From a virus: 64,000 bases of DNA. Under the pieces are notes generated by a model. It was not told the origin of the DNA and did not search any database. It saw only the letters and a program-made list of their open reading frames with translations. Location of the stretch: positions 21,828-85,827 of IMG/VR virus record IMGVR_UViG_3300027971_000039; one strand, written 5' to 3'. Below, piece after piece: positions 1 to 64,000 of the stretch (position 1 is the stretch's first letter; every line of letters begins with the position of its first letter). Both the position numbers and the translations under genes were made by a program.

Positions 1-174
1 GGATATTTATTAGATGAAGATGATTCATTTCTTTATCTTGGCGAAAATCCACTTGAAATAACACAAGCAATAGCTAAAAACAAAGTAGCAATGATTCAAG
101 TAGAAAGAAAAAAATCTAAATATGAAGAGATGTTAGAAGAAATGGGAGATGCTAATAAAAAGGATATTAATTAA
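1..174 (+). CDS. Partial hypothetical protein (C-terminal end)
   Basis: An open frame enters from the left edge and ends at TAA 172-174, giving the last 57 residues of a protein whose start is outside the window. The visible part is acidic, then a Lys/Glu-rich helix with coiled-coil-like character near the C-terminus. The next gene starts 2 nt after the stop, so it belongs to the same plus-strand early operon. No family is recognised. Confidence 0.6.
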   Translation, partial: GYLLDEDDSFLYLGENPLEITQAIAKNKVAMIQVERKKSKYEEMLEEMGDANKKDIN

Positions 175-176
175 TT

Positions 177-440
177 GTGACAGAAAAGTTAACACAATTA
201 TTAATAAAAGACTTTAATCCTAAATTTCTGGCTTATGATCTTTTTGAAAATAATATAAACATTGTAATTGCATCTGATTGTTTTATAAATCAAGCAATGG
301 TTGATAGAATAAGAAGTGTTTATGCTTGCGTAGAAAATAATTTACCAGAATTATTTGAAAAAAACAGCATTTTCGTACATGCTTTTACTGAAGACCAGTT
401 ACTTGATGTTTTAAAATCACAACTTGAAGAAGGTATATAA
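177..440 (+). CDS. Hypothetical protein, 87 aa
   Basis: GTG start directly after the previous stop; the TAA stop overlaps the next ATG (TAATG), which points to translational coupling. The product is a small soluble alpha/beta protein with no cysteine pair, TM segment or catalytic motif that I recognise. It precedes the DNA polymerase gene, so a replication accessory role is possible, but only by position. Confidence 0.6.
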   Translation: MTEKLTQLLIKDFNPKFLAYDLFENNINIVIASDCFINQAMVDRIRSVYACVENNLPELFEKNSIFVHAFTEDQLLDVLKSQLEEGI

Positions 441-640
441 TGACCGAAGGCAGCGTTGTTATTATTGGTGGTAAATTTGATGAAAGAGTTAGAAAAAACG
501 ATGACTCTAATATAGTAGGAACAATTGTTAATAATGTTAAAGGTGAAGTTTGGGTTTTATTACCAGATGGAAATATTTGGGTAGGGAAAGAATATCTAGT
601 TTATCCAGTCGAAGAGGATGAACAATGCACGACAGACTAA
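440..640 (+). CDS. Hypothetical protein, 66 aa
   Basis: Starts inside the TAATG overlap with the upstream gene and overlaps the DNA polymerase start by 16 nt. The sequence is beta-rich (VVIIGG, VWVLLPDG, WVGKEYLV), suggesting a small SH3-like barrel; this is inference from pattern only. No known family recognised. Confidence 0.6.
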   Translation: MTEGSVVIIGGKFDERVRKNDDSNIVGTIVNNVKGEVWVLLPDGNIWVGKEYLVYPVEEDEQCTTD

Positions 641-2775
641 TCTATGGTAAGAATGAAACACAAAGAATTGTTTCTATTGAAGCTATGGAAAGCGCAGCTG
701 CGCTGGAGATTTTTGTAGAAGATGAAAATAATAACGTTAGTTCTCATCTTGTTAGTAATCGGTATTGGATTCTTTCGAATAACAACGTTGATCAAAAATT
801 TGCACGATTAAACGGCAACCTTCATTACAAGTGGGGAAAACAATTCTCTACTCGTGAAGATTTCATTAGTTTTAAGAAACAACATCAAAAGTACGATTTG
901 TATTCTATTCATGACCAAAAGGAATCGGCTATGGTCAAGGATGGAATTACGTATTTCAAAGGCATGAAGCCACAAGATGTTTCAATTCTTTCATTTGACA
1001 TCGAAACCACTGGACTTAATGCACAAGCAAACGATGCAGCAGTTCTTCTTATTTCAAATACATTAAGGATCGGAAATAAAACACAAAGGAAATTGTTTGC
1101 TTACTCTGACTATAATAACGATCCTGTACAAATGGTGGAAGCGTGGTCGAAGTGGGTAAGAAGCGTAAATCCCTCGATTATCTGTGGTCATAATATTTAC
1201 TCATTCGACTTGAAGTATCTTTCAGAATACATGCAAGTAAATGGTAATAACTTATATCTTGGGCGCAATGATACCGCCATTCGATTTGAAACATATGAAT
1301 CAAAGTTTCGTGTAGATGGAACCCGAGATCTACACTACAACAAAGTTAAATGCTATGGGCGGGAACTTGTAGACACAATGTTCCTTGCCTACAAATATGA
1401 TATTGGTCGCAAGTACGAGAGCTATGGCCTAAAGAAGATCATTGCTCAAGAAAAGCTAGAAGCGGAAGACCGGGTATTTTATGATGCTTCACAGATCCGG
1501 TTTAAATACAAAGACCCCAAGGACTGGGAACTAATCAAACAATACTGTTTGCATGACGCAGATGATGCACTCAAACTGTTTGATCTTATGTCACCACCCT
1601 TTTTTTATATGACTCAATCTGTACCTAAAAGCTTTCAGTCTATGATTGAATCTGCTTCTGGTAGTCAGATTAATTCAGTCATGGTTCGCAGCTACTTACA
1701 AGAAAGACATAGCATTCCAAAGGCATCTGCTACCGTTGAGTACGAAGGTGCTATCAGCTTTGGAAATCCAGGCATCTATCGAAATGTATTTAAAGTTGAC
1801 GTTGCATCCCTATATCCATCAATCATGATCGAGTACAAAGTACATTCTCCTCAGAAAGATCCAAACAAGAACTTCTTGAATCTTGTACAGACGTTTACCG
1901 AACGACGACTTTATCATAAGAGCCTAGCTAAGACAGACAAGTATCACGATGATATGCAAGCTGCGTTCAAGATTTTCATTAACAGTTGCTATGGATTTCT
2001 AGGAAGCACCGGCCTTAATTTCAATATGCCAGATGGTGCAGCATTCATCACTAAAACAGGGCGAGACATTCTATCCAAGTCAATTCAATGGGCAAATACA
2101 AAAGACTTTAGAATTGTTAACGCAGACACTGATTCTATTTCATTTACAAGATCAGATGAGTCTGAATTTACAAACGATGACAGGGGTATGATCTTAAATG
2201 AAATCAACTCATTGTTCCCATCTACAATTCGATTTGAAGATGATGGTTTGTATAAATGTGTTATTGTATTTAAAGCAAAAAACTATGTCCTATATGACGG
2301 ACATAAAATTAAAACAAAAGGTTCTGCTATTAAAGCAACAACTAAAGAACCAGCTTTACGTGAGTTTATTAATACAATCATCAATAATATTATAGCTGGA
2401 CATACTGATTATAATTCTGTTTATAAAAAGTATGTTGTAGAAGCTTTCAATATTAAAGATATTAAGCGTTGGGTTTCCAGAAAAACTATTTCAGAGAAGA
2501 CTCTCAATCCACAAAGAACAAACGAGCAAAAGATATTCGATATTATCCAAGACTCAAACTTCTCCGAAGGAGATAGGATCTATTGCTTCTTCAGAGAAGA
2601 CGGTAGTTTAGCTCTTGTGGAAAACTTTGACGGTAACTATGATAAAGACAAGATGCTTGAAAAGCTTTACAAAACCTCAGAGATTTTTGATACAGTCCTT
2701 CCTGAAGGGATCTTCATCAATTATAAATTGAAGCGTAATAAAAAAGCTTTAGAGGAATTGGTGTCAAATGAATAG
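625..2775 (+). CDS. Family B DNA polymerase with 3'-5' exonuclease
   Basis: Replicative DNA polymerase, 716 aa. Exonuclease motifs: ExoI FDIETTG (124-130), ExoII GHNIYSFD (188-195), ExoIII YCLHD (307-311). Polymerase motifs: A DVASLYPS (392-399), B KxxxNSCYG (about 449-457), C ADTDSI (500-505). All catalytic acids are present, so both activities are expected. It is short for the family, as is usual in phages, and lacks the TPR insertions that I would expect for a protein-primed enzyme. Start ATG 625 lies in the upstream gene; the 3' end overlaps the next small gene by 8 nt. It anchors the plus-strand replication cluster. Confidence 0.95.
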   Translation: MHDRLIYGKNETQRIVSIEAMESAAALEIFVEDENNNVSSHLVSNRYWILSNNNVDQKFARLNGNLHYKWGKQFSTREDFISFKKQHQKYDLYSIHDQKESAMVKDGITYFKGMKPQDVSILSFDIETTGLNAQANDAAVLLISNTLRIGNKTQRKLFAYSDYNNDPVQMVEAWSKWVRSVNPSIICGHNIYSFDLKYLSEYMQVNGNNLYLGRNDTAIRFETYESKFRVDGTRDLHYNKVKCYGRELVDTMFLAYKYDIGRKYESYGLKKIIAQEKLEAEDRVFYDASQIRFKYKDPKDWELIKQYCLHDADDALKLFDLMSPPFFYMTQSVPKSFQSMIESASGSQINSVMVRSYLQERHSIPKASATVEYEGAISFGNPGIYRNVFKVDVASLYPSIMIEYKVHSPQKDPNKNFLNLVQTFTERRLYHKSLAKTDKYHDDMQAAFKIFINSCYGFLGSTGLNFNMPDGAAFITKTGRDILSKSIQWANTKDFRIVNADTDSISFTRSDESEFTNDDRGMILNEINSLFPSTIRFEDDGLYKCVIVFKAKNYVLYDGHKIKTKGSAIKATTKEPALREFINTIINNIIAGHTDYNSVYKKYVVEAFNIKDIKRWVSRKTISEKTLNPQRTNEQKIFDIIQDSNFSEGDRIYCFFREDGSLALVENFDGNYDKDKMLEKLYKTSEIFDTVLPEGIFINYKLKRNKKALEELVSNE

Positions 2776-2938
2776 TTACTTAATTGCTGGGCTGCTTGTT
2801 TTATATGGCGTGGTTATTTGGGTCATTGCTTCCAGAAAGTATTATGGTTTAGGATATGACCATGCAATTGAAGATATTGAAAAAATATCTCTTGCATTAA
2901 AAAAAGAAATAGAAAAAAGACAAAAGAATGAAGAATAA
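2768..2938 (+). CDS. Small single-pass membrane protein, 56 aa
   Basis: ATG 2768 overlaps the polymerase stop and the frame closes at TAA 2936-2938, overlapping the deaminase start. Residues about 4-21 form one hydrophobic segment, followed by a short charged helix rich in Lys and Glu. Both overlaps fit the coupled style of this operon. Function unknown; a membrane role is inferred only from the TM segment. Confidence 0.6.
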   Translation: MNSYLIAGLLVLYGVVIWVIASRKYYGLGYDHAIEDIEKISLALKKEIEKRQKNEE

Positions 2939-3284
2939 ATTTTTTCAACTTGCTCGTAATATCTCTAAACACTCAGATCATCCAGCACATCAACTCGGTG
3001 CCGTTATTGTTAGAGGTAATCGAATTATCTCTCTTGGTTTTAATAAAAATAAAACCCACACAAAATCTAATCATGCATGGAAAAGACTACACGCTGAAAT
3101 TTGTGCAATCATCAAAACTAAAGAAGATTTGACAGGTTGTACCATTTACGTTTATCGTGAAACTAAGCTTGGTAATCTAGGAATGGCTCGTCCATGCCCA
3201 ACATGTTTGGCAGCGATACAAGAAGTTGGAATTAAAAAAATTTGCTACTCAACCGAAAACGGCTACAAGCAAGAAATAATTTGA
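2928..3284 (+). CDS. dCMP/cytidine deaminase-like zinc enzyme
   Basis: 118 aa with the two zinc signatures of the cytidine deaminase superfamily: HAE (55-57, ligand plus catalytic Glu) and PCPTC (89-93, two Cys ligands). Probable role is deamination of deoxycytidine nucleotides, feeding dUMP to thymidylate synthesis, which fits the dUTPase gene about 3 kb downstream. It is shorter than typical dCMP deaminases (about 150-190 aa) and lacks an obvious allosteric dCTP-binding insertion. A nucleoside or tRNA-type deaminase activity cannot be excluded. Confidence 0.8.
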   Translation: MKNKFFQLARNISKHSDHPAHQLGAVIVRGNRIISLGFNKNKTHTKSNHAWKRLHAEICAIIKTKEDLTGCTIYVYRETKLGNLGMARPCPTCLAAIQEVGIKKICYSTENGYKQEII

Positions 3285-3293
3285 GGTAGTTAA

Positions 3294-4274
3294 ATGTCAC
3301 ATTTTATTATTAAAGAAAAAAGCAAGCTACAAGAAATGCAAGTTGGTACAAAGATTCCTGAATCTGATTTTAGTATCATGACCCCAGATGGAATATTTGT
3401 ACAACTTCAACACATTGAAGAAGATGAAGTCGATGCTCCATACGAAGTCAATCCTGGTATTTGGGTTATCCAAAAAGTGGCAACGGGATTAAAGTTGGTT
3501 AAAACTTCTTTCGTTAAAGACGAGATTCTTTCATCTTTCGTACATACACAATCAATTACCGATAAAATTGATTGCTTCTTTAAAAAGCTAGACGTGTACA
3601 AAAAGCATGGAATTGAAATTCCTAAACGGGGGCTGCTTCTTTATGGCCCCCCAGGTTCAGGTAAAACAACGGTCATCAATAAGGTAGCAGAGCAGTATGC
3701 CAGTGATGGTAAAACAGCAATCATCATTTGGCCCACAGATAAGTTTGAGGCATTCACCGTTAAAGACTTTATTAAAAGCTTTACATATGTAGGTGTTGAT
3801 AAAATTATTCTTGTTGTTGAAGACATCGGTGGTACTGAGATGGACCAGACTCGTATGCGCAGTGATTCTTCTTTACTCAGTCTTCTTGATAATCAAGAGA
3901 AGACATTTAAGATTCCAGTATTGATTCTAGCAACAACTAACTTCCCAGAAGTATTTCTAGGCAATCTTACAAATCGTCCACAACGGTTTGACGATAAGAT
4001 TGAAGTAGGTTTACCCCCAGCCGAGTCTCGCGCAGAGCTTCTAAAGTTCTTTTCTAAAGAAGATACTCCATCTGATGAGGCTCTTACCTTTATCAAAGGT
4101 AAAGCCTGTGCAGAATTCTCTCCAGCACATATCAAGGAATCGATCATTCGAGCTGCTATTTATGACAAACAATTAATTGATACTATCAAAGAAGTAGCAC
4201 AAGAGATTGAGAAATATAAGAAAGCATTCAGCAAACAAAAATCAGTTGGGATGGGGATGACTGACTATGACTAG
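3294..4274 (+). CDS. AAA ATPase (FtsH/BCS1-type core)
   Basis: 326 aa. About 110 N-terminal residues of unknown fold are followed by an AAA module: Walker A GPPGSGKTT (118-126), Walker B IILVVED (171-177), sensor 1 LATTN (212-216) and an arginine-finger-like NRPQRFD (227-233). It lacks any protease domain or TM segment, so it is likely a soluble remodelling ATPase. Position next to the polymerase suggests a loader or helicase-remodelling role, which is inference. Its stop overlaps the next ATG as ATGACTAG. Confidence 0.85.
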   Translation: MSHFIIKEKSKLQEMQVGTKIPESDFSIMTPDGIFVQLQHIEEDEVDAPYEVNPGIWVIQKVATGLKLVKTSFVKDEILSSFVHTQSITDKIDCFFKKLDVYKKHGIEIPKRGLLLYGPPGSGKTTVINKVAEQYASDGKTAIIIWPTDKFEAFTVKDFIKSFTYVGVDKIILVVEDIGGTEMDQTRMRSDSSLLSLLDNQEKTFKIPVLILATTNFPEVFLGNLTNRPQRFDDKIEVGLPPAESRAELLKFFSKEDTPSDEALTFIKGKACAEFSPAHIKESIIRAAIYDKQLIDTIKEVAQEIEKYKKAFSKQKSVGMGMTDYD

Positions 4275-4509
4275 ACCCATTAAATATAATAGATATTTAA
4301 ATAATATGTTCTCAATTAATTCCAATGAATATTTAACTGGAATGTTTCAAGAGAAAATAAATATACACAGCCACCTACTAGATTTATATGAAGATAAAAT
4401 TAATTCAATGTCATCTCGTAGACATGACCAAAAACTATTAAATGAATGTGTTACACCGGCATTTAGTAAATACAAATTGATTGACATTGATATGAGTGAT
4501 TATGATTAA
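4267..4509 (+). CDS. Hypothetical protein, 80 aa, paralogue of next gene
   Basis: Begins in an 8-nt overlap with the ATPase gene. It carries the segment KINSMSSRRHD, matched by SINSWSSKKHD in the next gene, and similar helical N-terminal parts, so the two probably arose by duplication. Its C-terminus MSDYD resembles the C-terminal MTDYD of the ATPase. No known family. Confidence 0.65.
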   Translation: MTRPIKYNRYLNNMFSINSNEYLTGMFQEKINIHSHLLDLYEDKINSMSSRRHDQKLLNECVTPAFSKYKLIDIDMSDYD

Positions 4510-4720
4510 TTCAGAACCATTCAACAAATATATAAATAAAAGAGATGGAATTGATAAAGATTCTTATTTAGTATATCTTAAACAAGATAACATTGACTTG
4601 ATGAATCATTTTTTAAACAAGGAATCTGAATCAATAAATAGTTGGTCATCTAAAAAACACGATAAAGATTCTTGGGGTCAAGTAATGGCAGAGATTCGAG
4701 AAAGACATCACAGTGGATAA
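4502..4720 (+). CDS. Hypothetical protein, 72 aa, paralogue of previous gene
   Basis: I prefer ATG 4502, which recreates the ATGATTAA overlap seen at other junctions in this operon; an in-frame GTG at 4496 is the alternative. The product shares the INSWSSKKHD segment with its upstream neighbour but differs at the C-terminus (IRERHHSG). Small, charged, helical; function unknown. Confidence 0.65.
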   Translation: MINSEPFNKYINKRDGIDKDSYLVYLKQDNIDLMNHFLNKESESINSWSSKKHDKDSWGQVMAEIRERHHSG

Positions 4721-5012
4721 TCTTGTTAATTTAGGTAAATTTAAAAAAGATAAAGAAAAAGTAAAAATTCTAGAAAAATCAGAAAAAATCATTGAAGAGA
4801 TGAAGATTATTCTGTATATAATGGAATTGGCAATAAATGGGTTGAGTCACTTTAATAAATACGTATTTGTTACAGAGTGTGTATCCGTTTTACAAAGTAA
4901 TAAAATTCTTCTTGAGATCCATCTTAATAAATATATAAAAGCTGTAGAAAAAATTAAAGAAGAACAAAAAAATGGTGAACTGGAAAAACCTAGTAAAGAA
5001 GATCCCAAATAA
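4713..5012 (+). CDS. Helical hypothetical protein, 99 aa
   Basis: GTG start overlapping the previous gene by 8 nt. Lys/Glu-rich helices flank a more hydrophobic central helix (about 30-60). The last 41 nt are overlapped by the next gene in another frame, so the charged C-terminal tail is constrained by two proteins. Function unknown. Confidence 0.6.
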   Translation: MDNLVNLGKFKKDKEKVKILEKSEKIIEEMKIILYIMELAINGLSHFNKYVFVTECVSVLQSNKILLEIHLNKYIKAVEKIKEEQKNGELEKPSKEDPK

Positions 5013-5283
5013 AGTCCAACTTTCCAAACGAGGAGAGTATGAAATTGTTTGGGTTGACTCCTTTAAACAACACGACGTAGTGGGTGAGACTAGATTTGAT
5101 CGCAAGCAGATTGCTATAAAAGATAAACTGTCACCAAAGAACACAGTAATCACATACTTACACGAAGTTGCACATGGTCTTTCCGCAGAACATGACATGC
5201 AGCTTACTGAAAATCAAATTCTCGCATTAGAAAAGGGCTTGTACTATCTACTAAAAGATGGTAACTTGTTTAAGAAGGATTAA
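4972..5283 (+). CDS. Small HExxH zinc metallopeptidase-like protein
   Basis: 103 aa with YLHEVAHGL (62-70), a zincin HExxH motif, followed by E73 and H74 as possible third ligands. This resembles the ImmA/IrrE and SprT-like minimal metallopeptidases, but no partner regulator is adjacent. The fold is very short and may be a reduced domain. Cytoplasmic: no signal peptide. It overlaps the upstream gene by 41 nt and the phosphoesterase begins 2 nt after its stop. Confidence 0.65.
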   Translation: MVNWKNLVKKIPNKVQLSKRGEYEIVWVDSFKQHDVVGETRFDRKQIAIKDKLSPKNTVITYLHEVAHGLSAEHDMQLTENQILALEKGLYYLLKDGNLFKKD

Positions 5284-5285
5284 GC

Positions 5286-5945
5286 ATGAAAAAAATACTA
5301 ATTCTTGGTGATTCCCATCTTCCATATACTGACTTTGATGTTATCAAACAGGCATATGAATTTAATAAAAAATTTAAAGCAGATATTGTGGTTTCAACTG
5401 GTGACATGACTGACCAGAAATACTGGAGTCGGTTTCCAAAGTCACCAGAGGACGACGGTGGATTACTTGAATGGGAAAAAGTTTTAGATGGTGCAAAAAA
5501 GTTTGCTAAAATGTTTCCGAACATGATTATCCTTAATTCAAATCATGATCGTCGGTATGCAAAAAAAGCAGCAGAGAGCGGCATTCCTAAAATTATGATT
5601 CGAACCTTATCGGAACTTATTCCAAACAAAGGTTGGAAGTGGCACCTTGGTCCAGATCCGCTTGTTATTGACAACACAGCGTTTATGCACGGCGACGAAC
5701 TACAAGGCGGAGTTAAAGCTAAAGCCAATGTTCTTGGAATGAATGTTGTACAAGGGCATTCACACAAGGCAGAGCTTCACTATGTGAATACGTTTGGTAA
5801 GAGCCTATTTGCAATGGATGTTGGATGCACAGTAGACACCAAGAGCGCGGCATTTGATTACGCAGCAACATCGCTTACAAAAGTTTGGACAGGGTTTGGG
5901 TATATTGAAAACGGTGTTCCCCATTTAGTACCAAAGAAAAAATAA
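5286..5945 (+). CDS. Calcineurin-like metallophosphoesterase
   Basis: 219 aa with the complete metallophosphatase motif set: GDSH (8-11), GDMTDQ (39-44), NSNHDRR (84-90), HGDE (135-138) and GHSH (157-160). This builds the dimetal site of the calcineurin-like family. Phage members act as nucleases, nucleotide phosphatases or end-processing enzymes; which applies here cannot be told. It lies in the replication cluster, which favours a nucleic acid substrate. Confidence 0.85.
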   Translation: MKKILILGDSHLPYTDFDVIKQAYEFNKKFKADIVVSTGDMTDQKYWSRFPKSPEDDGGLLEWEKVLDGAKKFAKMFPNMIILNSNHDRRYAKKAAESGIPKIMIRTLSELIPNKGWKWHLGPDPLVIDNTAFMHGDELQGGVKAKANVLGMNVVQGHSHKAELHYVNTFGKSLFAMDVGCTVDTKSAAFDYAATSLTKVWTGFGYIENGVPHLVPKKK

Positions 5946-5955
5946 GAGGTAATTT

Positions 5956-6186
5956 ATGAAAACAGCAAGCCAAGTAAAAGCAATTGCAGAAAGTTCAAAA
6001 GTACAACAAACTACCACCGAACTACAAAAAATACTAACATCAATAGAAAAGGCAGCAGAAGATGGTAATTTTAAAGTGGCATTTAAAGTTAGACACAATC
6101 CAACACAAACAATTGTGCAACAGCTAGAGCAACTTGGTTATACTGTCAGCGAAGAATCTGGATTAATTGTTGTTGATTGGTCATAA
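5956..6186 (+). CDS. Hypothetical protein, 76 aa
   Basis: Preceded by AAGAGGTAATTTATG, an acceptable ribosome-binding site. An amphipathic N-terminal helix is followed by a small alpha/beta part ending in GLIVVDWS; the pattern LEQLGYTVSEE is common in small phage proteins of unknown function. The tRNA gene begins 6 nt after its stop. Confidence 0.65.
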   Translation: MKTASQVKAIAESSKVQQTTTELQKILTSIEKAAEDGNFKVAFKVRHNPTQTIVQQLEQLGYTVSEESGLIVVDWS

Positions 6187-6192
6187 TTTTGT

Positions 6193-6268
6193 TGGGCAGT
6201 AGCTCAGTTGGTAGAGTGCGCCGCTGTTAACGGCGTGGTCGTAGGTTCGAACCCTACCTGCCCAGCCA
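6193..6268 (+). tRNA. tRNA-Asn (anticodon GTT)
   Basis: A full cloverleaf is readable: acceptor TGGGCAG/CTGCCCA, D stem GCTC/GAGT, anticodon stem CGCCG/CGGCG with loop CTGTTAA, T stem GTAGG/CCTAC with loop TTCGAAC, discriminator G and encoded CCA (6266-6268). The anticodon GTT at 6226-6228 reads AAC/AAT. Asn codons are frequent in this AT-rich genome, so it may supplement the host pool. Confidence 0.97.
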
Positions 6269-6286
6269 TTATTTAAAAAATAAACT

Positions 6287-6559
6287 ATGAGTAATAATAA
6301 AAGTAAATTATTTAAAAATAATACTAACAAACTTAATAAACATCGAAACGAACTTGTGCCAAATTTTTGGATTGGCAGGAGAAGCGAATCGGTGTGCTCT
6401 ATAAAAAACGAATCAATTTACGAAAAAATCGAAACTACAGAAGACATGGACACCTACACTAAAAGTGATATTTATCGTAAAAAAGACGACATACACATAC
6501 TAGAGTTATTTAAAAGATGTAATATTTTAAATACTGTAAACCATTTAAAAATACGTTAA
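6287..6559 (+). CDS. Hypothetical protein, 90 aa
   Basis: The frame begins 18 nt after the tRNA. It is Asn/Lys-rich and polar, with no TM segment or recognised motif. The start has no good Shine-Dalgarno sequence, so expression is less certain than for its neighbours. It is kept because no better frame covers the interval and the next gene has its own strong ribosome-binding site. Confidence 0.45.
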   Translation: MSNNKSKLFKNNTNKLNKHRNELVPNFWIGRRSESVCSIKNESIYEKIETTEDMDTYTKSDIYRKKDDIHILELFKRCNILNTVNHLKIR

Positions 6560-6576
6560 TTAAAAGGAGAAACAAC

Positions 6577-7029
6577 ATGAAAACAATTCAAGTATTACTT
6601 CGTGATGAAAAGGCAATTGCACCAACCCGTAACAAAACAACAGATGCTGGATTAGACTTATATGCTATGGAAGATAAGTTTATTGAACTAGGGTCAACAG
6701 CTATTATTCGAACTGGTTTATCTGTAAACGTTCCAGAAGGAATGGTTGGTAAAATTGAAGATCGTAGTAGCCTTGCTGCCAAAGGATTACGAACGGGGGC
6801 TGGTGTAATTGACGCTGGTTATAATGGGGAGGTTGGTATTGTAATTCACAATCTAACATCAACATCAACAACCGATCCTGTTTTATTACGCAAAGGCTAT
6901 CAAATTCGTCGTGGAGATAAAATAGCACAACTCCTTACATATCAAATTGAAACACCCTCAGTTGAGGTTCTTAATAATCTTTGGGAATCTAAACGGGGCT
7001 CTGGTGGGTTTGGGAGTTCAGGCCGATGA
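6577..7029 (+). CDS. dut: dUTP diphosphatase (dUTPase)
   Basis: 150 aa, normal size for a trimeric dUTPase. All five motifs are present: I AGLDLY (24-29), II EDRSSLAAKG (61-70), III GAGVIDAGYNGEVG (74-87), IV GDKIAQL (113-119), V RGSGGFGSSG (140-149). It hydrolyses dUTP to dUMP and PPi, limiting uracil in phage DNA and supplying dUMP. AAAGGAGAAACAACATG is a strong ribosome-binding site. The next gene overlaps its stop by 4 nt. Confidence 0.95.
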   Translation: MKTIQVLLRDEKAIAPTRNKTTDAGLDLYAMEDKFIELGSTAIIRTGLSVNVPEGMVGKIEDRSSLAAKGLRTGAGVIDAGYNGEVGIVIHNLTSTSTTDPVLLRKGYQIRRGDKIAQLLTYQIETPSVEVLNNLWESKRGSGGFGSSGR

Positions 7030-7241
7030 TTACAAATGAGTTCTTTCAAGGATACCACCAAGCCCTTAATACGGTAGAAGAAAATGTCGAAGCACTTCTT
7101 AAACTCAGACAACAAGGCGATAACGACTTCTTCTATACTAGCGCACTCAAACAAGTTAAATCTCATATTGAGCAGGTGCGTAAATCTTATAAAGAACTAC
7201 AAAAGCAACTTTCAAATGAGCAAAAGAAAAAGCGAACTTGA
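7026..7241 (+). CDS. Helical hypothetical protein, 71 aa
   Basis: ATGA overlap with the dUTPase stop. The product is almost wholly helical and ends in a Lys-rich tail (NEQKKKRT). It overlaps the following zinc-ribbon gene by 26 nt. No family recognised. Confidence 0.6.
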   Translation: MITNEFFQGYHQALNTVEENVEALLKLRQQGDNDFFYTSALKQVKSHIEQVRKSYKELQKQLSNEQKKKRT

Positions 7242-7509
7242 AGATAAAATAGAACAACTTGAATCTGAGTTAGAGGAATTAAAAACCACTAACAATGCAC
7301 TAAGACGCAGACTTAGGAAAATAGATAGTAAATTTAATGAAGATGATTATTTAGAAGATGATCAAATAGAAAAAAAATACGAAAGACTAAAACAATATGC
7401 CTGTCCTTATTGTAAAAAATTAACAATGGAGGAAGTTGAAATAGCCGGTCGTTTTTTTAAAAGGTGTGATAATTGTGGCAAAAGAACGAAAGCCGAAAAA
7501 ACACAATAA
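7216..7509 (+). CDS. Coiled-coil protein with C-terminal zinc ribbon, 97 aa
   Basis: Internal ATG 7216 is chosen because it gives a Met-Ser-Lys start just inside the previous gene. Residues about 5-35 form a heptad-like coiled coil (LEDKIEQLESELEEL), followed by an acidic linker and a CPYC...CDNC zinc ribbon. The layout suggests a dimeric nucleic-acid- or protein-binding adaptor. Overlaps the HNH gene at the 3' end. Confidence 0.6.
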   Translation: MSKRKSELEDKIEQLESELEELKTTNNALRRRLRKIDSKFNEDDYLEDDQIEKKYERLKQYACPYCKKLTMEEVEIAGRFFKRCDNCGKRTKAEKTQ

Positions 7510-7843
7510 AAAAACATTTGTTACAGGCGCATTACGACGCGCTTCTCTCCGTTGGCCTCCTAGAAACATGGCTTTAAAAAAAGCCCGTGTTGATAGGGGG
7601 CTTTATCGTTGTTCAATGTGCGGAGAAAGCTTTAAACGTGATGACATTCATATTGACCACATTATGCCTATTGTTGATCCATCAAAAGGATTCATCGGAT
7701 GGGATGATTATATTGAAAAACTCTTTTGTCAAGAAGAAGAATTTCAAATCCTCTGTAAGTACGATCATGAAGTAAAAACATTAGTAGAAGATGAAATGAG
7801 AAAAGCATTAAAAGATGTTGACAAAGTAGACACATCTGAGTAA
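7475..7843 (+). CDS. HNH endonuclease-like protein
   Basis: A treble-clef HNH domain is visible: YRCSMCGESF, then IHIDHIMPIVDP and a downstream CKYDHEVK segment. The two Cys pairs bind the structural zinc; the DH pair is the catalytic core. A basic N-terminus (KERKPKKHNKK) may contact DNA. GTG 7475 gives a Met-Ala-Lys start; GTG 7466 is the alternative. It may be a processing nuclease rather than a homing enzyme, since it lies in line within the operon. Confidence 0.8.
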   Translation: MAKERKPKKHNKKTFVTGALRRASLRWPPRNMALKKARVDRGLYRCSMCGESFKRDDIHIDHIMPIVDPSKGFIGWDDYIEKLFCQEEEFQILCKYDHEVKTLVEDEMRKALKDVDKVDTSE

Positions 7844-7853
7844 TAGTATATTT

Positions 7854-8099
7854 ATGAAGTTGAAACTTGCGTTTATTCAAGATCCGATAACTAAATTACC
7901 TTCTGTCTCACTGACAAATCTAGTAATCTCCGTTTTATTTCTTCTTGTTGCAGCTGGATTAGATTTGTCTGGTAAAGTAAAAGGAACTAGCATTGCTCTT
8001 GAGTATTTTGGTGTTTCTTCTGCTTTGTATTTTTCAAGGCGCATTAATGTAAATGGCCGTAGTTTCACGGCAGAAAGTGAAGATAAAGGTAATGATTAA
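7854..8099 (+). CDS. Two-TM membrane protein, possibly holin-like
   Basis: 81 aa with two hydrophobic segments (about 19-36 and 44-60), a short turn between them and a polar C-terminus. Size and topology fit small holin-like proteins, and it opens a run of four envelope-directed genes. The endolysin, however, lies 50 kb away, so a holin role is not proven. Its stop overlaps the next start as ATGATTAA. Confidence 0.6.
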   Translation: MKLKLAFIQDPITKLPSVSLTNLVISVLFLLVAAGLDLSGKVKGTSIALEYFGVSSALYFSRRINVNGRSFTAESEDKGND

Positions 8100-8928
8100 A
8101 CGATTTTTAACAGCGGCTGTTGTTGGTATTGTTATTAGCTCAGTTGTTGGTGGTATGTTGGTCGTCAATAATTTAACAAAACTTATTAATAATACACCAG
8201 TTGCAACAAATACACAGGATTTGGATACTTCAATGTTACCAGATCCAGTGGAAATTAAAGAACCAGAACAACAATCGATTGAAACAAATGATTCTGGTAT
8301 TCCAACTTTAAATTTATCTAAAGGAAATTTTATAGTTCTCTACGGTCCTATTTATGAAAATGGAAACGAAGTAGCTGAAGCTATTAAGAAAGCAACATCT
8401 CGCCGTGGACCGCTTTCTGGAAATGATCCTTTATATCTTTTAATCGATAGCCCAGGGGGAAGCGTAATTACTGGTGGTGCTATTATTTCTGCAATGGAAG
8501 CATCACCCGTTCCTGTACACACGGTATGTTTACAATTGTGTGCTTCTATGGGCGCCATGATCCATCAATATGGTGTAAAACGTTATAGTGTAAATCGTAG
8601 TCTTCTAATGTTTCATGATGCGGCTGGTGGCTTTCAAGGTCCATTTCAACAAGTTATGTCTCGCATGAACACAATCAATCGTTTTGTTAATAAAATGTTT
8701 GCAAATGTTGCAAAACGCTCTGGACAGCCTTATAAAGATTTTATGCTTAAAATTGGTCCTGAGATTTGGGTTGATGGAGAAGATGCTGTTACTCAACATT
8801 ATAGCGATAGTCTTGTAAGCGTTGTATTTGAAAATAGTGACGCAGTAAATCCACCTTCTTTTGAGACTCTTCAGATGAAAGAAGAAATTAAAAAGAAGAT
8901 TCTTAGCGCAGAATACATCAAACAATAA
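8092..8928 (+). CDS. Membrane-anchored ClpP/SppA-like serine protease
   Basis: 278 aa from ATG 8092. Residues about 5-25 form an N-terminal TM anchor, then a linker, then a ClpP-fold domain: IDSPGG (118-123), nucleophile S152 in CASMGA, and H175 in MFHDAAGG. The expected acid position aligns near E224 (GPEIW) instead of Asp, so activity is uncertain. Export to the periplasm or membrane surface is inferred from the anchor. Neighbours are all membrane or secreted proteins, which suggests an envelope-modifying cassette. Confidence 0.8.
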   Translation: MIKRFLTAAVVGIVISSVVGGMLVVNNLTKLINNTPVATNTQDLDTSMLPDPVEIKEPEQQSIETNDSGIPTLNLSKGNFIVLYGPIYENGNEVAEAIKKATSRRGPLSGNDPLYLLIDSPGGSVITGGAIISAMEASPVPVHTVCLQLCASMGAMIHQYGVKRYSVNRSLLMFHDAAGGFQGPFQQVMSRMNTINRFVNKMFANVAKRSGQPYKDFMLKIGPEIWVDGEDAVTQHYSDSLVSVVFENSDAVNPPSFETLQMKEEIKKKILSAEYIKQ

Positions 8929-8929
8929 T

Positions 8930-9178
8930 ATGGAATACATTGTCGGTCTGATTATAGGTTTAGTGGGTTGGTTGTTCTTTGAACGATCAAAGAGAAAATC
9001 TGCTGAAGGTGCTCTAGAAAACTTAGAGACACGAGAAGAAACCCTGAAACTAGATAAAGAAGCAACAAAGAATACAGGGCTACTTGAAGCGGAACAAGCA
9101 AAAAGAGAGGAGATTAAAAATGAACAAGATAAAAAATCTCTTAGTGACATTGCTCGTTTTCTCAATGACCGTAAGTAA
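8930..9178 (+). CDS. N-terminal TM plus coiled-coil protein (inner-membrane spanin-like)
   Basis: 82 aa: TM segment about 3-18, then a continuous charged helix to the end. This is the topology of i-spanins such as Rz, and the next gene starts within its 3' part, as in spanin pairs. The partner is not a typical lipoprotein, however, so the spanin assignment is tentative. Confidence 0.55.
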   Translation: MEYIVGLIIGLVGWLFFERSKRKSAEGALENLETREETLKLDKEATKNTGLLEAEQAKREEIKNEQDKKSLSDIARFLNDRK

Positions 9179-9515
9179 CAGTGCGTTTGCCGACGACGCA
9201 CTTGTTTTAAACAAAGGACAATCTGCCCCATTTACCGGACTCCTCTTAACTGAGGATAAAGCAAATGAAGTTTATAATGATATTAAAAAGTATAAACTTC
9301 TAAATGAATCCTTAGAAAAAAGCGTAATTCTATACAAGCAAAACGAAGAACTTTACGATAAAAAAGTAAACATTCTTTTAGAACAAAATGATAAATTATC
9401 AGAGAACCTTCTACAAGCTAGAACAACAAGTAATTGGGAAAAGGTACTTTGGTTTGGACTAGGGTTTTTGTCTGTTGGACTAGGAATTTATGGTGTCAAA
9501 ACGATTACCAAATGA
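9120..9515 (+). CDS. Secreted coiled-coil protein with C-terminal TM, 131 aa
   Basis: ATG 9120 follows AGGAGATTAAAA, a strong ribosome-binding site inside the previous gene. Residues 1-24 form a signal peptide ending in SAFA; no lipobox Cys is present. A periplasmic coiled coil (about 45-95) precedes a TM segment (about 105-122). The product would hang in the periplasm anchored by its C-terminus. It overlaps the upstream spanin-like gene by 59 nt, so the two may act as a pair. Confidence 0.65.
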   Translation: MNKIKNLLVTLLVFSMTVSNSAFADDALVLNKGQSAPFTGLLLTEDKANEVYNDIKKYKLLNESLEKSVILYKQNEELYDKKVNILLEQNDKLSENLLQARTTSNWEKVLWFGLGFLSVGLGIYGVKTITK

Positions 9516-10185
9516 ACAGTCCCTAGAAGATCTATTAAAAACGATAGAAGAATCCGAAGAAAAGAACATTGTCGGAGTTTCCGATGATGTTTTTTCTTTT
9601 ATTACGCACTTTAATATTTTACCCGGAGAAGAGTTAGTATTGAAGAGTGTGCTATATGATCTATATTGTAGCTGGTCCAAAACACCGATTAGTAAGTTTG
9701 CATTTGGTTCAAAGGTAGCAAAGTATTTTTTAAATCACCAAAAGGGACCAAGAAATTATCTTAAAATTAATTTAAATTCAATATCAATACAGAAAGAAAC
9801 CATTCTAAATTTAGAAAAAAACAAATTAAACAAAATAAAATATCCAACATGGCAAGCACATTATAATCAATTTTTAAATTTTTATAAGATTAAAAAAGGA
9901 AACTCTTGGGTACAAAGCTACGTGCTGATGCATTTTTATGACAAGTGGTGTTATAAAAATAAAAGAAGACGACTTTTATCTGAGGTAAGTTTTTTTAATT
10001 TTTGTAAATTGCACTTTGAATATAAACGCAATACGGAGAGTAGGATGATGTGGTTTAAAGTAAATAAAGAATTCATCGACGAATATCTTTCTCCACAAAA
10101 GCTTACGCATTTACAACAAGGAAGAGAAAGAACACATGGCAAAAAACAAAAGAGAAAAAACAAAATACCCAGCATTAAAACCTGA
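9490..10185 (+). CDS. Protein with two related winged-helix-like modules, 231 aa
   Basis: Two segments look alike: one around 52-100 (VLYDLYCSW...SKFAFGSK...RNYLKINL) and one around 143-195 (VLMHFYDKWC...SEVSFFNF...RMMWFKVN). Both follow the pattern of the winged-helix domain seen at the C-terminus of D5-type viral primases. A strongly basic tail (HGKKQKRKNK) would add DNA contacts. A DNA-binding role is inferred; no catalytic motif is present. It overlaps both neighbours. Confidence 0.5.
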   Translation: MVSKRLPNEQSLEDLLKTIEESEEKNIVGVSDDVFSFITHFNILPGEELVLKSVLYDLYCSWSKTPISKFAFGSKVAKYFLNHQKGPRNYLKINLNSISIQKETILNLEKNKLNKIKYPTWQAHYNQFLNFYKIKKGNSWVQSYVLMHFYDKWCYKNKRRRLLSEVSFFNFCKLHFEYKRNTESRMMWFKVNKEFIDEYLSPQKLTHLQQGRERTHGKKQKRKNKIPSIKT

Positions 10186-10570
10186 ACTAAATTTAAAGTC
10201 AAGATATGAATTAATCGACTATGATTATATTGACAAATTAAAGGAAGAAGAAAAATCCTGGTTAAATAAGTTTACAGAAGAATACGTAAACGCCAGTTTA
10301 GATTCAAAGAATTTAAAAAATAATTTCCACAATACAGACCAATTAAAAAAAGATTGCTACAGAAGAAACAACGCCAGAAATAGAGACATTCTAACTCGGG
10401 CAAAAGCTTCTGGTAGTTATATTAGTACAGATGAATTGCTTTTAAATAAAAAATCAATTAAAATAAATACATCAGATACTTTACTCAATAAAACTAGTAA
10501 TAGCCCGGACAATCTCGAAGAAACCAGCAGCCGAACCGATGACAACAGAAATCAATCCGATGATTTTTAA
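10136..10570 (+). CDS. Hypothetical protein, 144 aa
   Basis: Basic N-terminus, then a charged helical part with the segment KKDCYRRNNARNRDI, then a polar, Ser/Asn/Asp-rich tail. It is the last gene of the left plus-strand block, and its final 90 nt overlap the convergent minus-strand gene 10481-10765. The disordered tail is what such an overlap would tolerate. No family recognised. Confidence 0.6.
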   Translation: MAKNKREKTKYPALKPELNLKSRYELIDYDYIDKLKEEEKSWLNKFTEEYVNASLDSKNLKNNFHNTDQLKKDCYRRNNARNRDILTRAKASGSYISTDELLLNKKSIKINTSDTLLNKTSNSPDNLEETSSRTDDNRNQSDDF

Positions 10571-10765
10571 AACACCATTAATTGCAATAACGTGTTGTTT
10601 TAGTGGTTCTATTTCTTGACGTAACATCGTTAAATTTTCTTCAGCAACTTCAGTACGCCGGATGTGTTCTTTAATGTTTTCTTCTTGTTTTGCTGAAGTA
10701 ACTTTAAGATCAGAAATGTCTTCACTAATCTTGTCTAAGACTTCATAGATTCTTTCGTTATTCAT
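10481..10765 (-). CDS. Coiled-coil protein with C-terminal TM, 94 aa
   Basis: Residues about 1-60 form an amphipathic coiled coil (ISEDISDLKVTSAKQEENIKE is its core); about 65-88 are hydrophobic. This is the layout of XhlA-type hemolysin/holin-associated phage proteins. It is the last gene of the minus-strand late block and overlaps the convergent early block by 90 nt. A lysis-related role is possible but not shown. Confidence 0.6.
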   Translation of the reverse strand: MNNERIYEVLDKISEDISDLKVTSAKQEENIKEHIRRTEVAEENLTMLRQEIEPLKQHVIAINGVLKIIGLISVVIGSAAGFFEIVRAITSFIE

Positions 10766-12620
10766 TTTCTTCTTCTCCTATACCAATCATAGATGGAATT
10801 GATTCTCTAAAATCGGGACGCTGCATTAGTGCAAAAAGTATGGCTTCTTTTTTAACATTATCACCTTTGGCTAAGGCATCTTTTAAAGACTTTCCATAAG
10901 AGCTATATCCAGTTCTACCAATTAAAGTATCTGCGATTTGATCTAATTTTTGTACGGGGAAGTCGTAAACACTTTTTCCAACTTGAATTGGCGCTTTAAT
11001 AATATTAGGTGTTCCTTTTGAAATAGATTCAAACGCATCTTTTGACATTTTTTTAGCTTGCCCAGCTAGATTGGCTCCAATAACGAGAGGTTTTCGTGCC
11101 CAAGATACTTTTAATTGGTTTAATCCTTCTTGTTCGGGCCTCCCCCCCAAAGCCGATCGAATCGTTGCACTTTGTAAGGAGGTTTGTTCAAATTCATTTT
11201 TTAATGAATCAATCATGTCTGCCGTATTCTTAAACCCAGATTGTCTGGCCAAGTCATCCAACTCAGCCCCATAACTACTATTTTTTAATTTATTTAAAAG
11301 TGGTATCATCCCACCTTCTTCAGAATACATGGCAGCTAAAGCATCTTTACTTTCTTTCCCAGGAAACTTTAATTTTTGAACAGTATCCTCAACTGCTGCC
11401 AATAGATTTTCTTTTGGTTTCGTAACATCAGACAACCAAGAATCTCTCAACTCAACCGGTGTTCCTTTTTTAATTAAACTTTCACTTGTTGCTTCCCTAA
11501 ATTTTGAAAAGTTTTTTAAATTGTCTTTATAACCCGGAACTGCTCTATCAATTGCCGCTTTAATTTCATTTTCTAATTCTCTATATTCTGGTCCCATTTG
11601 TTTAATTGTATTTCTTAATTCATGTGCTTCTAATGGATTTGTTTGACCAGAAGCCAATCTTTTTATATTAAACGCCAATTCAGGTTGTTTTTTTTCTATT
11701 TCAGAAGCCAACGCGTTAAATGGTTCTGATCGCAACATAGGAACTTTTACTTCATCAAATGAAGCTCGTTCTAATGGGTCTATGATTTTTTTGGCTGCTA
11801 AACGATCCATTGTTTTTAATTTTTTAGCTAATGTTGAAATATCCTTTTCTTCTTTTACTAAAACATTTCTAGATGATTGTTCTTGAAGAAACCCAAGCCC
11901 CTCTTTTCCCATTTTTGCAGATTCAAACATTTCTTGCATTAATGGGTATTTTAAAAGTTCTTCTTTTGATTTTTGAATTGCACCAGACGCTAATGGACCA
12001 GCAGCTCCAAGAACACCACCCAAAACACCACCAGTAACGGCACCAGATTTAACGTCTTCTAATAATTTTTGTTTTTCTTCCGCAGACGCCCCTATCAATC
12101 CACCTTCTGTACTACTTAAAGCACCAGTCACGCCCCCTTGAACGGCACCTGTTAGACCAGCAGCAAGAGCCCCTTTACCGGCAGCCTTTAATAACTCCTT
12201 ACCACCTAATTGAGCCGCTGCCCGCCCCCCAGACGCAGCTAATCCAGCACCACCTGTTGCGATTGCTGGGAGCAGAGAGCCACCGATTTCACCAACAAGA
12301 CTAGCGGTTGGACTGCGTTCTCTAGCTTCACTTTCCTTTTGTTCTTCAATTTCTAAATACTTTTTATAGAGAGTAGAAAAGTCATTTTTTTCATCAGAAA
12401 GTAAAGCTTTACCACCAGCGGTAAGTTCTTCTAATCCACCCATTGTAAGACCGGATAATACACCACGACCCAAATCAGAAGCAGTTTCACCGACTTCTTC
12501 TAAAGTTGACTTTGATTCTTCTGTTGGAATGGATTCCGTTAAGGGAACTCGTTCAAATCCTTCTGCTAATGGAACCCTTTCAAAACCCTCTGCTAACTGT
12601 GGCATAGTTTTCTTTTCCAT
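10758..12620 (-). CDS. Putative internal virion / DNA-ejection protein, 620 aa
   Basis: Gly/Ala-rich stretches that could insert into membranes (about 50-65, 105-165, 190-215) alternate with long helical parts, typical of podovirus ejection proteins. A perfect 9-residue repeat, LAEGFERVP, occurs twice within residues 9-26. The gene ends the run of three large helical genes downstream of the nozzle gene, the usual position of ejection proteins. Family assignment is by layout only. Confidence 0.55.
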   Translation of the reverse strand: MEKKTMPQLAEGFERVPLAEGFERVPLTESIPTEESKSTLEEVGETASDLGRGVLSGLTMGGLEELTAGGKALLSDEKNDFSTLYKKYLEIEEQKESEARERSPTASLVGEIGGSLLPAIATGGAGLAASGGRAAAQLGGKELLKAAGKGALAAGLTGAVQGGVTGALSSTEGGLIGASAEEKQKLLEDVKSGAVTGGVLGGVLGAAGPLASGAIQKSKEELLKYPLMQEMFESAKMGKEGLGFLQEQSSRNVLVKEEKDISTLAKKLKTMDRLAAKKIIDPLERASFDEVKVPMLRSEPFNALASEIEKKQPELAFNIKRLASGQTNPLEAHELRNTIKQMGPEYRELENEIKAAIDRAVPGYKDNLKNFSKFREATSESLIKKGTPVELRDSWLSDVTKPKENLLAAVEDTVQKLKFPGKESKDALAAMYSEEGGMIPLLNKLKNSSYGAELDDLARQSGFKNTADMIDSLKNEFEQTSLQSATIRSALGGRPEQEGLNQLKVSWARKPLVIGANLAGQAKKMSKDAFESISKGTPNIIKAPIQVGKSVYDFPVQKLDQIADTLIGRTGYSSYGKSLKDALAKGDNVKKEAILFALMQRPDFRESIPSMIGIGEEENE

Positions 12621-14968
12621 TATCGTTTAACCCCAACAATTTCACTTGTTCTATTGCCATCAACAATTTCACTTGTGCCGTCTTCGTATATGAATTGTGT
12701 TTGATTTGTTTTTTTATTGTATCCACCATCAATGGCTTTTTTAATTTTTTGTTCTTCTTTTTCTGATTTTATTCCTAAAGATTCTTGTACTTCAGGTAAA
12801 ACTCTAGAGTCAAAAATTTCCTCTAAGGGCAACCCACGTCGGTTAAACTGTTTTGCTGCGGGACCAAGTAACCCGGTGTATTCTTTTTTTGCAACATTCT
12901 TAATTGTATTAACGGCATCAAGTAACTGTTTTCTTTGTTTTGGTTGTAATTTAGCTGTTCCACCCAAACGATCAACCTCGTTTTTTAAACGGTCTAAAAC
13001 ACCGACAGCGCTTTGAATTTCTTTTAATTCTGGTCCTCGAACAACAGATGAATCTCCTTGAAAAAGTTTAGCTGATTGTAATGTTCTGATAGTATCGCCA
13101 TACATTCCCGCTGATAAATTTTCAAAAGTATTACTAATTCTTTCTGCATTTTTATACATATCAAAGGCGTCTTTATATCCCTTCGTCATCACTTGATCTC
13201 TAGCAGCAATAATTGCCTTTTCTTGTTTTTCGCTATAACCCTTTTCTAATAACGCTGCTCTATCTAAAGCTCGTTGTCTAGCATTTTCTGCTCTAGCTTC
13301 TCTAGCTTCTCGTTGATTTAAAATATTGGTGAGTTGCGGAGCGTACTTCTCTAACGCCTCAGCTGTTGCAGCTTCAGGAACAGTAATACCTTGTTGTTTT
13401 AATAAATCACGCGCAAACTTAGACTCTTCGCTGGCTGGATCTCTGCGACGAGCAAGACGTTGCATTTCATCTTGTTTTGTCTTCATTGTATAAGCAGTGC
13501 CGACATCTTCTACAGGCTGCTCGGCTTGTTTAATTAACTTATCATAAAAATCAGTGCTAACTGGTTTTGTGACAACTCCACCCTTAACTGTTCCAGTTAA
13601 TCCAGTAGCAAATGTTTCAGCAGCCTTACCGATATTACCAAGTAATATACCCTTATCACGCGCTTCTTGAGCCATACGAAGCATTTCATTAAAGTCAATT
13701 TCTGCTTTTTGAGGCTTTGCTGATTCAGCTTTAATTGCTTCGTTTAATTTAGCTTCAGGGGATTCATCTTCTCCAACACCAGTTGAAATTGAACTTTTAG
13801 GCACAGGAGATGATTTTTGTTGTCCAACGGATTTAATTTCTGAAACAGATTTTTCTGTGTTGTTTGATGGTAAAAGAGGAGTTGGTCTTTCTGGTACAGC
13901 ATAATCAAATTGTTGTGGTTTTTTTGATGCTAATTGCACGTCGCTTCCAACACTCTCTTCAGCTAAACCTCTTTTTTGTAGGTTAGCTAAAATATTAGAA
14001 CGTTTTAATCTATCTAATTCAGCCTGTTCTTCTTCTTGAAAAACAGTTGCAGTTGGTCGTAATAATTCTAATGGGGCAGCAATACGGGGAGATACATTAC
14101 CTAACAATGTTTCAATGCCAGTTAAACCGCCTTCAACTAAATTACCTTTTGAAAAATCATAAGCTGAAGCGGCTGCCCCTAAAGCAGTTGCTCCTTTACC
14201 TAATGCGGGTAAAAATTTACTTAATTTAGAAAGTCTACTAGGTTCTGGCACAGAGTCTATAGTTCTGCCTGTAGTTTCTATAAAATCATCTATAACAGCA
14301 GGAACACCTCTTTTGATTGTAGCGGGTAAATTTTTAGGCGCATTTTGATCAGCAGCTTCCACTACTGTTTCTCCGGTTGCACCCATTTCAGACTGTGCTT
14401 GTTTTAATAAAGCATCAAATAATTTTTTTTCTCTGGGAGTTGCATAATTAGAAACAGTTGGTAATTCTTTAGGTGCTAATACATCGGCGGATAATTCAGC
14501 GGTTTTTCCAGGGACACTTTGACTTTTTACAATATTTTCTGCAATATTTTTAGGTAAGGCAGAGCCAGTTTCTTCAAATACCCTAGCAGATTCAGCTGCT
14601 GGTGAAATAGCACTTTCAAATAGTTTAGCAGATTCAGCTGCACTTTTTCCTAACCGAGATTGTTTTGCTATAATATCTTCAGCAATATTTTTTGGCAATT
14701 CAGAGCCAGCTTCTTCGAATACTTTAGCAGACGCTTCCGCTGGTGAAATAGAAGGTGCAGCTCTCATTGATTTCACACCTTTAGCAAGCTCTCCTAATGT
14801 ACCCAAAGACCGCCCAGCCGCTCTTTCACCACGCGAAACTAATTCAGAAGCAGCTTGTGCTTCACGTTGTGCTTCTAATACATCATCTACTGACGACATT
14901 TGTGGATCTTTGAAAGATTCAGCCCATTCTTTATATCGCTCTAATTCTTCGGGTGTAAAGTTTGCCAT
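12620..14968 (-). CDS. Putative internal virion protein with tandem repeats, 782 aa
   Basis: Helical, Ala/Glu-rich. A roughly 36-residue unit is duplicated: about 75-110 and 122-157, each with SPA(E)xSAxVFEExGSxLPKNIAE. Around residues 255-330 lies a Gly/Ala-rich hydrophobic module ending in PLELLRPT, which recurs in the 330-aa protein at 42313-43305. Abuts the 620-aa gene with a 1-nt overlap. A role in ejection or internal core is inferred from composition and position. Confidence 0.55.
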   Translation of the reverse strand: MANFTPEELERYKEWAESFKDPQMSSVDDVLEAQREAQAASELVSRGERAAGRSLGTLGELAKGVKSMRAAPSISPAEASAKVFEEAGSELPKNIAEDIIAKQSRLGKSAAESAKLFESAISPAAESARVFEETGSALPKNIAENIVKSQSVPGKTAELSADVLAPKELPTVSNYATPREKKLFDALLKQAQSEMGATGETVVEAADQNAPKNLPATIKRGVPAVIDDFIETTGRTIDSVPEPSRLSKLSKFLPALGKGATALGAAASAYDFSKGNLVEGGLTGIETLLGNVSPRIAAPLELLRPTATVFQEEEQAELDRLKRSNILANLQKRGLAEESVGSDVQLASKKPQQFDYAVPERPTPLLPSNNTEKSVSEIKSVGQQKSSPVPKSSISTGVGEDESPEAKLNEAIKAESAKPQKAEIDFNEMLRMAQEARDKGILLGNIGKAAETFATGLTGTVKGGVVTKPVSTDFYDKLIKQAEQPVEDVGTAYTMKTKQDEMQRLARRRDPASEESKFARDLLKQQGITVPEAATAEALEKYAPQLTNILNQREAREARAENARQRALDRAALLEKGYSEKQEKAIIAARDQVMTKGYKDAFDMYKNAERISNTFENLSAGMYGDTIRTLQSAKLFQGDSSVVRGPELKEIQSAVGVLDRLKNEVDRLGGTAKLQPKQRKQLLDAVNTIKNVAKKEYTGLLGPAAKQFNRRGLPLEEIFDSRVLPEVQESLGIKSEKEEQKIKKAIDGGYNKKTNQTQFIYEDGTSEIVDGNRTSEIVGVKR

Positions 14969-14974
14969 AAAAAA

Positions 14975-16126
14975 TTACCAGAATTTATACCAAGGTTTTG
15001 GAGCGCCGGGATAGCCATATTGTTCCATTGATGCCATTGCAGCTTTTTCTCTTTCAATATCATCCATTGGATTTTGTGCTGACTTAGACCAATCAACTCC
15101 ACCAGCAGCTCCAGCAGTACCACCACTCATTCCTGAAACACTAGGAACAGATGGTTTAAACGCAGCTTGACCAATAGCACCAGCAGCTTGTCCAACTGCA
15201 CTACCCATTTGTGCCCAACCTTGCTGTGTTTGTGCAGCTTGTTGTTGCGCTTGAGCAGCTTGTTGACCATATGTTCCAGCACGTAACTGAGCAAGACGAA
15301 CTTGATTATTATACATTTCTTGTTGTGCTTGACGTTGGCGCATCATTTCAGCATTTTGTTGTTGAATATTCATATTCATAATCTGTTGTTGTTGAGCAAG
15401 ATTATATTGTCTTGCTTCATTTTCTTGTGCAACACGGCGTTGTTCTTGCATCATGCGATTTTGAATATTAAAGCGTTGAAATTCATCTTCTGCACCAGCC
15501 CTAGTGCGCGAAATATCAAATTCTTGTCCACGAACTCTACCAGCTAATTCACCACCTTGCATCATTGCTTGTAACGCTCTTTGAGATGCAGAAGCGGATC
15601 CACGTTCAGCAGCAGCTTGTTGTTGTGCAGCAAGTTCATCAGCGGATTGTAATTGAGCAGCAATACCAGCACCTGAATCTAAGGCACCACGAGCACGAAG
15701 CCCAGCAATAATTTGTTGACGTTTAGCTTCGGCACTACGTTCAGCAGCAGCGCGTTCTTGAGATAATTGAGCACGTTCTTCTGCGGTAAAACCAGTACGG
15801 CCTCTTTGCTGAATACCAGCAAGGGCTTCCATTTGAGCCTTTTTAAAACGAGGGTCTTCTTGAATTTGCGCTACTTTTGAAACACCCTGATCCACAGCCC
15901 TTTCAATTTCAGGAGTTAATACACCAGCCGATTTAAATTCTCGTAAATAAATTTGTTTTGCAAGATCTGGCCCAGCGCCTAACTTTTCAATTTCAGCCAA
16001 AGCTTTTTGTTGCGCTCTAGCAGCAGCATCTCTATCACCAGCCGAGGCAATGTTACCAATTACTCCACCAAGGATACTAGCTCCACCTGAAATTAAACCT
16101 GCTGTAAGCAGTCCACCGAATGGCAT
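14975..16126 (-). CDS. Ala/Gln-rich ejection-like virion protein, 383 aa
   Basis: A Gly-rich hydrophobic N-terminus (FGGLLTAGLISGGASILGG) is followed by a long Gln/Ala/Arg helix, about residues 30-310, and a Gly-rich tail ending in KPWYKFW. This is a common form of podovirus DNA-transfer protein: membrane-active N-terminus plus extended coiled coil. Position after the Pro/Gln-rich gene and before the two other helical genes supports virion location. Confidence 0.6.
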   Translation of the reverse strand: MPFGGLLTAGLISGGASILGGVIGNIASAGDRDAAARAQQKALAEIEKLGAGPDLAKQIYLREFKSAGVLTPEIERAVDQGVSKVAQIQEDPRFKKAQMEALAGIQQRGRTGFTAEERAQLSQERAAAERSAEAKRQQIIAGLRARGALDSGAGIAAQLQSADELAAQQQAAAERGSASASQRALQAMMQGGELAGRVRGQEFDISRTRAGAEDEFQRFNIQNRMMQEQRRVAQENEARQYNLAQQQQIMNMNIQQQNAEMMRQRQAQQEMYNNQVRLAQLRAGTYGQQAAQAQQQAAQTQQGWAQMGSAVGQAAGAIGQAAFKPSVPSVSGMSGGTAGAAGGVDWSKSAQNPMDDIEREKAAMASMEQYGYPGAPKPWYKFW

Positions 16127-16127
16127 A

Positions 16128-16511
16128 TTATATAAACCTCGCTAAATGAAAATATTTTTCAGGGGTATTATTAAATCCCTGTTCTACAAACAAAGAACTT
16201 AAAGTTTCTCTTGGTGTTGAAGTCATGATTAATTCACCATCATTAGCCTTTACAACATCTTCTAATGATTTAATTAAAACAGTTAAAGCCTGTTTTTTTA
16301 ATTCTTTATCTACAACAGACGGATTACTAACAACACCTTCAATCCACCACATAGATGTATTATCTAGTTGATAAACAAATCCAGCGCAAACAGTATCAAC
16401 GATAATAGAATTACGTGGAATGTATGAAAATGGTGTGATTGGTAAATCCCAACCTTTATACCATTCTACTAGCATACCATAATTGTGTTCATTGACAAAT
16501 TCAATTTTCAT
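16128..16511 (-). CDS. GNAT-like acetyltransferase, 127 aa
   Basis: The order of beta strands and helices, with SMWWIEGVVSNPSV in the core strand and ELKKQALTVLI in the following helix, fits a small GNAT fold; the C-terminal EQGF then KYFHLARFI matches the last strands. The canonical Q/RxxGxG/A acetyl-CoA loop is weak. Such genes often lie among phage tail genes. It is spaced 1-2 nt from both neighbours, so it is part of the same operon. Confidence 0.5.
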   Translation of the reverse strand: MKIEFVNEHNYGMLVEWYKGWDLPITPFSYIPRNSIIVDTVCAGFVYQLDNTSMWWIEGVVSNPSVVDKELKKQALTVLIKSLEDVVKANDGELIMTSTPRETLSSLFVEQGFNNTPEKYFHLARFI

Positions 16512-16512
16512 A

Positions 16513-18204
16513 TTAATCTGTTAATCGTAACCCTTTATAAAAGCTACTCATTGTATTTAATTGGTTTTTGATATCTGTTCCCCTAGCTTCATATTTGCCA
16601 ATTAATTCATTCATTACTTTAACTAAATTTTTTCTAGCCTGTGTTCGATCTTTTTCTGCTTTTAATGAATCTTGTTCGTTTTTACCAGCTACTTGTAATT
16701 GAACTAAAGCATCTTTAATGTCGTCGGCTATTTTACCACTAAAAATCTCACTCTTACCGGATTTAATATTTTTATAAAATTCGGCTGCCTTTTTTTCTAA
16801 TTCAACTTGATTTGATTTTAAGTTGTTTAATTCATCTTTGAATTTATATAATCCACCAGTCAGTGCTTTATTACCGGCCAATATTTCATTGTCTTTACCA
16901 CGAGTTTCAAGTAATTTGTTTTTTTGCTCACCATAGTCCATTTCACCTTTTTGTGACCCAACAAGAGATGCAATGTCTTCTTTTGAAACTAATCCAGCAT
17001 CCTTTGCTTTTTCTAATTCTTCTTCTTTAATTGGAGGAAGGCCAGTTAGTTTTCTTAGTGCATTTATTTTACTAAGATCTGTTTTCTTTGCATACCCTAA
17101 AGTAGCGGATTCATCTGCCCCTCTTGAAATGCCCTTTAGCTTAGACGAAATTCCAATTAATTTTTCTTGTTCTGGTGTTAAAGTTTCGCCTTTTCTTTTT
17201 TTAATATCCAACTCTTCAATTTTTTTATCTAAATCAGAGATATTTTGAATACCTTCAAACCCAGAAACATCTTGTAATCTTACTGCTCTTAGTTGATTAA
17301 CATCCGAAGGATCTAATCCTAGTTTTTTTAATTCAGATTTACTAACCGATCCAGTAAAAAATAAACCTTCTTTGAGTTTATCCAAAGCCGCTTTTTTAGA
17401 TTCAATTTGGGACTTTTGTTCTTCACTAAGTCCAGCCATGTATTTTTCTTGTTCGGCTTTAACGGCGGTTTCAGCTTGTGTTTTAGCAGCTTCAGTTTGA
17501 CCTTTAAGCAGCCCGGCTTGTTGAGCAGCAATCTCTTCGGCTGACATTGCTTTTTCAGCTAATCCAGTGGCAGCCTGTTGTGCTGAAGCTAATTCAGGAG
17601 ACATCTGTAATCCGGCCATTGCTTTAGCAAAGTCACCGGGGCGAACACCGCCCGGAGCAAAACCAGCATATTGTTGCGCTAATAGCTCAGGAGAGCCAGC
17701 TAATTGAGAAAGAGCTGCTATATTAGCAGTTCCTTGAAGCCCAGTAGGACCTTGGTATTGCATTTTTTGAAGCTTGTCGTATTCGCTTAGTTCAGCTTCA
17801 GATGCCTGACCAGATGTAATTTTACTTAATAAATCACTAATGCGTTCTTGAGCAGGAACGCCACCGGACGCTTTATTTAATTGCTCTTGAAATTGGGCTT
17901 GTTGTTGCTGAAGGGCAGCAGTTTTAGCTGCTACATCTGATTGCAATTTTTGCGCCAAAGCTTGTGAAAAACGAGGATCTGCCACTGCACCGGCTTGTTG
18001 TTGATATGTTACAGGAGCGGCTGGCTTCTTCTGTTGTTGTACTGGAGCCTGTTGAGGCTGCTGCATCGGAGGAAGTGAACTTTGAACCGCTTGTGATGGT
18101 TGAGCAGGTTGCTGCTGTCCCGGTTGTTGAACGGGCTGCTGTTGAGCGGGTTGTTGTTGCTTTTTCCTTGGATCATAAGGGTTTATAACAGGAGGCATGG
18201 GCAT
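16513..18204 (-). CDS. Pro/Gln-rich virion protein, 563 aa
   Basis: Residues about 1-70 are low-complexity Pro/Gln (PQQAPVQQQKKPAAP), then long Ala/Gln/Lys helices to the end. It lies between nozzle-like and ejection-like genes and is probably an internal or tail-associated component. A copy of the TTAACAACTATA-type motif sits just upstream at 18216-18230, so it likely heads a transcript that continues to 10481. Confidence 0.55.
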   Translation of the reverse strand: MPMPPVINPYDPRKKQQQPAQQQPVQQPGQQQPAQPSQAVQSSLPPMQQPQQAPVQQQKKPAAPVTYQQQAGAVADPRFSQALAQKLQSDVAAKTAALQQQQAQFQEQLNKASGGVPAQERISDLLSKITSGQASEAELSEYDKLQKMQYQGPTGLQGTANIAALSQLAGSPELLAQQYAGFAPGGVRPGDFAKAMAGLQMSPELASAQQAATGLAEKAMSAEEIAAQQAGLLKGQTEAAKTQAETAVKAEQEKYMAGLSEEQKSQIESKKAALDKLKEGLFFTGSVSKSELKKLGLDPSDVNQLRAVRLQDVSGFEGIQNISDLDKKIEELDIKKRKGETLTPEQEKLIGISSKLKGISRGADESATLGYAKKTDLSKINALRKLTGLPPIKEEELEKAKDAGLVSKEDIASLVGSQKGEMDYGEQKNKLLETRGKDNEILAGNKALTGGLYKFKDELNNLKSNQVELEKKAAEFYKNIKSGKSEIFSGKIADDIKDALVQLQVAGKNEQDSLKAEKDRTQARKNLVKVMNELIGKYEARGTDIKNQLNTMSSFYKGLRLTD

Positions 18205-18215
18205 AATTCACCTTA

Positions 18216-18230
18216 TAATAGTTGTTAATT
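18216..18230 (-). promoter_or_regulatory. Late-motif copy 1, before 16513-18204
   Basis: Minus-strand reading AATTAACAACTATTA, about 12-20 nt before the start codon of the Pro/Gln-rich gene. One of the recurrent TAACAACTATA sites described in the findings. Confidence 0.6.
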
Positions 18231-18650
18231 CTCGTCGCCATATATAACGACACGGATGTTGTAGGTTTGGCCTTCAGTTAGACCAGTAATGTGCTTTATT
18301 TTAACTAATCCGGGACTTAGTTGTTCCCATGAAACAGTCACACCACTGGATGGAAACGCTGTTGGAATTGATATATTATCCACTTTCCCAACAGTAATAA
18401 CGTTTATATTATTATTAAAAGTAACAGCTAATGTTAATGACGTAATAGGGACACCAGAAGCTGAAACCTGTACAGTAAAGTCTTTTATATTACAAAGAAT
18501 ATTATTACGAAGGGTAATTTTATTGTTTAAAGCATCATAAACGTTGTCAAACCCGTTGTTGATAGAAACAATAAGCTTTTCCACCAATTCGGAATACTGG
18601 GGCTTAAAGTCGTTTTTAAATAATCTTCGTAGGGTGGGTAATTTAGCCAT
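18225..18650 (-). CDS. Tail-associated protein, 141 aa
   Basis: The start MAKLPTLRRL, then an amphipathic helix with LIVSINNGFDNVYDALNNKITL, matches a small family often found next to podovirus tail genes. The second half is a beta-sandwich-like domain (about 60-140). It overlaps the 1565-aa gene by 1 nt. A tail-fibre attachment or stabilising role is inferred from position. Confidence 0.55.
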   Translation of the reverse strand: MAKLPTLRRLFKNDFKPQYSELVEKLIVSINNGFDNVYDALNNKITLRNNILCNIKDFTVQVSASGVPITSLTLAVTFNNNINVITVGKVDNISIPTAFPSSGVTVSWEQLSPGLVKIKHITGLTEGQTYNIRVVIYGDEN

Positions 18651-21600
18651 TATCTATATGCCCTTGTACTGAATGTTTTACCAGTAAGGGTAATACCAAA
18701 TAATGCATATTGTTCCCTTGCTGTATTGTGAGTAAATTTGACATTTAAATAACGACATCTTTGACAATTAGCAGGAACAATTGTACGGAATGGAACAGAG
18801 TTAGATACTCCACCAAAGAAGTTTCCACCAAACTCGTCGTGCCCAAACAAACCAGATCCACTTCCAGTAAACTCAATATCAACGAATGCAGGTAGAAGAT
18901 CGGTTGAGAAACTGAGTTCAGCAGATGTAAATGCTTTACTTGCAAACATTGCTGTTGCTTCGCGAATTTGCTTGTATGATAGCGGATCACCGAATGTATT
19001 AGGAGCGTACACTACAGACGATGTAATTGCGTTATAGACGATAATAGGCCCTTGAACGAAATCAAGAGTCTTATTAAGTGTAACTTTTTTGAAAATATAA
19101 TCAACTGAAACAATTACAGCCTCTTGTAAAGCAGTTCCTTCAATTGGTAAATAGTTAGAGAATGCAATATTTGGATCTGAATTAAGCTTGTCGATGATTT
19201 TATTATAACAAGCAGCAATATCATCAAAGTCGTTATCTCTTGTAGACCAAGTTCCGCCTGTTGTAAAAGAAATCAATCCAATTGGAATACTGAATGTATT
19301 AGGATTAATTACAGTAACTTCATGGTTACCGTTAATGTCTGGATATGCAGTTGCTCCAACAATTGTAACAATCCGCCCTGAAATAAGTCCATGTGCAGCT
19401 GAAGTTATTTGTGTTGGTGAGGTCAATGTTGCAGATGTAACTGAGCCAGATTTTCCATCAATTGTAGAAAAAAAGTCACTAATAGATACACCAACATCGG
19501 CATCTAACTTATTAGCTAAAGCTACAATTTTGGTTCTAAGATTATCACCACCAACAGCTTTTAGTGTTGAATAATAATCAGTATCTGCAACACCAGGGTC
19601 TGCATCTAGTTTATTCAATAATGAATTAAATTGATAAACTGTTAATGTTTGAGTTTGAGTTAAAACATCACCGGCTTTTACGTTTGTGGTTGATGATAAT
19701 TTAATTACATCATTAAAATAGTTATTTACACCGATAGAGAAATCGTATTGTCTATCAGCATAATCTTCACGAGTAAATGATTTTCTTTCTTGCTCGATGA
19801 AAGATTCAGTTGGCAGTCCTAGATAAAGTCGGTCATCAACTGGATTTAAAACGCCACAGTTGTTTGTTTTTGTATATTTAGTCCAAGTTCCAGTTAATGA
19901 AGAATACCGGAAAGCTTGTGTAGCATATTGATCACTTGGTTTAGATACAGTCCAAACAAGATATGAATTATCTGACTCATATCCAATACCAAATGTTGCT
20001 GCTCTAAAATTAGGATAGTTTGCTGATTGTAAACGTAAAACTTCAGTGTCAATCGGACGTGATGCAATAGCTACACCAGATTCACTAGCAGTTGAAATAC
20101 CCTGAGTGGTCCAGCAGTACACTAAGTTTTGACTAACAGCAACAGAATCAGGCGCAGCTAAAATGCAGCTACTATCGAATAGAGCAACTGTAAATGGTTC
20201 TGTTTCAGCAGAAAGACGGTATAACCCATCTTCTTTAAATACGAAAAGAGAATCCCTTAGAGGGAAGATACGTAGAATTTCTTGTTCTTCTGATCCAATG
20301 TCAATAAAGTTACCAGTTACAACGTTGACTGGAACAGCTTCTGGTTGTTCAAATTTAGAATAATATACACGATTTTTTCTTGTGTAATTATCAGAGAACT
20401 CAGCTAATGTTGATTTAGTGTATGAGAAAGATGTACCAGCAACTGTAATTAGTGCTGTTGGAATTTTTAATTGAGTAGTAGATATATACTCAACAACATA
20501 AACACCATCAATATTTGGTGTAGAGTTACTATTAGAAATTACAATAGTGTCTCCGTTTAAGAATCCATGAGCAGCACCAAACGTTAAAAGAGTCATTCCA
20601 GACCCAGCGTCGGCAATAGCGCCACCGTTTGTTTTATTTGGTGAAATGTCTGGGCTAAAGGAAACACCGGTAGCTGCGTTGTTAGTGGTTAAATAGAATG
20701 GATTATCAACGAATACTGTACCTTCTAATAAAAATAGTCCGGGGTTTGTACCAGAGTAATATGCATAAGTGTCAAATCCAACCGATGGATTATCTACTTG
20801 ATCTGCTGTATTTCTGTTTAAAACACGAATAAAACTTAATGTTGCTTCTGCTGTTGCAACAGAAGGAAGGAGTAAATCATTGCTTGAAATAACAGCAGTT
20901 CTACCAGAAACACTTTCACCAACCCCAGCGGTTGTTACAGACGAACTAAAGCCAATTAATCCAGCACCAAAACTAATAGAACTAGCAGAGCCATCTACAA
21001 GGTAGTTTATTGTAACAATGTTTGTTCCAGTGTTATATGAACATGAGAAGTCATTAATTAAGGAATTAAGTGAATTAGCAATCTTTTGTCCAACATCATC
21101 TTGTATATTTGATGGAATATAAATTTTAATCAATTTTCTAGATCCAGAATCTGGTGCCAAATCTCCACCTAAATCAAACCAAACACGATATTTTGTTTGA
21201 TTACCCGCGCTGTTAATATCAAAATAATTTGTGGTTTGAACACCAACCCCAGGTGCCGTTAAAGGTGGGGTTGGTGGAACCGCGATTGTAACAACCCGTT
21301 TTACTCCACGAACAAATGAAATCTTACAGTTATTAAAAGATGTTCCATCTGAAATAATAACAGTTGGCGTGCGACTTGGAATAGCATCTAATTCATCTTT
21401 TAAACGCGCAACACCGAGTAATTCTAAATCACGTAATTGTTTTATTTTAGTGTTGGCGTAGAAAGTATATCCTTTAAATGTGTTAATGTCATACGCAAAT
21501 GGTGGGTAGTCATTCGGTTTAGCATCCTCACCACCGGATGTATTAACGTTTGTATAAAGGTTTTCTTTGTTTAAGAACGCAGAAGGAACGTTGTCATTGA

Positions 21601-23347
21601 TAGTTAATGTATTATCAGATGATTTCAATGCTGGATCATAATAATTCTGTAGTACAAGACGATAATCTACAGGCGGTAGTAAGTCTTCAAGAGGAGAAGA
21701 AAAGAAAGCATTAACTTGAGTGGTTTCAGTGCGGTAAAGTTTGTAATAATAACTTGAATCAATGTTGTGTGGAACAGTGAATTCTAAGTCAACAGATGCT
21801 TTTGTAGTTAAAGAAAAGCTAGAAAGACCAATTGATGTTGAATAAGCACTATTAATAACATTGGTTGATTCTGCTTTTAGTCTAGAAATAATAGCAGATA
21901 GATATGTTTGTTGAGCAAATAACTGAGCACCAGTGCCACGAACGTCAACAATTCCAGTGTCTTCTGCTGCAACAATTTCAACAGGTTCTGTAATAGAACG
22001 GTATTTATTGCTTTCAATTTTAGCAAGCCCTAAACTATCAACAGCAACACTCCAAATACCAGTAGTACCAGCAGCAGATACCGATCCCGATGCAACAGAA
22101 ACGGTAAATGTTGTAGGGGATTTAACTGTTGCTGTTAATGTTGTGTTTAAAGAAGGATATGCCGTGTTTTGTATAACTACTTTTTGTTGATCTGTTAAAC
22201 CATGTGCAACGGTTGTTGTTATTGTTACAACACCACTAACATCCGCAGTGTGAGAAGCAATTACGCCACTGATACCCAACGGATTTGAGATCGTATAGTC
22301 TCTTGCTGTAAAGGTTACAGAACCTGCTGTAACAGATGCAACTGTTTGATTACCATTAATATTTGTGATAGGTAAGTTATTAGATTTAAAATCAACCAAA
22401 TTAATTTTATCACCAACAGCAAAATAATCCGCCGGAACTACAAACGTAGATAAAAAATTAACTGTAATAATCCCGCTTGATGCTGTAACTGTGTTAATAT
22501 TTAATGGTTCATAGGCGGTAGCACCAGTTCCAGTGTCGTTAGCAAATAAAAGATCTTCGTCAATTTTTTTAGCCAACGCAATCATTTTTGATCTAAGATC
22601 AATTGCATTGGTTTCGTTTGTAACTTTTAAAGTGGAATAATAATCACCTGAATTAATTACACTGTTTGCACTAGAAAGATTATCTAATGTATTTAACAAA
22701 CGGTTAAAGTCCATTTGCAATAACATTTTAAGTGGGTTATATACAACAATTCGTTCAGACGGAGTTCCAAGAATTTCAACGTTGTTAGCGTCAATCTTAC
22801 CCCAAACAAGTTTGTAAGCAACTGTGCTGTTTTCTGTTAGAAAAGATTCTTGATCGCCGAATGTTGTATTTAAACGTGCCTGAAGATCTAACGCTTTAAT
22901 TCCACCTGCTGGAGTAATGTAACCAGATGCGCTTGTAAATTCAGAGGAACTAGCAGCTGAAATCTTTTTAATACCTTCATTTGTTGTAAAATAGAAGTTA
23001 CCGTTTTTAGCTTGACTATATTTAATTCTTAATCCGGCTTCAACTTCTGTGAAGGAGCCTGAGAATTCAGTGAATTTAGCTTCACCGCTGTTTAGCACTC
23101 CGTCTTGATACGCAATTTTATCACCATAATGACGTAAAATACGCTGACGATAAATAGCCAATTGTTTAGCTGTTTGTAATGAAGGGATCTCTTCACCAAA
23201 TAAAGCATATCCACGACGAGATTCAATAACATCATCACGACGAATAATGACGTTATTAGCCTCAACGAGAGAACCCGGAGGTAGTTCCAATGCATTAGGG
23301 GAGAAATTTAGACCAAGTGCCTTGAGGTTAACAGTTGAAGAAGCCAT
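18650..23347 (-). CDS. Very large tail nozzle-like protein with inserted beta modules, 1565 aa
   Basis: The N-terminus (LPPGSLVEANNVIIRRDDVIESRRG) matches podovirus tail tubular/nozzle-like proteins, in which a beta-propeller-like body follows. At 1565 aa it is about twice the usual length. The extra length comes from repeated modules: at least three copies of AHG(L/F)...G..V.I...P.I(N/D)G, and two copies of a helical YYSTLK...RxKxxALAxKxDxD segment. The inserts may decorate the tail tip. Virion location is firm by context; nozzle assignment is moderate. Confidence 0.65.
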   Translation of the reverse strand: MASSTVNLKALGLNFSPNALELPPGSLVEANNVIIRRDDVIESRRGYALFGEEIPSLQTAKQLAIYRQRILRHYGDKIAYQDGVLNSGEAKFTEFSGSFTEVEAGLRIKYSQAKNGNFYFTTNEGIKKISAASSSEFTSASGYITPAGGIKALDLQARLNTTFGDQESFLTENSTVAYKLVWGKIDANNVEILGTPSERIVVYNPLKMLLQMDFNRLLNTLDNLSSANSVINSGDYYSTLKVTNETNAIDLRSKMIALAKKIDEDLLFANDTGTGATAYEPLNINTVTASSGIITVNFLSTFVVPADYFAVGDKINLVDFKSNNLPITNINGNQTVASVTAGSVTFTARDYTISNPLGISGVIASHTADVSGVVTITTTVAHGLTDQQKVVIQNTAYPSLNTTLTATVKSPTTFTVSVASGSVSAAGTTGIWSVAVDSLGLAKIESNKYRSITEPVEIVAAEDTGIVDVRGTGAQLFAQQTYLSAIISRLKAESTNVINSAYSTSIGLSSFSLTTKASVDLEFTVPHNIDSSYYYKLYRTETTQVNAFFSSPLEDLLPPVDYRLVLQNYYDPALKSSDNTLTINDNVPSAFLNKENLYTNVNTSGGEDAKPNDYPPFAYDINTFKGYTFYANTKIKQLRDLELLGVARLKDELDAIPSRTPTVIISDGTSFNNCKISFVRGVKRVVTIAVPPTPPLTAPGVGVQTTNYFDINSAGNQTKYRVWFDLGGDLAPDSGSRKLIKIYIPSNIQDDVGQKIANSLNSLINDFSCSYNTGTNIVTINYLVDGSASSISFGAGLIGFSSSVTTAGVGESVSGRTAVISSNDLLLPSVATAEATLSFIRVLNRNTADQVDNPSVGFDTYAYYSGTNPGLFLLEGTVFVDNPFYLTTNNAATGVSFSPDISPNKTNGGAIADAGSGMTLLTFGAAHGFLNGDTIVISNSNSTPNIDGVYVVEYISTTQLKIPTALITVAGTSFSYTKSTLAEFSDNYTRKNRVYYSKFEQPEAVPVNVVTGNFIDIGSEEQEILRIFPLRDSLFVFKEDGLYRLSAETEPFTVALFDSSCILAAPDSVAVSQNLVYCWTTQGISTASESGVAIASRPIDTEVLRLQSANYPNFRAATFGIGYESDNSYLVWTVSKPSDQYATQAFRYSSLTGTWTKYTKTNNCGVLNPVDDRLYLGLPTESFIEQERKSFTREDYADRQYDFSIGVNNYFNDVIKLSSTTNVKAGDVLTQTQTLTVYQFNSLLNKLDADPGVADTDYYSTLKAVGGDNLRTKIVALANKLDADVGVSISDFFSTIDGKSGSVTSATLTSPTQITSAAHGLISGRIVTIVGATAYPDINGNHEVTVINPNTFSIPIGLISFTTGGTWSTRDNDFDDIAACYNKIIDKLNSDPNIAFSNYLPIEGTALQEAVIVSVDYIFKKVTLNKTLDFVQGPIIVYNAITSSVVYAPNTFGDPLSYKQIREATAMFASKAFTSAELSFSTDLLPAFVDIEFTGSGSGLFGHDEFGGNFFGGVSNSVPFRTIVPANCQRCRYLNVKFTHNTAREQYALFGITLTGKTFSTRAYR

Positions 23348-23361
23348 AGAACCTCATCGGG

Positions 23362-24663
23362 TTACATTCGTTTACGAGTTCCCATTTTACCATAACGAAG
23401 GAGTGAATGCCGAGCGGTAATTTTTTGTGGGCTTCCCTCGACGCGATCGTCCAGGATCGTTCCTTGTCTTGTCTCAATTTCTTGTAGTTTGGCGTTTGAA
23501 GCTTGTAAACCTTCAACATCACCAATAGCGGCTAGAATTCGAGCAGCTGTACGTTCTGCAAGTGTGTTATGGAGATCTGGTGGAATTTGAGGAATAATAC
23601 ATTCATTGGCAACACAGGCATAATCACCAATTTGAATATTGGCAATAGCTGGAGCGAAGTTATATCCATTTGAGTAGTAGGTATAAAGGTCTGTTTTTGT
23701 CACCTTGAAATAGTGAACATCTGTGGAACCTTCAACACGACTACCTACAGCCTGTACTGTAATATCATACGCATATGTGCGATGACCGGGCTTAGTTTGT
23801 AGGAAGTCGACCTGATCACCTACATTGAATAAACCTTCATATGTTGTATTAATTTTAAACCCAATCAAAGATTCGATTGAAAATGGATCAACAACAGTAG
23901 AAGGATCGGATGTAAAGGACGCGGTAATGTCCTTGTATGTAATTACAACAGTTGAACCGGATACAATCGCTGTTGTATTAGAGATAGAAGCAGCATTGAT
24001 TGCCGCTTGAAGGTTTGCAGCTGTTAGAGCCGCTGTCCCACCAATAGCAAAATCTACACCCGCTTCGAGAATGTAGATTGTTGGAGTGTTGCTTTGGTTG
24101 TTTAAGCTGATAACTAGCTTATCACCAGCAAGTGGATTTGATGCTAATGTAACATCTTGAGTAAATCCAGTGAAGAGGCGAGCCCTACTATCACGTACAA
24201 GCTGGTTTGGACGGAGGAAAATAAAGAAATTCAATTTTCCACTTGGATCGCCAACGACACTAGGAGTTAAAAGAATGTCATTGTTTTCCAAATAGAATTT
24301 ATGAATCGCTTGGTTGGCACCAATATTGCGTTGAAAAAATGCCTTATCGTCAGAAGAAATTCTGGTCATTTCAAAGTAATTACCAGAAGCATCTGACCAA
24401 AATAGATCGCGCAATTTCATTCCAATTGAACGATCTGGAATAGCATAACGGCTAATATTAGTGACAAGAGGCACCTGAACCCTGTACACAAAATATTCCT
24501 CGTGATATTGCATCACAGCAGGAACCTGACTAATAAACATTTCTTCGTTGGCAAATGCAAGAATATCATCTTCCGTAAAAGTATTTTGACTAATAGGAAA
24601 TAATATTTTACGCTTGACAGCTTCGATTAGTTTGTCTGATGTGTACCAAGGGGTAGTTGCCAT
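23362..24663 (-). CDS. Tail adaptor / connector-like structural protein, 433 aa
   Basis: The N-terminus WYTSDKLIEAVKRKILFP...FTEDDILAFANEEM is a helical gp6/gp11-like adaptor pattern common in podoviruses, followed by a long beta-rich part. It directly precedes the nozzle gene in transcription order, as tail adaptor genes do. Probably forms the ring between portal and nozzle. Name given by context and pattern, not by alignment. Confidence 0.6.
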   Translation of the reverse strand: MATTPWYTSDKLIEAVKRKILFPISQNTFTEDDILAFANEEMFISQVPAVMQYHEEYFVYRVQVPLVTNISRYAIPDRSIGMKLRDLFWSDASGNYFEMTRISSDDKAFFQRNIGANQAIHKFYLENNDILLTPSVVGDPSGKLNFFIFLRPNQLVRDSRARLFTGFTQDVTLASNPLAGDKLVISLNNQSNTPTIYILEAGVDFAIGGTAALTAANLQAAINAASISNTTAIVSGSTVVITYKDITASFTSDPSTVVDPFSIESLIGFKINTTYEGLFNVGDQVDFLQTKPGHRTYAYDITVQAVGSRVEGSTDVHYFKVTKTDLYTYYSNGYNFAPAIANIQIGDYACVANECIIPQIPPDLHNTLAERTAARILAAIGDVEGLQASNAKLQEIETRQGTILDDRVEGSPQKITARHSLLRYGKMGTRKRM

Positions 24664-25079
24664 TATGCCTCCTCAGATTCTTCTTCTTCATCTTCCTCTT
24701 CTGACTCACCTTTCATTGCTTTTAGTTTAGCTAGTTTTTCTTCAAGTTTTTTAATTTCAGACTCAACATCATCAGCAGCTTCAGCCATACCAGCTTCGCC
24801 GCTTTCTTCAGCTTCCATGTCTTCTAGTTGGCCTTCTTCTCCGTTTGGCATTTCACCAACGAGTTCTTTAGCCTTATCTAGACCTTTTTTAAGATCTTCT
24901 TTGCTTCCAGCCATGACGGATACTTTTTTAGCCATCATGTCTTTAAGACCAGAACCCATTTCAGACGACATATCGTCTTTCAATTCTTTAAGAACGCCCA
25001 TTTTGGCCTTTTGTTCAGCAGGACCAACTTTTCTAGCCTTCTTTTTTTCAAGCATTTTTAACATTTTTTCATGCATCAT
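24663..25079 (-). CDS. Acidic coiled-coil protein, 138 aa
   Basis: Basic N-terminal helix (KMLKMLEKKKARK), middle amphipathic helix and a very acidic C-terminus (ESEEEDEEEESEEA). Overlaps the adaptor start by 1 nt. Such bipolar charge suggests a chaperone or assembly factor, but no family is recognised. Confidence 0.55.
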   Translation of the reverse strand: MMHEKMLKMLEKKKARKVGPAEQKAKMGVLKELKDDMSSEMGSGLKDMMAKKVSVMAGSKEDLKKGLDKAKELVGEMPNGEEGQLEDMEAEESGEAGMAEAADDVESEIKKLEEKLAKLKAMKGESEEEDEEEESEEA

Positions 25080-25091
25080 AAATCACCAAAA

Positions 25092-25349
25092 TTAGCTAAA
25101 AGCTTTTCCACTTAAAGTAAAAGTACGTTGCAGTGAACCTGAACCACTGGTTGCAACAGCCGGAGCTGAATCACGGGTTGTTACACGTACAGCAGCATCA
25201 ACCAAACTACCCTGGCAAGAAGAAATGTAATTTGCAATTTTTGACATGGTTTCATCTGGGTTTACAACAGAAGGACTTAAACCAAGCTTATCATTAAGCG
25301 AGGCAATATCATCACTTTGTGCATCAATAACAATAACTAAATGTGCCAT
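25092..25349 (-). CDS. Hypothetical virion-region protein, 85 aa
   Basis: Begins MAHLVIVIDAQ, then an amphipathic helix, then a beta-rich end (SGSLQRTFTLSG). Small alpha/beta protein without known motif. Spaced 3 nt from the upstream repeat protein, so cotranscribed. Confidence 0.55.
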   Translation of the reverse strand: MAHLVIVIDAQSDDIASLNDKLGLSPSVVNPDETMSKIANYISSCQGSLVDAAVRVTTRDSAPAVATSGSGSLQRTFTLSGKAFS

Positions 25350-25352
25350 ATT

Positions 25353-25769
25353 TTAACTCCTAGATATTAATAATAAAATTATGGTGGCGAATTGTATTCC
25401 CGCGACCAGTATTGTCCATTTTGGAACAATCTTTTTAATAACTTGTACTTCCCGTATAACTTCAACTGGAACTTCAACAATCCGTTCAACTTGCACTTCT
25501 TTAATTATTTCTACGGGAACATTAATTCTTTTTTCAATCGTTTTAATAATTTCAATTGGCTTATCAACATAAACAATTTCTTTAATTTTTTTCTCAATGA
25601 TCTTTTCAACAGGAACTTCTATTCGTTTTTCAACAATACGCTCAACTGGAATTTCAACAATTCGTTCAACTTCTTTAATAACTTCAACTGGAACCTCGAT
25701 AATTGCCGGTCCAGAACTAAATTGTGTTGTTTGGGTGGGCTCTCCCCCACCTATTGTAATTTTTCCCAT
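25353..25769 (-). CDS. VEVPVE-repeat protein with C-terminal TM, 138 aa
   Basis: Residues about 22-112 are built of short repeats of the form (I/V)(E/P)VPVE(K/R)IxEK, with alternating hydrophobic and charged residues, ending in a TM segment (about 116-134, KWTILVAGIQFATIILLL). The repeats could form an extended stalk or beta structure tied to a membrane. The opposite strand also stays open here, which is an effect of the repeat. Function unknown. Confidence 0.6.
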   Translation of the reverse strand: MGKITIGGGEPTQTTQFSSGPAIIEVPVEVIKEVERIVEIPVERIVEKRIEVPVEKIIEKKIKEIVYVDKPIEIIKTIEKRINVPVEIIKEVQVERIVEVPVEVIREVQVIKKIVPKWTILVAGIQFATIILLLISRS

Positions 25770-26260
25770 TATGATTTAAGTATAATAGTATATTGAACAT
25801 TTCCACCAGTTGGTGCTGAACTGCAAACAATTCTAAGTCTTTTTGAAATAAATTCTGTTACACTAGATGCATTAATACCAATTGAAGCTGGGGAAGAAAT
25901 TTCAGAACCTAAATTTGCCCAAACATCCCCAGTAACATCTGGGCTTCCTTGAACATAACACTTACCAGCAGCAGAAACGCCAACAAGTGCTTCTGTGTAT
26001 ACTTGAAATTTTGAATATTTATCCGCTCCAGGAATTGTTAATAAAACTGTACCGTTGGCTGTTGTTGGGGTGTGAGTGGGGGATAATGATGAATTGGAGA
26101 CAGCTGGATATGTAAGAACACTATCTCCATCTGTTGCATTAAGCTCAATAGCAAACTCAGTTGCAGATGCTATAATAACACGATTGGCTTCTTCAACCCC
26201 GTCGTAAGCACCAACAACACATTGACTAGCATCTAATTTTGTTTTATTTAAATTTGCCAT
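25769..26260 (-). CDS. Beta-rich structural protein, 163 aa
   Basis: ATG 26260 gives MANLNKTKL; an upstream in-frame start is less likely because it would run into the late-motif copy. The sequence is beta-rich with a Thr/Pro turn region, compatible with a head-decoration or fibre-attached jelly roll. Overlaps the next gene by 1 nt. No family recognised. Confidence 0.55.
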   Translation of the reverse strand: MANLNKTKLDASQCVVGAYDGVEEANRVIIASATEFAIELNATDGDSVLTYPAVSNSSLSPTHTPTTANGTVLLTIPGADKYSKFQVYTEALVGVSAAGKCYVQGSPDVTGDVWANLGSEISSPASIGINASSVTEFISKRLRIVCSSAPTGGNVQYTIILKS

Positions 26261-26272
26261 AAATATACACAA

Positions 26273-26285
26273 TATAGTTGTTAAA
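26273..26285 (-). promoter_or_regulatory. Late-motif copy 2, before 25769-26260
   Basis: Minus-strand TTTAACAACTATA, about 12 nt before the start of the next gene. It overlaps the stop codon of the 1276-aa fibre gene, so the stop is part of the motif. Confidence 0.6.
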
Positions 26286-29200
26286 CTGTGTTAGCTCTAA
26301 ATTTAATAGTGGCCCCAGAACCTGTGCTTGTTGATGTATATTGTATTTGCCCAGCTGAAGTTATACTAAAAACTACACCAGTATCATCGCCAATATAATC
26401 TTGGCTCATTTCCCAAGAAGCACCCTTTTGGATGCCTTTTAAAGTATATTCAGCGTAGGTTGAGCTACGTTCAACTGTTACAATAGCTTCAAATCCTCTT
26501 GTCACGGCATTTGCAAAAACAAAACTGGTTATATTAGCAGCAGATGACTGGTTATCAACTGCTGGGAAAGAAGTCTGATCAATATCACCGATAGATAGGT
26601 TTAATTGAATCCATTGAGATCCGTCATTACCAAAAAACTTATCTAAATCAGTATCATATATAACTAATCCAGAAAGATTTGTCAAAGCAATTCTTTGTGC
26701 AGTCGTCGCCAATCCAACACGAATTGATGTATTAGAACCAATTTCTATTGCAATTTCCGCATTAGATGTTGCTTTAGAAACTCCACCAATTTTTAATGAT
26801 TTACCTAGATAGTTTTCTGCTCCGGTATCTTCAATTGAAATACCCCAAGCATTTGTTGCATTAGAACTTAAAACGTTAGATCCACCATCTATTCTTAAAC
26901 CATAAAGATTTGTAATTGAAAGGCTTCCACCAAAATTAGCAACTAATCCTTTATAAAGATGTGCATCTGTAATTGTTCCACCTGCACTGGTAGAGTCAAT
27001 AGCCAACGCAGACAAATTCATCGAAACTTCTTCTACTAACGCCCCAGATGCAGCTGCTACTTGAGACACAAACCCTACAGAAACAGCACCTAAACCAACT
27101 GTTGTGTTTTTATTGTAGTCGTCGTTAAAGTTCATGAAACCGGCCATGTTATTTAATATAACATCGGTATTGGTAATCGCTGAACCTGCTTCCACTTCAA
27201 AAACCGGTCTAATAACGTTTCCTGAATCAACAAGACTTGGAATATTAGAAACTGTTGTAAATGATACGTTACTATTTAAAGTTCCACCATTAATATCAAG
27301 ACCAACTGGACGGTTTGTAATAGTGGCAGAACTTAAATCAACTTTTAAACCCGTGACATCTGTATATGTTCCAGTTGGAGCAAATGAAACACCCTCAATT
27401 GTTGTTGCATCACCAGAAGGAATTAGCTGCACGCTTCGGATAGTACCAGCATCACCCGTACCATCGTGTCTAAACGCAATAGCTTCTCCGGTGCAATCAG
27501 AAGATCCACTAGCCAAATAATGAGTTATATTAGTGCCAACTCCGGTATAGCTAGTTTGAGAATTATATGCATTAAAGTTAGTGGGAGCACTTGTCCCATA
27601 ACCATACACTTGAATTGGTGTATAATTATCAACTGGTTCATTTATTGGTGAGTTGACTTGAACAGCTGATAAATTAACTAAACCTATATTTGAGACAGAG
27701 GGACTTATTGATACAGAAATATATTCAGGAACACCAGCTGGAATTGTAAGAGAATTTTGTGCCCCAATTTGAAGAGAACCAACATCATCAAATGTATATC
27801 CTGGAACTTCGGTTAAAATACCAGTAGTTGAATCAAATCCAGCAAAATATGAAGCATTTCCAGTTACAGCCGCTTCTACTTGACCGACTGTAGCTGCGTC
27901 ATCAGCAGCAACACCATCTACAACGTTATTAATCTGATGAGTGCCCATGTTAAGAGCACCAGACATTGTACGTGTACCACTAGCTAATAAGTATTGAATG
28001 TGATCATCATTACCCAAACCACTTAATAGACTATGTGTTGTTGCTTCACCAGCAGGAGTATATAACTGAGTTCCACGGAAATCAACATAATCTCCACCAT
28101 TAACAGAACGAATCCTAGCTTGAGGATCATTTGTATATCCATCGGCTGTTTGAAATACAACAGTACCTAATGCAACAAATTCAGCAAACGGCAATCCTGA
28201 AAGACTAGTAATTTCGGTGGAAGCAGCGTTTCTTGCGTCTGTGACATTATTATATTGATTAATACCTTGAATACCAACTACAGGAGAATCCTTATCATTT
28301 GTGGCAAAAAAGTGAACTAGAACATAATCATTGTTTGTAACTTGTGTAAACTGCCAAGAACCACCTGTAAATTGATTGTAAGGTAGGCGTCCGTTTGCAC
28401 CTGTATAGCCAGCAGTTCCGCTGTAAATAACAGGGTACGCATCTGCTGGTTTTTTACGCCATAATTGTCCTTGGCGATATAAAACAGGAATTTGAGCTTG
28501 TGGTAAAATCTCAATTAATATATCTTCATCTCTAATTTTACCTTCATCTGCATCAAACTGTGCGTTTGCTGCAAGATTGCCAGTACCGTCAACGCTAAAG
28601 TTTTGTAATGCCAAACCACTTAAATATCTAGCACCAAAAACAGTATGAAGATAAGTGTGGGTAGCACCATCCATTGTAAGACCATGACGTTCTTCTGCAA
28701 AATAAGAACGGCTATTTGTATCGGTGTTCCAATAAACAATGGAAACTAGTGCATTGTTTTCAAATAATTCTGAACCTAATATTTGTGTAGAACTAAGTGT
28801 CCCAGAATCATTAAAATAAATATAATGATTACCAGCTAGATTAGGGATTTGGATACTTTGAGTTGTAGTTTTTGTAAACTTTGCACCCTTTACATAAAAG
28901 TCAAACGAAGCTCCAGTAGGAGCAATTGTAAAGGTTCTTGCTGGTGAGGTGTCGCTAAATGAAGTGACAGAATCATCTCGATTAGGAAATCCAGTAGGTT
29001 CTTTTGTAACTTGATTTTGAGAAACAAATCTATTAGCTAATTGATCTAATCCTTCAATAACATCGTCTGGTGCTGGTGCCCAGTCGGTAGGATTGGCTGG
29101 ATTATATTCAATTGTAACAGTTCCAACAATGTCTGTAGTTCCCGCTATCTGACCGATATTAACATCAGGCGAATCTAATGTTACAAAACTACCTTGTGCA

Positions 29201-30111
29201 GTTAAATCACCATCAATTATTACACTATCGTCAAATGTTTTATCACCAGCAAAATTTTGTGATGTAGTAGAAACTACACCAGGATTTGTACTATCAGCTG
29301 GCTCAAGATTTAAAACTTGACCAGATAGAGTTGCGCCATCGGCATTGGGAGAAGACCCAACAGCACTCAAAGTAACTGGATCATGAGAAGATTGATCAAT
29401 TGTAATACCAGCAGCACCAGCATCAATTGTAGCAACGCCAGCTTGATTAGGTGCTTTTAATTGCCAACTATTGCGATCTGGAGTAACCTTAACAAATCCA
29501 GCAATAGCTAAATTTTCTTCTATTTCAATTCCAGCATCAGAAGCAGAAGCAGCTGCTCCTCCATAATTTATAGTTATGTTTTTATCTGTTACGTAAAGAA
29601 TATCACTTTGAACTAAAACAGTCGCACCGGGGGCACCGATGTTAATATTATCAGCAGTCGCGCCGATTGTAAGGGTATTGGTGGAAGAATCAATTCCACC
29701 TTTAGCATCAATTGCCCCTTCTACAATAACGTCATCATTAAATGTTTTATCACCAGCAAAGGTTTGGGCTGAAGTGGATACAGCACCGGGATTAAGCGCA
29801 TTTGCTTCATTTAAATTAATTTCTGTTCTAGAAATGTTACCATCTACAACACTAGTTAAACTAAGACCTTCTGGGCTATCTCCACCAAATGCACCTATTT
29901 GAAATCCACTATCAACCCAAAGAGAAGCGTCATCGTACCAAACGTAAACTCTACTAGTGTCTAAAACAATACGAGCATCACCCGGAGCGTTTCCTACTAA
30001 TGGCAAGGACGCTTCATCGGCTACAGGAGATTTCCATTGAACAGCACCAGCAGGACCACCTCCGCCCGTTAAATCGAAGCCCCCAAAAATCAAAGGATTA
30101 AAGCGCATCAT
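26281..30111 (-). CDS. Giant tail fibre, 1276 aa
   Basis: Beta-rich fibre with repeated NPGxVSTxxQxFAGDKTFxDxVI units (at least two, N-terminal third), a known fibre-shaft pattern. The C-terminal about 90 residues resemble the whole 153-aa protein at 36327-36788 (GSxW...DYIGDD...ITSAGQIQ). N-terminal VQWKSPVADEASLP resembles particle-binding starts. Its ATG overlaps the stop of the HNH gene. Confidence 0.7.
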   Translation of the reverse strand: MMRFNPLIFGGFDLTGGGGPAGAVQWKSPVADEASLPLVGNAPGDARIVLDTSRVYVWYDDASLWVDSGFQIGAFGGDSPEGLSLTSVVDGNISRTEINLNEANALNPGAVSTSAQTFAGDKTFNDDVIVEGAIDAKGGIDSSTNTLTIGATADNINIGAPGATVLVQSDILYVTDKNITINYGGAAASASDAGIEIEENLAIAGFVKVTPDRNSWQLKAPNQAGVATIDAGAAGITIDQSSHDPVTLSAVGSSPNADGATLSGQVLNLEPADSTNPGVVSTTSQNFAGDKTFDDSVIIDGDLTAQGSFVTLDSPDVNIGQIAGTTDIVGTVTIEYNPANPTDWAPAPDDVIEGLDQLANRFVSQNQVTKEPTGFPNRDDSVTSFSDTSPARTFTIAPTGASFDFYVKGAKFTKTTTQSIQIPNLAGNHYIYFNDSGTLSSTQILGSELFENNALVSIVYWNTDTNSRSYFAEERHGLTMDGATHTYLHTVFGARYLSGLALQNFSVDGTGNLAANAQFDADEGKIRDEDILIEILPQAQIPVLYRQGQLWRKKPADAYPVIYSGTAGYTGANGRLPYNQFTGGSWQFTQVTNNDYVLVHFFATNDKDSPVVGIQGINQYNNVTDARNAASTEITSLSGLPFAEFVALGTVVFQTADGYTNDPQARIRSVNGGDYVDFRGTQLYTPAGEATTHSLLSGLGNDDHIQYLLASGTRTMSGALNMGTHQINNVVDGVAADDAATVGQVEAAVTGNASYFAGFDSTTGILTEVPGYTFDDVGSLQIGAQNSLTIPAGVPEYISVSISPSVSNIGLVNLSAVQVNSPINEPVDNYTPIQVYGYGTSAPTNFNAYNSQTSYTGVGTNITHYLASGSSDCTGEAIAFRHDGTGDAGTIRSVQLIPSGDATTIEGVSFAPTGTYTDVTGLKVDLSSATITNRPVGLDINGGTLNSNVSFTTVSNIPSLVDSGNVIRPVFEVEAGSAITNTDVILNNMAGFMNFNDDYNKNTTVGLGAVSVGFVSQVAAASGALVEEVSMNLSALAIDSTSAGGTITDAHLYKGLVANFGGSLSITNLYGLRIDGGSNVLSSNATNAWGISIEDTGAENYLGKSLKIGGVSKATSNAEIAIEIGSNTSIRVGLATTAQRIALTNLSGLVIYDTDLDKFFGNDGSQWIQLNLSIGDIDQTSFPAVDNQSSAANITSFVFANAVTRGFEAIVTVERSSTYAEYTLKGIQKGASWEMSQDYIGDDTGVVFSITSAGQIQYTSTSTGSGATIKFRANTV

Positions 30112-30851
30112 AAAAGTTCCTTCGGAATTTTATTATTTTTTTTAATATTATCAACTGCCCATAATGGTTGTAGGTTTGTATAGTGGCAGCATTCAAAGAA
30201 TTTTTCTTCTGATATTTTAATTGCAACGCTTAATGGAAATATATGGTCAATATGCCACTCACCATAGTTTTCCCAAGACATACCGGGGTAAAATTTATTT
30301 TCTATATGAGCTTTAAATGTTTTAAAATCACAGCCCAATTTTTTACTTTTAGATTTTAAATTATTTTTTCTAATCATATGTGCAACTCTAGTTCTTGCGT
30401 ATTTTATTGCTCTAGCACATGGATCTTCTTTTAATCTTTTTTTAATGTATTGTTTTTTCTTTTCTCTTCTTTTGATTAGTTTTTCTTCTGTGTCTCCGCC
30501 TTGCCAATTATTAGCCTGTTCTTTTGTTTTACCCAATTTAGCTAATCTCATTTTTTCTCTAACAACTGGATCTTTAGCTGGGTTTTCAAACATATTTCTA
30601 TATTTTAAGCAGTCGGATAATTTTCTTTTTTTAATCTTTTCTTTTTTTGGTCTAGGTGGTTTATTCTTTTCTGCACAAGATTGACAATTTCCACTATTAT
30701 TGTCTTTAATTATATTCCAAGCCTGAGCATAAGAAATTTCTCTTTTATTAGAACAAGTCAAACATGTCACAATAAAACGAGTTTTACGTTTATTAATAGT
30801 GGGGTCTATCGGAGTTACTATATCTTTGTATTTATCCCACAAATTAATCAC
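30108..30851 (-). CDS. Free-standing HNH homing endonuclease, 247 aa
   Basis: Two N-terminal CxxC pairs (C30/C33, C56/C59) form a zinc finger, followed by a long basic linker with NUMOD3-like KLGKTKEQANNW and a C-terminal HNH: WHIDHIFPLS (199-208), then HYTNLQPL (223-230) with Asn and final His/Asn region. Typical of phage HNH homing enzymes. It sits between two fibre genes with a 4-nt overlap to the fibre and no sign of an intron around it. Confidence 0.85.
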   Translation of the reverse strand: MINLWDKYKDIVTPIDPTINKRKTRFIVTCLTCSNKREISYAQAWNIIKDNNSGNCQSCAEKNKPPRPKKEKIKKRKLSDCLKYRNMFENPAKDPVVREKMRLAKLGKTKEQANNWQGGDTEEKLIKRREKKKQYIKKRLKEDPCARAIKYARTRVAHMIRKNNLKSKSKKLGCDFKTFKAHIENKFYPGMSWENYGEWHIDHIFPLSVAIKISEEKFFECCHYTNLQPLWAVDNIKKNNKIPKELL

Positions 30852-30861
30852 AAATCACCTA

Positions 30862-31131
30862 TTAGGAAATACGTTCAGCAGAAATCATTTGTGCTCTAGT
30901 GCCGTCTGTATAAATAATTCTTAAAGAGTAAAGAGCAGTTCCACTTTCTGAAAAACTGTAGGTTTCTGTGTCGTTTGCAATAGTAGTTGTTGAAATAGCT
31001 AATTCAACTTTACGTCCAATTTTACCAGTCAAAAAACCATCAACACTAAGAGTTGCGTTAACATCGTTGTATGAACTCTGCATCGTTTGTTCATAATCAA
31101 GGTGGGATAATGGCTTTTGAGTAATGGACAT
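30862..31131 (-). CDS. Small beta-rich virion protein, 89 aa
   Basis: Starts KPLSHLDYEQTMQSSYND and ends SLRIIYTDGTRAQMISAERI. Both ends resemble the 127-aa protein at 53632-54015 (SRLDSAQVLQHAFDD; VTVTYVDGTKREIASLTV), so the two share an ancestor. Possibly a fibre or baseplate adaptor. Ends 10 nt before the HNH gene. Confidence 0.55.
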   Translation of the reverse strand: MSITQKPLSHLDYEQTMQSSYNDVNATLSVDGFLTGKIGRKVELAISTTTIANDTETYSFSESGTALYSLRIIYTDGTRAQMISAERIS

Positions 31132-31132
31132 A

Positions 31133-31297
31133 TTATTTACCTTTTTTCATTGTAGCTTTTGTCTTTGAGAACTTGCGAGATTTACCTGCTGAACTTAATG
31201 AAGCAGCAACCGCTTGCTTACGGGGATAACCAGCCTTGATCATTTCTCTAATATTCTCACTGATCGTTTCTTGGCTCTTTCCCTTTTTGAGCGGCAT
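31133..31297 (-). CDS. Small basic phage protein, 54 aa
   Basis: Short frame from ATG 31297 to TAA 31133. The sequence ([20 protein letters not shown], then [18 protein letters not shown]) matches a widespread class of tiny basic phage proteins that recur in structural regions. The start overlaps the Dps-like stop as TAATG. Role unknown; DNA binding is plausible from charge. Confidence 0.7.
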
Positions 31298-31725
31298 TAT
31301 TTAATCCTCTGTTTGATGAGATATTGGCGAGCTTCAGAAACTGTTCCAATGTCGCTTAAAAGATTCTGACAACCAGAACTATAACCACCTTGCTTTACAA
31401 GCATATCCACCATAGAACAAAGTTCTTTTTCCTTACCAAGAAGGATAGTAAAGTATTCTTTGTTTTCCTTTACTTGTGAAGGCATTCCTTGCATGGAGGA
31501 CATAACCATTTGCATTACTTGGTTAATGTCGTATGATCCATAGAGAGATACATACTTCTCACCAGCACGGTCATATTCACCTTGTAAAGCTTCGTAGAAA
31601 TCACCAAGAGCATCGTGATCTTGAAAAAAGAGGGAACCTTTTACATTGTGGTGCATAGCTTGTGATATAATTTGCATCATTCGGAGTTGGGCAACAAGTT
31701 TAAGGAATAGCTCTTGTGGATTCAT
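31297..31725 (-). CDS. Dps/ferritin-like protein, 142 aa
   Basis: The [32 protein letters not shown] region matches the Dps ferroxidase helix pair (shown here in two parts: [14 protein letters not shown] and [12 protein letters not shown]). Spacing H25-H37-D52-E56 (12, 15, 4) equals that of E. coli Dps H51-H63-D78-E82, so the iron site looks complete. Dps proteins oxidise Fe(II) with peroxide and pack or shield DNA. The phage copy lies in the tail-gene operon; it could protect phage or host DNA, or be a virion component. The family call is good; the role is inferred. Confidence 0.75.
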
Positions 31726-31740
31726 ATTTTAATTTCTCCA

Positions 31741-33528
31741 TTAAGCGTTTATAAATGTTGTATATTGCCACGTGTTTGTTGAAGTATTGTGCGTATACAA
31801 TCTTCCTGCTGATATACCAATTTGACTTGCTGTTACATTACCTGTTGCACCTGTTAAAATACCATCATTTAAAAATGAATCTATTCTTAATATAGCGGGA
31901 ATATATAAACCAGAAATTCCAGCTGATTTAGCTCTTTTTTGTTGTCCTACTTCTGTTTGTAATACGTTTATTGAACAATTTCCATTAAAATAAATAGTGC
32001 CTAAAATGGGGTTTATATTTCCGGTTGCTGCGTTATATGTTGATAAGGCTCTTATACCACACCCCATACCAAAATATATAGCACTAGGACTACCTTTACT
32101 TACACCAGCAAGAGCGCCTCCACCCATTGCAATTATATTATTAATCAATGCATAACCTTTAAATACAATCGTCCCAGCATTTCCACCAGTAACACCAGCA
32201 AAACTAGATGGCGTACCATATGCTTGTATTTGTCCTATAACACAAGAACCACCTATATAAACAGGACCGCCCTTTCCTCCTTTTGCAACAGTTGCGTTAG
32301 CACTAGAAAGAACACTTCCGCCATATGTTTGAATAAGACCAAATACTTCATCAGAAGTACTAGAAGAAAGAGTACCCGCATAAAAATTACCATTGATAAA
32401 AACTTTCCCACCATCTCCAGGGGAAAGAGATGTAGTTCCATTTCCCCCTGTATTTACAAAATTGCAATGCCCCGATACACTGCCATAAATCATTATACTA
32501 CCAGCATTTCCACCATTAAAACTATTACCTGAAGCGTACACATATAAACTAGGATTGGGGCTAGTATCAGTAGTTATGTTACCACCAACAGTTAAATTAC
32601 CACCGTTAGCCTTACTTAAAGAAGAAGTTGTTGTGTCAGCACCCAAAGAAATAACATTACTATAAACATAATTGGTGGCATAAATAGAACCATTGACAAT
32701 TAAATTATTTCCAGCTTGTGTTGATCTTCCTCTAAATGTATAACTTTCAGAAAGAGTATAAGTAAGAGTAAAAGAATCACCTACAGCAAAAGGCGGGATT
32801 CCACTATCACCAACATAAATTTCATTTGAACCAACAATTTCGATATTATTAGAAAAAGATTGCCCCGATAGTGCGCCAGAAGTAAATGTAACCGTTAAAT
32901 AATAATTATAATAAGTTAAGTTGATATTTTTTAAAACATAGGGATCAAATACATTGCTAATAATTAACGTTAAATCTCCCATTGAAGGTGAGGGAAAAAT
33001 AGATCCCAAATTACTCGATCCAACACCAGCTGTACTGCTTCCAACTGTTGTTGTTGTTGTTCTAGATGTAGTATTAAGTTGTCCTAAATAATAATCACCA
33101 TCAATTGTTAAGGTTTGTTGTGTTGTTGTACTATAATCAAAACCATTAGAAACACGAACATCACCCCTAATTGTAACAGCTGGAGAACCAGAAGTAAAAA
33201 CATCACCCAAAACAGTAAAATCGCCATTAATAGTGACAGACGCACCACTAAGAGTACAATCACCTAAAACAAGAACAGAACCATTATATGTTCCTGTCAA
33301 AACAGCCCCTGCTGGAAGAACATTCGAATTCCCCCCAGTAAGCAAACTCCATTTTCCAGCAGCAAGATCAGTTGCAAATGATAAACTAGATGTATGAGCG
33401 ATTAAACACAAATACAACGCATTACTTTGAATCACTATTTGATTTAAAATATAAGATTGACCAGAGGCCCATATTGTTGCTAGTTCTTGACTAGAAGTAA
33501 AGTGTTGTAAGGTTCTATTAAATGCCAT
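31741..33528 (-). CDS. Tail fibre / beta-solenoid protein, 595 aa
   Basis: After an N-terminal segment (WASGQSYILNQIVIQSNALYL) that resembles a carbohydrate-binding or fibre-attachment module, most of the protein is Gly/Asn/Ser-rich with regular short beta units (TIRGDVRVSNG, LIVNGSIYATN, VFINGNFYAG), as in solenoid fibres. Overlaps the 134-aa gene by 11 nt. Receptor binding or decoration inferred. Confidence 0.6.
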   Translation of the reverse strand: MAFNRTLQHFTSSQELATIWASGQSYILNQIVIQSNALYLCLIAHTSSLSFATDLAAGKWSLLTGGNSNVLPAGAVLTGTYNGSVLVLGDCTLSGASVTINGDFTVLGDVFTSGSPAVTIRGDVRVSNGFDYSTTTQQTLTIDGDYYLGQLNTTSRTTTTTVGSSTAGVGSSNLGSIFPSPSMGDLTLIISNVFDPYVLKNINLTYYNYYLTVTFTSGALSGQSFSNNIEIVGSNEIYVGDSGIPPFAVGDSFTLTYTLSESYTFRGRSTQAGNNLIVNGSIYATNYVYSNVISLGADTTTSSLSKANGGNLTVGGNITTDTSPNPSLYVYASGNSFNGGNAGSIMIYGSVSGHCNFVNTGGNGTTSLSPGDGGKVFINGNFYAGTLSSSTSDEVFGLIQTYGGSVLSSANATVAKGGKGGPVYIGGSCVIGQIQAYGTPSSFAGVTGGNAGTIVFKGYALINNIIAMGGGALAGVSKGSPSAIYFGMGCGIRALSTYNAATGNINPILGTIYFNGNCSINVLQTEVGQQKRAKSAGISGLYIPAILRIDSFLNDGILTGATGNVTASQIGISAGRLYTHNTSTNTWQYTTFINA

Positions 33529-33922
33529 TTTCTTCTCCAGTTACAATCGGTTTAACCACCAAAGAATCTTCTTGTTGAATCGGTACTTCGGTTGGTGTTT
33601 CGTTAACAAGCTCGGGTTCTAATGCCACTTTTGGTTCAAACCAAGGAATATGTGGATTTTGCTGTGCCGTTGTTGGGACAACCCATCCATTTTCTTCGTC
33701 TGTAATTGTTTTTTTTGTGCTATCGTTTATTTTAGTTCCGTCAAAATTTAACCCTAAAAGTGCCCTAGATTCTTTTAATAAAAACACAACGCGCTCGTAA
33801 TTTTGTTCAGATACTTCACATTGTGTTGTTTCTTCGGCACGAACAGCGATACCAAGCGAATCACAAATATGGTTACCGTTAATATCTACTATGTATTCAT
33901 TTTTAAAAATTGTAATTTTCAT
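33518..33922 (-). CDS. Hypothetical fibre-associated protein, 134 aa
   Basis: An alpha/beta N-terminal half is followed by an acidic Pro/Glu-rich tail (EPELVNETPTEVPIQQ). It resembles tail-fibre chaperone-sized proteins but no family motif is seen. It lies directly between the collar and solenoid fibre genes. Confidence 0.5.
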   Translation of the reverse strand: MKITIFKNEYIVDINGNHICDSLGIAVRAEETTQCEVSEQNYERVVFLLKESRALLGLNFDGTKINDSTKKTITDEENGWVVPTTAQQNPHIPWFEPKVALEPELVNETPTEVPIQQEDSLVVKPIVTGEENGI

Positions 33923-33926
33923 AATA

Positions 33927-34640
33927 TTATACTTTAATTATGTAGTTAACATAAGCATTTTTAGGGCGGGTTTCATTTCCACCGTCAGATGGAACAACAG
34001 TTGCACTAGGTCCGCTTGTCCCAGGAGACTCAGAAACAACAACAGTTGCACTAGGTCCGCTTGTTCCTGGTGCTTCTGAACTAATGATAGTACCGGATGC
34101 GGCATTTACAGTTACTTGCGTATCGGCCTGATTTTGAGTAGTAGTTTGTACGCCGGTTCTAGATATCGTTCCAGATACAGCACCAGCAGCTTGTCTTATT
34201 GTATGATTGTGGTTACCACCACCATGGCTGTGCGCGTTTACTGTATGACTATGACTACCACCACCGTGGCTGTGTGCATTTACAGTGTGGCTGTGGCTAC
34301 CACCACCATGATTGTGAGAAGAAAAATTTTCACTTTGTATAGAACTGACACTATTCCCGGTATTTCCACCAGCATTCATTGCTGTTCTTGTTAATTTATC
34401 GGGGTCATTTGAAGAAACACCAGAAACACCACGTAAAAAAACACCCCTATAATCAGGGACATTAAAAGTCGTTGCATTGTCCCCATATCCACAAGAAACA
34501 CCTATAGCTAAAAATAATCTAGAATAAACCGATCTACTTACGGCAGACCCATTACAAATTAACCACCCATCGGGCGCAGTTGCCCCAGCATATGGTAAAA
34601 CTATTCCAGCTGGAAAAACATCATTTACTAAAAAACTCAT
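33927..34640 (-). CDS. Tail collar fibre with periodic HxH motifs, 237 aa
   Basis: Residues about 8-72 form a phage collar domain (PAGIVLPYAGATAPDGWLIC... FNVPDYRGVFLRG). Then six HxH motifs recur at exactly 7-residue spacing (H109, 116, 123, 130, 137, 144), a layout known from iron-binding needle tips of fibres such as T4 gp37. A second repeat, (P)GTSGPSATVV, occurs twice near residues 195-225. The C-terminus RPKNAYVNYIIKV is typical for collar-type tips. Confidence 0.85.
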   Translation of the reverse strand: MSFLVNDVFPAGIVLPYAGATAPDGWLICNGSAVSRSVYSRLFLAIGVSCGYGDNATTFNVPDYRGVFLRGVSGVSSNDPDKLTRTAMNAGGNTGNSVSSIQSENFSSHNHGGGSHSHTVNAHSHGGGSHSHTVNAHSHGGGNHNHTIRQAAGAVSGTISRTGVQTTTQNQADTQVTVNAASGTIISSEAPGTSGPSATVVVSESPGTSGPSATVVPSDGGNETRPKNAYVNYIIKV

Positions 34641-34649
34641 AATTCACCA

Positions 34650-36317
34650 TTAAATTAAATAAAAGTTAGTTCCATTACTAGTAATTGTTAATGAATCGTA
34701 TTGTGAAAAAATTACTCTAGAAGCAGATCCATCAATTGTACCACTTGGTGGGCTGATTGTAATAACACCAGCACCAGCATCAACTTTCTTGATATTAAAA
34801 ATTTTACCAGCTGTGGGGGCGGGGAGTGTTATAGTAATCCCACCAACACCACCTGTTGCTAGAACAATACTATTACCGTTTGTTAGAATTGTATTAGATG
34901 AGACAGAGGTTACATTGGCATAAACAAAAGCATCAACTTCTGATGTAATTTTTACAGCAGTTGATCCACCTGCGCCATTAATAACCATTCTGTCAGATGC
35001 ACAAGCGGTTCCAACAGGAACAACCCATTGCCCAGCATTACTAGGTGCTGTTTGTGTATAAGCGCCCGGAGTTAGAGCATCAACGAAAACAGATTGACCG
35101 ATGGTGAAACTTGCACCAGCAATTGTTATCTCTCCGCCAACCTGTACGCGGGAGGTATCAAGAGCTACACCAATAAAACCAATCTTATTATCATCACCAG
35201 CGTCAATTAATTGAGCGTTTCCTGAAGAATCTAGATAAACTGGTTTACCCGCTGCAACACCGGCCCCAGCACCAACAACGTTGATTGTAGAAGATCCGCT
35301 ACCAGAGCCGCCGACAACATACCATCTAGCGTCTGTAGAATTATAGATTAAGAAAAGAGATGCTCCGTTTTCTAGTGAAACAGCACCACCTGTTCCTGTA
35401 ACAACCCTATCAACAGCGGTTGCAGAACCAGATTGATTTTGAACTATTACATTAGCGCCCGTTAGATTAGAAAGAACAAGGTGCTGTCCATTTAATCCTG
35501 CTGCAATACCATTAATTGTTCCAGAACCACTATTTAAACGAGCAAAAGATTTTGTTGTAGTTATGGTAGAAGAAACACCAAGACTCTGCATTTCAGTACG
35601 AAGAAATCCCGAAGTAACAGCGTTTGCTACAGTACCAACGGTAGTAACACCCAAACTATCAATTGTAACTTCACCTGAAACAGTGGTTGCTGTGGGGATG
35701 CTAGATGCATTGCCTAATAGAATTTGTGCAGAGGAAAGAATGACATCAGTAAGAACACCAGACGCATTGTTAAGAACAACAGAATTAACAGTACCAGAAG
35801 CTAGTTTGCTTCGCGCAATGTTCGCTCCTACTTTAATATCACCATCTTCAATGTTTGAGAGAGTATTTAAATCAGCATCAATTGTTTTATTTGTAAGAAT
35901 CGCGTTGTGTGCTTCTGTTACAATAGACGAGGCAGTTAAACCATTGTGATAATTTAACACACCAGTCGACGGTCTTACAATAGTGTGAGTTCCAGTTCCC
36001 TGAGAAGATAAATTTTCAGCAGACCCACCCGATGATAATGATACTTGAAATGTATTTGCTGTTGCAGAAATTATGTAATAGTTAGTAGACGATACAAGCG
36101 GGGAAGGAAGAGTGCCTGAAGAAGAAAAATTAACAATATCATTATTACTAAAACCATGTGAATTTATTGTTATAAATTCTGTGGATATGTTTACAGCTGC
36201 TGGTGCAAATTGTCTTGATGTATAAGAAACATCAAGATCTCCTTTTTCGCTTGCAGTTGAAGCAGCTTTAGGTACGATCCTCAATCCTTCAATAAATTTA
36301 CGAAAATTTAATGCCAT
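34650..36317 (-). CDS. Tail fibre protein, 555 aa
   Basis: The N-terminus FRKFIEGLRIVPKAAS is a particle-attachment-like segment; a SHGFSNNDIVNF module near residue 50 resembles the AHG modules of the 1565-aa protein. The rest is Thr/Ser/Val-rich fibre, ending in a compact tip (PAPTAGKIFNIKKVDAGAG). Probably a trimeric side fibre. It shares the operon with the adjacent 153-aa protein. Confidence 0.65.
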   Translation of the reverse strand: MALNFRKFIEGLRIVPKAASTASEKGDLDVSYTSRQFAPAAVNISTEFITINSHGFSNNDIVNFSSSGTLPSPLVSSTNYYIISATANTFQVSLSSGGSAENLSSQGTGTHTIVRPSTGVLNYHNGLTASSIVTEAHNAILTNKTIDADLNTLSNIEDGDIKVGANIARSKLASGTVNSVVLNNASGVLTDVILSSAQILLGNASSIPTATTVSGEVTIDSLGVTTVGTVANAVTSGFLRTEMQSLGVSSTITTTKSFARLNSGSGTINGIAAGLNGQHLVLSNLTGANVIVQNQSGSATAVDRVVTGTGGAVSLENGASLFLIYNSTDARWYVVGGSGSGSSTINVVGAGAGVAAGKPVYLDSSGNAQLIDAGDDNKIGFIGVALDTSRVQVGGEITIAGASFTIGQSVFVDALTPGAYTQTAPSNAGQWVVPVGTACASDRMVINGAGGSTAVKITSEVDAFVYANVTSVSSNTILTNGNSIVLATGGVGGITITLPAPTAGKIFNIKKVDAGAGVITISPPSGTIDGSASRVIFSQYDSLTITSNGTNFYLI

Positions 36318-36326
36318 GTAAGCCTC

Positions 36327-36788
36327 TTAACTTTGCTGTAAGGTTTGAGCGGAGAAGCTAACCTTACCTGAACTATATCCCGCTAATGTTGGGGTTGTGA
36401 GTTGAACTTGACCAGCTGAAGTTATATTAAACGTACAATCAGCATCACCAACATAATCTCTTGTTAATGTCCAAGCTGAACCATCATAAACTACTGTAAT
36501 ATTACCAGCTTCACTAACAGTTGAACTTCCAATCCGGATTACGGCGTATTTAATATAACCAGCACGAACCGCAGAAGTTGGAAAGTTTAAATCTGTAATG
36601 TCTAAATTTGTGTTAACATCGCTAACTAAGTTAAATACTTGAGGTGCAATGTCGTATGGCCCAACAGCAGATAAGAGAGCCTGTTCTGTGGCTTGGGCAA
36701 ATTCAATAACTGCCGGAGCCCAATTAGGTGACTCTCCAGAGGAGGGAAATTCAATGGGCGTGCCCTGAATAGTAATTGTTACACTCAT
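36327..36788 (-). CDS. Fibre-tip-like protein, 153 aa
   Basis: The C-terminal half (GSAWTLTRDYVGDADCTFNI, then TSAGQVQ) parallels the C-terminal domain of the 1276-aa fibre, indicating a shared beta-sandwich module encoded once as a fusion and once alone. A late-motif copy lies 6 nt upstream of the ATG. Structural role inferred. Confidence 0.55.
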   Translation of the reverse strand: MSVTITIQGTPIEFPSSGESPNWAPAVIEFAQATEQALLSAVGPYDIAPQVFNLVSDVNTNLDITDLNFPTSAVRAGYIKYAVIRIGSSTVSEAGNITVVYDGSAWTLTRDYVGDADCTFNITSAGQVQLTTPTLAGYSSGKVSFSAQTLQQS

Positions 36789-36792
36789 ACTT

Positions 36793-36806
36793 TTATAGTT
36801 GTTAAA
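36793..36806 (-). promoter_or_regulatory. Late-motif copy 3, before 36327-36788
   Basis: Minus-strand TTTAACAACTATAA ending about 5 nt before the ATG at 36788. The closeness leaves almost no leader, so if this is a promoter the transcript would be nearly leaderless or the start lies within the motif. Confidence 0.6.
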
Positions 36807-36820
36807 TACTCAAAATTATA

Positions 36821-38248
36821 TTATTTTTTATATACTAGGCGTAGTTTACCACAATCATATACTCGGTATAGACCATCTTTTAGAGAGTGTTCATGCTCAG
36901 TCATTCCAATTGGAGTATTCACCAACGCCTTTTGTCTAGATTGTTTGGATATAATGATCGCTTTCTTAGAGTCATAATAAAAATAATCTGGAGGTAGTAT
37001 CCCATCTAAAACCCAGCCATTTTTAATCCAAGAAGATCCATTGGACCACCTTAAATCAATCCATGTAATAAGTTCACTATATTTATTGCTTGCAAATTTA
37101 GTTAATTTAGTAATTCCACCAGCAACAGTATAGTTTTCCTTTACACAATACCTACTAATGACATATTCTTTGTTTTTTCTATGATGCTTTCCGATTGTAA
37201 TTACAGACAGTAATTCGTCGTTAAAGTATAAACCAATTGCTTCTATAAATGAACACGACCCTAAAATGTGATATTGATTTAAAAAATACTTAGCTTCTTT
37301 TTTAGGAACTTGTCTTATTTCACATTCCCTTCCGTATATTCTTATTTCATTTTTACCTAATTTAGATCGTAGAAAGGACTTTACTTGATTGCATTTATTC
37401 TTCCATTCAAAATCAAATATATGAATTAAATCCAACCCAGCTTCTTTTGCTATATTTGTTTTATCTAGGTGATATTTAGGATACATTTTTTTATTGTATT
37501 CTGAATGCCAAAAAGCACCGTTATATTCAATAGCTATATTATACTCTTTAATTTTTAAATCAATTTGTTTTGGGTTTTTTCCACCAATAAAAGAAGATTC
37601 TGCTGTAATACCAATAGATTCTAGCCATTTTTTTATTTGTAGTTCGCCTTCCGATACAAAGAAATTACCATTTTGTAATAGTGTATTTAGATATTTTTCT
37701 TTTGTTTCTGGTAAAGACGCTGGATTCTCTACTCCATATTTTTTTAAATTCGACTCTTTTAAGCCCAATTTAATTTTTTCAGAAAACATGGGATTAGATA
37801 CACCATGATTTGTAATGGTTGTTGAAATTTGTTTTTTTCTTAATTCTGGACTATGCATGGGGGATTCAACCCCATAATTAGACTTTAATGTGTTTTTTGA
37901 TTTGTTGAGAAACTCTTTATTTTGTAGTGCGTGTTCAACGCCATACTTTTCTTTCATTGTAGAGCGAGCTTTTTTACGCACTTCTACAGCGGCACCGGCA
38001 TTAGCAACTCCATATTTTGATAGGTTGGTGGATTCTCTGCGTTTTTTAACAGAGTTCGGATGCGTGCTTGCGTTTGCTTGTTGTAAAGCCTTAAAAGAAG
38101 ATACAAATTCACCGAATTCATCATCAATAAAGATCAATTTAGTATCTTTATTATATATATCTAATTGATTTAATTTGAGTTTAACTCCATCTGGAGTCCA
38201 ATATTTACTTTCATTTCTTTTTTGAATTACACCTTTGGGTCTTGCCAT
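36821..38248 (-). CDS. Homing endonuclease with DNA-binding repeats and Vsr-like domain, 475 aa
   Basis: Five repeats of the form (K/N)(Y/H)GVxxP/A at about residues 79, 103, 126, 149 and 171, spaced 23 residues, form a DNA-reading array. A Vsr/EDxHD-like nuclease core follows: D230 (KQIDLKIKEY), E241 (AIEYNGAFWHSE) and H248. The last 150 residues are another domain of unknown role. It stands 100 nt downstream of the capsid gene without interrupting it, so it looks free-standing; neighbouring capsid introns may be its target context. Confidence 0.8.
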   Translation of the reverse strand: MARPKGVIQKRNESKYWTPDGVKLKLNQLDIYNKDTKLIFIDDEFGEFVSSFKALQQANASTHPNSVKKRRESTNLSKYGVANAGAAVEVRKKARSTMKEKYGVEHALQNKEFLNKSKNTLKSNYGVESPMHSPELRKKQISTTITNHGVSNPMFSEKIKLGLKESNLKKYGVENPASLPETKEKYLNTLLQNGNFFVSEGELQIKKWLESIGITAESSFIGGKNPKQIDLKIKEYNIAIEYNGAFWHSEYNKKMYPKYHLDKTNIAKEAGLDLIHIFDFEWKNKCNQVKSFLRSKLGKNEIRIYGRECEIRQVPKKEAKYFLNQYHILGSCSFIEAIGLYFNDELLSVITIGKHHRKNKEYVISRYCVKENYTVAGGITKLTKFASNKYSELITWIDLRWSNGSSWIKNGWVLDGILPPDYFYYDSKKAIIISKQSRQKALVNTPIGMTEHEHSLKDGLYRVYDCGKLRLVYKK

Positions 38249-38293
38249 AATTTTATTGTATATTGGTTAAGCTGTGTTTTCAAGATTGAGAAA

Positions 38294-38334
38294 GAAAATA
38301 AAAAAGAAGGAGGATACAATTAAGTATCCCCCTT
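38294..38334 (-). terminator. Rho-independent terminator after the capsid gene
   Basis: On the minus strand an 11-bp stem AAGGGGGATAC / GTATCCTCCTT (one G-U) with a 6-nt loop is followed by CTTTTTTATTTT. It lies 16 nt past the capsid stop and would limit read-through into the endonuclease gene. Confidence 0.9.
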
Positions 38335-38349
38335 CCCCAATGTTACTGA

Positions 38350-40712
38350 TTAGCTATTAACAATGTCAGTAATAATGGTGTTACGACCGGGAGCCTGACA
38401 GAAGAGGGCCTGATCGGTGTAAAGGCGTAGCTCGTAAGCCGCGCTGTTCTCTAGGTCACGGAAGAACTCTTCACCTTGACCGGGACGCTTGAAGGTGATA
38501 TCGGTAGAACCGACGCGCATCCAGTCTTCAACGTTAAGAAGATAAGCATATCCTTGCTTAACATAAAGAGACGGCTCAATTTCAATCTCACCATTTTGTG
38601 AATGGAATTTGAGTGATTTTGATCCGTTTTCCATTTTAGCAGGACTGTAGCTCTGATCATACTTGCGTAGAGCAGCTTGGTCGGTGAGCATATTCTGCCA
38701 AGAACGGACGTTGACTAGAGCAAGAAGTGTACCTTCTTGACCTTTTTCAACGGCACGGGTTGCAGCCTGTCCGAGTTTGGTAAAGGATAGAGCAGCTGAA
38801 GCTGCGCTATAGGTGTTACCACGGAAGAGGTTGTAAGTTCCAACGTCGATGTTGAAGAGTGAACCTGAAGAAACGGTTAGAATCTTGTGGATTCCAGCGA
38901 ATTCGTTTCCGTAAGCCCCTTTGTGCCAAATAATATCACCAGAAGCGATGAGAGCAGCAACAGAAGAGTCACAGGTAACAGTCTGAGCAGACATGTCTAC
39001 TGAAAGAACCTTAACAGATGCTTTTAAGGCACCAGTTGAAGGATCGCGAATTTCAATAGGCATTCCTTCTGCCCCTGCCCAGATACCAGGTGCCCATTCA
39101 CCGGTTTCAATGGTGATAACTGCACCAAGTGCGGAGTCAACAACAGCATATCCAACCTGACCATAGAGCATTTCGATTTCGAGCTTCTTGGCCATAGAAC
39201 GGAGCATGTTTGCCACTAGGAATTTAGTAGCATCCATGAAAGCCTTCTGACCACCGAGAGCAGCACGAGAAGCAGCGACATAGCCAAGGAGTGAACGGAG
39301 AACGGCTGGAGAGCCTTTCACCTGAGCGTCTTTGACTTGTCCTGCGACTGGAGCTTGTAAGTTAACAAATTCAAATACTTAATGTATTTGTGTGGGGCTC
39401 TTTATCCCCACAGTCCCATATTTCTATGGGATTGGACTATCTTTTTTTCCAAAAACAGCTATAAAATAATTTACCATTGATTTATCTAAATTCATTAATT
39501 TAGCAATCTTATGTGGCGTATTATTATTGATATGTAAAGAAAGAATTTGTTCTTTCATTTCCATATACTTTTTTGGAAATCGAGGACTCGTGGAAGGATT
39601 ATTAACATTTTCAGTCTCACCTTCTAGTCTCTGCGCGTGTCCAGAGATTTCTTCTGAACTTCCGCTCTGATTGGCATGAGAAAGATATTCAAACTTAAAA
39701 TTTTTACGAATAACATTATATTTACAACTAGCTAAAATACTACTTCTAGAAATATTTAATTCTTTGCAAGCATTTTTAAAAGAACTAAAAACATATACTT
39801 CTGATGTAATTGTATTTATCGCTTTCACACCAACAATATGATTTGTCGATTCTTTGTTTAATTTTTTATTTCTCATTTTTTGTTTTGTTTCGTTGTCAAA
39901 AGTGTAATCATTACCACCAGTGGTTAAATTATAACCATTTGGGCGTAATGTATTATAAAATTCAATAAAATATTTTTCATAATAATTTAATGAATCTTTA
40001 TCAAAACAAGAAATAATTTCTTCAAATATAAAGTTATTAAGGCCGTATTTTTTAAAAGCCTTACCCAAAATACCAGATTTTGTCCACTTGTGTGCACCCC
40101 AACGTAAACGAACATTACGTTTGGTTTGACCAACGTATTGTTGTCCGTTAACTTTGTTAGTGATTAGGTAGATTAATCCGTATTTCATTTTATCTTTCTT
40201 TTAGCGTTCCAGGTTTTTTCCTCAATTTTCACTATACTGTTACCAGTATAGGGCCCTTAACTTAACAAGTCAAGGCGTCTTCGTCTGATCCGGCAAAAGT
40301 CACTCCGTGTTCTAACATACTGTTATCATTGAGTTTTTCTCAATAGGCTGGTCATTTCTGCCAACCTCTACCGTTTCATTTTGTTATTTCGGTAGTTCGG
40401 ACTATCGCATCAACTTTCGTTGCCAACTCGTTTAGTCTCTCACGGTGCTTTCGCTTCCGCCTTGTCACCCTCTACAGGGCTTCCAAGTCAATTAGAGTCG
40501 GTTTAGGCTCGGCTTAGAAGTTAACCGAGGATAATTGGCTGGTGATATAAATTCCCAGGTTGCTTATCCTTGCTCATGAACTTGATCTTATTTAGCAACT
40601 TAACCCCATCTGGGATTAACTCTGCAAGACGATCGGCATAAGTTTCTTTGAAAAATCCATTCAATGTTCCAACGGTATTATTTGGAGTACCGTAAGTATT
40701 TGCACTTGCCAT
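38350..40712 (-). CDS. Major capsid protein, split into three exons by two group I introns
   Basis: Exon 1 is 40712-40524 (63 codons, ending QPIILG). Exon 2 is 40315-40273 (43 nt, LEHGVTFAGSDEDA). Exon 3 is 39365-38350 (FNLQAPVAGQVKDAQ onward). Joined they give a single frame of 415 aa with no stop. The junction text matches what I know of podovirus coat proteins (GNLYHQP.ILG LEHGVTF...DEDAF NL.APVAGQ). P1 and P10 pairings support each junction. The gene follows scaffold and decoration-like genes. Without splicing, exon 1 ends at a TAA right after the splice site, so splicing is essential for virions. Confidence 0.92.
39366..40272 (-). ncRNA. Group I intron 2 in the capsid gene (907 nt, with endonuclease)
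   Basis: 5' junction GCCT^TGAC, 3' junction TTTG^TTAAC. P1 is exon GCCU with intron GGGC (40256-40253), U-G at the cut. P10 is intron AAGUUAA (40263-40257) with exon 3 UUAACUU, 7 perfect pairs. P2 is an 8-bp hairpin with GUAA loop (40251-40232). P7 strands GACTA (39629-39625) and TAGTC (39439-39435). P9-type hairpins at 39430-39415 (GAAA loop) and 39411-39392. The intron ends in G. Confidence 0.9.
39424..40188 (-). CDS. GIY-YIG homing endonuclease inside intron 2, 254 aa
   Basis: The GIY-YIG core is GLIYLIT...QQYVGQT (4-22) with R29 in RLRWGAHK and E71 in YYEKYFIEFYNT as catalytic residues. A NUMOD1-like DNA-binding segment follows (about 120-160, VFSSFKNACKELNISRSS). Residues about 168-195 are encoded by the intron's own catalytic core, and a helix-turn-helix-like part (HKIAKLMNLDKSMVNYF) follows. 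The stop codon lies in the P9 hairpin. It likely drives homing of intron 2 into intronless capsid genes. Confidence 0.9.
   Translation of the reverse strand: MKYGLIYLITNKVNGQQYVGQTKRNVRLRWGAHKWTKSGILGKAFKKYGLNNFIFEEIISCFDKDSLNYYEKYFIEFYNTLRPNGYNLTTGGNDYTFDNETKQKMRNKKLNKESTNHIVGVKAINTITSEVYVFSSFKNACKELNISRSSILASCKYNVIRKNFKFEYLSHANQSGSSEEISGHAQRLEGETENVNNPSTSPRFPKKYMEMKEQILSLHINNNTPHKIAKLMNLDKSMVNYFIAVFGKKDSPIP
40316..40523 (-). ncRNA. Group I intron 1 in the capsid gene (208 nt, no ORF)
   Basis: 5' junction CTCGGT^TAAC, 3' junction GTATG^TTAGAA. P1 is exon CUCGGU with intron GCCGAG (40513-40508), six pairs with U-G at the cut. P10 is intron UUCUAA, directly 5' of that guide, with exon 2 UUAGAA, six perfect pairs. 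P7 strands GACTA (40437-40433) and TAGTC (40404-40400) in the typical GAGACTAAA and ATAGTCCGAAC contexts. Terminal hairpins include ATTGAG/CTCAAT (40344-40328). It is a minimal intron without endonuclease. Confidence 0.92.
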
Positions 40713-40735
40713 ATACTATATTTCCTTTCTATTAA

Positions 40736-41059
40736 TTATTCTTTTACAACGTATTTTAAAATAACACTGTCGGCAGCAACCATAGCTGCACTGAGTGTTA
40801 GAGTTACTTGTGAATCAGCAACGCCGCCAGAAGGAGTTCCAATTGCAATTCCAGCTTGAGCGATTAGATAAACACCAACGCTGTCGTCACAATGTAAAGC
40901 AGCCCGAACTTCAGCAACAGGCTCACCCACTTGAATTACAACATTGGTTCCTGCCCCAAGAGCAATAACACCAATGTCTGATAGTTTTAAACAAAGTTCC
41001 TGCACTTTTAGTGCAACCGAAAGAACTTTGTCGTCTTTTGATTGATAAGAAATTGACAT
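40736..41059 (-). CDS. Capsid-associated protein, 107 aa (possible decoration protein)
   Basis: Beta-rich small protein ending in a strand (AADSVILKYVVKE), located between scaffold and capsid genes. In podoviruses this slot often holds a head-decoration or accessory protein. No catalytic motif. Ends 23 nt before the capsid start; GAAAGGAAATATAGTATG precedes the capsid ATG. Confidence 0.55.
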   Translation of the reverse strand: MSISYQSKDDKVLSVALKVQELCLKLSDIGVIALGAGTNVVIQVGEPVAEVRAALHCDDSVGVYLIAQAGIAIGTPSGGVADSQVTLTLSAAMVAADSVILKYVVKE

Positions 41060-41179
41060 ATTATTTCCTATATTTGGTTAAATGGTTAATAGTTAATTGC
41101 CTTGTAATCTTCTTAGATATTTCCACTCAGTATACCTGGTTATGGAAAGTCTTAGTTGACTACCCTATAAAACAAACGA

Positions 41180-42115
41180 TCAAACTCCGAAAAAGTCCTT
41201 ATAAGACATTTTCTTTTCAGGTTCTTTTACAGAAGTTTTACCGCCCGTATCTTTTACTGCTTTAGCCGAAGAAACAGCAACTGCTTCTTTAGCCTTAGCA
41301 AGATTCTTTTTACGAAAATTAGCTAAACGCTGCTTTCCTAAAAACTGTTCTAATGCCTCATCTGGCATAGCGTTGATGAGGGTTTGAATATCTTTTTCAA
41401 GTTCTTGTTTTACAAGAGGAATAACATCTTCAGCAGAAACATCATATCCTTCTTGCAAAGCTACAAGCATATAATCTGCAATCTTCTTAACCACATATGG
41501 TTCTTTAGGAAGATTAGAGCTTTCTAAAGCAGCGGTCATTTGCTGATCGTACTTCTCGTATGCTTGCTCTTGTAGTCGTTCAAATTCTTTTTGTTCGAAT
41601 TGTTGTTTTTCTTGTTCACGTTCTTGTTTAAGAGAACGAAGTTCTTCTTCGATTCGTTCTTTTTCAAGTTGTTCAGGTGATTTTTGGGAGTTTTCAATTT
41701 CTTGTTCAATAATTTGTCTTGCTAATTCACGTTCATCAATACTAAGTTCTTTAAGAAGCTTGCGAGGGTTTTTAGTGCCTTCGGTGATTAGCTGACGAAT
41801 TTCTTTTTCAAGCTGGGCATATTCTTGAGCGCGTTTTGTTCCCATGCGTGACATTTGAAGGTGGCGCTTCATGTATTCAATAGCTTCAGGATCATCTGGA
41901 ATTTCAAATGGAAGATCTTCATCAATCTCACGTCCATCTACTTTTAGACGGAGAGAACGAAGCCTAGCTGCTTCTTTAACGGCAGCTTTTGCTTCTTGAC
42001 TAGAGTTTTGGGTTGTTTCTGGGGCATCTGCAATTTCGGCAGAAGAAGATTCGAATACCTCGCTTGAGGTTTCGGGACTAGCTGATTGTACAGCTTGTGC
42101 TGATGAATTATCCAT
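41180..42115 (-). CDS. Scaffolding protein, 311 aa
   Basis: Acidic disordered N-terminus (about 1-45), then long Glu/Gln/Lys coiled coils (about 85-205), and a basic C-terminus (GKQRLANFRKKNLAKAK). This matches podovirus scaffolds of about 300 aa, where the basic C-terminus binds the coat protein. Gene order portal side, scaffold, small protein, capsid supports it. A late-motif copy lies 70 nt upstream. Confidence 0.8.
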   Translation of the reverse strand: MDNSSAQAVQSASPETSSEVFESSSAEIADAPETTQNSSQEAKAAVKEAARLRSLRLKVDGREIDEDLPFEIPDDPEAIEYMKRHLQMSRMGTKRAQEYAQLEKEIRQLITEGTKNPRKLLKELSIDERELARQIIEQEIENSQKSPEQLEKERIEEELRSLKQEREQEKQQFEQKEFERLQEQAYEKYDQQMTAALESSNLPKEPYVVKKIADYMLVALQEGYDVSAEDVIPLVKQELEKDIQTLINAMPDEALEQFLGKQRLANFRKKNLAKAKEAVAVSSAKAVKDTGGKTSVKEPEKKMSYKDFFGV

Positions 42116-42184
42116 AATATGATACCTTTTTTACGCCCTTACGGGTAGTTTAAAGTGAACCGCTCGACATGAGTAGGTTTCTAT

Positions 42185-42197
42185 TATAGTTGTTAAT
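42185..42197 (-). promoter_or_regulatory. Late-motif copy 4, before the scaffold gene
   Basis: Minus-strand ATTAACAACTATA about 70 nt before the scaffold ATG at 42115, directly after the stop of a 36-aa frame. It is placed to drive scaffold, decoration and capsid expression. Confidence 0.65.
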
Positions 42198-42198
42198 A

Positions 42199-42309
42199 TT
42201 ATTTACCTTTCTTAATATGCTTTTTAATTCTATTAAACCGTTTCTTATCAGAATACAATTCTTTATATAATGGCTTTGTTGATTCGTATGTGTTAGAAGA
42301 TGCTGACAT
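42199..42309 (-). CDS. Small basic protein, 36 aa
   Basis: ATG 42309 to TAA 42199. Sequence begins MSASSNTYESTKPLYKEL and ends in a Lys-rich helix KRFNRIKKHIKKGK. Lies 3 nt after the 330-aa gene. Such Lys-rich tails recur in several small genes of this cluster; virion DNA binding is a guess. Confidence 0.5.
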   Translation of the reverse strand: MSASSNTYESTKPLYKELYSDKKRFNRIKKHIKKGK

Positions 42310-42312
42310 ATA

Positions 42313-43305
42313 TTATTCCTCAGAAGCTGGCATCCTATTTTTCTTTTTTTGTTCAGTTAGCATATTATTTAAACGTCTGTATTTAGCTAATTCAGCTTCT
42401 TCTTGTTCTTGTGTTTGCGTTGAAGTTGGACGTAATAATTCAAGAAATGGAGCAGCTCTTCCTGCTAGTTTTCCAGCCATTCCTAATCCAGTTTCAGCAA
42501 TATCAAGACCTACTTCTGGAATGTTGCCCTCTTTCACATCCATAGCAGCACCAACAGCACCTAAACCTGTTGCAACTTTAGGCAAAGCCCCAAGAACTTT
42601 TTGTGTTCCACGTCCCATAGATGACTTTAAATTTGAAAATTGTTTTTCTCTAGCTATTTGATTTTTGATTTTACCAATATCAACATCCCTAGCGCCTTCG
42701 GGGTCTTTTATGACAGGAGTTGTATCCATAGGCATACCCTGCTCTAACCATTCACGCACTCTTTTAGTGGATCGGGATGCTTCACTCAATCTTTCCATTT
42801 CTTGGAGTGCTTCTGCTTTTGTTGCTTCGTCAATATTAATACCAGCTTCTTTAAATTTATTAGCAATTAGTTCACCAGAAACACCCGCTTGTTTTAATTC
42901 TTCTGCGAAACTTGGTGGTGGGGAATATTTTCCACCAATATAAGAAGCTTTACCTAGTCCCTCACTGGGATATTTTTTTTCAATTTCAAGTGCTTCCATT
43001 GCAATTGGGTCTTCATAAATATCTTTTGCTAGTGTCCTACCTCTAGATTTTATATCTTCCAATGTCTTTTGTTTTAAATCAGGTGGTAAATCTTCTAGAC
43101 TTTTCCCAAAATAAACAGTATCTTTTTGTTTAGCTAAATCTTCAAGATTTTTTGTTTGTTGTTGAGCAAATTCTTCAAATTGAAGTTCTTTACGGCGAGC
43201 ATTTTCAAGATCTCGAAGAAGTTTTTTTTCTTTTTGTTCTGAAGTCATATGAGTAATATCGGTTGCATCTGGGTCTGCTTCTAATATTTTTTTTGCCTTC
43301 GCCAT
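42313..43305 (-). CDS. Virion-region protein sharing a module with the 782-aa protein, 330 aa
   Basis: Helical, Lys/Glu-rich N-terminal half; then a Gly/Ala-rich segment around 235-290 (PKVATGLGAVGAAMDVKEGN... FLELLRPT) that parallels residues about 255-330 of the 782-aa protein, including the following E(E)AEL motif. The first and last segments recur joined together in the 35-aa gene at 43739-43846. Probably an internal virion protein; function unknown. Confidence 0.55.
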   Translation of the reverse strand: MAKAKKILEADPDATDITHMTSEQKEKKLLRDLENARRKELQFEEFAQQQTKNLEDLAKQKDTVYFGKSLEDLPPDLKQKTLEDIKSRGRTLAKDIYEDPIAMEALEIEKKYPSEGLGKASYIGGKYSPPPSFAEELKQAGVSGELIANKFKEAGINIDEATKAEALQEMERLSEASRSTKRVREWLEQGMPMDTTPVIKDPEGARDVDIGKIKNQIAREKQFSNLKSSMGRGTQKVLGALPKVATGLGAVGAAMDVKEGNIPEVGLDIAETGLGMAGKLAGRAAPFLELLRPTSTQTQEQEEAELAKYRRLNNMLTEQKKKNRMPASEE

Positions 43306-43308
43306 ATA

Positions 43309-43551
43309 TTAATCCTTTAATCTTTTCTTTAATTTAGAGAATCGCACTTTGCTTGTTTTATGACCAACTTTTTGTTTATCAGCAATAGCTCTTTTTCTTT
43401 CAGAAGAAGATAGCTCTGACCACGTTTTGGGTGTGTCGGATGTAACTTTTTTAGATGGTCTGCATTTAGGAGTGCCTTTAGTGGTGCCTGATCCACATTC
43501 GTCACCCTTTTGGTTAGTCCATTTTTCAGCAAACCATCTTTTGAGGCTCAT
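43309..43551 (-). CDS. Small basic Cys-containing protein, 80 aa
   Basis: Pattern MSLKRWFAEKW...DECGSGTTKGTPKCRP...TPKTWSELSSSER...K is seen in many phage and giant-virus small proteins of unknown role (DUF5872-like family by memory). Two Cys and a Lys-rich tail suggest nucleic acid binding. It overlaps the next gene by 4 nt. Confidence 0.65.
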   Translation of the reverse strand: MSLKRWFAEKWTNQKGDECGSGTTKGTPKCRPSKKVTSDTPKTWSELSSSERKRAIADKQKVGHKTSKVRFSKLKKRLKD

Positions 43552-43739
43552 TTATAACCACCACCACGAGCCTTATATGTTTTAACAATCCAAGCAGATG
43601 CATATGCAGAAGGAAAACGATCAAATTTTTGTTTAGCTTCAGCTTTAACACGAGAATATAAAGCAGAATCTGTTGGCTTAGACCCATCAGAAGTTTTACC
43701 TAATGATTTTTTTAGGTTTTTAAATTTAGACATAAACAT
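43548..43739 (-). CDS. Small basic protein, 63 aa (DUF5872-like)
   Basis: Contains DGSKPTDSALYSRVKAEAKQKF and RFPSAYASAWIVKTYKARGG (parts of one conserved block), the pattern of DUF5872-type proteins that accompany the CGS...CRP family. ATG 43739 overlaps the previous stop as TAATG; ATG 43733 is also possible. Role unknown. Confidence 0.65.
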   Translation of the reverse strand: MFMSKFKNLKKSLGKTSDGSKPTDSALYSRVKAEAKQKFDRFPSAYASAWIVKTYKARGGGYK

Positions 43740-43846
43740 TATTCTTCTGAAGCAGGTACTCTATTTTTCTTTTTTTGTTCTGGTGTTTCTTCTAAAATAC
43801 GAGTTGCGTTTGGGTCTTCATTTAATTTTCTTTTTAAGTTTGCCAT
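43739..43846 (-). CDS. 35-aa miniature of the 330-aa protein
   Basis: MANLKRKLNEDPNATRILEE resembles the start of the 330-aa protein (MAKAKKILEADPDATDI), and its end EQKKKNRVPASEE is nearly identical to the end of the same protein (EQKKKNRMPASEE). The intervening 300 residues are missing. It is in frame, coupled by TAATG, and 3 nt from the transglycosylase gene, so it is likely translated. Either a deletion derivative or a seed-like remnant. Confidence 0.6.
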   Translation of the reverse strand: MANLKRKLNEDPNATRILEETPEQKKKNRVPASEE

Positions 43847-43849
43847 ACC

Positions 43850-44311
43850 TTACTTCTTACCAGCTATGTTTCTTTTTTTAATTGAATTTTTCAAACCACG
43901 AAACTTTTTAATATAATCAGAATCATCTAAATCATCTTCATCAATACTTGAAGCTAATTTATTATGCCCTTGATTCCACATATAGGCAGCTTTTTCTTCA
44001 TCATTTTTCGAACGTTTTAAAACGCGAGTTGCAATATCATCTGCTAAATTTTGTTCTATTCGATCTTGATTTGCTAAAAATTCTTTTAATTGCTCAGGAT
44101 TCATTTGTTGCATTAATGCTTCATCTGGACCGATTTGCCCCTTTAGCTCGCGTCTTTTAATAAATTCTTGAGCTGTTTTAGGCATGATTCCATATTCACC
44201 TATAGCAGCATCTCCTTCATGAATGCCAGATTTAATCGTTGTGTGATCTAAATCTTTTCCACCAGAAGATTCAATTTGTTTTATAATATTTAAAAAATGT
44301 TTTTTATCCAT
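43850..44311 (-). CDS. Lysozyme-like / lytic transglycosylase domain protein, 153 aa
   Basis: ATG 44311 chosen (MDKKHFLNII). Motifs of the SLT fold: catalytic-type Glu E14 in KQIESSGGK, then GEYGIMPKTAQEF (38-50) and AAYMWNQGH (108-116). No signal peptide, so it is likely carried in the virion to open peptidoglycan during DNA entry. It lies in the late structural cluster, away from the endolysin gene. Confidence 0.7.
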   Translation of the reverse strand: MDKKHFLNIIKQIESSGGKDLDHTTIKSGIHEGDAAIGEYGIMPKTAQEFIKRRELKGQIGPDEALMQQMNPEQLKEFLANQDRIEQNLADDIATRVLKRSKNDEEKAAYMWNQGHNKLASSIDEDDLDDSDYIKKFRGLKNSIKKRNIAGKK

Positions 44312-44315
44312 ACAA

Positions 44316-44453
44316 TTAAAACGCAATACCTTTTAATTTTTTAATGCTAGGTTCATGCATTTTTTTTAAAAATTCTTTAGGGTGTTCAGAAGCTTGTTTT
44401 TCAGCAGTAGCTTTCTTTTTAATAACTTTTTTAAGTCGCTTAAATTTAGACAT
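44316..44453 (-). CDS. Small basic protein, 45 aa
   Basis: ATG 44453 to TAA 44316. MSKFKRLKKVIKKKATAEKQ start, resembling MSKFKNLKKSLGK of the 63-aa gene; ends SIKKLKGIAF. Sits between two neighbours with 1-4 nt spacing. Role unknown. Confidence 0.5.
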   Translation of the reverse strand: MSKFKRLKKVIKKKATAEKQASEHPKEFLKKMHEPSIKKLKGIAF

Positions 44454-44454
44454 A

Positions 44455-44712
44455 TTAATCTCGCTTGGATTTGTTGCCAATACATTTCCATTTACGGCGG
44501 CTTAAATTGTTTGGGGAGTTGCTATCACTACGCCAATCGCCTTTGATTTTATTTGATCTAGCACAATATGCGTCCGCTTTAGACGTGGAGGGTCTTATGC
44601 GATCACCACCATCAGATGCTTTACCAGCTTGTCCATAAGACACCTTGCGTGTCCTACCACCAACGGTTTTAATAATCTTTGTAAATCGTTTACCCTTAGC
44701 TGGTTTTGCCAT
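44455..44712 (-). CDS. Small basic Cys-containing protein, 85 aa
   Basis: Sequence GGRTRKVSYGQAGKASDGGDR, then KADAYCARSNKIKGDW and SPNNLSRRKWKCIGNKS: a pattern I recognise from small proteins that travel with the CGS/CRP and DUF5872-like types in aquatic phages. High Lys/Arg and two Cys. Preceded by a late-motif copy. Confidence 0.65.
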   Translation of the reverse strand: MAKPAKGKRFTKIIKTVGGRTRKVSYGQAGKASDGGDRIRPSTSKADAYCARSNKIKGDWRSDSNSPNNLSRRKWKCIGNKSKRD

Positions 44713-44727
44713 AATTATTACCTAACG

Positions 44728-44740
44728 TATAGTTGTTATT
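44728..44740 (-). promoter_or_regulatory. Late-motif copy 5, before 44455-44712
   Basis: Minus-strand AATAACAACTATA, 16 nt before the ATG at 44712. Confidence 0.55.
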
Positions 44741-44912
44741 TTATAAATAAAATGTATAAAAATAATATAATATTAAAAAATACTGAGGTAATAAAGGCTT
44801 TTTTATAAGAATTATGTAGTTTTTTATGTTGCCTATGGGCAACGCTTAAATCAATGAATTCTTTTTTTGGTTTGTGTTCTTTTGGATTTTTTTTAAATAT
44901 AACAACGGCCAT
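44736..44912 (-). CDS. Small membrane protein, 58 aa
   Basis: ATG 44912 chosen (MAVVIFKKNPKEH). Basic cytoplasmic part and one C-terminal TM segment (about 38-57, FITSVFFNIILFLYILF). A late-motif copy ends 3 nt before the ATG. Role unknown; lysis timing is possible for such a protein. Confidence 0.55.
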   Translation of the reverse strand: MAVVIFKKNPKEHKPKKEFIDLSVAHRQHKKLHNSYKKAFITSVFFNIILFLYILFIK

Positions 44913-44914
44913 AT

Positions 44915-44928
44915 TATAAGTTGTTAAA
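44915..44928 (-). promoter_or_regulatory. Late-motif copy 6, before 44736-44912
   Basis: Minus-strand TTTAACAACTTATAA, with one extra T before TATA, immediately before the ATG at 44912. It lies right after the terminator of the spike gene, as expected for a new transcript start. Confidence 0.6.
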
Positions 44929-44930
44929 AT

Positions 44931-44962
44931 AAAAAAAAGGATGGGGCATTTCTGCCCCATCC
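44931..44962 (-). terminator. Rho-independent terminator after spike gene 44987-47044
   Basis: Minus strand: perfect 10-bp stem GGATGGGGCA / TGCCCCATCC, GAAA loop, then eight T. Located 24 nt after the spike stop. Confidence 0.95.
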
Positions 44963-44986
44963 CCTATTATATTAATTTAGTATATA

Positions 44987-47044
44987 TTAAGCTAAAGTAA
45001 AATCAAAGGAAGAAACTCCTTCAATTTCTGATCGCTTAACAACAAGAAGACTTCGATCTGGTTTAGATATAATCACCTTGTGAAGTTCAAAAACATCACC
45101 AGTCATCATTCCAGAACGTAGTTTCATTGCTTTCTGTGATTCAAAATCACGGAAAGATGCCACTAAACGCTTTGAGCTGCCTTGTTTTTTATAAATAAAG
45201 GTAACAAGTTCCCAACTAGATTCACTTGAGAATTGAGCATCAGCTGCTACTTTTGGTAGTGCTTTTACCATATCCTTGGTCATTTCAACTAAAACGGATT
45301 GACCTGGAATTGGTTGAGTTGCAGAAACTAATGCTTTATCTACAGTGACGTTATTTTCTGAAGTTCCAAGTGGAACATAAAAACCAGTGTTTCCTCTTCC
45401 ACCACTAACTTTATTTACGTTATTACGAACAACAATTCCTTCTTGACGGCAACGTATTGCAAAGTTAGCAAAAACGGTATTCGGTTCCCCAGCACCAAAA
45501 ATACCATCAATTTCGTTATTTTCAACTAATCCACCAAAGGATTCAATTGTAACAGCAGAATTGAACATTGATTTGTTACCAGTAGCACTAATAACAGCAC
45601 CAGATTGACCTTTAATCAAATTGTTTTTAAAGGTGAGGTTTTTGAAGTTATTATTTTGTGGTGTAGTATTTGTTCCAATGTAAACAAAGTTTCTTGCAAC
45701 GTTTGGTACAGAATACGCAATATTAACTACAGTAAAACTAATTGTTTGCCCAACAGTTCCAGAAATAAGTTTATTAATTGTAACGTTATTTCCAGACACA
45801 GATTGAACCTGCCCCTGACTAGTCCAAGCAGATGAAGTCATTGAACCACCAACAACAATACCTCTTGTGCTTCCTACTTGTATAACAGATTGAGCACCAA
45901 TCGAAACAATGGTTGCGTTTGCTGTAAAAGTGCTGAATCCAGGCACATCTGCTGGTTCGCTACCAACGAATGTTTTTCCATCGAAAACGCAGTTTTGTAT
46001 TACTCCATTATCTGAAAGGGTTGTACCACCAGACATAACAGCAGAGTCACCATTCGCAGTGAATCTACAATTTTCAATTAAGAAATTAAGATATCCACTA
46101 CCACTAGAGTTACCAAAACCTAAAGCAGCACCTTCCTGCCCAACGCTTCCGTCAAATCCAATAGCGGTTAAATTACGAATAACCATTCCATTTGAATTTT
46201 GAGTAAAAGCAATGGTAGCGGGGACGCTGCTGGTATTTATCGTCTGTGTAATTGATACGTTTGTTCTTGCTGCTTTAAAGCTAAAAACAACTTTTGAACC
46301 AGTTGCACTGACAGGAGTTGATAGTGTAATGACCTTAGTAGTAGCATTAATAGCAGAAATAACCGATTCAACGCCACTCCCTACAATTTTTTGTCCAACA
46401 ACAATACCAGTAACACTTGGTAGTGTGATTGTTGTACTTCCTTGTGTTACGTTTGCAGCTAATTTAAAAGACAATACAACACCTGATCCACCAGCAGAAG
46501 TTGCTGCATCTAAAGTGATAACCCTAGTGGTTGCATTGATTGCTGTAATATAAGCATTAACACCAACACCTTCTACTTTCATTCCAACAACAAGACTTGT
46601 TGTGTTTGGTAATGTAATTGTTGTTACACCAGAAGCAACTGTTGTTGTTTTAGAAACAACAGTAGGATCTGCCGAAGCTACTGTGGGCAATGATACGCGG
46701 AATTGTGTTGCGCTAATAATTTGCGAAACCCGCGATCCAGATGTAATATTAGTTCCACTTACTGATTTACCACGAACTAAAGCGGCAGTTGATGAAACTG
46801 TTATAACATCTTCTCCTGAAAAGAAAGAAGAACCAGTAAGAACATCATTTGCTAGTTTGCCTTGAAGAACGGTAAGATCTTTTCCAGCACCTTGCATTGT
46901 TATGGTTTTACCCATAAAATCAATGTTTTCGTTCCAAGTACCTTCGCCGATATTAACAATATCACCAGTAACTGCATCGTAAATAGCAGACTGGATTTGT
47001 GTGTGGGTTCCAGACCCATCTTTTTTTACATAAAATGTAGACAT
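44987..47044 (-). CDS. Beta-helix tail spike, 685 aa
   Basis: The N-terminus (YVKKDGSGTHTQIQSAI, then GDIVNIGEGTWNENI) is the start of a pectate-lyase-like right-handed beta-helix. It is interrupted by three copies of a 50-60 residue module of the type TTITLPxxTxxVVGxKVxGxG...AINATTxVITL. Helix rungs then resume (IRNLTAIGFDG, LIENCRFTANGD). Candidate receptor-binding or depolymerising spike; no catalytic site identified. Confidence 0.7.
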   Translation of the reverse strand: MSTFYVKKDGSGTHTQIQSAIYDAVTGDIVNIGEGTWNENIDFMGKTITMQGAGKDLTVLQGKLANDVLTGSSFFSGEDVITVSSTAALVRGKSVSGTNITSGSRVSQIISATQFRVSLPTVASADPTVVSKTTTVASGVTTITLPNTTSLVVGMKVEGVGVNAYITAINATTRVITLDAATSAGGSGVVLSFKLAANVTQGSTTITLPSVTGIVVGQKIVGSGVESVISAINATTKVITLSTPVSATGSKVVFSFKAARTNVSITQTINTSSVPATIAFTQNSNGMVIRNLTAIGFDGSVGQEGAALGFGNSSGSGYLNFLIENCRFTANGDSAVMSGGTTLSDNGVIQNCVFDGKTFVGSEPADVPGFSTFTANATIVSIGAQSVIQVGSTRGIVVGGSMTSSAWTSQGQVQSVSGNNVTINKLISGTVGQTISFTVVNIAYSVPNVARNFVYIGTNTTPQNNNFKNLTFKNNLIKGQSGAVISATGNKSMFNSAVTIESFGGLVENNEIDGIFGAGEPNTVFANFAIRCRQEGIVVRNNVNKVSGGRGNTGFYVPLGTSENNVTVDKALVSATQPIPGQSVLVEMTKDMVKALPKVAADAQFSSESSWELVTFIYKKQGSSKRLVASFRDFESQKAMKLRSGMMTGDVFELHKVIISKPDRSLLVVKRSEIEGVSSFDFTLA

Positions 47045-47100
47045 ATTTTTTTTCCTTTTTATTTAACCGATCTGGAATTAGATCGTTATATAAGAAGCAA

Positions 47101-47128
47101 AGGGGCTAGTGATTTCTCACCAGCCCCT
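47101..47128 (-). terminator. Terminator-like hairpin after the 995-aa gene
   Basis: Minus strand: 12-bp stem AGGGGCTGGTGA / TCACTAGCCCCT (one G-U), GAAA loop, then TTGCTTCTT. The T tract is imperfect, so termination may be partial. Confidence 0.75.
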
Positions 47129-47152
47129 AAGCTAAACTAAACTGCTAAGTTA

Positions 47153-50140
47153 TTAGCTAACTTGGCAATCTTCGCTCTCAATTTCAACAGGGAGAGCTTG
47201 TCCTGAGTTCTTACCTTTAAGGTCAACGGCGCGAGCCTTTTTAACCGTAATTTCAGAAGTTTTTGCAGCAACGCGAAGACCAACGGCCTTTTCTTTGCCT
47301 TCAAGAGCTTCAGCACGAACGTTTTCAACTGATACGTCGGATGACTTACCGCGAATTTCAACGCCAGCAATCATGCTACCTGATTTACTGTCTGCAACAA
47401 GAACATCTTCAATAGATCCATCGGTACATCCGTTAATGGAAACACCGCGAATTTTATGAACACCTGATTCTGGTTCAGACTCTTCATTGACACCGAATGC
47501 AACTTGTTGTGCATCCGAGCCTAGAGACTTAATAGAATCTTTTGCATCAGCAGTCTGGTGATCTTTAATCACAACGCGCTCAACGCTGAATCCAGCGGCA
47601 CTGTCAATACGAACACCGAAAGAACCTTTATGAACGTGATGTTGTCCATCGAGGTTACGAACGAGTTTGTAGGTGACTGGACCACTTCCTGAACCGAATC
47701 CGAGTAGAGAAGCGCACTGTTCATAAGTAACAGGAGTTTCGCTGTCGGCAGTTACAAGAGCTAAAGTTTCAGAGTTAACAAGTTTTAGCTTGAAGAGACT
47801 GTCGCTTAGATCTGGCAATAGAGCTGCTGAGTAAGCAACGGTTTGACGACGATCAGTTCTAGCTGCTGCTTGTTCAAGAATTTTATCTTTGTCGATAGAC
47901 AAAGATCCATCTGCTTTTTCAAGCCAAGGATAAATTTCACCATAGCCATAATAAGTGCCGTCATCTTGGAAAATATCTCCCTGATAACCACCTTTTAGAC
48001 CAACGTGGTTAGCAGTAAGAGCACCAAGAGCACTCATCATTGATTTACGAAGTGCAAGAACACCGATATCAATGTTTGAATTATCAACGCCACCTAGCTG
48101 TGCTTGTGGAATCGCTCCGGTGAAGTACTTTTTAAGTAATTGCGCTGCTTCAACTGCGGCAAGACCAGCTTCAACAACATCGTTTCCTTTGTACAATCCG
48201 CTTGCTTTTTTAGCGGTCCATGCAGAAGAACCACCAGCTGCAACATAGTTAGCTACAGCTTTAGCTGCTGTATCAAATGAGTCTACTGGTTTTGCTTCGG
48301 CAGCATATGCTTTTGCAACAGATTCAATCGCTTCTTTTGAAAGAAGGAGTGTTGCTGGTGCCATAGAAGCTGCATCAGATTGAGCATTAGTGTATCCAAA
48401 TGGACGCAATCCGTTTCCATTAAAGGTTTTGTTAAATCCCTTTCCTGGGGCAGCAATTGCAATTGTTTCCATTGGAGCAAGATGCATTCCACTGAAAGTA
48501 CAATCAAGAATATAAATATCTTGAACAGTACCGCCGCGAGAAGACGCTAGAGGACCAACGCCTTCGGAACTAGACCCAACACGGAAACCATAAGAAACAG
48601 AGTCAGGATAACGGAATCCATCTGATGTTCTTGGGTTTTGTGCAATAAGGTTAGTAGAACGTGGAATCTGTGCAACACTTGTCATTTGCTGTAAACCGTT
48701 CATAGCAAGACCAGCGCGATTAGCTCCAGCAACGTTTAATGCATTGTGGCCAGTGTTAACTTGAATGTAAGTGTCATCGGCAGATTTCATTGATTTGCGA
48801 TGAGCAGCTTGCATTGCGAGAAGGGCTTTACGAACACCAGCTGCTTGAGCAGAAGGAACACCTGCTGTAACAAGTTCAGCTTCTGATTTAATTACAGGAT
48901 AACGTGTTGTTTTCCCGTTTCCGAAAGTATCGGTTGCACCGCTCGCGATTGAATCCCACTTCATCCAAGGACAAGCTAATGCCCCAGAGGTTGCCCAAGT
49001 TGAAGGACGTTCAAAATAACCAAGCATAATTTCTACGTTAGCTAACTGTGCATAGTGAGAAAGCGCCATAGAGCTGTTTGAAACTGCTTTATTGAGCATT
49101 TCTTGATGAACATCTTTAAAAACAATCTGTGAAGAATCGTTAAAAATTGCTGTTCCGAAATATGAACCTTGGTTAACAGTTGAAGCGTTTCCTGAAGAAA
49201 TACCTTCAACTAAGAGCCCTTTTACAAAATGGCCGCGAATAGCAAAGTGGTTGTTACGAGCGAGTCGTCCAACACCAGTTGAGCTATAGATGTGAGCATT
49301 TTGAGCACCTTTTGATGAAAGACCAGCAAAGTGACCATCTGATAAGTCAATGATTGAGCTAAAAGCGGCAACTCGATTTGGACGCTCGTGCGCACCAATA
49401 CTAAAACCAGCTAAATCAATAACTTGATCCTTACCCCACATACGAATCTCAGAGTTTACCCCAAGAAGCATGATTGGTTGTCTAGATGCATCGGTAGTAG
49501 ACCAAAGAGACACTGGATCTTTAAGATACTCAACATCACCGCGATAGTTAACGGGTTTTGCAAATCCACGGTGAGAAAGTGACTCTTGTTCAACTGTACC
49601 AGGGAGTGCGTGAACTAATCCTGTATTTTGAACGCCGTTTAAAGTGCTGTTTGCCGCTTGAAAGCCAGGGAAAATAGCGTTACGAATAGCGTTAACAATA
49701 TCGCCCATTAGTTTTAATTGACAAGGAACTTCACCAAGAATAACAGTTCCCCAACGAAGTGCAGCATCGTCAGCGAATAGTAGAACTGTTTTTCCAGAAG
49801 CACGCTTTTTAAGCGCATCCATCATTGTTCCAGAAGGAATTCCGTCTGCGATGTTGGCTGCTTTAATAGAAGCAAGGTCAAGAACAACGCGAGTACCAAT
49901 AACAGTACCATCTTCGCGATGATCGGGAACGCGAGTTTCGCGACGACCATTGTTAGCAACAAGTGCTCCACCAACAGCAGCTGGTGCTGTTGATGAACCT
50001 GGCGCTCCACCAACAGGAATCAACCCAATTGCTTCGTCGAAACGAATTGTGCCACCTGCTTCATATTTTTTTACAAGACGCTCGCGCTCTGCTTTTAGTT
50101 TTTGATAGAGTGCTTCGCCTTTTAATTTTGATTTACTCAT
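47153..50140 (-). CDS. Large beta-helix-like virion protein, 995 aa
   Basis: Alternating beta rungs (HIYSSTGVGRLARNNHFAIRG; VRAEALEGKEKAVGLRV) in the middle and C-terminal parts suggest parallel beta-helix folds, with an Ala-rich helical insertion at about 610-680. The N-terminal coiled segment (KLKAERERLVKKYEAGG) could anchor it. Codon choice looks richer in G/C at third positions than neighbouring fibre genes, which hints at separate origin. Probably a spike or host-surface protein; no enzyme motif seen. Confidence 0.55.
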   Translation of the reverse strand: MSKSKLKGEALYQKLKAERERLVKKYEAGGTIRFDEAIGLIPVGGAPGSSTAPAAVGGALVANNGRRETRVPDHREDGTVIGTRVVLDLASIKAANIADGIPSGTMMDALKKRASGKTVLLFADDAALRWGTVILGEVPCQLKLMGDIVNAIRNAIFPGFQAANSTLNGVQNTGLVHALPGTVEQESLSHRGFAKPVNYRGDVEYLKDPVSLWSTTDASRQPIMLLGVNSEIRMWGKDQVIDLAGFSIGAHERPNRVAAFSSIIDLSDGHFAGLSSKGAQNAHIYSSTGVGRLARNNHFAIRGHFVKGLLVEGISSGNASTVNQGSYFGTAIFNDSSQIVFKDVHQEMLNKAVSNSSMALSHYAQLANVEIMLGYFERPSTWATSGALACPWMKWDSIASGATDTFGNGKTTRYPVIKSEAELVTAGVPSAQAAGVRKALLAMQAAHRKSMKSADDTYIQVNTGHNALNVAGANRAGLAMNGLQQMTSVAQIPRSTNLIAQNPRTSDGFRYPDSVSYGFRVGSSSEGVGPLASSRGGTVQDIYILDCTFSGMHLAPMETIAIAAPGKGFNKTFNGNGLRPFGYTNAQSDAASMAPATLLLSKEAIESVAKAYAAEAKPVDSFDTAAKAVANYVAAGGSSAWTAKKASGLYKGNDVVEAGLAAVEAAQLLKKYFTGAIPQAQLGGVDNSNIDIGVLALRKSMMSALGALTANHVGLKGGYQGDIFQDDGTYYGYGEIYPWLEKADGSLSIDKDKILEQAAARTDRRQTVAYSAALLPDLSDSLFKLKLVNSETLALVTADSETPVTYEQCASLLGFGSGSGPVTYKLVRNLDGQHHVHKGSFGVRIDSAAGFSVERVVIKDHQTADAKDSIKSLGSDAQQVAFGVNEESEPESGVHKIRGVSINGCTDGSIEDVLVADSKSGSMIAGVEIRGKSSDVSVENVRAEALEGKEKAVGLRVAAKTSEITVKKARAVDLKGKNSGQALPVEIESEDCQVS

Positions 50141-50170
50141 AGTATACCTTTCGATAGTTTATTTTATTAT

Positions 50171-50220
50171 AATAAAAAATGGAGATGTGTGGCTAATGTT
50201 ATTAAACACACACCCCCATT
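50171..50220 (-). terminator. Rho-independent terminator after the coiled-coil fibre
   Basis: Minus strand: 14-bp stem AATGGGGGTGTGTG / CACACATCTCCATT (two G-U), 15-nt loop, then TTTTTATT. It separates the 888-aa fibre gene from the 995-aa gene. Confidence 0.85.
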
Positions 50221-50222
50221 AC

Positions 50223-50235
50223 AAAGTTGTTAATT
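50223..50235 (-). promoter_or_regulatory. Late-motif copy 7 (weak)
   Basis: Minus-strand AATTAACAACTTT, directly after the fibre stop and upstream of the terminator hairpin. TATA is replaced by TTTG. Its place before a terminator makes it the least convincing copy. Confidence 0.35.
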
Positions 50236-50236
50236 C

Positions 50237-52903
50237 TTACGAACGAACATCTTTTAAATACCTTACACGTAGTTTGTCACCAAGTGCAAGTGCTTCTGCT
50301 TCTCCTTGTAACATAGAGCCAGCAAAAGTTAATCTTGTTTTTCCGTTCATGACAGAAACTTCATAATCTTCACCTTCAAGCATCATTAAACGATCAATTG
50401 AGAAAACAATTGACATTGAGAATGCTTTATGGCTAAGTTCAATGTAGTTATTTGCAATAGTTTGTGAAGAAACCATGAAGGAATCAACAGCAAAACGACC
50501 ACCGAAATCATCAGCAAGACTTTCTGCGTATTGTTTTGCTTCCTGTTTAGCAGCAGCAATATAACCAGTGACAGAAGTAGCAAAATTTTCATCATTACCA
50601 AGAGCTTCTGCTAACTCACGAAGAGTATCGAGCATCTCTGGCGCAGAATCAATAACCGCTGCTACTTTTTGATTGGTGTATTCTTTAGATTCAAAAAGAA
50701 CGCGACTGTCTTCAGAAGCACGTAATGCTTCTTCTGCATCAATTTCATATTGAAGTTGAGCTTCACGAGCCATCGCACGAGTTTCTTCTGCAAGAACTTC
50801 AGCGTCGGTGTATACTTTAGATTCAGAAAGAACACGAATATCTTCGCTTGCACGAAGTAGTTCTTCAGCATCAATTTCAGATTGAAGTAAAGCTTCAACA
50901 CCCATTGCTCGTGTTTTTTCAGCATCGGTATAAGTTTTAGCTTCACCAAGAACACGAATATCTTCAGAAGCACGAAGTGTTGCTTCTGCTGAATCAGCGG
51001 CAATACGTGCAGCGGTTTCAGCAGCTTCAGCTGCCATTGCGCGAGTTTTTTCAGCATCAGTGTATGCTTTAGCTTCACCAAGAACTCTTACATCTTCGCT
51101 TGCACGAAGAGCCGCTTCAGCAGCTTCAGCTGCCATCGCACGAGTTTCTTCTGCGTTAACATCAGAAATACGATCTACAATTTCTTGATCTAAGTCAAAT
51201 CGTAATTCTTGTGCATAACCATCTAAATCGTCAAGATCTAGTCTGATTGCAGCATCAGCAGCAGCAAATTCAGAACGAATTGCAGCTTCTTGTGCCATTG
51301 CACGAGCTTTTTCGACATCAGTGTATGCTTTAGCTTCACCAAGAACTCTTACATCTTCAGAAGCACGGAGGAGTTCTTCGGCATCAATTTCAGATTGAAG
51401 CTGGGCTTCACGAGCCATTGCACGAACTTCTTCAGCATCAATTTCGGATTGAAGTTGAGCTTCACGAGCCATCGCACGTGATTCTTCAGCATCAATGTCT
51501 GACTGAAGTCCAGCTTCAGCTGCCATTGCACGAGCTTTTTCAGCGTCGGTGTATGCCATTGCATCAGATTCAGCTTTAGCAATTGACCCTTCACCAGTTC
51601 CTTCTATAACATCTAAACGAGTTTCATGATCGTATAGTTGTGATAAAATTTGTGAGGTTGCAGTTTGATCTGAAGCAATATACTCAGCAATTTCACGAAG
51701 AGTATTATACGCTTCGGGAGCGGCATCAATAACAGACGCAATGCTCATGTCTGTGTATGCTTTAGATTCACTTAATACACGGGCATCTTCAGATTCACGA
51801 GTTAAAGCTTCAGCAGCTTCAGCAGCCATTGCACGAACTTTTTCTTCGTCAGTATATGCTTTAGCTTCACCGAGAACCCGAATGTCTTCAGAAGCACGTA
51901 ATTCTTCTTCTGCATCAATTTCAGATTGAAGTGCTTCTTCTGCAAGCTGTGCTCGGGATTCCTCTGTCCAAATTTGTTCTTGAAGATATTGCTCGGCTGC
52001 CATTGCACGAACTTTTTCTTCGTCAGTATACAATTTAGCTTCACTTAATACACGAATATCTTCAGAAGCGCGAGTTGTAATTTCTTGCTCTATATCAAAA
52101 TGTAATTCGTCAAGACCTAGTCTGATTTCAGCATCAGCAGCTGCAAATTCAGAACGAATTGCCGCTTCTTGCACCATTGCACGATATTCTTCATTAAGAA
52201 CTATTTGATTGGTGTAAGTTTTAGATTCAGATAATACACGAACGTCTTCAGACGCACGAAGTTCTGCTTCAGCAGCTTCAGCTGCCATTGCGCGAGTTTT
52301 TTCTGCGTCAGTATATAATTTAGACTCAGAAAGAACGCGAGCATCTTCAGAAGTTCGAGTTGCAATTTCAGAATCTAGATCATCACGAAGCAATTGATCA
52401 GCAGCTTCTCTAGCTGTTTTTTCAACTAAATCAGCAGCAGCAAAGTCATAACGAATGTCGGCATCTTCCGCAGAACGGATTGCTGCTTCTTCTGAAACTT
52501 TTTCGTCTGTATAATCTTTAGATTCTAGTAAAACCAAAGCATCAGCAGCTGCAAATTCTCCACGAATTGCAGAGTCTGCATCTTCACGAGCAGCTTGTTC
52601 AGCGGCATCAGCGGCTGCACGAGCAAGAGCTTCTGCTGCATCAGCAGCTGCACGAGCAAGAGCTTCTGCTGCATCACCAGCATCAACATAAGATTTTCTT
52701 GCCAATTCATTTGCATGAGTTGGGTCATAAGAAACTCTTGGCATCTCTAGAAGTTGGAATTTATTATCAGAATCTAGTTTAAATAAAGCAGCTTCAGAAC
52801 CATCTACTTTAAGTGCTTTAAATGAATCTTCATTTAAAAATAAGACTTTAGAACCATCTACGCTCTGCGAACGTAAAAACTTCTTTTTGATTTGAATACT
52901 CAT
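50237..52903 (-). CDS. Long coiled-coil tail fibre, 888 aa
   Basis: ATG 52903 follows AAAAGGAGAAAAT. After an N-terminal attachment domain (about 1-65, ending NELARKSYVDAGD), residues about 65-760 are repeats built from RASEDxRVLxEAKxYTDxEKxRAMAxEA (in pieces: RASEDVRVLGEAKAYTD and EKARAMAAEA), a trimeric coiled-coil shaft. Two DAAPEAYNTLREIAEYIAS-like segments interrupt it. The last 60 residues form a beta domain also seen in the 147-aa neighbour. Confidence 0.75.
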   Translation of the reverse strand: MSIQIKKKFLRSQSVDGSKVLFLNEDSFKALKVDGSEAALFKLDSDNKFQLLEMPRVSYDPTHANELARKSYVDAGDAAEALARAAADAAEALARAAADAAEQAAREDADSAIRGEFAAADALVLLESKDYTDEKVSEEAAIRSAEDADIRYDFAAADLVEKTAREAADQLLRDDLDSEIATRTSEDARVLSESKLYTDAEKTRAMAAEAAEAELRASEDVRVLSESKTYTNQIVLNEEYRAMVQEAAIRSEFAAADAEIRLGLDELHFDIEQEITTRASEDIRVLSEAKLYTDEEKVRAMAAEQYLQEQIWTEESRAQLAEEALQSEIDAEEELRASEDIRVLGEAKAYTDEEKVRAMAAEAAEALTRESEDARVLSESKAYTDMSIASVIDAAPEAYNTLREIAEYIASDQTATSQILSQLYDHETRLDVIEGTGEGSIAKAESDAMAYTDAEKARAMAAEAGLQSDIDAEESRAMAREAQLQSEIDAEEVRAMAREAQLQSEIDAEELLRASEDVRVLGEAKAYTDVEKARAMAQEAAIRSEFAAADAAIRLDLDDLDGYAQELRFDLDQEIVDRISDVNAEETRAMAAEAAEAALRASEDVRVLGEAKAYTDAEKTRAMAAEAAETAARIAADSAEATLRASEDIRVLGEAKTYTDAEKTRAMGVEALLQSEIDAEELLRASEDIRVLSESKVYTDAEVLAEETRAMAREAQLQYEIDAEEALRASEDSRVLFESKEYTNQKVAAVIDSAPEMLDTLRELAEALGNDENFATSVTGYIAAAKQEAKQYAESLADDFGGRFAVDSFMVSSQTIANNYIELSHKAFSMSIVFSIDRLMMLEGEDYEVSVMNGKTRLTFAGSMLQGEAEALALGDKLRVRYLKDVRS

Positions 52904-52935
52904 ATTTTCTCCTTTTATGAGCTTTAAATACACCA

Positions 52936-52963
52936 CTCCCTTGAATAGAAACATCCAAAGGAG
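52936..52963 (-). other. 5'-leader hairpin before the coiled-coil fibre
   Basis: Minus strand: CTCCTTTG / CAAGGGAG, 8 bp with one G-U and a 12-nt loop, lying between the upstream stop and the fibre ribosome-binding site. No T tract follows, so it is more likely an RNA-stability or translation element than a terminator. Confidence 0.4.
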
Positions 52964-52980
52964 AAATATATATTATTTGA

Positions 52981-53424
52981 TTAATTGTGGTCGTATATAA
53001 TGCGTATTTTATCGTCTATTCCAGCAACATAATCATAATCAAAGCCATCCCACTTTAATTCGTTGCCTTCTACAATAAAATCAACGCCAAAAAAAAGGGC
53101 ACCACCACCCTCTTTAATATCTACCTGCACAAATTGGGGGTTGATTGGGGTTTTGTCAAGAACTATTTTTTTAGCCATTAATTCCGCCGAAGTTACAATA
53201 ACATATTGAATTCTTCGAGCGTTATTTTTTAATAAATATTGTGGATGGGGGTTTGCTGTTGTCATGTGCTCTAGTAACACAACTTCACTATTTGAAAGGA
53301 GTGTTTCTAAACCAGCATCGTTTTTAGAATAAACAAGTCCATCTGCTTTTGCATAAATTGTAACTTTATTTGTAAGAGGTGTTTCTGGAACTGCTGTTGT
53401 TTTTTGTAAAATAATTTGGCTCAT
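52981..53424 (-). CDS. Fibre-associated protein, 147 aa
   Basis: Contains HPQYLLKNNARR, a fibre-attachment pattern, and a C-terminal beta domain (DFIVEGNELKWDGFDYDY...DDKIRIIYD) that parallels the C-terminus of the 888-aa fibre. Overlaps the next gene by 1 nt. Probably a short fibre or adaptor. Confidence 0.55.
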   Translation of the reverse strand: MSQIILQKTTAVPETPLTNKVTIYAKADGLVYSKNDAGLETLLSNSEVVLLEHMTTANPHPQYLLKNNARRIQYVIVTSAELMAKKIVLDKTPINPQFVQVDIKEGGGALFFGVDFIVEGNELKWDGFDYDYVAGIDDKIRIIYDHN

Positions 53425-53630
53425 TATATAACCTCTACAATTCCATTAATGCCAACTTCAACATTACCCGTTTCATTCATGTCAATATAACCATTCACTG
53501 TAACGGTTCCAACATTTAATGTGATTTTAGTTGTTAAAATAAATTCATCAAAATTTGCAGTAACGGGTGGAAGCGGTTGTTCTCTAAATGTTAATTCTGT
53601 TGTTGCTGGGTCGTATTGTAATAATAACAT
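53424..53630 (-). CDS. Small beta-rich protein, 68 aa
   Basis: Beta-rich throughout (LTTKITLNVGTVTVNGYID; VEVGINGIVEVI). Coupled to both neighbours with 1-nt overlaps or spacing. Possibly a head or fibre adaptor; no family recognised. Confidence 0.5.
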   Translation of the reverse strand: MLLLQYDPATTELTFREQPLPPVTANFDEFILTTKITLNVGTVTVNGYIDMNETGNVEVGINGIVEVI

Positions 53631-53631
53631 A

Positions 53632-54015
53632 TTAAGTAACCGTTAAACTGGCAATTTCTCTTTTTGTACCATCGACATATGTTACTGTAACAACTGCAAC
53701 AATTTCACCAGCCGACCCACCTCTTTTATATGTATATGTGGATGTAGTTGATGTGTGTATCCCATTAAAATAATCAAAGGATTCTTTAACTAAGCCATTG
53801 CTAACTTTTAAAGAATTATCAACTGCTACATCAGCAAAACGTGTACCATTTCCTATTTTAACAGAATCGGTTTGATGATCAACAGCAACTTCAACTGAAC
53901 CAACAACAACTGTTGCCTCTGTTGTGGTCCGCAAAGCTCCTGTTGTATCATCGAATGCATGTTGTAATACTTGAGCGGAGTCTAATCTAGAAGGAGATGG
54001 TTTGTTACTTGGCAT
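53632..54015 (-). CDS. Small beta-rich virion protein, 127 aa
   Basis: N- and C-terminal segments resemble the 89-aa protein at 30862-31131 (see there), with an extra 40 residues in the middle. First gene after the portal in the transcript. Role unknown. Confidence 0.55.
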   Translation of the reverse strand: MPSNKPSPSRLDSAQVLQHAFDDTTGALRTTTEATVVVGSVEVAVDHQTDSVKIGNGTRFADVAVDNSLKVSNGLVKESFDYFNGIHTSTTSTYTYKRGGSAGEIVAVVTVTYVDGTKREIASLTVT

Positions 54016-54032
54016 AATCTACCATTGAATTA

Positions 54033-56099
54033 TTATTGTAACATTTGGTCTGCTGTAACCGGCATATTCTCAAATGGAGGGGGCGGAGATGGCACACCTG
54101 GAACTTGTAATTGTTGGCCGGTTGCGGCTTGCACAGTTTCACCAGCTTGAACATTACCACCTTGTGTTTGCATCATTTGTTGCATTTGTGAATTTTGAAT
54201 TGATTGATTTGATGGCATTTCTTGTCCAGCTAATGGTCCTTGTTGCATACCAATAGGAGGAAGGGGTTGCTCTCCAACAAGTTGTAATAATGCTGGATCT
54301 GTTTCTCTTAATGAATTTAAATGTTTTTCAATGTGTTCTAAAACAAGACGAACAAGATCCGGGTCGCGGCGTAGATCTGGATCGGAAAGAACCGCTTTGT
54401 GTTCGTTAATATGAAGACGATGTTTGTCTAAAGGAGAAACCAAAACTTCTCTTCCTTCTAACATCTGCTCGTTTTCTGATTTAATTAAAAGCAATTCATT
54501 CATTTCACCTTCAAACATAGTTTCAATCTTACCTGTGTTAATTACTTGAAAATATTGTTCGGGTGATTTAATAAGATTCATTTGTAGCATTTGTTCAGCC
54601 ATTTGAACTCGACCGGCAGTTGTTCGAGAAAGAGGGTTACCAACATCAACAACAACGCGATTAATTGCGGAAATTTGTTCGCCTGTAAATTCTTTTAAAA
54701 GTGGGCGGTTGTTTTTACCAACCAAAGCAATAACTTTAGGAGTCGTTGCAAAGTCTTTTAAAATTTGAATGATTGCAGTTCCAACATCCTCAATAAGTTT
54801 TACATAACTTTGTTGAAGACCTGAAATATATTGCAATGACATTGATTGAACAAGTGCAAGTGCTGTACCCGATTTAAGAGAAGCTTCAGGATTTCCACGA
54901 GTTACACTATTAACACCCGAAATAGTTTCAGCTGACTGAATTAACATATTTAAAAAGTTAAATACTTCTGGTGGAGTTGATGTTAATTGAAGCGGTTCAG
55001 GACGAGCGTTACCTTCAATAATGTTCATCGCACCATCTAATGTATTAACTGCAATATCAGCACCGCGAGGAACGAATAAATTTTGAACACCAAAGGCGTT
55101 TTGGTTGGTCATAATTGTGCTGTAAAGCGAGTTAATACCTTCTTGAATAGGAAAGATATCAAACATCGGAGTATAACCGTATGGTGTGCCCATAATCTCA
55201 CGAGGAGTAATACGGAAAACAGGTAGAACACGGTACGGCATTTTTGTGTCTAATAAAACAATCTCCGAATCAACGAAAAGCATGTACCGACCGTCTGGCA
55301 TTGCTTCTGTTCGCTTATGATAAAATTCATATACCGGAATATCGTCGGTTTCATCGTTGCTAAATACAGCCAAACGATACACTGCGCTTTGGTTTTTAGG
55401 TTTTACACCAAGAAGTTTTTCTTTTAACTCGGGATATTTTGCGATTAAATTATAACGATTTTGAAATGAACGAGTTAAAATCCACTCGTTGTTCCAAGTC
55501 TCTTTTGTGCCGTCTACAACAACATCAAAAGGAGAAAGATTAGTGAATTCAAGCTCACCCTCATACACCATTTCACCAGTCTCAGGATCTGCGTCATATG
55601 CTTCGCCCGCAGTCGCGTTCCAATCTAGTTTAACATATCCAGAACCAAGAACAATTGCCATTTCGGTTGCTTTTTTAAGACAATCCTCAAGGTGTTTTTC
55701 ACGCATATAATAATCTAAAACACCATTAGCTACATAAGTTTGTGCTAATGACTTATAATCCGTGTTTACAGCTCTAGCTTCCATCATAGGACGGTTGGCT
55801 GTAATCATTGTAAAAATGTGTTGAGCGATGTTTGCAAAATGGTTAACCGGTAACATGGTAAGTTCACCCTGTTCACCAGAAAATTCAACTCTATGGCCAT
55901 ATCCAAGGTCATTAGAATAAGCCCCGTGGTAGGCCCGCCACATTCTAGACATTTTCTCCAAGTAAGCGTTGGCTCTTAGAAGGTTAAAAAAGCTATCACC
56001 TTTAGCTAAAAGGATTCCCGCGCAGTCCTCTGCTTTTTTTTGAGCAAAGTAAACTTCGTCTTGTTGTTTTTGATCCATTTTAGTAAAAGGAGTATCCAT
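54033..56099 (-). CDS. Portal protein, 688 aa
   Basis: Large portal of the P22-like size class. Supporting features: N-terminal helical stem segment, conserved MxxPVNHFANIAQHIFTMITANRP (quoted in part: PVNHFANIAQHIF), central MLGTPYGYTPMFDI-like segment (EIMGTPYGYTPMF), and a Gln/Pro-rich C-terminus for the barrel end. It directly follows the terminase gene. Forms the dodecameric DNA channel at the head vertex. Confidence 0.85.
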   Translation of the reverse strand: MDTPFTKMDQKQQDEVYFAQKKAEDCAGILLAKGDSFFNLLRANAYLEKMSRMWRAYHGAYSNDLGYGHRVEFSGEQGELTMLPVNHFANIAQHIFTMITANRPMMEARAVNTDYKSLAQTYVANGVLDYYMREKHLEDCLKKATEMAIVLGSGYVKLDWNATAGEAYDADPETGEMVYEGELEFTNLSPFDVVVDGTKETWNNEWILTRSFQNRYNLIAKYPELKEKLLGVKPKNQSAVYRLAVFSNDETDDIPVYEFYHKRTEAMPDGRYMLFVDSEIVLLDTKMPYRVLPVFRITPREIMGTPYGYTPMFDIFPIQEGINSLYSTIMTNQNAFGVQNLFVPRGADIAVNTLDGAMNIIEGNARPEPLQLTSTPPEVFNFLNMLIQSAETISGVNSVTRGNPEASLKSGTALALVQSMSLQYISGLQQSYVKLIEDVGTAIIQILKDFATTPKVIALVGKNNRPLLKEFTGEQISAINRVVVDVGNPLSRTTAGRVQMAEQMLQMNLIKSPEQYFQVINTGKIETMFEGEMNELLLIKSENEQMLEGREVLVSPLDKHRLHINEHKAVLSDPDLRRDPDLVRLVLEHIEKHLNSLRETDPALLQLVGEQPLPPIGMQQGPLAGQEMPSNQSIQNSQMQQMMQTQGGNVQAGETVQAATGQQLQVPGVPSPPPPFENMPVTADQMLQ

Positions 56100-56149
56100 T
56101 TATTCACCCACAAATAACCATAATTGCATTAGTTAAGTTTCTATACAAG

Positions 56150-56162
56150 TATAGTTGTTATT
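56150..56162 (-). promoter_or_regulatory. Late-motif copy 8, before the portal gene
   Basis: Minus-strand AATAACAACTATA, about 50 nt before the portal ATG and overlapping the terminase stop codon. CTATAC/GTATAG just downstream can form a small hairpin. Confidence 0.6.
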
Positions 56163-57618
56163 TTTTCTTTACGTTAAAAATAGCTCGATAAACATCGTTT
56201 GCTTGTTGGCCGTAAAAATTTTTAGGGTTATTAACATATAAATCTTTTAAATCATAATTATAATGAGCGGGATATGGATTTTTATTATAACTTACAGATC
56301 TTACAAGATATTTAGCGGCATCTACAGTATCATAATGACCATTATCAGGCGAACGAGCAAAAGTTGTTTTGGTTTCTACATTTTTCCATTTACAATTTCT
56401 TAGATGACGAATAAGGGTCTTACATTTTGGGTTTATTATAATTTTTTTAGTGGCAAGCATAACCCTAAGATTATTTAATGCAGATTCATTGTCATCTTTT
56501 TTAGCCGGAACAAACGTTAATTTATTATTAGATATACGAGTAATTTCTTGTGTAACAATATAATTAATGTCACTAACACGAGTGTGTGGAATTTTAATTT
56601 CATTACTTATAGGATTAGTCCAAAGTTCAATTTCTTTTTTAAGAATTTTTTCAGTTAAATCTGGTAGTTGTAATTCTTTTCCACTTAAAACTATTTCATC
56701 TTCAAAAATTATTTTATCTGCTTTAAAATCATAATAAGCGAATAAAACAGCAGTTAAGTCTTTGTACCCAAGATCCATTGCAACATATGTATCGTAAAAT
56801 GGTGGTTTGGGCCACTCTTTAATAATTTCTTTTTCTAACTCAACCGTGAATTCTGGGAATAAAACATTTTCTTCTTCTCGAATAACTTCACAAAGATATT
56901 CACGTCTAAACTGAGGAGAGTTTTCTCCACCCATTTCTTTAATTGCACGATCAATTTGTTCTTGAGCAAGCATTGGGTTATCAAAAATTGTTTTTTTAGT
57001 AAGAGTTGAGTTTAATTCAGCTTGTTCGATAAACTCATAAAAGTCATGATCTGAGTCTGTTGGGGGTGTGGAAGCTAGGATAATTTTACCACCAGTATGC
57101 ATTAGAGTTGGTAATAAAATAGATTTAACAATGTGTTTTAAATTATCACAGAAGCCAGCCTCATCTACAAGAACAAGATCAGACTTTTGACCCCGTAGGC
57201 GTTCGTAGTGTTTGTTATCACTACCGGCTAACTGAATAGAACTTCCATTAGAAAAATGGTATGTAAATTTACTTTCAATATATGTTGGCTTTAAATGCTC
57301 GGGACAGTCTTCTAAAAGCATTTTAAAAATAGGATCAAATATGTTTTTAGCGTGAAGCTTAGTGTCAGTTAGAAGCTTTACAATGGAGTTTGATTTACGA
57401 AGACATTGCTCTAAAGCGATAAGAGCAAGAGCCACAGATTTACCACTCTGACGAGCTAATAGCCATACAAGGGTAGCATTATCATCTGCGTCATTAAAGA
57501 TTTTACGCATGTCTTTTTGAACAGCGTGACATTTCCAAGACAGTTCGCCCCGAGCCCAAAGCTCAGCAACCGCATCTTTTTTGCTTATTTTATTTTTAAG
57601 AGAATGTTCCTTGCTCAT
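56158..57618 (-). CDS. terL: Terminase large subunit, 486 aa
   Basis: ATPase: Walker A ARQSGKS (55-61), Walker B LVLVDEAG (148-155), coupling motif LASTPP (181-186). Nuclease: D282 in VAMDLGYKD as first metal-binding acid and the late HYDTVDAAKYL acid. Complete packaging motor that cuts and translocates DNA through the portal. The 5' end overlaps the putative small-subunit gene by 23 nt. Confidence 0.95.
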   Translation of the reverse strand: MSKEHSLKNKISKKDAVAELWARGELSWKCHAVQKDMRKIFNDADDNATLVWLLARQSGKSVALALIALEQCLRKSNSIVKLLTDTKLHAKNIFDPIFKMLLEDCPEHLKPTYIESKFTYHFSNGSSIQLAGSDNKHYERLRGQKSDLVLVDEAGFCDNLKHIVKSILLPTLMHTGGKIILASTPPTDSDHDFYEFIEQAELNSTLTKKTIFDNPMLAQEQIDRAIKEMGGENSPQFRREYLCEVIREEENVLFPEFTVELEKEIIKEWPKPPFYDTYVAMDLGYKDLTAVLFAYYDFKADKIIFEDEIVLSGKELQLPDLTEKILKKEIELWTNPISNEIKIPHTRVSDINYIVTQEITRISNNKLTFVPAKKDDNESALNNLRVMLATKKIIINPKCKTLIRHLRNCKWKNVETKTTFARSPDNGHYDTVDAAKYLVRSVSYNKNPYPAHYNYDLKDLYVNNPKNFYGQQANDVYRAIFNVKKK

Positions 57619-58024
57619 TATCTAACATTTTTAATAGATCGTCGTTATTCATTTTTTGTGTTTGAATTGATATAGACGAGCTAGAACCTTTTGATAAAAG
57701 TATTTTTGTAAATATTTCAACGCGCTTTGCTTCTTCAAGAGTAAGTTCTCTATCCATTGAAATTTCTTTCATTCGGGCCAATTGAACTTTAGCAATCATT
57801 TCTTCATCAGATGATGCTTCTACTTGATAGGCAATAAAATTTTGTTTTTCTTCTTGAAGAAGTGGAGTTGATTTTTCAAGAAGATCCTTTAATTCAACAT
57901 TTTCTTCTTCTAATACCTTGACTTTTCTAGATAATGATAGAATTGTTTTATATTGTGCTTCTGCGTATTTTTGCAAAGAAGCAGCATCTTTAAATTGTTC
58001 TAGCATTTTATCTATTGAGTCCAT
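57596..58024 (-). CDS. Putative terminase small subunit, 142 aa
   Basis: Coiled-coil-rich (about 25-75) with an acidic helical C-terminal part. Immediately upstream of and overlapping terL, the usual place for the small subunit. It lacks a clear N-terminal HTH, so the call rests on position and helical nature. Confidence 0.55.
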   Translation of the reverse strand: MDSIDKMLEQFKDAASLQKYAEAQYKTILSLSRKVKVLEEENVELKDLLEKSTPLLQEEKQNFIAYQVEASSDEEMIAKVQLARMKEISMDRELTLEEAKRVEIFTKILLSKGSSSSISIQTQKMNNDDLLKMLDNEQGTFS

Positions 58025-58311
58025 TAGAATTTAACAGCGGATCTAATCTGCTGCCCTAGCTTCATAGTTGAAACATGAGAACGTAGTTCTTCGGCTTCTT
58101 TTTTAGATTCAATGGATTGTTCTTCTAGTGTCTTTAAACGACCTATCAAAGAATTAAGAATTTTATCTTCTTCTCGATTAATCATGTATCCAGCGAATCC
58201 AGTTAAAATAGCAAACACAGGGGCGTCTTGCAAAGAAGCACCTGACATTAACATTTTTACACTAAAAGCAACAAAAAGACCAAGAGGGATATACTTAATA
58301 TACTCTTTCAT
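58024..58311 (-). CDS. Membrane protein with C-terminal coiled coil, 95 aa
   Basis: Two short hydrophobic segments (about 7-22 and 28-44), then a charged coiled coil. The reverse layout (coiled coil then TM) is found at the other end of the late block, 10481-10765. First gene of the minus-strand late operon, with a late-motif copy upstream. Holin-like role possible. Confidence 0.55.
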   Translation of the reverse strand: MKEYIKYIPLGLFVAFSVKMLMSGASLQDAPVFAILTGFAGYMINREEDKILNSLIGRLKTLEEQSIESKKEAEELRSHVSTMKLGQQIRSAVKF

Positions 58312-58410
58312 AGTGTTTCCTCGATGAATTTAAAAAGTGATGGTTTCGTAAGCCACTGATTTTATTTGCCTTAATATGGCGGTTGGCATTGAAGAAATCA
58401 CTTCTTATAG

Positions 58411-58423
58411 TATAGTTGTTAAT
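58411..58423 (-). promoter_or_regulatory. Late-motif copy 9, heading the minus-strand late block
   Basis: Minus-strand ATTAACAACTATA, about 100 nt before the 58311 start. It shares its central ATTAAT with copy 10 on the plus strand, giving a divergent pair. Confidence 0.7.
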
Positions 58424-58434
58424 TAACAACTTTA
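58422..58434 (+). promoter_or_regulatory. Late-motif copy 10, before the endolysin
   Basis: Plus-strand ATTAACAACTTTA, ending 4 nt before the endolysin ATG at 58438. It is the plus-strand half of the head-to-head pair. Confidence 0.65.
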
Positions 58435-58437
58435 TAT

Positions 58438-58872
58438 ATGAGTGATAAAATAAAAATTAAAGATGATTATTATATTTGGAACAAAGGCGACAATCTTTGG
58501 ATTAATAATTGGTTTAAAACCAAAGAATTTGAATGTAAATGTTCCAATAAAGAATGTGTAGAACAAAAAATTGCGGTTGAACTGGTTAATCGTTTAACTG
58601 AAATTAGAGACTATACAAAAAGCCCAATGAGGGTCACATCTGGGTATCGTTGTAGTAAACACCAAGAAGAAATTAGAAATAGTGGAACATCAACAGTTGT
58701 TGCTAAAAAAAGCACACACGAGCTGGGTAATGCTGCCGACATTTCTGTTTCTAGCTTAACAACATTAAATTTATTACCGATTGTAGAAAAAAAGTTTAAA
58801 TCAATCGGTATTGCGAACAATTTTTTACATGTTGATCTTAGGGACGATAAAGCTCGTCGCTGGAAATATTAA
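58438..58872 (+). CDS. M15 family peptidase endolysin, 144 aa
   Basis: Peptidase M15 (D-Ala-D-Ala carboxypeptidase/VanY-like) fold: SGYRCSKHQ (68-76), zinc ligands H94 and D101 in STHELGNAADI, and H131 in FLHVDLR. Likely cleaves peptide cross-links of peptidoglycan at lysis. No signal peptide, so it needs a holin. It lies alone on the plus strand and ends in a 4-nt convergent overlap with the next gene. Confidence 0.9.
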   Translation: MSDKIKIKDDYYIWNKGDNLWINNWFKTKEFECKCSNKECVEQKIAVELVNRLTEIRDYTKSPMRVTSGYRCSKHQEEIRNSGTSTVVAKKSTHELGNAADISVSSLTTLNLLPIVEKKFKSIGIANNFLHVDLRDDKARRWKY

Positions 58873-59309
58873 GCATCATTACAAAATTGGGTCATATTTT
58901 CTTTAACCTGATCATATAAAACGTCTTCAGGTAATTGAATCAAATATGGGTTCATATAATTATCTTCTGTATCAACATGGTGTTTATCTAAAATACAATG
59001 GGTTAGTTCGTGGAACATCAATTGTTTTTTTGTTTCTAGATTAGAAATTGTCCAATAATTTTCATCAATCAATATCTCTTTGCGATGTAAATAAACGGTA
59101 CACAGTCCGATATTGTCATCTGTTAATTTACTAAATCGTATAGAAAATTGATTTGGTTTTTGTATTTTATTACATTGCTCTTTTCCAAGAGCCATAAATT
59201 CTGCATAATATACATTAAGATCTTTATCAATATTATTTAATGGTATAGTAAAAAACAATATAATAGCAGAAAACCAAGCAGCTAATAACCCCATTTTAGT
59301 TCGCCTCAT
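58869..59309 (-). CDS. Membrane-anchored metzincin-like protease, 146 aa
   Basis: N-terminal hydrophobic segment (about 6-24) as signal anchor. Zinc motif HELTHCILDKH (100-110) fits HExxHxxxxxH, and NYMNPY (117-122) gives a Met-turn methionine, so the zinc site is metzincin-like. It would act in the periplasm or outside. Neighbouring genes are small and accessory. Substrate unknown. Confidence 0.7.
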   Translation of the reverse strand: MRRTKMGLLAAWFSAIILFFTIPLNNIDKDLNVYYAEFMALGKEQCNKIQKPNQFSIRFSKLTDDNIGLCTVYLHRKEILIDENYWTISNLETKKQLMFHELTHCILDKHHVDTEDNYMNPYLIQLPEDVLYDQVKENMTQFCNDA

Positions 59310-59505
59310 TTGATTTTCTTCTTGCTCTTAATTTAATCATGTTTTCATGCGAACGCTTTACGTTACAAGAACCACATACTGAACCATTCCATAATTTTCC
59401 AGTTTCATCTACTGTTTTTTTATTTTTTCCGTCCGGGTATTTTCCCGTTTCTATTCTATCTTTTAAAACTTTACAAATCTTACATATTCTTTTATTGTTT
59501 TCCAT
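59296..59505 (-). CDS. Small zinc-finger protein, 69 aa
   Basis: Two Cys pairs, CKIC (8-11) and CGSC (44-47), in a Lys-rich protein: a likely zinc finger related to HNH-type or recombination-endonuclease VII folds. The second pair is followed by NVKRSHENM. No catalytic His cluster is clear. Overlaps both neighbours by 14 nt. Confidence 0.55.
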   Translation of the reverse strand: MENNKRICKICKVLKDRIETGKYPDGKNKKTVDETGKLWNGSVCGSCNVKRSHENMIKLRARRKSNEAN

Positions 59506-59734
59506 ATTTATTTCTCAATTTTAAAGGCACACTCATTGTATTACACACATCCAGTTCATGTTGTTTTATTCCACCTAAAGTTAAAATAGACATTAATTCT
59601 AATATATTATTCTCATTAAGAACGTCAACAGTATCGGAATATTTCATTTCATTAAATGTGTTATTTATTTTAAAAATTTTTTTATACTTATTACCCATGT
59701 CTAGTTGTTTAATTTTTTTATTAAGTCTGTTCAT
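59492..59734 (-). CDS. Hypothetical protein, 80 aa
   Basis: Basic N-terminus, helical centre (NENNILELMSILTLGG), no TM or metal motif. Coupled by overlaps to its neighbours. No family recognised. Confidence 0.55.
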   Translation of the reverse strand: MNRLNKKIKQLDMGNKYKKIFKINNTFNEMKYSDTVDVLNENNILELMSILTLGGIKQHELDVCNTMSVPLKLRNKYGKQ

Positions 59735-59928
59735 TCTGATCCAGCCTCATAGTTGCATTTACAGCAGGTTAATTTATCAGTGACGGGGTGCCTTGACCAA
59801 TCGTGAATTTCGTCAATTTCATGACATTTTGGGATTGGTTTTGGTTTGTTTCTATTTTCAGCAACATTTACTGCATTAAAAAACATATAACCAAGTACCA
59901 TCATAAGCATAAAAATCAGCAATTCCAT
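59731..59928 (-). CDS. Membrane protein with Cys/His metal motif, 65 aa
   Basis: TM segment about 3-18; then a polar linker and C35-H36, H42, H47 and C54C55xxC... (LTCCKCNYEAG), which may form a small zinc ribbon facing the cytoplasm. Start ATG 59928 follows GGAGATTATT. Function unknown. Confidence 0.55.
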   Translation of the reverse strand: MELLIFMLMMVLGYMFFNAVNVAENRNKPKPIPKCHEIDEIHDWSRHPVTDKLTCCKCNYEAGSE

Positions 59929-59950
59929 AATAATCTCCTAGACTTACAAG

Positions 59951-59967
59951 AATTTAACAACTATAAC
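59951..59967 (+). promoter_or_regulatory. Late-motif copy 11, plus orientation
   Basis: Plus-strand AATTTAACAACTATAAC, close to consensus. The genes around it are on the minus strand, so if it is a promoter it would make an antisense transcript across 60006-60784; see findings. Confidence 0.5.
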
Positions 59968-60005
59968 TAAAGTTGCACGTATGTGAACCTAATAAACATT
60001 ACGTA

Positions 60006-60218
60006 TCAACTACGACGAGCTTCAAACAGCGAGTCGCCGACGTTACCAATTAACGTACCGACAACATCAGTTATTCGCCACGGATTAGTGTATTCACCAC
60101 TTCTATCCTTTAAAACCCAAACAAAACTACCTACCAAGCCAATAGAAAGACAAAAATCTTTTTTTGGCTTTCGTAAATTTCTTACTATATATCCATACAT
60201 AACACCATCCATACCCAT
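60006..60218 (-). CDS. Hypothetical protein, 70 aa
   Basis: ATG 60218 follows AAGGTGTAGTTGT. The sequence (GYIVRNLRKPKKDFCLSIGL, VGSFVWVLKDRSGEYTNPW in two parts) has the ordered look of a folded beta-rich protein. I prefer it over a plus-strand frame covering the same bases, which starts with GTG and lacks a ribosome-binding site. Function unknown. Confidence 0.55.
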   Translation of the reverse strand: MGMDGVMYGYIVRNLRKPKKDFCLSIGLVGSFVWVLKDRSGEYTNPWRITDVVGTLIGNVGDSLFEARRS

Positions 60219-60262
60219 ACAACTACACCTTATGTCTTACATTAATTAATTCTTTTGTTACA

Positions 60263-60784
60263 TTATTTTATGTGTTTTGTATCTTTATAGAATAATGTGG
60301 TCAAAGAATTATCGGAATATATTATGTTGTTTACTTTATTGTTGGGATAGTTGGTTTGTATGAAAGACGATGCATCATCCATTTTATCGAATATACCAAC
60401 AATAATTTTATCGTTACGCTTATTAACCAGTAGAACGTGTATTTTATAATCTTTTGTAACGGCTATACGAACTTTATAGGACACAATTAATCTGTTAGTG
60501 TATGGAGTATACCCAGCGGATACAAACGCTTCTATAAGCTCTACAGCACGTATCTTACGCGTTTTTATATCACACCCCCCCGATACAAGTAAAACGAATT
60601 GAAGATTGGGTAAATCACGGATTAACTTACGGCAGGAGTGAGATTTATCCTGAATTTGTGATATGTTTCTAGATACAGCTGCTAGAATATTATTACTATG
60701 AGAGATAAAGAATCGTTTATCTTTTTCATTAATAAAACCCCATACTCCGGGTTTAGAATAATCTAGTAAATCTTTTATGTTCAT
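60263..60784 (-). CDS. Hypothetical protein, 173 aa, possibly GIY-YIG-like
   Basis: The N-terminal part (PGVWGFINEKDKRFFISHSNN) has the strand-turn-strand spacing of a GIY-YIG core (GVY...YIG), followed by a helix and LQFVLLVSG strand, but the key Tyr and Gly are changed and no clear catalytic Arg/Glu pair is seen. It may be a catalytically dead relative. First gene of the 58869-60784 minus cluster. Confidence 0.5.
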   Translation of the reverse strand: MNIKDLLDYSKPGVWGFINEKDKRFFISHSNNILAAVSRNISQIQDKSHSCRKLIRDLPNLQFVLLVSGGCDIKTRKIRAVELIEAFVSAGYTPYTNRLIVSYKVRIAVTKDYKIHVLLVNKRNDKIIVGIFDKMDDASSFIQTNYPNNKVNNIIYSDNSLTTLFYKDTKHIK

Positions 60785-60984
60785 AAATTAACATCATATA
60801 ATTGTGTCAATCAGTTTCATCCCATTTAATGATATCAACGACTTACAGAGTGACAAATTACCTTTACACTAAGACAATATACAAAATAAACCCTATTTGT
60901 TGATATAACGCACATACAGGGTGTTTCTGTAATAGTTGTTAACTAATCTAATTGTGTTTCTAGAATATATATTAAAAATTCGCG
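60785..60984. other. AT-rich intergenic leader region
   Basis: Gene-free on both strands. It holds late-motif copy 12 and the first copy of a 12-nt direct repeat TACAGGGTGTTT (60915-60926; second copy 61242-61253 in the structured RNA region). Nothing else recognised. Confidence 0.5.
60931..60946 (-). promoter_or_regulatory. Late-motif copy 12, before the 58869-60784 cluster
   Basis: Minus-strand TTAGTTAACAACTATT, about 150 nt before the ATG at 60784. It would make a long leader for the accessory cluster. Confidence 0.5.
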
Positions 60985-61730
60985 GATGGGCTTGGCTAAC
61001 GCTATCGCACTCACAAAGTACCCTACCCCCCCCCTCCTCCTGGCATACTTCCTGCTACCTGCAATCCCCATACCTCAACTCAACCAGTTGAATAAACTGA
61101 ACTAGTTGTGGCATGCCGTATGCAAGAAAGATTTTAGCACTAAATCGAATCGGTTGAATTTAGCCCTCTATTATATACAGGGTAGAACTAAACGGGAATG
61201 GTTTAGGTGGTGTCGAAGACCTTGACAGTGTCGATAAGTTCTACAGGGTGTTTGAATGGTGTGGCATGGGGAAGTCTAATGATATCAGGTATTTAGACGT
61301 TGGCATGGCTGCTGCAGTGATCGGTAGCATGACGATGCAGTCATGGGATAGCACTAGATTCTCTCTCTCTCCTCTAGTGTTAACTCTCTCCTCTCTCCCG
61401 AAATACCCCACGGACGGGGTATCGTTGGCGGATGGTTCCCGCTAACCTGACGATGGGAAACCCTTTGCATGAGTTGGTCTTCGTGCATCGTATAAGATAG
61501 ACAAGCGATCGCGTGGCACTATGCCTGACGATTGCGCCGATAGGGTACCATGCTACAGCCTTAACTGGCTATGCTTTAACGCCCTATTGCCCCCGATAAG
61601 ACGGTTACTGGTCCGGGGAATAGCCGATAATAAACGGTAGAAAGTCCGTTGCATCGGAGTAGGTTCGAAACAATTCCAGGAATGGAATTGTCGCAAGGAT
61701 TAACCTTGCCTGATGATGAACCTAAACAAA
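60985..61730 (+). ncRNA. Large structured noncoding RNA candidate (about 0.55-0.75 kb)
   Basis: GC-richer than its surroundings, without a convincing frame. Many nested helices are readable on the plus strand: GTAGAAC/GTTCTAC (61182/61238), GTCTAA/TTAGAC (61274/61293), CATGAC/GTCATG (61328/61340), AGCACTAGA/TCTAGTGTT (61350/61373), ATACCCC/GGGGTAT (61403/61416), TGCATGA/TCGTGCA (61466/61481), GCGATCG/CGATTGC (61505/61529), ATAGGG/CCCTAT (61540/61582). A three-way junction TAGGTTC/GAACCTA (61660/61718) encloses a 9-bp hairpin with GGAA loop and a 6-bp hairpin. Size and context recall giant phage RNAs such as GOLLD or ROOL, but I cannot test this. The 5' end is uncertain. Confidence 0.6.
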
Positions 61731-61741
61731 GAGGATATATC

Positions 61742-61852
61742 ATGAAAAAACAAATTGACGCCATCGAATCCGAACTAAACTCTAATCTCTTTAATTTAAC
61801 TTTAATCGTCTGCGGTGTTTTAATTCTTTACTGCATTAAGTTTTACGCTTAA
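61742..61852 (+). CDS. Small membrane protein, 36 aa
   Basis: ATG 61742 follows AAAGAGGATATATC. MKKQIDAIESELNSNLFNLT then one TM segment (about 18-34, LTLIVCGVLILYCIKFY). It begins 18 nt after the last helix of the structured RNA, so that RNA could act as its leader. Function unknown. Confidence 0.55.
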   Translation: MKKQIDAIESELNSNLFNLTLIVCGVLILYCIKFYA

Positions 61853-61877
61853 TAATATAACTAAGGAGTCAATGTAT

Positions 61878-62237
61878 ATGTCACAAAATACCTTGAAAAT
61901 TAATGTTTCACCACCAATTGAAACAAAATGGGGATTTGATTTAACGTCAATCACTGCTGAAAATTGGGGGAGAGTCCTACAGGCAGTTGGTATAAATAAA
62001 AAACCAAAACATGAAGACGTTATGTGGATTTGGTCCGGGGACGGAATTAAAATTCACACTGGGAATGATCCAATTTCGGGTAAATATGCTCAAGGCCGTA
62101 GAGACGTAGAAAAGGATTATGCCAGCTATATTGGTTTATATGGGGAGAAGGCATTAGTTGAAAAGGCCGCTAAAATTATCCGCGACCTTGCCGACGATAT
62201 TAAGGAAGAAACACCAAACAATAGTGGATTTATATAA
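61878..62237 (+). CDS. Hypothetical protein, 119 aa
   Basis: ATG 61878 has better spacing from TAAGGAGTC than ATG 61872. Features: a Trp-rich core (NWGRVLQAVGI, DVMWIWSGDGIKIHTGNDP) and C-terminal helices. Matches the style of small aquatic-phage early proteins, but no family is named with confidence. Confidence 0.6.
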   Translation: MSQNTLKINVSPPIETKWGFDLTSITAENWGRVLQAVGINKKPKHEDVMWIWSGDGIKIHTGNDPISGKYAQGRRDVEKDYASYIGLYGEKALVEKAAKIIRDLADDIKEETPNNSGFI

Positions 62238-62288
62238 ACCGAAATCCAATATTATAGTAATATAACCTTATATTAAGGAGTCGATGAT

Positions 62289-62924
62289 ATGTTAACCAAA
62301 AATGCTAAAATGAAACGCTCAGAGGGTTCGAGGTTTAAAAAAATATTCAATTGGACCATCCCCGCATTCATGACCAAGGACGGGTTTAAAACCTGCCCAA
62401 TGGCCGGAGTTTGTGCGTCCGGTTGCTATGCTCGGATGGGCGCTTATGTTTGGTCCAATGTTTACGGAAAGCACGAGGCAAACTTGAAGCTAACCCAAGC
62501 CCCTGAATTCGTTCAGGCTATGAGTCTTGAGGTTAAGCGAGTCAAGGCGGACCTAGTCCGTATCCATGACGCCGGTGACTTCTACTCTCTTGAGTATCTT
62601 TTGAAGTGGATTGACATTGCAAAACTCAATCCATCGGTGCAATTCTACGCATACACCAAAAGCGTAAGCATGGTCAAAAGTGTGACATTGCCTGATAACT
62701 TGACCATTATTTTCTCTCTAGGTGGGCGAGAAGATTACTTGATTGACACAAAAACCGATCGGCATAGCCGAGTTTTTTCCTCGATTGAACAATTGCAAGC
62801 TTCGGGATACGTCGATACTAGTCACGACGATACCCATGCAATCGGCGTCAATCATCGAATCGGGTTAGTATACCACGGCAATAAAAAATTCGATAACACG
62901 GCATGGGATCGGGTTAGCGCATAA
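62289..62924 (+). CDS. GP88-family phage protein, 211 aa
   Basis: Cys pattern CPMAGVCASGCYA (36-48), then RIHDAGDFYSLEYLLKWI (92-109) and FYAYTKS (119-125): the signature I know from the mycobacteriophage Gp88-like family. The Cys cluster suggests metal or Fe-S binding, and the barrel-like strand order recalls radical-SAM-like folds, which is speculative. TAAGGAGTCGATGAT precedes the ATG. Function unknown in the family. Confidence 0.75.
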   Translation: MLTKNAKMKRSEGSRFKKIFNWTIPAFMTKDGFKTCPMAGVCASGCYARMGAYVWSNVYGKHEANLKLTQAPEFVQAMSLEVKRVKADLVRIHDAGDFYSLEYLLKWIDIAKLNPSVQFYAYTKSVSMVKSVTLPDNLTIIFSLGGREDYLIDTKTDRHSRVFSSIEQLQASGYVDTSHDDTHAIGVNHRIGLVYHGNKKFDNTAWDRVSA

Positions 62925-62943
62925 TAAAAGAAAGGGCCGCGAT

Positions 62944-63153
62944 ATGGTTAAGGAATTGCTAATAGATCATAATGGGCGGGAATTATACCTAGTCGGGAAA
63001 GTGTACTATGGGAATAGACTTGACCCTGAAGATAGGGGCGATATCACAGGGTTCAAAGTATTCGATGAACTAACAAGCGAGGATATCACTGAGGAACTTT
63101 CTTGGACTGAGCGCGACAAGCTGGAACAAATTCTTTTCGATCAAGGAAAATAA
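62944..63153 (+). CDS. Hypothetical protein, 69 aa
   Basis: Preceded by GAAAGGGCCGCGAT. Small alpha/beta protein with a beta hairpin (ELYLVGKVYYGNR) and acidic helix (SEDITEELSWTERDKLEQ). Similar to small unnamed phage proteins found near GP88 genes. Function unknown. Confidence 0.6.
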   Translation: MVKELLIDHNGRELYLVGKVYYGNRLDPEDRGDITGFKVFDELTSEDITEELSWTERDKLEQILFDQGK

Positions 63154-63164
63154 TATAGCAATTT

Positions 63165-63220
63165 TTTGATGCGGCGTGAGCCGTGACATAGCCTAGGGAC
63201 GGGCCGATTTTTATAATAAT
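63165..63220 (+). promoter_or_regulatory. Short structured leader with GNRA hairpin
   Basis: The gap before the 53-aa gene contains CGGC-GTGA-GCCG, a stem closed by a GNRA loop, followed by GCCT/GGGC. It precedes TAAGGAGTC and the GTG start. It may be a small leader element; no known riboswitch is recognised. Confidence 0.35.
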
Positions 63221-63232
63221 TAAGGAGTCTTT

Positions 63233-63394
63233 GTGTGTGAAGTAAACTGTTTTTGTTTAGTGTGTGAATTAGAAAACGCCGATCGTCGCGGAATTATTAC
63301 CCTAGAGAATTCAGACCGTGATGAATTAACTAGAGAAGAGCTTAGGGATTTAGACTTATTCGATGAATTTGTGAAGGCTGGCTTGGGTAGTTAA
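63233..63394 (+). CDS. Cys-rich small protein, 53 aa
   Basis: GTG 63233 after TAAGGAGTCTTTGT. N-terminus MCEVNCFCLVCE has four Cys in ten residues, possibly a metal-binding knuckle; the remainder is an acidic helix (DRDELTREELRDLDLF). Function unknown. Confidence 0.55.
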   Translation: MCEVNCFCLVCELENADRRGIITLENSDRDELTREELRDLDLFDEFVKAGLGS

Positions 63395-63397
63395 TAT

Positions 63398-63595
63398 ATG
63401 AAAAAATTAGTGGCAATCGTATCGGTGGTAACGGTAAATGGGGATATACTTTGGCATACCAGAAAGGGATTAAGTGACGATAAAACAAGGGCAACTATAT
63501 TCAAAACAGTCGAGCATGCTTTAAAATTATGCAGAAAAAAATATAGCCCAATACTAGGGATTGAATTAAAAAATTGGAAAGCGAGCGAATTATGA
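63398..63595 (+). CDS. Hypothetical protein, 65 aa
   Basis: ATG 63398, 3 nt after the previous stop. Small alpha/beta (VAIVSVVTVNGDILWHT, then helix). Its stop overlaps the next ATG (TTATGAG). Function unknown. Confidence 0.55.
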   Translation: MKKLVAIVSVVTVNGDILWHTRKGLSDDKTRATIFKTVEHALKLCRKKYSPILGIELKNWKASEL

Positions 63596-63678
63596 GCGTT
63601 GACATGATTTTTTTTCTTAATCTTTTCATGAGTTTAACGTCTATCGTTATATCAACTTATATTCTTTTGGGTAAATAA
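63592..63678 (+). CDS. Tiny membrane protein, 28 aa
   Basis: ATGA overlap with the previous gene; nearly the whole product is one TM helix (MIFFLNLFMSLTSIVISTYI). Followed 2 nt later by the next gene. Possible function unknown. Confidence 0.45.
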   Translation: MSVDMIFFLNLFMSLTSIVISTYILLGK

Positions 63679-63679
63679 C

Positions 63680-63925
63680 ATGACAAAGGCAAATATGGTT
63701 TGGAGATTAATTCAGAAGTCTAAAGGAAAATTTTTCTCAATTACTTTCGAAAAGAAGGACGGGACACTCAGAAAAATGGTATGCCGCACCGGAGTAAAAA
63801 AACACTTGAAAGGTGGAACATTAAAACATAATCCAGCGGAATTCGGGCATGCTATCGTGTATGATGTTCAGAAGAAAGGATATAGAACGATCAACATGAA
63901 TACAGTAAAGGATATCAGTCTATGA
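63680..63925 (+). CDS. SH3-beta-barrel-like phage protein, 81 aa
   Basis: KGKFFSITFEKKDGTLRKMV, then CRTGVKKHLKGG and YDVQKKGYRTINMNTVKDI: a widespread small phage protein described as having an SH3-like barrel. Role unknown, usually early region. Overlaps the next ATG by 4 nt. Confidence 0.7.
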   Translation: MTKANMVWRLIQKSKGKFFSITFEKKDGTLRKMVCRTGVKKHLKGGTLKHNPAEFGHAIVYDVQKKGYRTINMNTVKDISL

Positions 63926-64000
63926 ATAAGACACCTGAAAAAAACTTAGTCGATTCAATTATTAGATATGAAAATGGTGAATTGCAACAGGCCGAAATCA
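63922..64000 (+). CDS. Partial hypothetical protein (N-terminal end)
   Basis: ATG 63922 in an ATGA overlap; 26 residues are visible (NKTPEKNLVDSIIRYENGEL within them) before the window ends. Helical start common to small phage proteins. Confidence 0.5.
   Translation, partial: MNKTPEKNLVDSIIRYENGELQQAEI

Follow-up and report, generated by a model that had tools for sequence, protein, structure and literature searches.

Several phage genes with more than one group I intron are on record. In phage Twort, orf142, which encodes the tail tube protein (PMC11878797), contains three group I introns, with a 23-nt exon between two of them (PMC10136302). The capsid genes of mycobacteriophage LittleE and lactococcal phage Tuc2009 contain an intron that is of group I or probably so, and RNA splicing was shown for LittleE (PMC3706429). 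In the Bastillevirinae, single phage genes were found to hold as many as three group I introns, together with endonucleases and a small exon; the genes concerned code for DNA polymerase, terminase, thymidylate synthase and ribonucleotide reductase, and the word 'capsid' is absent from the text of that report (PMC11878797). The major capsid protein gene of Faustovirus E12 has 13 exons (13-527 bp), five group I introns and two GIY-YIG ORFs (PMC6247863), and mitochondrial cox1 of Agaricus bisporus carries 18 group I introns, whose endonucleases are in part intact and in part eroded (PMC2987802).

The locus described here lies in a 64,000-nt stretch (the window; all positions refer to it) of an 85,827-base uncultured virus contig. 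Judged from sequence, its coat-protein gene on the minus strand is in three pieces, divided by two unlike group I introns that are 43 bases apart. The reading that we favour with high confidence is that both introns would splice out of the capsid transcript and that endonuclease-driven homing, probably with hitchhiking of introns that have no endonuclease, filled an intron hotspot to which they belong.

The split capsid gene

The gene was assigned to the major capsid protein by its homology to a phage head protein family (PHROG 14242) and by the order terminase - portal - ... - capsid, the portal (54033-56099) and terminase (56158-57618) genes lying upstream. Its exons are as follows.

40524-40712, minus strand: capsid exon 1, codons 1-63, 3' end CTCGGT
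40273-40315, minus strand: capsid exon 2, a 43-nt micro-exon encoding LEHGVTFAGSDEDA plus 1 nt
38350-39365, minus strand: capsid exon 3, encoding the remaining capsid residues (match to PHROG 14242, 'major head protein', E 1.5e-10)

Joining 40712-40524, 40315-40273 and 39365-38350 gave 1248 nt, that is, 415 amino acids and one terminal stop, as had been predicted (415 codons with no loss of frame) and exact to the base. The frame was lost with both 1-nt junction shifts tried. Read without a join, the frame from 40712 ends as soon as it enters the insert, whose first codon is a stop (GGT|TAA).

Relatives were collected by profile search (112 found, 80 kept); capsid relatives are encoded on 65 viral contigs. 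The alignment to unsplit coat proteins that had been proposed as a check was carried out with 37 such proteins, which read ...NLYHQPVILGLEHGVTFAASDEDAFNLNAPVAGQ... in this region; the joined protein aligned to them with no gaps at either junction. The 14 residues contributed by the micro-exon are therefore genuine capsid sequence; the unsplit relatives carry the LEHGVTFAGSDEDA residues, and the claim that 40315-40273 encodes what the flanking pieces lack was borne out. In a splice-aware alignment with a profile built without the window sequence, the real insert scored 129.4 and 200 dinucleotide shuffles scored 72.0 on average (sd 3.9, maximum 84.9), corresponding to z = 14.9. A search of the relatives' loci with the junction pattern gave no match because relatives differ at some bases.

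Both window introns were absent from two close relatives, L001 and L002 (89-91% nucleotide identity to the window), in which other introns are present; these genes represent natural empty sites for the window introns.

Directly 3' of the capsid gene and adjoining the hotspot, a 475-aa ORF resembling homing endonucleases (DUF7487/PHROG 3339; 36821-38248, minus strand) was found, which is probably free-standing. A tRNA-Asn (GTT) gene is located at 6193-6268 (plus strand).

Two unlike introns and their guides

Intron positions in the coding sequence are given as CDS nucleotides (sites). The features of the two introns are listed below.

40316-40523, minus strand: 208-nt intron 1 at site 189, ORF-less, with a group I fold that lacks P7.1/P7.2 ('type A')
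40508-40513, minus strand: intron 1 internal guide GCCGAG, P1 pairing with the exon 1 end CUCGGU
40495-40501, minus strand: intron 1 P3 5' strand (3' strand 40429-40423), 100% of cells paired, 5/7 pairs changed on both sides
40433-40437, minus strand: intron 1 P7 5' strand GACUA (3' strand UAGUC, 40404-40400), guanosine-binding helix
39366-40272, minus strand: 907-nt intron 2 at site 232, of group IA type with P7.1/P7.2 ('type B')
40253-40256, minus strand: intron 2 internal guide GGGC, P1 pairing with the exon 2 end GCCU
40219-40225, minus strand: intron 2 P3 5' strand UUGAGGA (3' strand UCCUCGA, 39586-39580), several compensated versions in relatives
39625-39629, minus strand: intron 2 P7 5' strand GACUA (3' strand UAGUC, 39439-39435), GACUA/UAGUC or GCAUA/UAUGC in relatives
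39424-40188, minus strand: GIY-YIG homing endonuclease ORF, 254 aa, running through the 3' half of the ribozyme core

On the window, P1, P3, P4, P5, P6, P7, P8, P9, P9.1 and P9.2 were assigned for intron 1. Its P3-P8/P4-P6 core, the P3-P7 pseudoknot order and covariation, together with P1 with U.G, P10 and a terminal G, identify it as a group I intron; it does not belong to group IA, since it is without P7.1/P7.2. Across ten relatives, 91.5% of the cells of the core were paired (72.9% when shuffled, 29-42% when slid), compensatory change on both sides was seen in 38 of 53 pairs, and P3, P5, P6, P7 and P8 were fully paired in every sequence; the pairing count for P1 was lowered by a few divergent alignment rows that are misaligned there.

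The covariance search proposed with the original prediction was run for intron 1 with two models. The general Rfam model RF00028 missed it, giving chance matches only, even at a lax threshold, and such a match is a criterion of the model, not a defining structural feature of group I introns. A purpose-built covariance model of the intron 1 fold did find it, and also detected introns in loci outside its building set (L027, L029, L037, L099; site 171 in L035; site 189 in L041 and L100; site 177 in L032). These matches end at independently predicted splice boundaries, and zero matches were obtained in the intronless loci searched. The same model matched the isolated Roseobacter phage CRP-118 (L128, OR420741.1) at 1971-2193 with 99 bits, in an insert between ribonucleotide reductase fragments annotated as two genes (gp44, gp45); excision of the insert at a T...G junction gives a 616-aa ribonucleotide reductase frame.

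For intron 2, P1, a P2 hairpin, P3, P7, P7.1 and P9 were assigned. It was placed in group I by P1, P10 and covarying P3 and P7, with P7.1/P7.2 of the IA type. P3 versions among type B introns include UUGAGGA/UCCUCGA, UUGGUGA/UCACCAA, CUGAAGU/ACUUCAG, UCGAAGU/ACUUCGA and others (P3 of L054 and of the site 278 intron of L099, L099_278, was identified by eye). Its RF00028 score (22.3 bits, E 0.0045) is below the cutoff of 50; an intron of the same type in L032 scored 50.3 bits, above the curated cutoff. The catalytic domain of the ORF inside intron 2 is of the GIY-YIG family (PF01541, E 5.6e-11; PHROG 314 homing endonuclease). As the endonuclease frame (40188-39424) takes in P7 5', P3 3' and P7 3', ribozyme core sequence doubles as the coding sequence for the last third of the protein, and for this reason the peptide NQSGS...HAQRL recurs in the GIY-YIG ORFs of type B. 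Group I intron ORFs that overlap core sequence have been described (PMC3984707).

At both introns the last base of the 5' exon is U and the last base of the intron is G. The predicted complementarity of P1 and P10 was borne out at each: P1 comprises 6 bp (CUCGGU/GCCGAG, U.G at the splice site) in intron 1 and 4 bp (GCCU/GGGC, U.G) in intron 2, and P10 comprises 6 bp (UUAGAA/UUCUAA) and 8 bp (UUAACUUA/UAAGUUAA), respectively. Guides and exons covary among relatives. Site 189 shows CUCGGU/GCCGAG or UUGGGU/GCCCAA, and site 232 GCCU/GGGC or GCGU/GCGC, where P10 covaries as well (UUAACUUA/UAAGUUAA or UCAACUUA/UGAGUUGA). Three different exon/guide pairs occur at site 63. In multi-intron genes a guide pairs on average over 5.8 bp with its own exon and over 1.7 bp with other exons. 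In 93% of distinct introns a stop in the upstream frame lies no more than 4 codons past the 5' splice site; at random positions the figure is 28%. The original prediction of two distinct group I introns in a coat gene is thus upheld by intact homologues, by covarying cores and guides and by the homing endonuclease of intron 2, with splicing itself inferred.

Each intron would fold as a ribozyme, binding its own 5' splice site via P1 and its own 3' site via P10; excision of both would leave exon 1, the 43-nt exon and exon 3 as a 415-codon coat-protein mRNA. The two reactions were originally held to take place in order. This part found no support: either intron could splice first, as each has its own guide and belongs to a different subgroup, and the two reactions are probably independent.

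A main reaction in which the 5' site of intron 1 is spliced to the 3' site of intron 2, removing the two introns and the 43-nt exon in one piece, is improbable. By analogy with Twort orf142, such exon skipping would be the chief danger of the layout, and skipping between neighbouring group I introns has been seen in part, at the 23-nt exon of that gene (PMC10136302) and in phage SIOphi (PMC11878797). Here, however, loss of the 43 nt, a length not divisible by three, would put exon 3 out of frame with exon 1 and remove residues that are present in all unsplit homologues. The guides also cross-pair poorly (P10 of the window introns, own against cross: 6 and 3 bp, 8 and 4 bp), the two introns fall into different subgroups, and in an engineered Tetrahymena model skipping was suppressed by P1/P10 elements that were distinct (PMC10136302). 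A minor skipped product may accompany the inclusion product.

The intron hotspot and its turnover

About 20 capsid lineages with a similar split architecture, having one to four introns each, were identified beside many intronless ones. At least 16 insertion positions are packed into 215 nt of the capsid gene, two of them being those of the window introns: sites 63, 73, 102, 147, 159, 164, 171, 177, 185, 189, 201, 203, 232, 239, 258 and 278. No introns were found outside CDS nt 63-278 in the relatives checked, in which tblastn matches over the remaining gene were contiguous. When 16 positions were drawn at random 200,000 times, no draw was confined to 215 nt. Nucleotide identity in the hotspot is 0.71, against 0.64 in the rest of the gene; conservation alone is insufficient to account for the clustering, because other, equally conserved stretches are intron-free. 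Four introns is the maximum per gene (L099, internal exons of 13, 62 and 39 nt), and 13 nt is the shortest exon; three introns each were found in L035 (exons of 18 and 14 nt) and in L036 and L042 (exons of 30 and 43 nt).

The splice search on split relatives demanded U before the intron and G at its end, so the T...G rule is not independent evidence in these sequences. Splice calls in L046, L050, L064, L058, L059, L081, L123 and others were rejected as artefacts of the gap-free method, the protein being contiguous with indels; extra sites in L037 and the calls in L057 were rejected likewise. The first intron of L063, called at site 147, was moved by hand to site 159, where a guide pairing CCGGU/GCCGG is present. 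This intron (about 4808-5094) seems to end in A (GGTAACAATATCA|AATC), where nearly all others end in G, even though its P1 and P10 are paired; it may be dead, contain a sequencing error or be a genuine exception.

That the capsid gene is dead, or that the inserts are artefacts of misassembly, is very unlikely. The window is a single metagenomic record, but exon 1, intron 1 and exon 2 are found again on an independent contig (L065), the architecture recurs in the lineages described above, and open exons with covarying guides indicate selection for splicing. Least probable of all is that splicing is absent and the coat protein is translated as separate polypeptides, one from exon 1 and the other from an internal GTG (39321) that opens a 323-aa ORF inside exon 3, since some 90 conserved N-terminal residues that all unsplit relatives possess would be lost and the conserved ribozyme folds and guide covariation left unexplained.

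Under the favoured reading, removal of two introns by splicing, endonucleases would account for the spread. The families found by Pfam at the hotspot were as follows.

Sites 63, 102, 147, 159: LAGLIDADG
Sites 177, 189: HNH/NUMOD3
Sites 171, 201, 232, 239, 258: GIY-YIG

ORFs at site 203 are similar to those at site 201, and the two sites may represent one intron lineage offset by 2 nt. The GIY-YIG endonuclease of intron 2, judged by its family, would cut intronless capsid genes of co-infecting phages, into which the intron would then be copied; in the same manner, LAGLIDADG, HNH and GIY-YIG enzymes would have filled nt 63-278 with differing intron sets across the phages of the lineage. The intron sets of L001 (sites 63, 171) and L002 (sites 147, 177, 201) do not overlap that of the window.

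Introns shorter than 300 nt all lack an endonuclease ORF; they were found in 13 of 14 multi-intron lineages and in 0 of 6 single-intron lineages (Fisher p 2e-4), a lead rather than proof, given the incomplete independence of the lineages. The plain reading is that short ORF-less introns persist by hitchhiking with neighbours, and intron 1, which has no endonuclease, probably persists by travelling with intron 2. Eroded or internally deleted endonuclease genes were observed in L035 (4059-4890, site 171), L100 (2488-3302, site 189) and L051 (6139-6640, site 201); their sequences suggest intermediate stages of endonuclease loss.

A general co-conversion signature was not found: third-position (silent-site) identity in the hotspot was not higher in split-split pairs (values for L063, whose exons were wrongly joined in this comparison, set aside). 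Mosaic patches were present among the closest genes only. The window and L007 (77% overall) are identical over CDS nt 135-180 and 270-315, beside intron sites, and to judge from the sequences these patches look like recent gene conversion.

We tentatively suggest, as a possibility somewhat short of even, that clusters are mobile as units: an endonuclease-bearing neighbour tens of nt away would copy the whole cluster, ORF-less introns included, into intronless genes, and resident introns would break the target sites of rivals. If so, the capsid gene would be an arena for rivalry between three endonuclease families over a single conserved target of 215 nt, and micro-exons would be a by-product, their lower size limit (about 13 nt) being set by the P10 and P1 footprints.

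Comparison with known systems

The family forms a natural series of one to four introns at 16 sites, intronless lineages, endonucleases that are intact, eroding or absent, and empty-site alleles of about 90% identity. It allows tests of how ORF-less introns survive, of endonuclease competition for one target and of the minimum exon between two ribozymes. With standard gene callers, the major capsid protein of such phages would be lost, as its gene is in pieces down to 13 nt long and most of the introns are missed by Rfam. The series also implies that the most abundant virion protein of a prokaryotic virus can depend on several RNA splicing reactions.

No description of this hotspot was found in the open-access full-text literature, nor was one found of a lineage-wide set of alternative intron sites in Twort orf142. 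Like the window gene, orf142 encodes a phage virion protein, is interrupted by more than one group I intron and has a very short exon enclosed by two of its introns. It is, however, a different gene, its introns 2 and 3 are highly similar and its exon is skipped, whereas the window introns belong to different subgroups and are predicted not to cause skipping. LittleE and Tuc2009 have single capsid introns; the window has two and its relatives have up to four. Multiple introns, endonucleases and a small exon are common to the window gene and the Bastillevirinae, in which the genes reported to carry introns are those named above. Faustovirus E12 likewise has a split capsid gene, but it is a eukaryotic giant virus with mixed intron types. 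Cox1 of A. bisporus resembles the capsid family as one conserved gene that gathers many group I introns with intact or eroded endonucleases; it is organellar and holds its 18 introns in one gene, whereas the capsid family has alternative sets within 215 nt of a virion gene. Phage capsid introns, multiple introns per phage gene and tiny exons are thus already known, and the capsid gene described here is an extreme variant of them.
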